From IMG/VR virus record IMGVR_UViG_3300045747_000498, positions 1 through 25,645 of that record: DNA of 25,645 nucleotides; one strand, written 5' to 3'. Source of the stretch: a virus. Position numbers and translations under genes: made by a program. Below are positions 1 to 25,645 of this stretch, one piece after another. The notes beneath the pieces are model-generated. The model had not been told where the DNA came from, ran no database searches, and saw nothing but the letters and a program-made list of their open reading frames with translations. Every line of letters begins with the position of its first letter. The first letter of the stretch is position 1.

Positions 1-360
1 GTGCTGACCATCGACAAGCGCCTGGCCGCCGAGGGCTTCGACCCGCGTCAGCCCACCTACTGGTCCGAGCTCTCGAAAAGAGTGGCAAAATATTTGCCGC
101 ACCGCGCCAATTCAAGTTATACTGCGGGCGCAAACGCCTCCAACGGAAAGCCGAACAGGACCCCGGTGGCTGGTTCAGGCCGCGAAAGCGGAGCCGGCGA
201 TGGCTCCCGATCGAGCGGCTCGACGTACCAGCTTTCTGCCGCGCGGGTTCAGGCTTTGAAGGACGCTGGGACGTGGAGCGATCCGAAGGCTCGCGCAGAA
301 GCGATCAGACGTTATCGTGACTACGACCGTCAGCAGACCGCCAATGGCGATCGCAGCTGA
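1..360 (+). CDS. C-terminal end of a phage head-region (scaffold-like?) protein, partial
   Basis: The reading frame is open from the first base, so the true start is probably upstream and this is a 3' fragment of about 119 codons. The visible part opens with a charged segment (residues 1-35, containing EGFDP, YWSEL and KYLPHR) followed by a Ser/Gly/Arg-rich low-complexity linker (about 36-75) and a short helical, Arg-rich tail. Acidic or helical proteins ending this way commonly sit just upstream of phage capsid genes and can act as scaffolds or portal-associated factors; that role is inferred from position, not from a recognised domain. An AT-rich promoter-like island lies inside the gene. 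The stop is 13 bases before the next start. Confidence 0.6.
   Translation: MLTIDKRLAAEGFDPRQPTYWSELSKRVAKYLPHRANSSYTAGANASNGKPNRTPVAGSGRESGAGDGSRSSGSTYQLSAARVQALKDAGTWSDPKARAEAIRRYRDYDRQQTANGDRS
84..138 (+). promoter_or_regulatory. Candidate promoter P1 with overlapping dyad and 5' hairpin
   Basis: An AT-rich island interrupts GC-rich coding DNA. TTGCCG (94-99) and TATACT (118-123) are separated by 18 bases, as in a sigma70-type promoter. A 6-bp inverted repeat with a 3-base centre (GGCAAA-ata-TTTGCC, arranged over 84-98) overlaps the -35. A GGCG-CAAA-CGCC hairpin (127-138) would sit at the RNA 5' end. The 13 bases 111-123 match 12946-12958 at 11 of 13 positions, which suggests a shared phage promoter class driving the head genes downstream. 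It lies inside a coding region, so the evidence is pattern only. Confidence 0.35.
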
Positions 361-373
361 TCAGGAGAGCAAC

Positions 374-955
374 ATGGCCACCAGAAACACAGCAGTCAAG
401 CGTGCGTCGCGTGAGCGCGACGTCGAGGCACCCGCTCGCAGCGACCGCGAGCACTCCGCCGACGCCCAGCGTGAATCCGAGGACTTGCTTTCCGAGGACG
501 AGATGCGAGAGATGATTCGCAGCGAGTTCACCCAGGAGCAGCTTCCACAACTGAAACCTCCGGCCGGCTGGCATTACTGCTGGCTGTCGACCACGAGCCA
601 GAACGACCCCATCCACAAGCGGATGCGCGTGGGCTACCGCCCTGTGTCCTTCGCCGAACTGTCCGAATCCGGACAGGCGGGCGAGTTCAGCCGGCTCAAC
701 ACCGCGACCGGCGAGTTTGCCGACTGCGTGTCGTGCAATGAAATGGTGTTGTTCAAGATCGTTGAGGAGCGCTACCAGCTCATCATGCGTGAGTTCCACC
801 ACCACATGCCGCTCGGCGAAGAGCAAAGCATTCGTGCGAATGCGACGCCCAACGAGCGCGACAGCAAGGGCAAGAAGCTGGTCGACTTCGACGACGAGGA
901 CGACGGGATGCAGACGTTGGGCGTTGCGCCCAAGGTCGTGCCGACCTTCGCCTGA
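374..955 (+). CDS. Conserved phage head-region protein, function unknown
   Basis: This is a 193-residue soluble protein. I start it at the ATG at 374 because an AGGAGAG ribosome site (363-369) precedes it. In-frame codons further upstream overlap the previous gene and lack such a site. The N-terminus (about residues 1-45) is Arg/Ala/Glu/Asp-rich and likely disordered. The middle (about 45-100) contains a conserved-looking block around PPAGWHYCWLST and HKRMRVGYRPV. The C-terminus is acidic (DFDDEDD). No enzyme motif is visible. Its place between a scaffold-like fragment and the capsid genes suggests a head assembly or minor head role, but that is inference from synteny. Confidence 0.75.
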   Translation: MATRNTAVKRASRERDVEAPARSDREHSADAQRESEDLLSEDEMREMIRSEFTQEQLPQLKPPAGWHYCWLSTTSQNDPIHKRMRVGYRPVSFAELSESGQAGEFSRLNTATGEFADCVSCNEMVLFKIVEERYQLIMREFHHHMPLGEEQSIRANATPNERDSKGKKLVDFDDEDDGMQTLGVAPKVVPTFA

Positions 956-985
956 TCAACCACTTTTCCAAAAGGATCTACCGAC

Positions 986-1555
986 ATGAGCGCGACCTCC
1001 ACGCCCTTCGGGTTCCGTCCGGTCTACCACCCGACCGGCCTGGACCGCGGCAAGAAGTACACCATCGCAAGCGCATACGGCACCGCCATCTACAAGGGCC
1101 AGCCTTGCATCCTCAACACCAACGGCACCGTCACGGTGGGCACGGCAGCTGCCGACCTGCTGGGCATCTTCATGGGCGTCGAGTACATCGACGCGACGGG
1201 CAAGCCCTGGGTCAGCACCTACTGGCCCGCGAGCACGGCCGTGTTGTCCGGCACTGTGCCGACGGCTTGGGTCAGCGATGATCCGGACGTCGTCTACGAG
1301 GTGCAGTCCGATGGGTCGATCGCCCAGACCGCCATCGGCGACCAGGCCGACGTGTCGAACGTGGGCAACTTCAACTCCGGCACGTTCACGAGCACCTGCA
1401 CGCTGAGCGCGACCTTGGCCGGCGCGGGCGTTCAAGCCCAGTTTCGCATCGTGGGGTTCGGGCAGCAGGTCGACAACCTGCCCGGCGACGCCTTCACGAT
1501 CGTGCAGGTGAAGCTGGCCCGCAGCCAGTTCATCGCCAACAAGGTCGCGATCTAA
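986..1555 (+). CDS. Probable head decoration/minor head protein
   Basis: The gene encodes a 189-residue protein preceded by an AAAAGGAT ribosome site. It begins MSATSTPFGFRPVYHPTG and is rich in Gly, Thr, Val and short beta-strand-like stretches (TNGTVTVG, LSGTVPTAW), with no catalytic motif or membrane segment. Small beta-rich proteins of this kind directly upstream of a phage major capsid gene are often decoration or head-stabilising proteins. I place it in that class by composition and position only. It lies 30 bases from its upstream and its downstream neighbour, in the same direction as the capsid gene. Confidence 0.7.
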   Translation: MSATSTPFGFRPVYHPTGLDRGKKYTIASAYGTAIYKGQPCILNTNGTVTVGTAAADLLGIFMGVEYIDATGKPWVSTYWPASTAVLSGTVPTAWVSDDPDVVYEVQSDGSIAQTAIGDQADVSNVGNFNSGTFTSTCTLSATLAGAGVQAQFRIVGFGQQVDNLPGDAFTIVQVKLARSQFIANKVAI

Positions 1556-1569
1556 TCGCCGCCGCCCAA

Positions 1570-1587
1570 TAGGAGCTCACCAAAATG
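1570..1587 (+). promoter_or_regulatory. Capsid-gene translation leader (ribosome site)
   Basis: The 18 bases TAGGAGCTCACCAAAATG contain AGGAG and the capsid ATG. The same leader recurs at 2695-2712 with only two substitutions. It fixes the capsid start at 1585, which matters because this start adds a hydrophobic N-terminus. Two matching leaders suggest tuned high-level translation of the two genes. Confidence 0.6.
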
Positions 1588-2634
1588 AAGCGAACTCTCC
1601 ACTCCTACCTGAGCGGCGTCGTGACGCACTCATGGTTCAACCCGGTGATGAACACGTTGATGTTCATCGCGCTGGCGTCGTTCTTTGTCGGCCTCTTCGG
1701 CCCACAAGGCGTCTTGCTGGCCGCGGCCCCGATGCGCAGCACGGACTTCCGTGCGATCGTCGAGCCGATCCTGAACCAAGCCTTCGATGGCATCTACCAG
1801 CAGCGGCGCGACGAGTACAAGCAGGTCTTCAGCGAAGAGCCTGGCATCGCCCGAAGCTACCACGAGGAACCGGTGCTCTTCGGCTTCGGCGCCGCGCCCG
1901 AACTGCCTGACGGCATGCCGGTCAACTACCAGTCCGGTGGTGTGCTGTTCCAGAAGCGCTACCTCTACAAGGTCTACGGCTTGGCGTTTGCGCTGACCAA
2001 GGTCCTGGTCGAAGACGGTGACCACATCCGCATCGGGTCGACGTACTCGAAGCACCTGGCGCAGTCCCTGATGGAGACGCTGGAGACGATCGCGGCCAAC
2101 GAGCTGAACCGCGCGTTCAACACCAGCTACCTGGGCGGCGACGGCGTCACGCTGACCAACGCATCGCACCCGATCCAGCTGGGCACGTTCAGCAACATCC
2201 TGGCCACTCCGGCCGCGCTGTCGCAGACGTCGCTCGAGCAGGCGCTGATCCAGATCCGCGGCGCGGTCGACAACAACGGCAAGAAGATCCGTGTGATGCC
2301 CAAGAAGTTGGTCATCGCACCGGGCAACATCTTCCAGGCCGAGGTCTTGCTGAAGAGCGTGCTGCGCGCTGGCACCAACAACAACGACATCAACCCGGTC
2401 AAGTCGATGTCGCTGCTCGATGACAGCCCGGCGGTCCTCAGCCGTCTGACCTCGTCGATCGCTTGGTGGGTGCAGACCGACGCGCCGAACGGGCTGAAGT
2501 GCCTGTGGCGTCGCAAGCCCGACGGCGGCATGGAAGGCGACTTCGAGACCGACTCGATGCGCTACAAGAAGCTCATGCGTCTCGCGACCGGCTGGACCGA
2601 TCCGCGCTGCGTGTACGGCACCCAGGGCGCCTGA
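1585..2634 (+). CDS. Major capsid protein (HK97-fold family)
   Basis: A 349-residue protein with the hallmarks of phage major capsid proteins. An N-arm with DFRAIVEPILNQAFDGIY and YKQVFSEEPG is followed by a beta-rich region (ELPDGMPVNYQSG), then YGLAFALTKVLVEDGD, a helix with LAQSLMETLETIAANELNRAFN, a late MPKKLVIAP strand and a C-terminal RLATGWTDPRCVYG. The capsid subunit assembles the icosahedral head in the cytoplasm. Unusually, the well-supported start (AGGAG at 1571-1575) adds about 49 residues before MRSTDF: a basic start (K2, R3) and a hydrophobic stretch at about residues 22-48, like a signal peptide or membrane anchor. No ribosome site precedes the internal ATGs at 1648 or 1732. 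A hairpin lies immediately after the gene. Confidence 0.9.
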   Translation: MKRTLHSYLSGVVTHSWFNPVMNTLMFIALASFFVGLFGPQGVLLAAAPMRSTDFRAIVEPILNQAFDGIYQQRRDEYKQVFSEEPGIARSYHEEPVLFGFGAAPELPDGMPVNYQSGGVLFQKRYLYKVYGLAFALTKVLVEDGDHIRIGSTYSKHLAQSLMETLETIAANELNRAFNTSYLGGDGVTLTNASHPIQLGTFSNILATPAALSQTSLEQALIQIRGAVDNNGKKIRVMPKKLVIAPGNIFQAEVLLKSVLRAGTNNNDINPVKSMSLLDDSPAVLSRLTSSIAWWVQTDAPNGLKCLWRRKPDGGMEGDFETDSMRYKKLMRLATGWTDPRCVYGTQGA

Positions 2635-2650
2635 GGCGTTCACCACGACT

Positions 2651-2687
2651 TAGGGCGCCCCACGGCCTCGAGCTGCGGGGCGCCTTA
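2651..2687 (+). terminator. Hairpin after the capsid gene (partial terminator or RNA-stability element)
   Basis: TAGGGCGCCCC (2651-2661) pairs with GGGGCGCCTTA (2677-2687), giving an 11-bp stem with one G-T pair and a 15-base loop. No long U-tract follows, so it may only attenuate transcription or protect the capsid mRNA 3' end. Such elements are common directly after phage capsid genes. Confidence 0.6.
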
Positions 2688-2694
2688 CTCACAT

Positions 2695-2712
2695 TAGGAG
2701 CATACCAAAATG
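2695..2712 (+). promoter_or_regulatory. Second copy of the capsid-type translation leader
   Basis: TAGGAGCATACCAAAATG differs at two positions from the capsid leader at 1570-1587. It provides AGGAG with suitable spacing to the ATG at 2710 and supports high expression of the following virion protein. Confidence 0.55.
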
Positions 2713-3456
2713 CCACGCATCGGCGATGATCTTTTCATGGGTCCTGAAGCGGTCTTCGGACCCAACGTGCCCGATTCCAACCCTTCTCCGATGGCCAACG
2801 GCGTCGGACCGGCCGGCCGCGTGTTGGTCTACGACATCGTGCCACTGACCCTGCAGGCCGCCGGCCTCGCGGCGTCGCAGAACCCAGTGTCTGCGGGCTC
2901 ATTCACCCTGGCCGCTGGCACCGGTGTCACGGCCCGGACGCGCCTCGATGGCACGATCGAGTACGTGCTCGACGTGCCCCGGTGTGTGACACTGACGGCC
3001 ACTGGTGCCAACACGGCGACCTACAAGGTGACGGGTTACGACGTCTACGGTCAGCTGATGACAGCCAACTTGGCCGCGCCGAGCACCAGCACGGTGACCA
3101 CGACCAAGGCCTTCAAGACGGTGACCAGCATCACCAACCTGAACGCGACTGCTGGTACCAACGGTCTGACCGCTGGCACCAGTGACAAGTTTGGGCTGCC
3201 CGTCGCCGTCTTGGACGTCGGCTACATCGTCAACGTCAAGTGGAATGCCACGCTTGCTGCTGACGCCGGGACCTTCGTCGCCGCTGACACCACGTCGCCT
3301 GCGACCGCAGCGACGACTGATGTGCGCGGCTGCTACACGCCGAGCGCCAACGCGTCGAACGGCGCGCGACGGCTCGTGATGGCTATCGCGCTCTCGACGG
3401 CCAACGTCGGGCCGCTGGCGACCCGCGCCGGCGCCTTCGGCCAACCGCAGGTCTGA
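2710..3456 (+). CDS. Structural (virion) protein, beta-rich, probable head protein
   Basis: A 248-residue protein with no recognised catalytic motif. It begins MPRIGDDLFMGPEAVFGPN, then becomes very rich in Thr, Ala, Gly and Val with alternating strand-like segments (about residues 45-230), typical of decoration, Ig-like or jelly-roll virion proteins. It has one of two near-identical translation leaders, the other belonging to the major capsid gene, which argues for a high copy number in the virion. It follows the capsid gene and its hairpin by a short gap and is followed three bases later by another small virion-type gene. The role as a head or vertex decoration protein is inferred from context. 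Confidence 0.7.
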   Translation: MPRIGDDLFMGPEAVFGPNVPDSNPSPMANGVGPAGRVLVYDIVPLTLQAAGLAASQNPVSAGSFTLAAGTGVTARTRLDGTIEYVLDVPRCVTLTATGANTATYKVTGYDVYGQLMTANLAAPSTSTVTTTKAFKTVTSITNLNATAGTNGLTAGTSDKFGLPVAVLDVGYIVNVKWNATLAADAGTFVAADTTSPATAATTDVRGCYTPSANASNGARRLVMAIALSTANVGPLATRAGAFGQPQV

Positions 3457-3459
3457 GCC

Positions 3460-3777
3460 ATGCGCACCGCAACAGTCTCAGTGACGGGGGTTGCGGCCTC
3501 GTCGTGGCTGCCGCTGGATTCTCTCAGCGACGGCTACGGCGATGGCCTATACCTCAAGTGCGGCGCGGGCGCGACCGTGTCGGTCGAGGTGACGCCCGAC
3601 AACATCTTCGACCCGACCGTCACGCCAATCGCATTCGCCTGCAACATCGCTGCCCTCACAGGCGCCGTCGCCAACGCGAGCGGACCACTGACGCAGGCTG
3701 TCCGCGCCGTTCGGCTGAACCAGACGGTCGGCGCGTCAACCAGCACGCTGGTGGTCGTTGTTCGCGGGATGACGTAA
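3460..3777 (+). CDS. Small beta-rich virion protein, unknown
   Basis: A 105-residue protein starting three bases after the upstream stop. It consists almost entirely of short strand-like runs (TATVSVTGV, ATVSVEVTPD, TSTLVVVVRG) with Ala/Thr/Val bias and no Cys pairs forming a metal site. Its size and composition suit a head-completion, decoration or fibre-attachment protein. It lies between a probable decoration protein and the gp4-like adaptor, so a head or connector function is plausible, but I recognise no family. Confidence 0.65.
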   Translation: MRTATVSVTGVAASSWLPLDSLSDGYGDGLYLKCGAGATVSVEVTPDNIFDPTVTPIAFACNIAALTGAVANASGPLTQAVRAVRLNQTVGASTSTLVVVVRGMT

Positions 3778-3804
3778 GGCCCGGCTGTGTCTTAAAGGAC
3801 TCTC

Positions 3805-4875
3805 ATGCCCAACAGGATCTGGACCACGTCAGGCGCCGTCAACCAGACGCGGCTCACGGCCTTGGCAGTCCTTGAGAAGGCCGCGCGCAAGTGCGGTGTG
3901 CAGCCATCGGTGCTCGGCGGCGAGCAGCTTGAAAATGCGTTGATGAGCCTCAACTTGATCTTGGTTGCTTTGAGTAACCGTGGGATCAACTTGTGGGCCA
4001 TCGACCAGCGCATTCGCGTGCCAGAGGTCGGGCAGGTCGAGCTGCCGCTCTCCGACGACACCGTCAACATCATCAACGCGCTGTACCGACGGGCGACCTA
4101 TACCACGCCGACCAGCTTCCCGACCGCGACGCGCGCTGAGTACGACTTTGGCAGCGGGAACACAGGCACCTTCACCGGGGCGGTCTACCGAGTCGGAGGC
4201 CTTGACCCGGCGGGCCTCCCGTCTGGGACCCCGTCGTTCGACGCAGACACGTACACGATGACGCCCGAGCTTCAGTACTCGGACGACGACACCAACTGGG
4301 TGATAGTCGCGCGCTCCACGCTGCCCAATGTGAAGGCTGGGTGGTACGTCGGCGTCAGCAACACCGTCATGAGGCCAGCGCGCTATTGGCGCCTCAAGAC
4401 TTTGGTGAACACGCTGCTGCCGCTGTCTGAGGCTTGGTTCATCTCGAGCCCGAATGACGTTCCAATGTCGCCGCTGTCGCTCGACGCCTACGCGTCCTAC
4501 CCGAACAAGTACGCTCAGAGCTCGCAGCCGCCTCAGTACTTCTTCGACAAGCAGACCCCGAACCCAGTGATGAGGTTGTGGCCCACTGTCTCGGTCTTCG
4601 GCCCGCAGGTAGTCATCTGGGTCCAGCGGCAGTTGCAGGATGCCAACCTCACGTATGACGAGGTGCTTGACGTGCCTCGTCGATGGCTCAACGCGATCAT
4701 CTTCAGGGTTGCGATGCAGATCCAGCTCGAACTCCCCAAAGAGGTGGCGATCGAAGGTCGGTACCCCGTGCTTGAGAAGCAGGCCGAGGTTGCCACGCGA
4801 GAAGCCGAAGACGGCGAGGTCGACGGCACGCCGGTCAGGATCGCCGTCGGTATCCGTGGCTACACCAGAGGCTGA
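3805..4875 (+). CDS. Head-to-tail adaptor, P22 gp4-like tail accessory factor
   Basis: The 356-residue protein has the split pattern of the P22 gp4 (tail accessory factor) family. An N-terminal helical part (TRLTALAVLEKAARKCGV and LENALMSLNLILVALSNRGINLW, residues about 12-65) leads into PEVGQVELPL. A long beta-rich insertion (about 105-215) follows, and the C-terminal helical part resumes around SPLSLDAYASYPNK and DEVLDVPRRWLNAIIFRVAMQ (about 220-310). gp4 proteins bind below the portal and close the DNA channel of short-tailed phages. The insertion contains YSDDDTNWV and YWRLK, which look like a discoidin/carbohydrate-type beta-sandwich. Start supported by AAAGGAC just upstream. It is followed by a small zinc-ribbon gene, a common pairing. 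Confidence 0.8.
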   Translation: MPNRIWTTSGAVNQTRLTALAVLEKAARKCGVQPSVLGGEQLENALMSLNLILVALSNRGINLWAIDQRIRVPEVGQVELPLSDDTVNIINALYRRATYTTPTSFPTATRAEYDFGSGNTGTFTGAVYRVGGLDPAGLPSGTPSFDADTYTMTPELQYSDDDTNWVIVARSTLPNVKAGWYVGVSNTVMRPARYWRLKTLVNTLLPLSEAWFISSPNDVPMSPLSLDAYASYPNKYAQSSQPPQYFFDKQTPNPVMRLWPTVSVFGPQVVIWVQRQLQDANLTYDEVLDVPRRWLNAIIFRVAMQIQLELPKEVAIEGRYPVLEKQAEVATREAEDGEVDGTPVRIAVGIRGYTRG

Positions 4876-4877
4876 CC

Positions 4878-5102
4878 ATGGCACGGTACGTCAAGACTCG
4901 TGGGAAGAACTTCATCGCACTTGCGATCTGCGACCGGTGCAGAATGAAGATGCCATACACGGAGCTCCGGCCGGACGGGAACCTCCCTGGGCTTCAAGTT
5001 TGTGGAAAGTGCTGCGACGGGCTCGATCCATACCGGCTACCGCCGCGCCAGACTGAAGACATCTCCCTGCCGACCCCGCGCCCTGAGGAGCCCTTGACAT
5101 GA
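4878..5102 (+). CDS. Small zinc-ribbon protein
   Basis: A 74-residue protein with two CxxC pairs (C18-C21 and C42-C45, plus C46) spaced as a zinc ribbon, and the stretch RPDGNLPGLQVCGKC followed by DPYRLPPR. Proteins of this form are frequent next to gp4-like adaptor genes in phages. They may stabilise virion assembly or bind nucleic acid, but the role is not established. It starts two bases after the gp4-like gene and its stop overlaps the next start in ATGA, so it is translationally coupled on both sides. Confidence 0.75.
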   Translation: MARYVKTRGKNFIALAICDRCRMKMPYTELRPDGNLPGLQVCGKCCDGLDPYRLPPRQTEDISLPTPRPEEPLT

Positions 5103-6739
5103 CAGGATTTACTGACCCGTTCGGTGGCAACACGCTTCAACCGGCGTACGCCTCCTATAACTCGCTCTCGATGACTGCTTCGACCACCCTCGCGTGGCCG
5201 GCGACCGCTCTCGACGGGAACTTTCTCGCCAGGATCATGGATCTGGAGTCGTTCAGCGTCCTCTACACCTTGACGTTCCCAAGCGCTCAAAGCGCGTCGG
5301 TCGGCTGGGATTCGGTGCTGACCAACATCGGCAGCTACACCATCACCGTGCTCAAGGCCGACGGCCTTACCACGCTGTGCACCCTTCCGGCCGGCACGTC
5401 TTGGTACATCTACCTCATTGACAACTCGACGGCCAACGGGACTTGGCGGGCCACTCAGCTGGCGTCTACGACCTCGACGGTCTCGGCGGCGTCCTTGGTC
5501 GGCCCAGGGATCGCGGCAGCTGGCGCTTCGCTCTACAACGCAAGGGCTACGATCCCGTTCTCCGCGTCTTACTTGGTGCAAACGTACAACCGTACCAACG
5601 TTTACTCGTGGACCGGCGGCGTTGGCACACTGAGCCTTCCGACCGCCTCGGCCGCGGGCGGTGACTTCTTCATCTCGGTCACGAACCAAGGAACCGGGGT
5701 CTTGACGATCGACCCCAACGGTGTCGAGACGATCAACGGCTCGGCAACGCTCAACCTAGCGATCGGCGACAGCTGCGACGTCTACTCGAACGGCGCCAGC
5801 GCCTGGTACACGGTCGGCCTGGGGCGTAGCACGCTCTTCAACTTCACGCTTCTATCAAAGGCTGTAGCGACCGGGACCTACACGCTGTCAATCTCCGAAG
5901 CGTCCAACGTGCTGCAGAAGTACACGGGCGTCCTTGTCGCCAACGTGATCATCGTGCTGCCGTCAACCATCCAAGTCTACTACATCAGCAACCAAACCTC
6001 AGGGGCGTTCACCCTCACGTTCAAGACGGCTGGGGTGGGCACCACCGTTGTCGTGCCGACGAACCAGAGTTCAGTGATCTTCTGCGATGGCACGAACGTC
6101 GTCAACGCAAGCACTGCTATCGGCGGCGTCACTGCGATGACGTTGGCGCAAGGCGGCCTCGGTACGCCGTCGCTCAACTATGTCGCCGACTTGACTACCG
6201 GCATGTACTCGCCCGCAGCGGGCTCGATCGCTTGGCAGCTGACCGGTGCTGCGGCGATGACGCTGTCGGGCGCCGGCCTCGCACTGGTAGGAGCGGTGAC
6301 CGCAACGACTGGGGTCACTCCGGCCACAAGCCAAAGCACGCTCACCACATTTTTGGACAATCAGACGTGGACGGTTACGGTCAGCGGCACGACGGTCGCG
6401 GGCGCTGAGGCAGGCGGCCAGACCGGCGTCACGTACCAACAGATCAACAACCGCATTGTTGGAAACGCCTTTATCTCAAAGACGCTGACCGGCGCGACGG
6501 GGAACCTTCAGTTCGTCCTTCCAGTGATACCCACACACCTGACTGTAGGAGCTGTCTTGGGGTCGGCCACCGGGACCTTTGGCGGCGTCGCGCAGCCCAC
6601 CAACGCATTGATTGTGTGGCTCGGCGGCAACAAAGCGGGCTTCAAGATCCTTGACGCTTCGACCACCAACAAGGCGACTGACGTTGCGGTCTCAGCCTCT
6701 TTGAACTCGCTGCACATCAACCTCCACTACTGTGTATAA
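5099..6739 (+). CDS. Tail fibre/spike-like structural protein
   Basis: A 546-residue protein, rich in Thr, Ser, Ala, Gly and Val, with long beta-strand character throughout and no membrane segment. The N-terminal part (about 1-110) includes NTLQPAYASYNSL and a repeated pattern of TITVLKADG and CTLPAG. The centre repeats motifs of the form GVLTIDPNGVETI, seen in phage fibre and baseplate proteins. Around residues 345-400 the stretch AQGGLGTPSLNYVADLTTGM is typical of fibre repeats that place a repeat unit before a receptor-binding tip. It starts inside the stop of the zinc-ribbon gene (ATGA). A tail fibre or tail-attached appendage is the best reading; the receptor is unknown. Confidence 0.65.
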   Translation: MTGFTDPFGGNTLQPAYASYNSLSMTASTTLAWPATALDGNFLARIMDLESFSVLYTLTFPSAQSASVGWDSVLTNIGSYTITVLKADGLTTLCTLPAGTSWYIYLIDNSTANGTWRATQLASTTSTVSAASLVGPGIAAAGASLYNARATIPFSASYLVQTYNRTNVYSWTGGVGTLSLPTASAAGGDFFISVTNQGTGVLTIDPNGVETINGSATLNLAIGDSCDVYSNGASAWYTVGLGRSTLFNFTLLSKAVATGTYTLSISEASNVLQKYTGVLVANVIIVLPSTIQVYYISNQTSGAFTLTFKTAGVGTTVVVPTNQSSVIFCDGTNVVNASTAIGGVTAMTLAQGGLGTPSLNYVADLTTGMYSPAAGSIAWQLTGAAAMTLSGAGLALVGAVTATTGVTPATSQSTLTTFLDNQTWTVTVSGTTVAGAEAGGQTGVTYQQINNRIVGNAFISKTLTGATGNLQFVLPVIPTHLTVGAVLGSATGTFGGVAQPTNALIVWLGGNKAGFKILDASTTNKATDVAVSASLNSLHINLHYCV

Positions 6740-6742
6740 GTC

Positions 6743-7381
6743 ATGACAGCCCCAGCAACCATGACCTACGACACGTTGCTCAGCGACGTGCGCAGCTACA
6801 CCGAACGGCCCAACGACGCCAACCTCGACGCTCAGCTGCCGCGGTTGGTGATGATGGCTGAGAACCGAATCTCCACAGACCTTCGGATCTTGGGCACCCA
6901 GCAGGTCGTCCAAGGCACCTTCACAGCTGGGCTGTCGACCGTGGCCAAGCCGGCCCTGTGGCGACGGAGCATAAGCTTTCGGTACAAGGACGCCAACTCA
7001 AATTGGGCTCCGCTCAAGCTTCGGACGTATGAGTTCTGCCGCTCGTACTGGCCTTATGAGGGTATCACCACCGACGCCCCGCAGTACTACGCTGACTACA
7101 ACTTCAACAACTTTCTCATCGCTGGCCCGCCGGTCAACGCTTCAATCTTTGAGCTCACCTACGTGGCGAGACTGGCGCCACTCGGCGACTCTTCGCAGAC
7201 AAACTGGTACACCACCAATGCGCCGCAGCTGCTGCTCGCGGCCTTGCTGCTCGAGACCGAGCTGTGGCTCAAAAACCAAGCGCGCGCTGCGCAGCGACAA
7301 GCGACGTACGAATCGTCACTGAATGCCTTCAAAGGTGAAGAGGCGTCCAGGATGGTTGATCGTGGCGTCATAGTGGGTTAG
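6743..7381 (+). CDS. SU10-type adaptor protein
   Basis: A 212-residue protein whose N-terminal half (MTYDTLLSDVRSYTERPND, LDAQLPRLVMMAENRISTDLRILG) matches the phage SU10 adaptor-protein pattern, with a C-terminal helical region (LLLAALLLETELWLKN, RAAQRQATYESSLNAF). In short-tailed phages this protein forms a ring linking the portal to the nozzle. The first ATG is at 6743, three bases after the previous stop, and a second in-frame ATG at 6761 (before TYDTLL) is an alternative start; neither has a strong ribosome site. The stop shares its last base with the next reading frame. Confidence 0.75.
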   Translation: MTAPATMTYDTLLSDVRSYTERPNDANLDAQLPRLVMMAENRISTDLRILGTQQVVQGTFTAGLSTVAKPALWRRSISFRYKDANSNWAPLKLRTYEFCRSYWPYEGITTDAPQYYADYNFNNFLIAGPPVNASIFELTYVARLAPLGDSSQTNWYTTNAPQLLLAALLLETELWLKNQARAAQRQATYESSLNAFKGEEASRMVDRGVIVG

Positions 7382-7383
7382 TG

Positions 7384-9144
7384 ATGGCTGAGAACACAAC
7401 CCCACCCGGTATCTTCGAGCTTGTCAGCCAGCCCGGCGTCAAGCGCGATGGCACGGACTTCGACAGTATCTTCTGGCAAGACGCACAGTGGGTGCGGTTC
7501 CAGCGCGGGCGTCCGCGCAAGATCGGCGGGTACCGCGAGCTGAGCGACCAGCTCTACGGGCCCGTCCGCGGCGTCTACGTCGACTCAAGAAGCAGCGGAT
7601 CCTCGATCCACACGTTCTCGCAATGGGGCGTCGAAAAGCTGTCTATTGACTCGACAGGCACGCCGACCACGCTCGACGTTCGCACGCCAGTTGGCTTCAG
7701 CGGGCTGATCGACTACGCGTGGCAGACCGCCTCGATGTTTCAATCCGGTGGCGCAGGCACGCCGACCTTGGTCGCCTCGGCGACGCCTGACCTGACAGAT
7801 CTGGCATCTGACACGTCCGGGTCCATCTACCAAGGCGACGTCACAGGCTTGGCGCTGATGACGGCCGTGTCAGACGGCGCGCCGATCGTCACCAGCGGCG
7901 GGTGCTGCGTGCTGCAGCCCTTCCTTTTTGTGTACGGAAGCAACGGCCTGATCCGCAACAGCAACCCGAACGACATCTCGGCCGCTTCAGGCTGGACGAC
8001 GGGCGGAGCAAACAAGGCGTCGACCGCCAACGTCGCCGGCAGCAAGATCGTCAAGGGCCTCGCGATGCGCGGTGGCGGTCAGTCACCAGCGGGCCTCTTC
8101 TGGGCGCTCGATGCTCTCATCCGAGTGACTTACGTCGGCGGTACCACGTTGTGGAACTACGATACGCTCTCAGATGACGTGAGTGTGCTCTCCAAGTCTG
8201 GTATCGTTGAGTACGACAACGCCTACTACTGGGTCGGCGTCGATCGGTTCTACGTCTACAACGGATTGGTCCAAGAGCTGCCGAACCAGATGAACCTCAA
8301 CTGGTTCTTTGACAACATCAACTTCGCCAACCGACAGAAGGTTTGGGCCACCAAGGTGACGAGGTTCGGTGAAATCTGGTGGTTCTTCCCGTTCGGCGAG
8401 TCGACCGAGTGCAACGCGGCGGTCATCTTCAACCTTCGTGAGAAGACTTGGTACGATGCGAGGTTGCTGAGGACCGCCGGGTCACCGGCAAAGACATATC
8501 CACGGCCCATCTTTGCCGGCTCGGGCGCTACGACCACCGCACTGCCATACACGCCGACCGCCGGCATGTTTCACTTCGGTGAGACCGTCACGGGCAGTGT
8601 CAGTCTCGCGACCGGCGTCGTGCAGAAAGCCGCGCCCACCCAGTTGAATTTGATCAACGTGGTCGGAACCTTCACCAGCGGCGAGACCATTGACGATGGT
8701 GTCGGGTCGACCGGAACGACAACCGCTGCGCCATTCAGCCAGCCGCTTTCTCGGCTGTGGGACCACGAGACTGGGGTCGACGAGGTCTCGCGGTCGGGCG
8801 TGACGGCCGTCGAGAGCTACATCGAGAGCAGCAATGTTTCTTGGGTCGCTGGGTCGCCCACCTCGAATGCGCAGCAAGGCTACAACTTCCAGATGCGGGT
8901 GCTCAGATTTGAGCCCGACTTCGTGATGGCCGGCAACATGACGATGACTGTGCGCGGCCGCGCTTACGCGCAGTCGAGCATCGTCGACAGCGAAGTCTTC
9001 ACAATCACCCCCACCACGGAGTTTGTGGACTTGAGAGAGCAGCGCAGGCTTGCGTCCATCAAGCTTGAAAGCAATGTGGTCGGTGGAAACTTCCAGATGG
9101 GTCGTAGTTTGCTGACGGCTGAGCCTGGTGACGAGCGAGGTTAG
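7384..9144 (+). CDS. Tail nozzle protein, P22 gp10 / stabilisation-protein-like
   Basis: A 586-residue protein with the usual nozzle opening: GVKRDGTDFDSIFWQDAQWVRF and RGRPRKIGGYREL (about residues 15-55). It continues with a propeller-like series of Trp/Tyr/Gly motifs (LFWALDALIRVTYVGG, VEYDNAYYWVGVDRFYVYNG, WWFFPFGESTECNAAVIFN). Residues about 395-450 hold two copies of a GET-x-x-G motif (FGETVTGSVS, SGETIDDGVG), an embedded small beta domain seen in many phage proteins. The C-terminus has strand-rich FEPDFVMAGNMTMTVRGRAY. Such proteins close the tail tube and retain packaged DNA. A GTG at 7381 is an alternative start; I prefer the adjacent ATG. Confidence 0.75.
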   Translation: MAENTTPPGIFELVSQPGVKRDGTDFDSIFWQDAQWVRFQRGRPRKIGGYRELSDQLYGPVRGVYVDSRSSGSSIHTFSQWGVEKLSIDSTGTPTTLDVRTPVGFSGLIDYAWQTASMFQSGGAGTPTLVASATPDLTDLASDTSGSIYQGDVTGLALMTAVSDGAPIVTSGGCCVLQPFLFVYGSNGLIRNSNPNDISAASGWTTGGANKASTANVAGSKIVKGLAMRGGGQSPAGLFWALDALIRVTYVGGTTLWNYDTLSDDVSVLSKSGIVEYDNAYYWVGVDRFYVYNGLVQELPNQMNLNWFFDNINFANRQKVWATKVTRFGEIWWFFPFGESTECNAAVIFNLREKTWYDARLLRTAGSPAKTYPRPIFAGSGATTTALPYTPTAGMFHFGETVTGSVSLATGVVQKAAPTQLNLINVVGTFTSGETIDDGVGSTGTTTAAPFSQPLSRLWDHETGVDEVSRSGVTAVESYIESSNVSWVAGSPTSNAQQGYNFQMRVLRFEPDFVMAGNMTMTVRGRAYAQSSIVDSEVFTITPTTEFVDLREQRRLASIKLESNVVGGNFQMGRSLLTAEPGDERG

Positions 9145-9146
9145 CG

Positions 9147-11432
9147 ATGTCAGTCAGCCATCTGAAAAGCAATATCATCGGCGACTTCACTGGTACGGTG
9201 ACGGTCTTCAACTCCGCGGGCGCCACCCAGACAGCAAACGCGACAGACCTGGTCAGGCCGACCGACTGGAACAGCGCGCATGCTCAGCTGCTGACGCTCT
9301 CAGGAAACACGGCGGGGTCCTCAAACTTCTCCGGCACCAACATCGTCTGGGCCGGCGGCAGCAACGTGACGCTGTCAGGCGCGACGGCCGCAGGCGCAGC
9401 TACGGTGTCGATCATCGCGGCAGCAGGCGGTGGCGCGGCAGGCACCAACACGCTTGGCGCCAGCAACCTCGGCAACACCGCGGGTACGTCGGGCGTCATC
9501 ACTGGTACTGCGCTGCAGCTCGTCTTTGCCGGCGGCAACAACATCACGTTGAGTCAGTCAGTCAACGCAGCGTCGGCGACCATCACGATCTCTGGCCCGA
9601 ACACCATCGCGCAAAGCGTCCAGACGCAGGCCAGCGGCAACATCGCTGGCGTCGGGTTCTCCAGCGCTACGACAGCCGGCGCCGCCTTGGTCGGTACGCT
9701 CAACAGCGCAGGGCTCAGTGTCGGCGTACCGGCGTGGCTCACCACCGCAGCCCAGTCGAACCACTCGCACAACTTGGCCACGACGACCACAAACGGGTCG
9801 GTGGCGGTCGTAGCGACAGCCAACAGCGCAGGTGCGACCGTGGCGTTTCCGCCGTGGATCACGACCTATGCTGCGCAAAGCGTCCAGACGCAGGCCAGCG
9901 GCAACATCGCTGGCGTCGGCACTACGTTCGCTGGCACGAACGTCACAGCCACGGTCGGCTTGAACAGCGCGGGACTCGCCTTGAGCTTGTCCGCGGGCGG
10001 CGGCGGCGGCGCCGCCGCTGACGGCGTCAACATCCTGCAGGCCGGCACGGTGGGGACGACCGGGACGACGTTCTCGGCCTCAACCGGCACGGTGTTCTTG
10101 AACGGCTCCAACAACATCACCATCAGCCAAAACGCCAGCAATCAGCTTGTCGTCAGCGGCCCGACCCTCACACAGTACCTCACCACGGCTCAGCCTGTGG
10201 GAGCCTACCTGACGACGGCGCGCGCCAGCAACGATGCCATCGGGCTGAATACGGCACTGACAGCCAACGGCCTGAGCGTGACCGCCAACAGCAGCGGCCT
10301 GAGCATCAACGTGCCGGCCTGGCTGACCACGGCGGCGCTATCGAACCACTCGCACAACTTCGCGACCACGACGACGAATGGCTCAGTGGCCGTGGTCGCA
10401 ACAACCAACAGCGCTGGCGCGACTGTCGCCATGCCGCCATGGATCACGACCTACGCCGCGCAGACCAACCAGACCGTCGCATCGGGCAACATCGCAGGAG
10501 TCGGTACTACCTTCGCAGGGACCAACATCACCGCTACGGTCGGCCTGAACAGCGCAGGCCTCGCCCTGAGTCTGTCTGGCGGTGGTGGCGGTACCATCAA
10601 TCAGACCGGGCCGAACATCGCAGTCGCCGGCAGCACGGTGACCAGCGGCGACGTCTACTTCTCCAACAGCCCGACCGTGACATTCGGCATGGCCGGTTCG
10701 ACCATCACGGCAAGCGCTGCGGGCGGTGGCGGCGGTGCGGCAACTGTCGGCGGGTGGGAGCCATTCCCGCCCCTTGGTGGCAACACCGCATTCAGCACTG
10801 GCGGCCTCGGCACGATCTATTTCCAGAAGATTATCCCGCAGGCAAACATCAGTTTCAACAATATCGAACGCCGTATATCCGGCTCGACGGTCTCAAGTGC
10901 GATCAGCGCTCAGGCCGCGCACACCATCAGCTACGGTCTGTACTCGCTGGGCACTGGCGCGAGCACGTCGATCTACAACCTGATCGCGTCATCGAGCATG
11001 TTCTTTCAGGCGAGCTATTCCAGCAACCTGAGCGCCGGCCACACGATCAGTCAGGGCGCCGGTAGCTACACGGCGTCTAGCGCTGGCACAGTCGGGCAGG
11101 GCAACCTGACGGGCTTCAAGCACTGCTATTTCCCGTTTACCAGCACGTTGACCGCAGGTGGCCTCTATGCGGTTGGCATGGTCATGAGTTCTGCCACGAC
11201 CGGCGCGACCGGGCCGCTGCGCCTTGGCCTGATGGAACTGTCGGTCATCAACAACCTTACGGTCGGCAAGCTGTACGCCAGCACCGTGCTTGCGACCGCG
11301 GCGAGCTTCGTCGGCGACTACGCTCAAGGCGTCTACTCGTCGTCGTCGAACGGGCTTCCTGCTACACTGGCCATCAGCGGCCTCACCAACGCAGTGAGCC
11401 AACAGCGCATGTATCTCCAGTTTGAGGTTTGA
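9147..11432 (+). CDS. Long repetitive tail fibre protein
   Basis: A 761-residue protein with three parts. The N-terminus (about 1-60) carries ATDLVRPTDWNSAHAQLLTL, a motif typical of phage fibre attachment domains. The shaft (about 60-530) is Thr/Ser/Ala/Gly/Asn-rich and built from repeats: WLTTAA-SNHSHN-ATTTTNGSVAVVAT occurs at residue 197 and again at 392, each followed by TYAAQ, SGNIAGVGTTFAG and LNSAGLALSLS, then a poly-Gly hinge. The C-terminal domain (about 535-761, from VGGWEPFPPLGG) is non-repetitive with aromatic residues and probably forms the receptor-binding tip. HSHN may bind metal in the trimer core, as in other fibres. It is followed by a glycosyltransferase gene. Confidence 0.75.
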   Translation: MSVSHLKSNIIGDFTGTVTVFNSAGATQTANATDLVRPTDWNSAHAQLLTLSGNTAGSSNFSGTNIVWAGGSNVTLSGATAAGAATVSIIAAAGGGAAGTNTLGASNLGNTAGTSGVITGTALQLVFAGGNNITLSQSVNAASATITISGPNTIAQSVQTQASGNIAGVGFSSATTAGAALVGTLNSAGLSVGVPAWLTTAAQSNHSHNLATTTTNGSVAVVATANSAGATVAFPPWITTYAAQSVQTQASGNIAGVGTTFAGTNVTATVGLNSAGLALSLSAGGGGGAAADGVNILQAGTVGTTGTTFSASTGTVFLNGSNNITISQNASNQLVVSGPTLTQYLTTAQPVGAYLTTARASNDAIGLNTALTANGLSVTANSSGLSINVPAWLTTAALSNHSHNFATTTTNGSVAVVATTNSAGATVAMPPWITTYAAQTNQTVASGNIAGVGTTFAGTNITATVGLNSAGLALSLSGGGGGTINQTGPNIAVAGSTVTSGDVYFSNSPTVTFGMAGSTITASAAGGGGGAATVGGWEPFPPLGGNTAFSTGGLGTIYFQKIIPQANISFNNIERRISGSTVSSAISAQAAHTISYGLYSLGTGASTSIYNLIASSSMFFQASYSSNLSAGHTISQGAGSYTASSAGTVGQGNLTGFKHCYFPFTSTLTAGGLYAVGMVMSSATTGATGPLRLGLMELSVINNLTVGKLYASTVLATAASFVGDYAQGVYSSSSNGLPATLAISGLTNAVSQQRMYLQFEV
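9609..9919 (+). repeat. 47-bp exact direct repeat in the tail fibre gene
   Basis: Bases 9609-9655 and 9873-9919 are identical over 47 bases, starting GCGCAAAGCGTCCAGACG, and are offset by 264 bases (88 codons, so in frame). They encode AQSVQTQASGNIAGVG twice. A third, diverged copy of the same protein motif lies near 10459-10503. The repeats could let the fibre shaft lengthen or shorten by recombination. Confidence 0.85.
9735..10592 (+). repeat. Duplicated ~90-residue fibre module with recoded DNA
   Basis: Residues about 197-288 (9735-10010) and 392-483 (10320-10592) of the fibre protein are nearly the same at protein level, but their DNA differs at many synonymous positions. The offset is 195 codons. 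This indicates an old duplication kept by selection on the protein, in contrast to the exact 47-bp repeat nearby. Confidence 0.8.
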
Positions 11433-11435
11433 CAG

Positions 11436-12158
11436 ATGCAACCACAGATCATCAGCGGATTCGACCCAGGCAGGCACAACGCCGACCTGAGCGCCACGGT
11501 CTCAAGGCTCGAGCGCGCCGCGGCGTACAAGGACCTCTCGACCGTGGTGATCGTCCCGGCCTTCGGCTCGATCCCGACTCGGGCTGTCGCCTCGTGGTTG
11601 AACATGTTCAATCCGCCTAACCAAAAGCTCGTGCGTCTGTTTGCCATCGGCATGGAGGTCGGCGACGCCTACAGCCGCACGATCGAGTCGATCCTGGCAC
11701 ACCCCGAGCTCAGCAAGTTCAAGTACATCTTGACGTTGGAGCACGACAACATGCCTCCGCCCGATGGGCTGGTGAACCTGCTGGCCTCCATGGAGGCGCA
11801 CCCTGAGTACGCGTGCATCGGCGGCCTCTACTTCACCAAGGGCGAAGGCGGTCAGCCGCAAATCTGGGGAAACCCGAACGAGCACCCGACCAACTTTAAG
11901 CCGTGCCCGCCCGACCCGACCGGCGGGCTCGTCGAGTGCTGCGGCACAGGCATGGGCTTCAACGTGTTCCGTACCGACATGTTCAAGGATGAGCGTCTGC
12001 GGCGTCCTTGGTTTCGGTCGGTCGCGTCGGCAGCTGAAGGCGTCGGGACCCAAGACCTCTACTTCTGGGCCGACGCGCGCAAGCACGGCTACCGGTGCGC
12101 CATCGACTGCAGCGTGAAAGTCGGCCACTACGATCTGACCAACGACATCATCTGGTGA
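11436..12158 (+). CDS. Glycosyltransferase, GT-A type
   Basis: A 240-residue protein with GT-A glycosyltransferase features. A Rossmann-like start (LSTVVIVPAFG, residues 35-44) leads to an acidic metal-binding motif LEHDN (101-105) at the end of a strand (KYILT), then ACIGGLYF (127-133), a GTGMGFNVFR segment (170-179), QDLYFWADARKHGY (206-219; the position of the usual catalytic acid) and a late VGHYD (229-233). These families transfer a sugar from a nucleotide-sugar donor to an acceptor. It starts three bases after the tail fibre stop and is followed by a methyltransferase, so it may modify a virion protein, the host surface glycan or phage DNA. The acceptor is unknown. Confidence 0.75.
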   Translation: MQPQIISGFDPGRHNADLSATVSRLERAAAYKDLSTVVIVPAFGSIPTRAVASWLNMFNPPNQKLVRLFAIGMEVGDAYSRTIESILAHPELSKFKYILTLEHDNMPPPDGLVNLLASMEAHPEYACIGGLYFTKGEGGQPQIWGNPNEHPTNFKPCPPDPTGGLVECCGTGMGFNVFRTDMFKDERLRRPWFRSVASAAEGVGTQDLYFWADARKHGYRCAIDCSVKVGHYDLTNDIIW

Positions 12159-12162
12159 TCAA

Positions 12163-12729
12163 ATGAGAGCTACCAAACTCGCGACCAAGCCCACTCGGAT
12201 CCAAGGCAAAGAGCTGAAGCTCGACCTGGGCTGCGGCGACAACAAGGCGCAGGGGTTCCTCGGCGTCGACAAGTTTGCCACGTCATCGACCGACTACACA
12301 TTCGACCTGCTCAAGTTCCCTTGGCCGATCGACGACGGCGCGTGCGCGACACTTCACTGCAGCCACTTCTTCGAGCACATCCCCGGTCTCGAACGGCCAG
12401 CGTTCATGGAAGAGTGCTACCGCGTCTTGAAGAAGGGCGGACAGCTCGTCATCATCACCCCGTACTGGAGCAGCGCCCGCGCCGTCCAAGACTTCACGCA
12501 CGCCTGGCCGCCGGTTGTCGAGACGAGCTTCCTGTACTTCAACAAGCAGTGGCGCGAGCAGAACAAGCTGACCCACGGCTTGTACACCATGACCTGCGAC
12601 TTCGACTTCGGCTACGGGTACGCGCTTGATGCTGAGACGGCCACCAAGCACGTCGAAGCTCAGCAGATGCGGATCAAGAATTACCTGAACGCCGCGGCTG
12701 ACATCCACGTGACGCTCACGAAGCGATGA
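12163..12729 (+). CDS. SAM-dependent class I methyltransferase
   Basis: A 188-residue protein with a clear Rossmann-fold methyltransferase layout: motif I LDLGCG (20-25), the acidic residue after strand 2 (VDK, D36), SHFFEHI (67-73) and YRVLKKGGQLVIITP (86-100, motif III region). This resembles the small methyltransferases often found in polysaccharide-biosynthesis clusters. The C-terminal part (about 101-188, with QDFTHAWPPVVETSFLYFN) should select the substrate. It starts four bases after the glycosyltransferase stop, which suggests the two act on the same product, for example methylating a transferred sugar. DNA or protein substrates cannot be excluded. Confidence 0.8.
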   Translation: MRATKLATKPTRIQGKELKLDLGCGDNKAQGFLGVDKFATSSTDYTFDLLKFPWPIDDGACATLHCSHFFEHIPGLERPAFMEECYRVLKKGGQLVIITPYWSSARAVQDFTHAWPPVVETSFLYFNKQWREQNKLTHGLYTMTCDFDFGYGYALDAETATKHVEAQQMRIKNYLNAAADIHVTLTKR

Positions 12730-12733
12730 TTGT

Positions 12734-13111
12734 GTGTTCCAGCAGTCGTCGTTCCAGGTCAACAGCTTCCAGCTGGGCGCCCCTGAGGCGGCGCCTGTCT
12801 ATTGGCCGTTCCAAAGCGACGCGTTCCAGTTCTACGGGTCGGCAAGCAGCGCGCCGACCGGGTTCGACCTTACCGACGGACTGCTGGTCCCAGACCCACG
12901 GTCGCTGCCTTGGGCATCGTGGGCTGGCGCTGTCACGGTAAATTTTTCAAGGTATAATCTGCCAAACTCTGTGGATGAGAGTTTGTGGCAAGTTTGGGCA
13001 ACTGAGCTATTCGCCATCCCCGGACTTGTTGAACAGGGTCTGCCAGACCCTAGAGCGTTCAACAGTGACTGGCGTGGGTGGGGCGTGGCTCTCATACTGG
13101 CCATGCAATGA
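12734..13111 (+). CDS. Small protein with FQ repeats, probable virion component
   Basis: A 125-residue protein starting at a GTG, four bases after the methyltransferase stop. No ATG lies in this frame near the start; the ATG at 12726 is in another frame and overlaps the upstream gene. The N-terminus has spaced FQ motifs (MFQQSSFQVNSFQ, PFQSDAFQ), a pattern seen in small phage proteins of unknown function. The C-terminal half contains SLWQVWATELFAIPGL and AFNSDWRGWG, likely amphipathic helices. A strong promoter-like element lies inside it. Its stop overlaps the next start as ATGA. I recognise no function. Confidence 0.6.
   Translation: MFQQSSFQVNSFQLGAPEAAPVYWPFQSDAFQFYGSASSAPTGFDLTDGLLVPDPRSLPWASWAGAVTVNFSRYNLPNSVDESLWQVWATELFAIPGLVEQGLPDPRAFNSDWRGWGVALILAMQ
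12930..12985 (+). promoter_or_regulatory. Candidate promoter P2 with 5' hairpin
   Basis: CTGTCA (12930-12935) and a perfect TATAAT (12953-12958) are separated by 17 bases, inside an AT-rich island of GC-rich coding DNA. CAAACTCT (12963-12970) pairs exactly with AGAGTTTG (12978-12985) across a 7-base loop, which would put a hairpin at the RNA 5' end. The 13 bases 12946-12958 match candidate P1 at 11 of 13 positions. It would drive the internal-virion genes starting at 13108. Confidence 0.55.
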
Positions 13112-14736
13112 CCTCTCCACTCAGCGCAGTTCAGCAGCAGCTTGACCGCCTTCGCAACGCGACGGGCGACATCAAAGTGCAGCAGCGAATGATGCCGCAG
13201 GGCCGATTTGACCTCAGCGGGATCCCTGGTCTTGATGGTGCGCTCCCGATGTACTGGAAGGCTCTGTCTGGGACGAACCTCGGGGAGATTCTTCCGATGC
13301 CCGCCACTCCGGTCCCGGACGCCGGCGTAGGGGCGACGTCCCCTGATGCGGTGGGCGCTGGTGCGGGGGTCGGCTCAAGCCCTGGCGGCGACGGTGGGAT
13401 CAGCGGCGACTCCGGCGCTTCGGCGCCAAGTGGCATCGGCGCACCGGGGTCAGCCACGGGCGGAGTCACTCCGGGCATGGCGCTTGGCTTGGTTGGCGCA
13501 ATCGCCAACTCCAACCCAATCAGCGCCTTGGTCTCGATCGCGCAGATGATCAATGCGCCACCTGTCACCATGGCTACCGTCAGCCAGGCGACCCCTCCGC
13601 TGTCGCCGCCGCTCGACCCCATCTCGTCGTTTGTCCCGCCGGTCGACGCGGTGTCTGACGCGCCCGGCATGCCGTCGATCGGCGAGGCACCAGCCCCTGT
13701 GGGTTTGACGCCTTCTGTCAGCATGACAATCAGTCCGGATTCTGAGGACGCGGTGTCTGTCACGCCTAACACTCCGAACGACACGGCAATCACGCCGAGC
13801 GAAGACGCAACGCCGGTAGCACCCGACGCTCCGCCGAGTGAAGGCGACTCCGCCGCCGCCGCTGCAGCCGCAGCCGCAGCCGCAGCCGCAGCCGCAGCAA
13901 TCGGTCCCCCAGCGCCTGGTGACGACGCGTCTGCACCTCCGGGCGACGCTCCCGGGGATGGTCCTGGCGCAGCTCCTGGTGCTGCGGCGGCCGCTGCAGC
14001 TGCTTCAGGCGCTGCTGGAGCTGCGGCAGCGGCCGCTGCAGCTGCTTCGCCTTCAGGCGACGGTGACGGATCTGCTGCCGCCGCGCCTTCAGGCGATGGC
14101 GGCATAGGCGTCGGTGTTGGCGACGGATCAGGCGACGCTCCCGGTGACGGCGGCATAGGCGTCGGTGTTGGTGACGGTGGCATAGGCGTCGGCGACGGTG
14201 GCATAGGCGTCGGCGACGGTGGCATAGGCGTCGGCGACGGGTCGGGCATCGGCGACGGCGGCATAGGCGTAGGTGATGGTGGCGACGGCGGCATAGGCGT
14301 AGGTGATGGTGGCGACGGCGGTGGCGGAGGTGGCGGAGGTGGCGGAGGTGGCGGTGGCTGCTTCTTGACGACCGCGGTCATGAAGTCGCACGGCAAGGAC
14401 GACGACTCGCTCGAGCTCGAACTGATGCGCGGCTTCCGAGACCATTACATGATGCAGCACCCTGAGCTTGCCGACCTAGTGCACCACTACTACAACCTTG
14501 CCCCGAAGGTCGTTGCGGGCCTCGACGCGCACCCGGACGCTGACTCGATCTATAGCCACCTTCGTGAGAAGTTCATCGAGCCAGGGCTCCGGCACGTCTT
14601 GGCCGACCGCCCAGAGCACGCGCTCAAGACCTATGCCGACATGCTCAAGTTCGTCGGCCCAATCGCCGACAGCGCGGCCGGCGACTTGCTGGGCGCCGGA
14701 GGCCACGCGGTCAGCAACATGTTCAAAGGACTCTAA
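13108..14736 (+). CDS. Low-complexity virion-region protein with CFI-box-like C-terminal domain
   Basis: A 542-residue protein started at the ATG at 13108, which overlaps the previous stop (ATGA); an upstream in-frame GTG at 13078 is less likely. Residues about 1-60 are a charged helical start (SPLSAVQQQLDRLRNATGD). Residues about 60-400 are Pro/Ala/Gly/Asp low complexity with poly-Ala runs and repeated GIGVGDG units. A poly-Gly hinge (about 404-417) leads to C418 of CFLTTA and a folded helical domain (418-542: LELELMRGFRDHYM, LADLVHHYYNLAPKVV, GLRHVLADRPEHALKTY). The Gly-run followed by CF(I/L)xTA resembles the CFI-box C-terminal domain of bacterial and phage proteins; the function is unknown. 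A virion or ejection role is inferred from its neighbours. Confidence 0.65.
   Translation: MTSPLSAVQQQLDRLRNATGDIKVQQRMMPQGRFDLSGIPGLDGALPMYWKALSGTNLGEILPMPATPVPDAGVGATSPDAVGAGAGVGSSPGGDGGISGDSGASAPSGIGAPGSATGGVTPGMALGLVGAIANSNPISALVSIAQMINAPPVTMATVSQATPPLSPPLDPISSFVPPVDAVSDAPGMPSIGEAPAPVGLTPSVSMTISPDSEDAVSVTPNTPNDTAITPSEDATPVAPDAPPSEGDSAAAAAAAAAAAAAAAAIGPPAPGDDASAPPGDAPGDGPGAAPGAAAAAAAASGAAGAAAAAAAAASPSGDGDGSAAAAPSGDGGIGVGVGDGSGDAPGDGGIGVGVGDGGIGVGDGGIGVGDGGIGVGDGSGIGDGGIGVGDGGDGGIGVGDGGDGGGGGGGGGGGGGGCFLTTAVMKSHGKDDDSLELELMRGFRDHYMMQHPELADLVHHYYNLAPKVVAGLDAHPDADSIYSHLREKFIEPGLRHVLADRPEHALKTYADMLKFVGPIADSAAGDLLGAGGHAVSNMFKGL
13862..14048 (+). repeat. Poly-Ala coding repeats (GCAGCC tract and 20-bp duplication)
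   Basis: A (GCAGCC)n tract at about 13864-13898 encodes poly-Ala. Bases 13987-14006 and 14029-14048 are an exact 20-bp direct repeat, GCGGCCGCTGCAGCTGCTTC, 42 bases apart and in frame. These are simple-sequence expansions inside the low-complexity linker. Confidence 0.7.
14098..14358 (+). repeat. Minisatellite array coding GIGVGDG and poly-Gly
   Basis: Three tandem 21-bp units (14179-14199, 14200-14220, 14221-14241; the first two identical, the third differing at its last base) encode GIGVGDG. An exact 30-bp tandem pair follows at 14251-14280 and 14281-14310. A run of 9-bp Gly units (about 14312-14358) leads to the CFI-like domain. All units are multiples of three, so slippage would keep the frame. 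Confidence 0.85.
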
Positions 14737-14738
14737 TC

Positions 14739-15686
14739 ATGAGCGGACTCCTCGACTTTCTCTCCAGCCTTCTGGGCAGCGACGGCGCCACTGGGAGCGT
14801 CTCGGACGTCTTCTCAAACGTCGACCCGTCGCTGCTCAGCTCAGCATCAGACGCTTACTCTGGTGGTACGGGCGGTGGTGGCCTCGACTTCTTGTCTGCG
14901 CTCGGCGACCAGTTCTCTGGGTCTGGGCAGCCGAGCGACGCGGGCTCGGCCTCAGCTCAGCAACCGTGGAGCGACGCGCGTTGGGGCGGCTCAAGCTACA
15001 GCGGGAGCTCGCCGGCCGAAGCGCCGAGCGCTGGGAAGTCCCTGCTCGACGGCGCGACGGGCTGGCTCGGCAAGGTGGCCAACGGCGACAAGACTGCACT
15101 CGGCCAAATGAAGCTGGGGCTCGGTGGTCTTGGACTGGTCAGTTCGCTTTTCCAATCCAAGAACTCCCGCAACCAACTGACGCCAGCCCAGCTGCAAGCG
15201 ATGCTGCAGACTCCGTACAGCCAGTGGACGCCGCAGCAGGCCGCCCTTGTGCGAGACTACTTCAACAAGCCGTTGCCGTCTTTCAGCTACAAGCCGCCGA
15301 CGGTGACTCCGCCGACCCCAGCGCTGCCAAACCCGAACATACAGCCCGCTGCGCCGGTCAAGCTCGCGCGAGGCGGTGGTATACACGCCCACGGGTGCGG
15401 GTGCAGGATGTGCAACGGCGGCGCAGTCTTCATGGCCAACGGTGGTGTCCCTGGCGCGTCGCCCGGACAAAGCGACAACGTCCACGCTCGACTGTCGCCT
15501 GGCGAGTACGTCATTGACGCCGACGTGGTCAGCGCCCTTGGCGACGGCAACAACACCGCTGGCGCGCAACGACTCGACGAGATGCGCGCCGCGGTGCGAC
15601 AGCACAAGCGTGGCGCGCCAGCCAGCAAGATCCCGCCAAAGGCGCTATCGCCGCTGGCCTACATGAAGGAGAACGGTCGTGCCTGA
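14739..15686 (+). CDS. Probable internal virion or tail-associated protein with Cys motif
   Basis: A 315-residue protein, started at the ATG two bases after the previous stop. The N-terminal 150 residues are Ser/Gly-rich with a hydrophobic start (GLLDFLSSLLG) and a second apolar stretch (LGLGGLGLVSSLF, about 126-138). A Pro-rich linker (about 185-208) precedes HAHGCGCRMC (216-225), a possible metal site. Then comes LSPGEYVIDADVVSALGDG followed by QRLDEMRAAVRQHK (252-290). This last block is a recurrent C-terminal motif of phage internal virion or tape-measure-associated proteins. Function not established. Its stop overlaps the next start by 8 bases. Confidence 0.65.
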   Translation: MSGLLDFLSSLLGSDGATGSVSDVFSNVDPSLLSSASDAYSGGTGGGGLDFLSALGDQFSGSGQPSDAGSASAQQPWSDARWGGSSYSGSSPAEAPSAGKSLLDGATGWLGKVANGDKTALGQMKLGLGGLGLVSSLFQSKNSRNQLTPAQLQAMLQTPYSQWTPQQAALVRDYFNKPLPSFSYKPPTVTPPTPALPNPNIQPAAPVKLARGGGIHAHGCGCRMCNGGAVFMANGGVPGASPGQSDNVHARLSPGEYVIDADVVSALGDGNNTAGAQRLDEMRAAVRQHKRGAPASKIPPKALSPLAYMKENGRA

Positions 15687-16941
15687 CATCTTCAATGGCG
15701 CGCCGCCGCAAAGCGTCACCGGGGCGGTAAGCTCAGTCACTGGAATGCCCGATTGGTACCAAGAGTACCTTCGGGGAATCGCAGCGCAGGGCACGCAGGC
15801 CGCGGCCGTCGGCTACCAGCAGTACCCAGGCCAACAGCTCGCCGGTTTCACGCCTGACCAGCTCAGCGGCTTTGGCCTTGCCGAGGGGCAGGTCGGCCAG
15901 TGGCAGCCGTTCATGCAGAATGCGGCCAACGCGGCGAAGCAGATCCTGCCGACAACGTCGGCCTTCCTCGACCAAAGCACCCAGTACGGTGCCGACGCCA
16001 CCGGCTTGGCCAAGGGGTTCGGGAACAACGCGGTAGCCGCCGCGGCCAACAGTGGGTCTGCGCCGCTCGCAGCGCAAGGCGCCCAGAACTTGGCCAACAA
16101 CATGGTCGCCGCGCCGTCAGCCAATTGGTCGGACAATTGGAAGAAGTACATGTCGCCATACACATCGAGTGTGGTCGACGAGATCGGGCGGCTTGGAAAC
16201 AAGAACCTCCAAGAGAACATCCTCGCCCCGACGATGGACAGTTTCATCGGGTCGGGCGGCTTCGGGTCAGACCGCAACGCCGACATGATCGGCCGCAACA
16301 TTCGTGACGCACAGACAAACATCAGTGGGCTCCAGTCGCAAGCTCTCCAGTCTGGCTACCAGCAGGCCGGATCGCTGTTCAACCAAGACGCCGGCCGTCA
16401 GCAGCAGCAGCAACAGCTCCAAGCCAATACAGCGCTACAAGGCGGCCAGCTCAACACTGGCGCGCTGCAAAACTACGCGCAGTTGCTTGCCAACACCAAC
16501 CTCAGCGCTGGGACGCTCGACGCCAACACTTACACCCAGGCCGGCCAGCTCGCCAACAACGCAGGCCAGATTGGCGCGACCGCTGCGGACTCTTCAGCCC
16601 AGCGCTACGGCGCGCTTGGTCAGCTGCAGCAGCAACTCGGCTACCAAGACGCGGGCGCGCTCGGCACTGTGGGCGGTGCGCAGCAGCAGCTTGCGCAGCA
16701 AGGCATGGACCTCGGAGTCAACAACTTCAACACCCAGCAAAACTGGAACTGGAACCAGTTGAACAACCTGAGCTCGCTGGTCCGCGGGATGCAGCTGCCG
16801 ACCAGCACGACGCAGGTCTCCAACCAGCCCTACGGCAACGTCGGCACCTCGCCGCTGCAGTGGGCTACGTCGCTCTACGGCCTGGGCAACGCAAACGGGT
16901 CGAACAACGGGTCGTCAATGCAGGCTCAACCAGGAAACTGA
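15679..16941 (+). CDS. Gln/Asn-rich probable internal virion (ejection) protein
   Basis: A 420-residue protein started at a GTG at 15679 because AAGGAGA lies just upstream. It overlaps the previous gene by 8 bases. The N-terminus has MPDWYQEYLRGIAAQG and YPGQQLAGFTPDQLSGFGLAEG (about 23-72), a pattern seen in proteins downstream of the tail genes in many short-tailed phages. The middle (about 140-230) has SDNWKKYMSPYTSSVVDEIGRLGNKNLQEN and FGSDRNADMIGRNI. Residues 240-350 are an Ala/Gln helical, coiled-coil-like stretch with a poly-Gln run. I infer a protein carried inside the virion and released with the DNA; no enzymatic motif is visible. Confidence 0.65.
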   Translation: MPDIFNGAPPQSVTGAVSSVTGMPDWYQEYLRGIAAQGTQAAAVGYQQYPGQQLAGFTPDQLSGFGLAEGQVGQWQPFMQNAANAAKQILPTTSAFLDQSTQYGADATGLAKGFGNNAVAAAANSGSAPLAAQGAQNLANNMVAAPSANWSDNWKKYMSPYTSSVVDEIGRLGNKNLQENILAPTMDSFIGSGGFGSDRNADMIGRNIRDAQTNISGLQSQALQSGYQQAGSLFNQDAGRQQQQQQLQANTALQGGQLNTGALQNYAQLLANTNLSAGTLDANTYTQAGQLANNAGQIGATAADSSAQRYGALGQLQQQLGYQDAGALGTVGGAQQQLAQQGMDLGVNNFNTQQNWNWNQLNNLSSLVRGMQLPTSTTQVSNQPYGNVGTSPLQWATSLYGLGNANGSNNGSSMQAQPGN

Positions 16942-16942
16942 C

Positions 16943-18667
16943 ATGGCCGACCAACAAGAACTGCCGGGCGCGCTCACGCTCTTGAAGGCCTCGCTCTATG
17001 GGGGCGGCGCTGGTCCAGACCAACTCAGCGAGATGATGAGCCCCGACAAGATCGTCGACCCATCCATGAAGTGGAACGCCTTTGCTGCGGCCGCGCTCAA
17101 GCCAGCGACTGGCGGCTTCGGCGAAGCGATGGGGAACGCACTCGGCGCGTACGCCGGCGGACAGCAGGCTGAAGCCGAGCTGAGGGCGAAGTATGTCCCG
17201 CTCATTGCTCAGGCCTACATGCAGCGCCAGCTGCAGACCATGCAGCTCGGCATGCAGCAGTGGAAGATGTCTCAAGAGTGGGACCAAGCTGGCACCAGCG
17301 CGCTGACCTCGCTGCTGCGCAAGCCCGAGACCGAGCCGATCACGGGCGAGGACGTCTATGGAGTGCTTGACGGCTTGGTTCAGCGTCAAATGATCCCGCC
17401 GCAGTTTGCGCAGCAGCTCTATAAGACCCTGCCGGTCGACGACCCGACGAAGCTGCGCGACACGTTGAAGAAGCTCTCCATCAGCAAGCTTGACTCCAAG
17501 GAGGCGTACGGCGCAGTCAAGCCAAACGTCAAGCTCGAAGACGCGGGCAGCGGCTTTGTCCCAGGCAACACGAACACCGACGCGGGCATCCCGGTCGGCG
17601 CAATGTCTGGCCCGGGCGCCAACCCCATCAACAAGGGCCTCAGCCCGACGGACTGGGCGCGATCGGGCTTCCACGGCGAGGACAAGGCCGGCAACCCATT
17701 CGTCGGAAACGAGATCACCGGACGGATCAAGTACGGCAACACGGGCTCGCCTCTGCTCGGCGTTCAAGGCGGCGCGCCCGGACCTGGCGGGCTCCCGCAG
17801 GCCGCCCTGCCGCCGCAAGGAGCGCCTGTCGCGCCGCAAGGCCCTGCGCCTACCGGCGCTACGGCCGGCGGACCGCCTCCAGGCGCGCTCCCGTCGATCC
17901 CCGGGCCTGCACAAGGCTCGCCGGTCGATCGTCCGGCGGGCGCTGGGCCGGTGCCGGGCGGCGTGCCGACGAACAGGACGCTCGAGGGCAACGCGCTGCA
18001 GACGAAGCTCGGCGACAACGCAGCCAAGTACGCTGATGATCTTGCGGCAAAGGTCGGCGCGATGCAGACCTTCCAGCAGCGCCTGACTGAAATCAAAGAC
18101 CTTGTGAAGCACTGGCAGCCCGGTGCGACCAGCGAGCTGCGTGCCACGCTCGCGGCCCACCTGAAGGACATGGCGTTGGCCGCAGGTCTGTCGCCCGAAC
18201 AGTCAAACGCGTTGGCTGCGTCGGTCAGCAAGGGCGACATCAGCAGCCAGCAGGCTTTCGTGAAGCTGGCCAACGTCGGCGCCATGGAGGCACTACGCGG
18301 AGCGATGGACAGCGGACGCATCACACAGGGCGAGTTTGCGGTCTTCGCCAGGAGCAACATCAACCCGTCGCTCGACCCGCAGGCGCTTGACAAGATGTCG
18401 AACTTCGCTACGCGCCAGTACCTCATGAGCTCGGCCGAGCTGCAAAACTTCACGAAGCACACTGAGACCGGCGGTTCAATGCTCCAGTGGCCGGACAAGT
18501 GGAACAAGCTGTCGCGTGAACTCGGCTACGTGCAGCCCTCGCTGATCAAGGACCAGTCGAAGGGGTCGCCCGGCGCTGGGTCGGAGACCGCCACAAGCCT
18601 CGACCTGAATGGGCGCCCGATCTACTGGGTCCCCGGCAAGGGCTGGACCTACACCGCACCGAAGTGA
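16943..18667 (+). CDS. Probable internal virion protein
   Basis: A 574-residue protein starting one base after the previous stop. An N-terminal Gly/Ala-rich segment (about 40-75: FAAAALKPATGGFGEAMGNALGAYAGG) precedes a long amphipathic helical stretch (about 75-125: AYMQRQLQTMQLGMQQWKMSQEW). A Pro/Gly linker (about 275-350) leads to a helical C-terminal half with SELRATLAAHLKDMALAAGLS and TRQYLMSSAELQNFTKH. The last residues, PIYWVPGKGWTYTAP, form a compact aromatic end. The layout (helical segments, flexible Pro/Gly hinge, no catalytic motif) and location with similar genes favour an ejection or internal capsid protein. The exact role is unknown. Confidence 0.65.
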   Translation: MADQQELPGALTLLKASLYGGGAGPDQLSEMMSPDKIVDPSMKWNAFAAAALKPATGGFGEAMGNALGAYAGGQQAEAELRAKYVPLIAQAYMQRQLQTMQLGMQQWKMSQEWDQAGTSALTSLLRKPETEPITGEDVYGVLDGLVQRQMIPPQFAQQLYKTLPVDDPTKLRDTLKKLSISKLDSKEAYGAVKPNVKLEDAGSGFVPGNTNTDAGIPVGAMSGPGANPINKGLSPTDWARSGFHGEDKAGNPFVGNEITGRIKYGNTGSPLLGVQGGAPGPGGLPQAALPPQGAPVAPQGPAPTGATAGGPPPGALPSIPGPAQGSPVDRPAGAGPVPGGVPTNRTLEGNALQTKLGDNAAKYADDLAAKVGAMQTFQQRLTEIKDLVKHWQPGATSELRATLAAHLKDMALAAGLSPEQSNALAASVSKGDISSQQAFVKLANVGAMEALRGAMDSGRITQGEFAVFARSNINPSLDPQALDKMSNFATRQYLMSSAELQNFTKHTETGGSMLQWPDKWNKLSRELGYVQPSLIKDQSKGSPGAGSETATSLDLNGRPIYWVPGKGWTYTAPK

Positions 18668-18673
18668 GCCAAT

Positions 18674-20572
18674 ATGGAAGTCAATGACCTCGTCCCGCTT
18701 GACCTCTTGCCGCCCGACGCCCGTACGCGGTTGGGCCCCAACACGCCCGAGACAAAAGCGTACCTGCGCTTCCTCGAGCAGCAGCGCAAGCTGCCCGAAG
18801 GCTCGTTGACGCGCGCGCAGCTGAACGGCGTCGACCCGCTCCGTCAGGCGATGGACCTGGCTGACTTTCACATCGAGCAGCAAAGAAAGCACGATGAGCT
18901 GAAGGCCAAGACCACGGCCGAGCTCCGCGCTATGGCCGACCCGACGGCAGGTCAGAGCCGGACCGATCGGCTCATGGCGGGCGCGGGCAAGGCTGTCAAC
19001 GACACGGCGCAAGGGCTGGGGCAGCTGACCGGCCAGGTGCCGCAATCGCTGGTCGACGAGACCGCGCGCCTCGACGCTCCGCTCATGCGCGATCCCTATG
19101 GTCTGCTTGGCAACATTGGCAGCCAAGCGCTCTTGGCCTCCACAGCGATGGGCCCGATGCGAGCCGGCGCGCTTGGCCAGATCGCGTCAAACCCGCTGAT
19201 TTCGGCGGGCGTGAGTGGCGCGGGCTACAGCGCCCTGCAGCCCGTCGAGTCGGGCAGCAGCAGGTCAACGCAGGCTGCGCTCGGCGGGCTCGCCAACATG
19301 CTGGGCGAAGGCGTCTTCGGCCAAGGCCTACCAGCGCTCGTGCGACCCGCTTCGGCCGGCGTCAGCCCGGAGCTCAGGCGACTGGCCAACTTTGCTGACA
19401 GACAAGGCATCGACCTGCGTGCGGCCGACGTCAGCAACAACCCGGTCCTGCGAGCTGCGCAGCACGCGCTCGACTACATGCCCTTCAGTGGCGGCCACGA
19501 CCAACGCGAGGTGGCTCAAAAGGCCTTCAACGCGGCCATCGCTAAGACGATGGGCCAAGGCACCGACGACCTCTCCTTCGCGCTCAAGGGCGCACGCCCG
19601 GACCTCGGCGCCAAATACGACAGCATCTTCGGCCGCAACGTCGTCGAGCTCAACCCGGGCGTACACGGCACGAAGCTGACCGACGCGTGGAAGGACTTCG
19701 CGTCGCGCGATACGTCGATCGGCCAGAGCCACGCCGACTCGCTCGACACCTACCTCAACAACATCTTTGATCCGGCCAACGGCTTCATCCGCCAAAACCC
19801 AGCCACGGGCCTCATGGAGATGGACGGCAAGACGTTCAAGAAGATCCGCAGCGAGGCCGCGCGCACGGCGCGAAGCTTGCAGAGCTCGTCGAACAACGGC
19901 ACGGGCGACCCGCAGGCTGGGCGGCTCTCAGACTTCTACGACGCCATCAAGCAAACGCTTGACCACGCTTCGCGCAACAGCCCGAGCTGGTCGCAGGCCG
20001 ACAGGGACCTGCTCAAGCAGACGGACAAGCACTGGGGCAATATGAAGACCCTTGAGAACCTCTCGCCCAAGAGCGGCAGCGGCGACATCGACTTCAACGC
20101 GTTGGCCAGCCTCATGATGCGCAAGGGCGGCAACAACGTCTACAACCGCGACGCGATGATCTACGGCACGGGCGACCAAACGCTGTCAGACCTGGGCAAG
20201 GTCGGTACCACGTTCCTCGGACGCGACCTGCCGCCGTCGAACCTGCGGCCGTGGGTTCGATCGGTCAAGGACGCCGCGCCGTACGCGATCGGGCTGCCCG
20301 CTGCGGGCGCCGGACTCTACAGCTTGAACTCTCACGAGGGCGGCAGTCCGATCATGGACACGATCGCCGAGCTCGGCGCGCTCGGCCTCATGAGCAAGGG
20401 GCTGGGGTCGGCGGCCAACAGCAAGTGGTTTAGCCGCGGCGCGCCGAGCTTCGTGCAAGGCGCCGTGGGCGACCAGCTCGCGCCACTGACCGCCAGGCTT
20501 CCGATGTCCGCGCTCGACGCGACGGAGCGCCGCGGCGTGCCCGGCATGTCGTTTGAAGACGGAGCCAGGTGA
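18674..20572 (+). CDS. Large probable internal virion/DNA-ejection protein
   Basis: A 632-residue protein, the largest of the distal block. An N-terminal charged helical part (about 20-95) is followed by a Gly/Ala-rich hydrophobic region (about 138-182: LLGNIGSQALLASTAMG, LISAGVSGAGYSAL) that could insert in a membrane, as ejection proteins do. The middle (about 255-300) holds RAADVSNNPVLRAAQHALDYMPF, and residues 370-450 carry FIRQNPATGLMEMDGKTFKKIRSEAAR. A second apolar stretch sits at about 536-575. These features match the general pattern of phage internal virion proteins. The stop overlaps the next start by one base. Confidence 0.65.
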   Translation: MEVNDLVPLDLLPPDARTRLGPNTPETKAYLRFLEQQRKLPEGSLTRAQLNGVDPLRQAMDLADFHIEQQRKHDELKAKTTAELRAMADPTAGQSRTDRLMAGAGKAVNDTAQGLGQLTGQVPQSLVDETARLDAPLMRDPYGLLGNIGSQALLASTAMGPMRAGALGQIASNPLISAGVSGAGYSALQPVESGSSRSTQAALGGLANMLGEGVFGQGLPALVRPASAGVSPELRRLANFADRQGIDLRAADVSNNPVLRAAQHALDYMPFSGGHDQREVAQKAFNAAIAKTMGQGTDDLSFALKGARPDLGAKYDSIFGRNVVELNPGVHGTKLTDAWKDFASRDTSIGQSHADSLDTYLNNIFDPANGFIRQNPATGLMEMDGKTFKKIRSEAARTARSLQSSSNNGTGDPQAGRLSDFYDAIKQTLDHASRNSPSWSQADRDLLKQTDKHWGNMKTLENLSPKSGSGDIDFNALASLMMRKGGNNVYNRDAMIYGTGDQTLSDLGKVGTTFLGRDLPPSNLRPWVRSVKDAAPYAIGLPAAGAGLYSLNSHEGGSPIMDTIAELGALGLMSKGLGSAANSKWFSRGAPSFVQGAVGDQLAPLTARLPMSALDATERRGVPGMSFEDGAR

Positions 20573-21669
20573 TGCCCAGTCCGCTTGAGTTGATCGCTGC
20601 GGCCCTCGCCAAGCTTCGAGGCGCGGCCGAGACCGACCTGCCCAGCGCAGCGTCGAAGGTCGGCGACATGTTCATGCGGGGCGCCAACGACGTGCCCAGC
20701 ATGTTCGAGCGCGGCCGCAGCTTCGCCGACACAGCTGAAGGCCTGGGCACGCAGTTCGGGACTGCGCCGCCGCGCACGCGACCAGTAAATGCTGCGCTCA
20801 ACCCCGACGATCTTGGATCGTGGTACGCCTACCAGATCGCGGCCGACCCGAAGAGCAAAGGCCTCGACGGCGCGCGGCTGCTGGGCGCCGCGCAGGACCT
20901 ACGCTACCTGCAAGCGCCCAGCAGCATCCCTTACGACAGCGTGCTGTCGGCCATGCAGCACGGGCTGCTGAACAAAGACGATGCCTACCACATCTGGGAC
21001 ACGACTGGGCTGTGGAACAACTCCGGTCAAGGGACCAAGGTCTATGCTAGCGCCTTCGGCCACCTGCTCAACCAAGGCGAGCAAGACAAGAATATCACGC
21101 AGGGCTTGTCTGGCGTGAACAGCCTGCGTCGTAGCTACAACCAAGCGTCAGCCATCGAGCGGGCGCCTGAGCTCGCCGATCGAATCATCGCCGCGCCCAG
21201 TCAGTTCTCCGCCCTCCTGCCGACGTCGAACAAGAAGCGGCTCGGCGAGATCCAACGCATGGCGCCCGAGCAGCAGGTCGGCGCGCTTCAGCTGGCTGCA
21301 GGCGCGAGCGCGCTGCATGCAATCAAGGAGGCGCTGCAGCGCGACGCCGACATCCTCGGCGGCCGGTCGATCGGCAACAAGGCTGAGGCCGCCATGATCA
21401 AGCGCGCCCGCCAAGACAGCCAAGACATGATTGGTCTCGCCGCGCCGAGGTTCTTTGGTTCGTCGAGCCTTGCCAACACGCCGAGCTCGGCGGCCGAGGT
21501 TGCCCGGGCCTACCAGACGTCGCCCTTTGCCTCGGGATTCGGCCTAGGCGCGCGCAGCTTGACGAAGCTCGGTATCGTCAACGACGCGCTCAAGGGCGCG
21601 TCCTTCGAGGATCTGGCGAGTCGGTTCCCCGGTCTTGAATACCGAGCCGGCGGACCCGTTCTTCGGTGA
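20572..21669 (+). CDS. Last gene of the structural block, hypothetical virion protein
   Basis: A 365-residue protein started at the ATG at 20572 (GGAG at 20561-20564), overlapping the upstream stop by one base; the GTG at 20569 is an alternative. The N-terminus is helical (PLELIAAALAKLRGAAE). The body has WYAYQIAADPKSKGLDGARLLGAAQDLRYLQAP and a helical Ala-rich stretch (about 235-265). No catalytic motif or membrane segment is evident. It is probably co-transcribed with the internal virion genes and may be one. Its last 80 bases overlap the end of a convergent minus-strand gene. Confidence 0.6.
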   Translation: MPSPLELIAAALAKLRGAAETDLPSAASKVGDMFMRGANDVPSMFERGRSFADTAEGLGTQFGTAPPRTRPVNAALNPDDLGSWYAYQIAADPKSKGLDGARLLGAAQDLRYLQAPSSIPYDSVLSAMQHGLLNKDDAYHIWDTTGLWNNSGQGTKVYASAFGHLLNQGEQDKNITQGLSGVNSLRRSYNQASAIERAPELADRIIAAPSQFSALLPTSNKKRLGEIQRMAPEQQVGALQLAAGASALHAIKEALQRDADILGGRSIGNKAEAAMIKRARQDSQDMIGLAAPRFFGSSSLANTPSSAAEVARAYQTSPFASGFGLGARSLTKLGIVNDALKGASFEDLASRFPGLEYRAGGPVLR

Positions 21670-21823
21670 AGGCCGAGACCTCCTCAGGGGTCAAAAGCGC
21701 GGCGCCGCACCGAGCGCAGAAGTCCCCGACCCACGCCGTGCGCCCGTCAGTCTGCTCCTCAAACCGAGGCGCGACCAGTCCGTGGCCGAAGAGCCAGCAG
21801 CGTAGCTTTACATGGAGCCTCAC
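21590..21823 (-). CDS. Small zinc-binding DUF1660-like protein
   Basis: A 77-residue protein read from a GTG at 21823 that overlaps the dCMP deaminase stop in GTGA; in-frame starts further upstream lie inside the deaminase gene. It has the DUF1660-like pattern: a basic, aromatic start with CWLFGHG (C9, H14) and a later CARCG (C36, C39), forming a likely zinc site, then an acidic helix (TPEEVSAFTEERVRRLG) and an Arg/Pro tail. Function unknown for the family. It ends inside the convergent virion gene with 80 bases of overlap, and the tail after about residue 63 is the part lying over that gene. Confidence 0.6.
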   Translation of the reverse strand: MRLHVKLRCWLFGHGLVAPRFEEQTDGRTAWVGDFCARCGAALLTPEEVSAFTEERVRRLGIQDRGTDSPDPRRTRP

Positions 21824-22305
21824 AGTCGTGGCTCCATCTGGTCCCATTGCCGACCGGCTGACACCCACCACTCTTTGGCCTCGCTGTGGGCATAGGCCTC
21901 GGCGAAGACGATCCGCTCGCACGAGGTGTTCAGCAGCAGCTTGATGCACGTCACGCACGGGCTAGCCGTGACGTAGCACGTCTCGATCTGCCATGGGTCG
22001 CGGCACTGCAGCAACGCGTTCTGCTCGGCGTGGATGGCTTGGCAGGCGTCGAGGCCTTGGCCGCTGGGCGCCGACGCACCGGCGCAGGCGTTGGGCGTCG
22101 TGTAGTCGCCACCGAACATGATGCCAACGTTTGTCACCAGTTCGTTGCAGTGCGGCCGGCCCGCAGCCACGCCGTTGTAGCCCGTTGCCAGTAGGTGCCC
22201 ACGCGCGTTGAGCAGCACGCAGCCCACGCAGCGCCGCAGGCACGTCGCGCGCTTGGCGGTCAGCTGCGCAACGCCGAGCGCCCACTCGTCTCTTGAAGGT
22301 CTCAT
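21820..22305 (-). CDS. dcd: Deoxycytidylate (dCMP) deaminase
   Basis: A 161-residue zinc deaminase that converts dCMP to dUMP. The catalytic motif HAEQNAL (H92, E94) and SPCVTC (C117, C120) bind zinc and provide the proton-shuttle Glu. TGYNG (41-45) is the nucleotide-binding loop. The insertion with extra Cys/His between the two (C53, C74, C88) resembles the second zinc/allosteric site of phage T4-type dCMP deaminases, which are activated by dCTP-type effectors. AGGAGA precedes the ATG at 22305. It shares its stop region with the DUF1660-like gene. A dyad-rich gap upstream could hold its own promoter. The gene symbol is by function only; the name cd is used in T4. Confidence 0.9.
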   Translation of the reverse strand: MRPSRDEWALGVAQLTAKRATCLRRCVGCVLLNARGHLLATGYNGVAAGRPHCNELVTNVGIMFGGDYTTPNACAGASAPSGQGLDACQAIHAEQNALLQCRDPWQIETCYVTASPCVTCIKLLLNTSCERIVFAEAYAHSEAKEWWVSAGRQWDQMEPRL

Positions 22306-22320
22306 GAGAATCTCCTGTAG

Positions 22321-22357
22321 CGTCTATTGTACAACAGACGCCGTCTGATGATGTCAA
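22321..22357 (-). promoter_or_regulatory. Dyad-rich candidate promoter/operator upstream of dCMP deaminase
   Basis: On the minus strand TTGACA (22357-22352) overlaps the stop of the TS-fold gene and TACAAT (22331-22326) follows, with a 20-base spacer, longer than ideal. Two inverted repeats overlap here: a 20-base palindrome with one mismatched pair (22321-22340) and the perfect CAGACG-c-CGTCTG dyad (22335-22347). Three CGTCT-type half-sites thus alternate in direction, like an operator. An attenuator hairpin is an alternative. Confidence 0.4.
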
Positions 22358-23193
22358 TCAGCCTTGGGTTCCCACCAACGCAGCTCGTGGCCCGGCGACG
22401 TGTCGCGCAGCTCGCGAAGCGTCTCCATCAGTTTGTGTTCCCTCATCCACAGGTCTGCGGGTGTCGCAACAGCTGGCAGAAGCACACTGCTCTTGTCATT
22501 GAGGCTTTCGATCGCCTTCGACCACTCGGGCTCATAGAGGTGGCTCGATGCAGCCGTCAGGTGCAAGACGCCCGGCGCCGTGATGCCGATCGGCAGACTT
22601 TCAGGGTGAGTTGCGTTGGCGACGGCCGCAGCCTCGTTGAGCCGACAGCAGATCAAGTGAGCGACCATGCTGAAGCTGAAGACGTCATACGGCCAACCGA
22701 GCCACAAGTCGTTCGATCGCATGAAGACGTGCGCGTGAAGTTTGTTGTGCCGCTTCCTGAAGACCATGGCGACCGTGCACGGCGTGTCCTTTGTCGGCGG
22801 CGGGTTGGGTCGCCAGATCGTCAGCGCGGCTTGGCGCGTCTCGCTGTCAGCCAAAAGCTTGCCCACCACGTAGTCGAGCTGGGACACGATCGGCGGCCCG
22901 TACGCCCCGAACAACGTCTGACCGTCATCGCTGAACTCGGCCATACGCTTGGCATACGGCTCGACACCGCTGAGCTGATTGCTGCCGCTGAGGATCCAAT
23001 AGGCCTCGGCCACCATGAAGCGGTAGCTGAGTGCGCGGACCCTCGACAACAGCACAGGCCTGCGCATGTCGATGTGGTCGGTGCGGTGTGCAACCTCAAG
23101 GGTTGGTTTACCTCGTGGCGCAACTTCGTCGCCGTCAAGTACGTCATTGATTGCGCTGCGCCATGCGGTGGTAGCTGTGTCAATTGCTTTCAT
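22354..23193 (-). CDS. Thymidylate synthase-fold enzyme, predicted dCMP-specific (hydroxymethylase-like)
   Basis: A 279-residue member of the thymidylate synthase / dCMP hydroxymethylase family, which adds a one-carbon unit from methylene-tetrahydrofolate to the pyrimidine C5. Visible equivalents of key residues are E63 and W66 (AEAYWIL), Y98, R120, catalytic C139 (TPC), R159-S160-x-D162 (MRSND), and H218 and Y220 (SHLY). The position that selects dUMP in thymidylate synthase, the Asn after LG-x-P-F, is D170 here (LGWPYD). The same exchange is seen in T4 dCMP hydroxymethylase, which also shares MRSND. I therefore infer dCMP as the substrate. The C-terminus lacks the usual hydrophobic end of ThyA. 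It overlaps the upstream kinase gene (ATGA). A plain thymidylate synthase remains possible. Confidence 0.8.
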   Translation of the reverse strand: MKAIDTATTAWRSAINDVLDGDEVAPRGKPTLEVAHRTDHIDMRRPVLLSRVRALSYRFMVAEAYWILSGSNQLSGVEPYAKRMAEFSDDGQTLFGAYGPPIVSQLDYVVGKLLADSETRQAALTIWRPNPPPTKDTPCTVAMVFRKRHNKLHAHVFMRSNDLWLGWPYDVFSFSMVAHLICCRLNEAAAVANATHPESLPIGITAPGVLHLTAASSHLYEPEWSKAIESLNDKSSVLLPAVATPADLWMREHKLMETLRELRDTSPGHELRWWEPKAD

Positions 23194-24092
23194 AGGAGCC
23201 TCTTGAGAACATCGAGCAGCACGTAGCGTGCTGGGTGGTTGATTCGCTTGTGAAGCCGAGGGTGGGGTACTTGTGCAGCAGCGTCGACCCCTTCAGCAGC
23301 GAGTCGCGCGAGCGCTGTCAGTCCTAATGCGACAACTGGCCGCTCGACACCGCGCAGCCAACCAAGATCATTGTCAGTGCTGACCCATAACAAGTGTCGT
23401 TCGTGGATGCCTTCAAGACGCAACTGCTCGGTCAACCAATGACTTGTGCTTTGGTCGTCGAGGTCGCCAAATGGCCATTGGTACGGGTGCGAACCCAGTT
23501 TCATACTGTCGCCCACCAACACGACCCTGCCGTCGAGGTTGCCCGCGCTGAGGACGTCGAGCCGGTGGGGCTGTAGGTAGGCCAAGCCGTCGGGCTCAAG
23601 GTCGGGTGTGCGCAGATCGTAGTCGGCGACCGGCAGCTGCGTGCGAGAGCGCAAGCCGTAGTAGTCAGTGTAGACTTGGTAGAGCTGCGCCGACGTCTTG
23701 AGGTACTCCTCGCCCTTGCGCTTGGCCCACGAGGCGCTGACGTGCTCCCAGCCGGGGTCGCAGAGCACCACGTGCGCGCCGCAGCGCATCGCCAGCCGCT
23801 CGAGCTGCAGTGTGATGATCGGGCCCAGTCGGTCGACACCGTCGCGGAACGCACGCCCGTAGATCGGCTCGCTCAGCCAGCTGCGGTCCAAGATCACGTG
23901 CTTCTCGCCAAGCAGCGCCGGCAACATCGAGTCGATGTAGCGGCCGGCCAGCTCGGCCGGGTCGGTGACCTCCTTGTAGGGTCCGTGATGCACAACCATC
24001 GCGCCGAGTTCCTTGGCCAGCTCCACGGCCAGCGTCGACTTGCCCGACCCGTCCGCGCCTTCGAGGATGAGGACTCGCTTGCAGTGAGTCAC
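23190..24092 (-). CDS. P-loop nucleotide kinase fused to a UDG-superfamily-like domain
   Basis: A 300-residue two-domain protein started at the GTG at 24092, which overlaps the previous stop in GTGA; the longer ORF start lacks support. Domain 1 (about 1-160) is a thymidylate-kinase-type P-loop enzyme: Walker A GADGSGKST (12-20), DRSWLSEPIYG (69-79) and a basic lid region (SWAKRKGEEY). It should phosphorylate a deoxynucleotide, or a base in DNA as known for some phage kinases. Domain 2 (about 187-300) looks like a uracil-DNA-glycosylase fold: VLVGDS (191-196), PFGDLDD (207-213), WVSTDN (236-241), RPVVALGLTALARL (251-264) and VPHPRLHKR (275-283), matching the late His-Pro motif. Whether domain 2 cuts bases is unknown. 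Confidence 0.75.
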   Translation of the reverse strand: MTHCKRVLILEGADGSGKSTLAVELAKELGAMVVHHGPYKEVTDPAELAGRYIDSMLPALLGEKHVILDRSWLSEPIYGRAFRDGVDRLGPIITLQLERLAMRCGAHVVLCDPGWEHVSASWAKRKGEEYLKTSAQLYQVYTDYYGLRSRTQLPVADYDLRTPDLEPDGLAYLQPHRLDVLSAGNLDGRVVLVGDSMKLGSHPYQWPFGDLDDQSTSHWLTEQLRLEGIHERHLLWVSTDNDLGWLRGVERPVVALGLTALARLAAEGVDAAAQVPHPRLHKRINHPARYVLLDVLKRLL

Positions 24093-24565
24093 GTCGGGTA
24101 CCCCTTGAAGGTCGTTGGGTCCCAGTCGCCCGTGGGTCCGACCCACTGCCGCTTGTCGTACCCGTACAGGCCGAGGATCACCTCGGTGCAGGGTCCCACC
24201 CAGCCCGGCGGCTTGATGACGTCGCGCGCTTGGCCCGGGCGCGTCTCCTTGGTGCCGGGCACCTTCCTCATGTTGGCGAGGTGGACGTCGGCGAAGAGTG
24301 GCGCCCAGGGCAAGCCCAGCTGTACGGCCGTGCCCTTGGCGAAGTAGACGAGGTCGATCAACGCGTCGGCCATCTTGGCCATGTCGTGGATCTCAACTGC
24401 TTCGGCGAACTCCTGCAGCTCTTCACGCATGAGCTCGAGCCGGTCGATGATCATCTTCGACGTCAGGTGCGTGGGTGTATCGTTCGTCATGATGTCGAAC
24501 TTGATCATGAAGCGGCGAATCGCCTCCGACTCGGCGTCAGGCGCCGTCGGAAATGGTATGTACAT
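24089..24565 (-). CDS. MazG-like nucleotide pyrophosphohydrolase
   Basis: A 158-residue all-alpha NTP-pyrophosphatase. The start at the ATG at 24565 is favoured by AGGAG directly upstream, overlapping the methyltransferase stop; the much longer open frame to 25081 lies antisense-like over the methyltransferase gene. The metal-binding helices show REELQEF (E48, E49, E52) and MADALIDLVYFAKG (D67, D71). The usual Glu three residues before the first Asp is replaced by K64. Then LGLPWAPLFADVHLANMRKV and KPPGWVGP follow, as in many phage members. The family cleaves (d)NTPs to NMP and PPi. In this locus a dCTP-clearing role is attractive but not shown. Confidence 0.8.
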   Translation of the reverse strand: MYIPFPTAPDAESEAIRRFMIKFDIMTNDTPTHLTSKMIIDRLELMREELQEFAEAVEIHDMAKMADALIDLVYFAKGTAVQLGLPWAPLFADVHLANMRKVPGTKETRPGQARDVIKPPGWVGPCTEVILGLYGYDKRQWVGPTGDWDPTTFKGYPT

Positions 24566-24573
24566 GTGAACTC

Positions 24574-25644
24574 CTAGGGTTGATTGTCTTGCAAGCGAAG
24601 CTTGCGCCGATTCCACGAGACGTCGGCCGAGGTCGCCTTCGACTCCGGGAACTCGGTTCGTATCGTAGCGAGAATCTCGTCGGTGGACTTGCCCTCGAGC
24701 AGCAGGACCCTCGTGCGATACCCGATGCCGAGGCGCGGCGTGCGTGGCCCCGTCGGTCCACCGCCAGTGCGTGGCGCGCGCTGCGCCTTGGGCTCTGGTA
24801 CGGTCGGTGCCCACTCCGGCGATACGGCCGTGTCGGCCCAGGGCTGGCGCCAAAGGAGCTCGGTAGACGGGTTCTCCGGGTCGCGCAGGTCGACGACTCG
24901 CGTCTCGATTATGCGGCGTAGCTTCCCGCTCGTTTCCAGGCCGTCCTTGACCGCAGTTGCGAGCCAGCGGCCGACCGGCGGCATGACCGCTCGGGCCAGC
25001 TCGCGCGTGGCGGCGTCGAACCCGCGCTCGGCGGTCTGCCAGTCGGGCGGAAGGCCGACCAAGGCGAGCCACTCGGCCCACGTGAGCATGCGCGGCTCAG
25101 TCGGGTGCAGGCGCGTGAAGGACGCCAGCATGACGGGCGCTGGCTGGTCGGGCCGCAGGCGCTGTGTGACAGCGAGCGGTGCGCCGCCGCCGTTGAGGCG
25201 CTTGACCTCGTGGGTCTCCATCGACTCGTACGCCGTGCGTAGTCGGCCTTTGTGGGCATCGGACCGTGCCCAGAGCTCCTTCCAGAAGGGGTTCAGATCT
25301 GGGGTAGCGATCTTGGACACGACACGCTTGGGCGCCTTCTTGAGCGCCTGCGCGACGGTCGTGGTCTTCGTCAGCTCCGGCCACACGAGTGGATACTGGT
25401 GGGCGATCAGGAACATGCGCTGCCGGCGCTGCGGCACGCCGAGATACTGGTTGTCCTGTAGCAGGATCGTGACCTGGTACCCTGCCTCGTTCCAACGCTT
25501 GGCTTGCTCGAGGACGAAATCGCGCCCGTGGCGCCATGCGTTCGTGACGGACTCCCAGCACCACGCCTTGGGGCGGATGATCAGCCCGGCCGTGACGAGC
25601 GACGTCACGCAGTCGAGGCGCTGGTCCTTCGACCAGTGCGCCAT
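24574..25644 (-). CDS. C5-cytosine DNA methyltransferase, C-terminal part (cut by window edge)
   Basis: At least 356 residues of a DNA (cytosine-5) methyltransferase. Visible motifs, counting from the last in-window ATG: WESV (30-33) at the position of the ENV motif, with Ser for Asn; GVPQRRQRMFLIA (69-81, QRR motif VIII); a target-recognition stretch (about 85-180); PRMLTWAEWLALVGLPPDW (184-202, motif IX) and AVMPPVGRWLATAV (219-232, motif X). The SAM site and catalytic PC motif would be further upstream, outside the window, so the gene is probably incomplete. A C-terminal extension (306-350: LLLEGKSTDEILATIRTEFP and VSWNRRKLR) looks like a small helical DNA-binding tail. It is eight bases from the MazG-like gene. 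Confidence 0.8.
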   Translation of the reverse strand: MAHWSKDQRLDCVTSLVTAGLIIRPKAWCWESVTNAWRHGRDFVLEQAKRWNEAGYQVTILLQDNQYLGVPQRRQRMFLIAHQYPLVWPELTKTTTVAQALKKAPKRVVSKIATPDLNPFWKELWARSDAHKGRLRTAYESMETHEVKRLNGGGAPLAVTQRLRPDQPAPVMLASFTRLHPTEPRMLTWAEWLALVGLPPDWQTAERGFDAATRELARAVMPPVGRWLATAVKDGLETSGKLRRIIETRVVDLRDPENPSTELLWRQPWADTAVSPEWAPTVPEPKAQRAPRTGGGPTGPRTPRLGIGYRTRVLLLEGKSTDEILATIRTEFPESKATSADVSWNRRKLRLQDNQP

Positions 25645-25645
25645 G

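Follow-up and report, generated by a model that had tools for sequence, protein, structure and literature searches.

The window, as the whole 25,645-nt stretch of IMG/VR record IMGVR_UViG_3300045747_000498 is called here, is part of a virus genome of which only these 25.6 kb are visible. It includes a tight minus-strand operon of five genes that predict a C5-cytosine DNA methyltransferase-like protein, a MazG-type pyrophosphohydrolase, a P-loop kinase, a thymidylate synthase (TS) homologue in fourth place, and a dCMP deaminase (Table 1). Start and stop codons overlap at the MazG/kinase and kinase/TS junctions, with the stop codon of the kinase gene lying over the ATG of the TS homologue. The true gene for the TS homologue is on the minus strand, and the plus-strand reading of the same segment is an unrelated chance open reading frame. 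The C-terminal domain of the kinase is conserved and weakly resembles the uracil-DNA-glycosylase superfamily, with 4 of 25 members matching PF03167 (best E 1.1e-4); it is missing from the short kinase of ct3Et533. Elsewhere in the window, a plus-strand segment encodes a protein in which extended low-complexity repeats rich in Ala, Gly and Asp precede a compact domain that begins CFLTTAV.

Table 1. Features of the window and of related loci (positions without a locus prefix are those of the window).
Feature	Position	Strand	Remarks
dCMP deaminase, 161 aa	21820..22305	-	HAE ... PCxxC zinc motif; median 62% identity in relatives
dCMP 5-hydroxymethylase (predicted; thymidylate-synthase fold), 279 aa	22354..23193	-	E63, Y98, R120, D136, C139, T140, S160, D162, D170, H218, Y220
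P-loop nucleoside-monophosphate kinase, ~300 aa	23190..24092	-	GTG start; PHROG 'thymidylate kinase'
Kinase C-terminal domain	23193..23609	-	weakly like uracil-DNA-glycosylase superfamily
MazG/PRA-PH-type nucleotide pyrophosphohydrolase, 158 aa	24089..24565	-	from ATG 24565; candidate dCTP-lowering enzyme
C5-cytosine DNA methyltransferase-like protein, C-terminal part	24574..25644	-	cut by contig end; intact relative in L004
Relative of the C5-methyltransferase	L004:5554-6627		catalytic PC motif kept
Class I SAM methyltransferase, examples	L004:4664-5395; L009:9650-10474		upstream of cassette
PLP module	L083:2746-4820, L086, L089, L095:2835-4992, L098, L100		PALP-type PLP enzyme (phrog_7093), ~390-aa protein, phrog_13881 protein
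Glycosyltransferase-like protein	L109:3402-4373	+	weak (PF13524, E 0.0066)
GT-A-like glycosyltransferase and small SAM methyltransferase	11436-12729	+	phrog_12406, weak (glycosyltransferase)
Low-complexity repeats and compact domain	13078-14736	+	

The 279-aa product of the TS homologue matches Pfam Thymidylat_synt (PF00303) at 55.3 bits, above the cut-off, and several PHROG 'thymidylate synthase' families. Its relatives are named 'thymidylate synthase' in the databases, and two phage records already carry relatives under the name 'pyrimidine hmase'. The AlphaFold2 model has a mean pLDDT of 95.5 and a pTM of 0.93. Its best matches among solved folds are four entries of the CMP hydroxymethylase MilA (Z 26.1-26.2, 28-29% identity), with thymidylate synthases reaching Z values of 23.1 at most. 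MilA was also matched by phmmer (1.8e-15), and a profile search gave 6.6e-35 for MilA versus 4e-21 for E. coli ThyA. Foldseek agrees with the profile search on MilA as the best solved relative.

Alignment with the fetched E. coli ThyA and T4 gp42 sequences pairs E63, C139, R159, S160, D162, D170, H218 and Y220 with ThyA E58, C146, R166, S167, D169, N177, H207 and Y209. An earlier note, made from the DNA alone, had listed E63, C139, R159, D162, H218 and Y220 as kept and D170 as present, and its numbering is exact. It had also proposed that D170 occupies the column of the uracil-binding Asn177. No shift from that column was seen, as LG-W-PYDVF pairs with LG-L-PFNIA in ThyA and FG-F-RNDYA in T4, where the column holds gp42 D179. 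A chance Asp or a sequencing error is ruled out, as every one of the 89 clade relatives examined has this Asp and an alignment of 52 sequences shows no variation there. An Asn-to-Asp exchange in this column turns thymidylate synthase to dCMP (literature cited in PMC8670742), and in the MetaGPA study ThyA positions 147 and 177 were those that best separated modified-cytosine from unmodified phage contigs (PMC8670742).

Position 170 alone points to cytosine, and the residues three before (C-3) and one after (C+1) the catalytic Cys appear to tell which chemistry follows. These two sites and the base-selecting residue were read together as a three-site code and compared with enzymes whose chemistry is known or strongly implied. 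The code is L/H/N in ThyA (Leu143, His147, Asn177), D/N/N in the dUMP hydroxymethylases of SPO1, M6, phiW-14 and Vi01, and D/T/D in the T4 dCMP hydroxymethylase gp42. It is N/P/D in AXL1 and PaMx28, which are related to Xp12, a phage with 5-methylcytosine, and were used in place of the Xp12 genome (MT664984). The window protein carries D/T/D (D136/T140/D170), as do Xp15 and Nebulous, where a gene for a carbamoyltransferase or a glycosyltransferase lies close by. D/T/D was found in 89 of 89 clade relatives read, a sample partly picked via a motif containing D136; ten relatives collected before, with no such motif demanded, were also invariant. Among the references used, the three residues separate makers of dTMP, 5-hydroxymethyl-dUMP, 5-hydroxymethyl-dCMP and, probably, 5-methyl-dCMP.

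Other positions extend this picture. In T4 dCMP hydroxymethylase the C-3 residue, Asp145, has been named as the one that activates the water; the D145N enzyme is inactive, and formation of 5-hydroxymethyl-dCMP needs both Asp145 (equivalent to D136) and Asp179 (D170) (PMC6400193). The pyrimidine hydroxymethylase signature given in that study includes Asp or Glu at C-3, found here as D136 with C139, and a counterpart of T4 Tyr96, found as Y98. It also includes Ser or Thr two residues before the Tyr (T4 Ser94), where the whole clade has Gly (G96), the one departure from the signature and a point against a dCMP hydroxymethylase of the T4 kind. Since the counterpart is Gly in M6, phiW-14 and Vi01 and Ala in SPO1, this last residue is not defining for hydroxymethylases in general. 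At the positions of MilA K133 and A176, which bear on the preference for CMP or dCMP, the window protein has residues of the deoxynucleotide type, R120 and S160, which favour dCMP (PMC5175136).

The clade appears to be distinct from T4 gp42 within the TS superfamily. In a tree with very long reference branches it lies outside the T4/Nebulous/Xp15 branch and nearer to SPO1, M6, phiW-14 and LuckyBarnes than to T4, a placement that would suit a dUMP hydroxymethylase of the SPO1/M6 type, replacing thymine. Such an activity is hardly credible here, because those four all have Asn at both the base position and C+1 in place of Asp and Thr, and because TasI and Tru1I, whose sites consist of A and T alone, cut DNA of the related phage AXL3. 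There is also only a slight chance that the protein is a 5-hydroxy-dCMP synthase, as described for Mosigvirus (RB69, NP; PMC13390438), a TS-fold dCMP enzyme whose crystals contained dCMP together with FAD. That enzyme (9iqc) matches the window model at Z 22.5 and has the same Thr and Asp at C+1 and the base position, but has Glu at C-3, Asn for the folate-binding Asp169 and Phe for Tyr209, where the window protein has D136, D162 and Y220 like folate users and is closer to MilA.

Relatives of the gene are encoded in 241 viral contig stretches, of which 80 were fetched, and gene content was counted in 71 distinct loci that extend 4 kb or more upstream. The MazG-kinase-TS-dCMP deaminase cassette recurs, with MazG in 61, the kinase in 50 and the deaminase in 59 of the 71 loci. 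Asp177 together with co-occurrence of PRA-PH and dCMP deaminase is known to track modified-cytosine phage contigs (PMC8670742). The MazG-type protein is a candidate dCTP-lowering enzyme, and the kinase is a probable 5-hydroxymethyl-dCMP kinase. The operon of the window thus combines a C5-cytosine methyltransferase gene with that for a predicted dCMP hydroxymethylase. A hydroxymethylated C5 cannot receive a methyl group at the same carbon, and the C5-methyltransferase thus fits poorly with complete C5 substitution, which counts against the hydroxymethylase interpretation.

The closest isolated phages, AXL3 (Stenotrophomonas) and PW916 (Pseudoxanthomonas), encode proteins ~50% identical to the window protein with the same D/T/D code, in the same cassette. 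For AXL3, 35 of 37 restriction enzymes failed on the DNA and only TasI and Tru1I cut; the authors suspected an altered G or C, yet drew a thymidylate pathway (PMC7504290). Half of the AXL3 genome already contains 11 KpnI and 6 Eam1105I sites, and both enzymes fail on AXL3 DNA. In the same laboratory both cut DNA of AXL1 partially, and AXL1 and PaMx28 are related to Xp12 (PMC9206674), whose 5-methylcytosine DNA is cut completely by KpnI (PMC7653180). AXL3 DNA therefore carries a modification that is not 5-methylcytosine, in keeping with the D/T/D code, though it could in principle sit on G, and these data belong to a relative at ~50% identity, not to the window phage.

AXL3, PW916 and two clade contigs encode ThyX, so that thymidylate can be made otherwise there. 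Dihydrofolate reductase (DHFR) was found in none of the clade genomes searched, and AXL1 and PaMx28 each have one; the window, a partial contig, has neither ThyX nor DHFR. Hydroxymethylation gives back tetrahydrofolate and methylation gives back dihydrofolate.

These data bear on two further possibilities. One is a normal or relaxed thymidylate synthase that, as the AXL3 authors suggested for the relative, turns dUMP from the adjacent dCMP deaminase into dTMP; this would agree with the adjoining deaminase gene and the database names. It is very unlikely given the effect of the Asn-to-Asp exchange, the replacement of the equivalents of Leu143 and His147 as well (Asp and Thr in the window protein), and the ThyX of close relatives. 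A dCMP methylase of the Xp12 type, forming 5-methyl-dCMP by hydride transfer and thus DNA with 5-methylcytosine, would share the base-selecting Asp of AXL1 and PaMx28, and the earlier note had left the product as either hydroxymethyl or methyl. The methyl alternative is now improbable: the window protein has the Asp/Thr of T4 at the sites where AXL1 and PaMx28 have Asn/Pro, T4 D145N is unable to hydroxymethylate, the DHFR of the AXL1 and PaMx28 operons has no counterpart in the clade genomes searched, and KpnI fails on AXL3 DNA. D136, the lack of DHFR and the KpnI resistance of AXL3 together favour the hydroxymethyl half of that proposal.

From the residues, fold and cassette we infer that the gene very probably encodes a folate-dependent dCMP 5-hydroxymethylase and that the phage DNA carries a C5-substituted cytosine. 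The suggestion in the earlier note that the enzyme acts on dCMP and that the phage may carry modified cytosine thus gains support from the residue code, the MilA matches, the cassette and the AXL3 restriction data. In the predicted reaction Cys139 would attack C6 of dCMP, Asp170 would select and protonate the cytosine, and E63 would activate methylene-tetrahydrofolate. Hydration of the C5 methylene intermediate by a water placed by Asp136 would then yield 5-hydroxymethyl-dCMP and tetrahydrofolate. The MazG-type pyrophosphohydrolase and dCMP deaminase may set the dCTP/dCMP pool, and the P-loop kinase would take hydroxymethyl-dCMP towards the triphosphate. The polymerase would then build DNA with a C5 substituent on most or all cytosines, blocking host restriction enzymes. 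In relatives, the enzyme of a fixed slot upstream of the cassette probably caps the hydroxymethyl group.

This upstream slot holds a class I SAM methyltransferase in 57 of the 71 loci. It is the most conserved locus protein, with a median identity of 71% compared with 49% for the hydroxymethylase (L002-L006, L008-L010, L041-L120), and was found in only 5 of 50,697 phage records, all five of which also hold a clade hydroxymethylase. Six of the 71 loci have the PLP module in its place and none has both; the ~390-aa protein of this module has no Pfam or PHROG match. In one relative, L109, the slot holds a weakly glycosyltransferase-like protein. The window contig stops inside the C5-methyltransferase gene, short of the slot, and the profile of the AXL3-type SAM methyltransferase has no match in the window. 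In five loci that include the C5-methyltransferase (L004, L052, L067, L082 and L110) the SAM methyltransferase lies just past it; none is shown at L096, the nearest tree neighbour of the window (long branch). When the model of the SAM methyltransferase was used as a fold query, the matches were to the broad class I methyltransferase fold, with UbiG, CmoM and HEN1 as three of many, and do not point to any one acceptor.

In T4, Xp15 and Mosigvirus, hydroxymethyl- or hydroxy-cytosine is known or predicted to receive a glucose, carbamoyl or arabinose cap. The SAM methyltransferase and PLP module may, by analogy and from their position, be tailoring or capping enzymes. A more specific and rather doubtful proposal is that the clade makes an undescribed hypermodified cytosine, in which the SAM methyltransferase would O-methylate 5-hydroxymethyl-dC, giving 5-methoxymethyl-dC, or, in a minority, the PLP module would convert it instead. 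It draws on the gene position, high conservation, strict co-occurrence and mutual exclusion of the modules. Literature searches on methoxymethylcytosine in phages, and on 5-hydroxymethylcytosine with methyltransferase and thymidylate synthase, returned nothing on the cassette. Glycosyltransferases of the T4, LuckyBarnes and Nebulous types and the Xp15 carbamoyltransferase were not found near the gene in the 89 relatives. Among structural genes of the window, a GT-A-like glycosyltransferase gene adjoins one for a small SAM methyltransferase. This pair was rejected as a source of second-step enzymes, since neither was found close to the gene in the relatives and the small methyltransferase shows only marginal similarity to that of the cassette.

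The kind of enzyme was already known, and the link between Asp177 and modified cytosine has been published (MetaGPA, PMC8670742). What is new is the separation of methylase from hydroxymethylase, the connection with the restriction behaviour of AXL3 DNA, and the candidate tailoring slot with its interchangeable enzymes. Under a generic ThyA label, a probable cytosine-modifying enzyme goes unseen in isolated phages for which a thymidylate pathway has been drawn, as well as in ~240 stretches of viral contigs. A hydroxymethylase would be a concrete explanation for the restriction resistance of AXL3, until now unexplained. New leads come from the clade, which is large and mostly uncultured, and from the partner genes that accompany the hydroxymethylase. 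Among these, the conserved, interchangeable upstream enzymes can be tested as candidates for a new second step in hydroxymethylcytosine modification.

Comparison with known systems places the clade as follows. T4 gp42 shares the fold, catalytic set, D/T/D code and the company of a dCMP deaminase and dNMP kinase, but is only 23% identical to the clade profile in hhalign, falls on a separate branch of the long-branched tree, and has Ser94 and Arg124 where the clade has Gly and Gln; a T4-type glucosyltransferase is not near the clade gene. MilA, the CMP 5-hydroxymethylase of Streptomyces rimofaciens (PDB 5b6d, 5jnh), is the closest solved structure (28% identity over ~250 residues) and has Asp/Thr/Asp, but prefers ribo-CMP and has a large C-terminal region that the window protein lacks. 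AXL3 gp28 and its PW916 counterpart, annotated 'thymidylate synthase' or 'deoxyuridylate hydroxymethyltransferase', differ in having the SAM methyltransferase in the upstream slot and a cassette without the C5-methyltransferase. The MetaGPA contigs (PMC8670742) also combine Asp177 thymidylate synthases with PRA-PH, dCMP deaminase and modified cytosine, but their validated second step is a 5hmC carbamoyltransferase, none of which was found in the clade loci. AXL1 gp63 and PaMx28 ThyA, predicted from kinship with Xp12 to be dCMP methylases, share the base-selecting Asp, and the Mosigvirus synthase shares the TS fold and the residues at C+1 and the base position but has lost the folate-binding Asp169 and Tyr209.

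Follow-up and report, generated by a model that had tools for sequence, protein, structure and literature searches.

What could a nucleotide kinase and a uracil-DNA-glycosylase (UDG)-like domain have to do with each other, such that a phage encodes both in one open reading frame? The question is raised by a gene on the minus strand, at positions 23190-24092, of the window analysed here, i.e. the whole 25,645-base viral record IMGVR_UViG_3300045747_000498, which is classed as linear and may thus be a fragment. The gene is a single open frame of 300 codons; its start codon, preceded by AAGGGG, is the GTG at 24092, and its stop codon shares the sequence ATGA with the ATG start of a thymidylate-synthase-family gene that follows. 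The preliminary description of this locus had placed the gene at the correct coordinates without naming the strand, and the three motifs that it singled out, a Walker A (EGADGSGKST), DRSWLSEPIYG and VPHPRLHKR, are all found in the translation. The two-domain fusion of a nucleotide kinase and a UDG-like domain is genuine.

When viral contigs were searched with a single sequence, be it the whole protein or the C-terminal part, no relative came up; an alignment search of viral contigs found 224 stretches encoding one, the best 80 of which form the locus set used below. The window and 57 of these 80 loci make up a 58-row alignment (23 near-copies, kinase-only or cut genes were excluded), on which all pocket counts are based. 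The fusion gene, its parts and its neighbours are as follows:

23190..24092, minus strand: fusion gene, kinase domain (residues 1-171) plus UDG-like domain (174-300); open reading frame, translation, whole-protein model.
23580..24092, minus strand: thymidylate-kinase-like P-loop domain, residues 1-171; PHROG 761, fold compared with YorR and thymidylate kinases.
24033..24062, minus strand: Walker A, EGADGSGKST, residues 11-20; E11, D14, G17 and K18 in 58/58.
23868..23888, minus strand: DRSWLSE, residues 69-75; D69, R70 and E75 in 58/58.
23193..23573, minus strand: UDG-like domain, residues 174-300; domain-family profile and predicted fold.
23508..23516, minus strand: motif 1, VGD, residues 193-195; D195 at the place of the acid in family-4 GE(x)PG, by HMMER alignment to 1ui0 and 1l9g.
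23469..23474, minus strand: PF, residues 207-208; F208 aligned to the base-stacking Phe of family-4 UDG.
23379..23381, minus strand: S238 at the place of the base-reading Asn; Asn in 55/58 aligned members, Ser in the window copy.
23244..23264, minus strand: motif 3, HPRLHKR, residues 277-283; HPQxxKRF in relatives, H277 in 40/58, P in 17/58.
22354..23193, minus strand: thymidylate-synthase-family protein with dCMP-type Asp (PYDVF) and catalytic PCT; Pfam E 7.2e-15, residue alignment.
21820..22305, minus strand: dCMP deaminase family; Pfam E 5.3e-18, PHROG 174 E 1.1e-33.
24089..24565, minus strand: PRA-PH/MazG-like NTP pyrophosphohydrolase (24092-24556 scanned, start taken from the open reading frame); Pfam E 4.6e-15, DR2231 E 5e-8 to 4e-7.

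The N-terminal half had been described as dTMP-kinase-like, and this is borne out: Walker A, the DR motif and the fold of thymidylate-kinase-like P-loop kinases are all present. It matches PHROG 761 ('thymidylate kinase') at E 1.2e-16; Pfam gave weak P-loop matches only, and TIGR00041, the thymidylate kinase equivalog, was matched at E 4.5e-4 with 20 bits, i.e. well below its curated cut-off of 83.25. In the AlphaFold2 model of the whole protein (58-sequence alignment; pLDDT 94.5, pTM 0.92), the best fold match of this predicted domain is YorR (Z 16.4, 165 residues, 3.5 Å), with thymidylate kinases at Z of about 13-14. A relationship to T4 gp1 was rejected at the sequence level (E 48), and PHROG 139, the dNMP kinase family, was matched by one of the 58 aligned members.

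What, then, is the C-terminal half? A structure search with the full-length model listed the kinase half only, and residues 174-300 were therefore modelled and searched alone. The preliminary description had made its UDG assignment depend on the predicted structure of this domain, and the AlphaFold2 model (pLDDT 89.1, pTM 0.83) does have a UDG fold. With this model, rows 1-36 of a Foldseek search against the PDB are all family-4 UDGs or UdgX (E 5e-5 to 1e-2), the first non-UDG row coming at E 0.06; VIA likewise gives family-4 UDGs and UdgX at Z 9.2-10.1 over 118-122 of the 127 residues, followed by 9qhs, a phage family-A polymerase (Z 8.7), SMUG2 (Z 8.4) and TDG (Z 7-7.6). A profile comparison with UDG families, which had been proposed alongside, gave a divided answer: a profile of the 58 C-terminal domains matched 27 family-4 UDG/UdgX chains of the PDB at E 4e-5 to 3e-4, the only significant matches (the next lies at E 0.41), but the C-terminal half of the window protein alone matched no Pfam family. 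Nor was a UDG found among the matches of a profile of 18 close members. Of the 58 full-length members, 13 match Pfam UDG with E values of 1 or lower, and the C-terminal parts of Bacillus phage G gp315 (50.6 bits, E 2.8e-13) and of locus L086 (29.5 bits, E 8.9e-7) lie above its cut-off of 24.3 bits. Because neither the window domain nor the 18-row profile leads to a UDG by sequence, the relation rests on the diverse family together with the predicted fold, and from these we assign residues 174-300, with high confidence, to a UDG fold whose nearest relatives are family 4 UDGs and UdgX.

We nevertheless do not file this UDG-fold protein as a family 4 UDG, because it lacks several features of that family. 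None of the four cysteines expected there for the iron-sulphur cluster occurs in the C-terminal part of the window protein, its motif 1 reads VGDSM, with the acid present and the Pro of GE(x)PG absent, and S238 stands where family 4 has the Asn that reads uracil; the His-Pro of motif 3 is there, in HPR at 277-279. Across the 58 members, the motif-1 acid (D or E) is found in 53, the base-stacking Phe of PF in 56 and the base-reading Asn in all but three, whereas the motif-3 His of HP is replaced by Pro in a group of 17 that has lost both motif-3 His and Arg and retains acid, Phe and Asn. Acid, Phe, Asn, His and motif-3 Arg/Lys occur together in 33 members; the window copy has D, F, S, H and R. 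In Sulfolobus UDG, according to PMC11078745, the base stacks against F55 and is read at its Watson-Crick face by N82; Brig1, which acts on a cytosine derivative, has Tyr and Glu at these two places. By analogy, Asn at the base-reading place suggests a pocket for a uracil-type base rather than for cytosine.

Which nucleotide does the kinase half serve? In the window operon, the fusion gene is preceded by the PRA-PH/MazG-like pyrophosphohydrolase, whose nearest solved relatives are 3nl9 and DR2231, and, further upstream, by a C5-methyltransferase-like gene that is truncated where the contig ends; it is followed by the thymidylate-synthase-family gene and the dCMP deaminase. The synthase-family protein of the window has the catalytic Cys and an Asp that aligns with that of T4 gp42, a dCMP hydroxymethylase; it lacks the YGxxWRxW of true synthases, which suggests hydroxymethylation rather than methylation, and the product of 22354..23193 is probably a dCMP hydroxymethylase. 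According to PMC8670742 and PMC6400193, exchange of Asn177 for Asp switches such an enzyme from dUMP to dCMP, and Asp179 is the cytosine determinant in the T4 enzyme. BLAST found a synthase-family ORF in 76 of the 80 loci (best 80 of 224). At the place that corresponds to Asn177 of E. coli ThyA, where Asp specifies cytosine, every one of these 76 has Asp; the same residue is found in phage G gp319 and in DSL-LC01, whereas Asn stands there in the controls, M6 gp58 and Huwbert gp68. All but one of the 76 (75/76) lie on the strand of the kinase gene and start less than 400 bases downstream of it. The four loci without a BLAST match comprise two that end too soon (L058 and L076), one with an Asp-type gene recognised by eye (L072), and one, L078, with a SAM methyltransferase in place of the thymidylate-synthase-family gene. 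Two operon types recur, one running SAM methyltransferase, PRA-PH, fusion, synthase family, dCMP deaminase and the other polymerase, nuclease, helicase, a gene of ~298 aa, fusion, synthase family; the order PRA-PH, fusion, putative hydroxymethylase, deaminase is repeated in many loci. Given Asp-type neighbours in 76 of 76 cases and Asn in the controls, the kinase most likely phosphorylates 5-hydroxymethyl-dCMP, destined for cytosine-replaced DNA, and we regard it as highly probable that its step belongs to a modified-dCMP pathway. For T4, PMC6400193 gives the order dCTPase, dCMP hydroxymethylase, dNMP kinase, host NDK, polymerase. In line with such a pathway, PMC7504290 reports for phage AXL3, whose fusion is a full-length relative, that two of 37 restriction enzymes cut the DNA, both at A/T-only sites, that its authors proposed altered G/C nucleotides, and that the genome also encodes a DUF1643 protein, gp55.

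Some of these loci hold further genes of interest. The ~298-aa gene (PHROG 14998) lies directly upstream of the fusion in L034 (3567-4478) and in 37 other loci; it has no Pfam match and may modify the hydroxymethyl group. The L072 gene (6860-7747), with Asp at position 177 in an otherwise canonical synthase (YGVQWREW), possibly encodes a dCMP methylase making 5-methyl-dCMP. Microbacterium phage Huwbert (L090) has two adjacent synthase-family genes at 7508-9153, the canonical gp68 with Asn and the divergent gp67 with Asp. The C5-cytosine methyltransferase-like gene of the window (24574-25644) occurs in a phage that probably substitutes cytosine at C5; the last 50 residues of its product resemble PHROG 17205, and this tail is weakly seen in 211-aa genes of related loci. 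Among the structural genes of the window lies a SAM methyltransferase-like gene (12163-12729; Methyltransf_11, E 2.2e-6), preceded by an ORF without a Pfam match that looks glycosyltransferase-like by eye (11436-12158); a 552-aa ORF at 13078-14736, with long Ala-rich stretches and GIGVGDGG repeats, has no Pfam match either.

How widespread is the fusion, and does the kinase ever go without its partner? The fusion recurs in diverse phages. By tblastn, 115 phage records match, of which four, from three phages, reach 80% coverage of the query or more: AXL3 is represented by two records, PW916 and ctUtU524 by one each; the remaining listed rows cover the kinase part, and the fusions of Bacillus phage G and DSL-LC01 were found with more distant queries. 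The gene carries no annotation in PW916 and ctUtU524 and is called 'thymidylate kinase' or 'hypothetical protein' in AXL3; it is never annotated as a UDG in Pseudoxanthomonas PW916, Stenotrophomonas AXL3, ctUtU524, DSL-LC01 or Bacillus phage G, and our search of the open-licence literature found no published description of a phage nucleotide kinase-UDG fusion. A search with the 18-row alignment gave 35 viral loci, on contigs several of which had already appeared among the 224 stretches, and three loci in bacterial MAG records. All 36 complete frames carry the kinase P-loop (a variant one in L121), and no stand-alone copy of the close UDG-like clade was found among them; 34 of the 36 have both P-loop and Asp-type synthase, and in L125 the P-loop is present and no synthase was detected by pattern. 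Two further loci, beyond the 36, are cut at a contig edge. Kinase-only relatives do occur in L071, L074 and L077, where the operon is of the same type and the neighbouring synthase-family gene has Asp, and no second UDG-like gene was found within the fetched stretches of the kinase-only loci L004-L007, L071, L074, L077 and L090. In the kinase tree, which is rough, with several long branches and bootstrap values that have not settled, L074 nests with three fusions (support 99/91), which points to loss of the UDG-like domain. Because kinase-only relatives share the operon type and one of them sits among the fusions, the UDG-like domain appears to be useful to the kinase and yet dispensable.

The reading that we favour, with slightly less than even confidence, is that of a T4-like cytosine-replacement enzyme acting at the precursor level, in which a 5-hydroxymethyl-dCMP kinase is joined to a putative UDG-like half that checks for uracil-type bases. 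The PRA-PH/MazG-like pyrophosphatase would hold dCTP low, the Asp-type synthase-family enzyme would turn dCMP into 5-hydroxymethyl-dCMP, and the kinase half would convert this nucleotide, and perhaps also dTMP, into the diphosphate, in the manner of T4 gp1. Less certainly, the UDG-like half would recognise uracil-type bases (dU, 5-hydroxymethyl-dU), supplied by the adjacent dCMP deaminase or by spontaneous deamination, through its conserved pyrimidine pocket, and might either remove them, as nucleotides or in DNA, or gate the kinase; uracil-type bases would thereby be kept out of the cytosine-replaced genome. Several findings count against this proposal: the Pro of GE(x)PG is mostly gone, iron-sulphur cysteines are missing, kinase-only relatives occur, no homology of the kinase to T4 gp1 is detectable, and in L078 a SAM methyltransferase takes the place of the synthase-family gene. 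A bolder version, a widespread phage quality-control enzyme whose kinase commits 5-hydroxymethyl-dCMP to DNA and whose built-in UDG-fold editor destroys or blocks dU and 5-hydroxymethyl-dU nucleotides, seems to us unlikely; if true, a phage that replaces all its cytosine would avoid deamination mutations, and no other domain of UDG fold would so far be known to work at a nucleotide-kinase step or in connection with one.

Need the UDG-like half be catalytic at all? It could instead be a binding, allosteric or docking domain in a kinase of the 5-hydroxymethylcytosine pathway, for instance one that senses the nucleotide or tethers the kinase at modified DNA or at the replisome, and to this we give appreciable weight, clearly short of an even chance. 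Seventeen of the 58 members have lost the His and Arg of motif 3 and still have acid, Phe and Asn, and in the window Ser replaces the base-reading Asn; both observations fit such a role and speak against one shared catalytic reaction; moreover, UDG-like domains also occur in family-A phage DNA polymerases, as seen in phiLo (9qhs, Z 8.7) and in BFVD rows for the polymerases of SP-15 and RHph_Y65, where docking or template reading would be plausible. On the other hand, the 33 members that keep acid, Phe, Asn, His and Arg/Lys preserve more than binding would seem to require. With the motif-3 His lost in one group and the Asn lost in the window, catalytic or gating editing and plain binding come out near even: we favour a domain that checks or edits uracil-type bases, with almost the same weight on one that only binds, so that both the guarding against deaminated bases and the binding-only role put forward in the preliminary description stay plausible.

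Two further possibilities depart more strongly from the precursor-level editing that we prefer. The pocket might recognise 5-hydroxymethylcytosine itself, e.g. against the DNA of competing phages, much as the UDG-superfamily proteins Brig1 and Brig3 excise alpha-glucosyl-5-hydroxymethylcytosine and 5-hydroxymethylcytosine, respectively (PMC11078745 and PMC13160076). This is improbable: such a glycosylase would damage the phage's own presumed 5-hydroxymethylcytosine genome unless that carried a further modification, 55 of the 58 members read the base with Asn and not with the Glu reported for Brig1, and the fusion sits in a precursor-synthesis operon, not in a defence island. The other possibility operates on DNA, the kinase phosphorylating the hydroxymethyl group of bases that the UDG-like half flips out. 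Kinases of this kind exist in hypermodified phages, in a pathway that works on 5hmdU, and the UDG fold is a base-flipping fold. The kinase half is, however, of the thymidylate-kinase/YorR type, and its family profile reaches M6 gp54, which we take to be a 5-hydroxymethyl-dU DNA kinase, only at E 0.37; a DNA-level hydroxymethylpyrimidine kinase is disfavoured on this basis. The neighbouring synthase is of the dCMP type and not of the dUMP type, M6 gp58 having Asn, so that a precursor-level 5-hydroxymethylcytosine pathway fits better. The hint in the preliminary description at an in-DNA 5-hydroxymethylpyrimidine kinase is thus not sustained, and we consider the DNA-level reading very improbable.

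The fusion ties the UDG fold, so far a matter of DNA repair and more recently of defence against phages, to modified-cytosine synthesis in phages, and the question of how cytosine-replacing phages exclude deaminated bases from their DNA is made testable. A kinase with a UDG-like part beside a dCMP-type synthase could serve as a sequence mark of phages likely to contain 5-hydroxymethylcytosine or its derivatives. The 'thymidylate kinases' of AXL3, phage G and DSL-LC01 have a second domain that their annotation omits, and their main substrate is probably a different one.

How does the fusion compare with systems already known? With family 4 UDGs and UdgX, the UDG-like half shares the predicted fold and the family-profile match; unlike family 4 UDGs, it has no iron-sulphur cysteines, has lost the Pro of GE(x)PG in most members and is fused to a kinase. 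YorR of Bacillus SPbeta (3kb2, 2axp), the best fold match of the kinase half, is without a UDG-like part, and so is T4 gp1, annotated as a dNMP kinase, whose role as a 5-hydroxymethyl-dCMP kinase would be the same even though no sequence relation is detectable. Structure libraries already contain phage polymerases with a fused UDG-like domain; in the phiLo family-A DNA polymerase, a phage DNA-synthesis enzyme likewise carries such a domain, the partner being a polymerase and not a kinase. Brig1 and Brig3 are tied to modified phage cytosine, as is proposed for the fusion, but they are bacterial, stand-alone and located in defence islands; by analogy, a link of the fusion to defence is possible. 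AXL3 gp29 and the PW916 fusion are full-length relatives, ~40% identical to the window protein and with the same neighbours, and they retain the base-reading Asn where the window has Ser. Bacillus phage G gp315, annotated as a thymidylate kinase, is distant in sequence, with AQNPGG as its motif 1, and shows the same architecture of a kinase with a C-terminal UDG. It shares a stretch of ~6 kb (L091, 3829-9565) with genes for a thymidylate-synthase-family protein of the Asp type, a dCMP deaminase and an alpha-glucosyltransferase, a setting which suggests that phage G DNA contains glucosylated 5-hydroxymethylcytosine.
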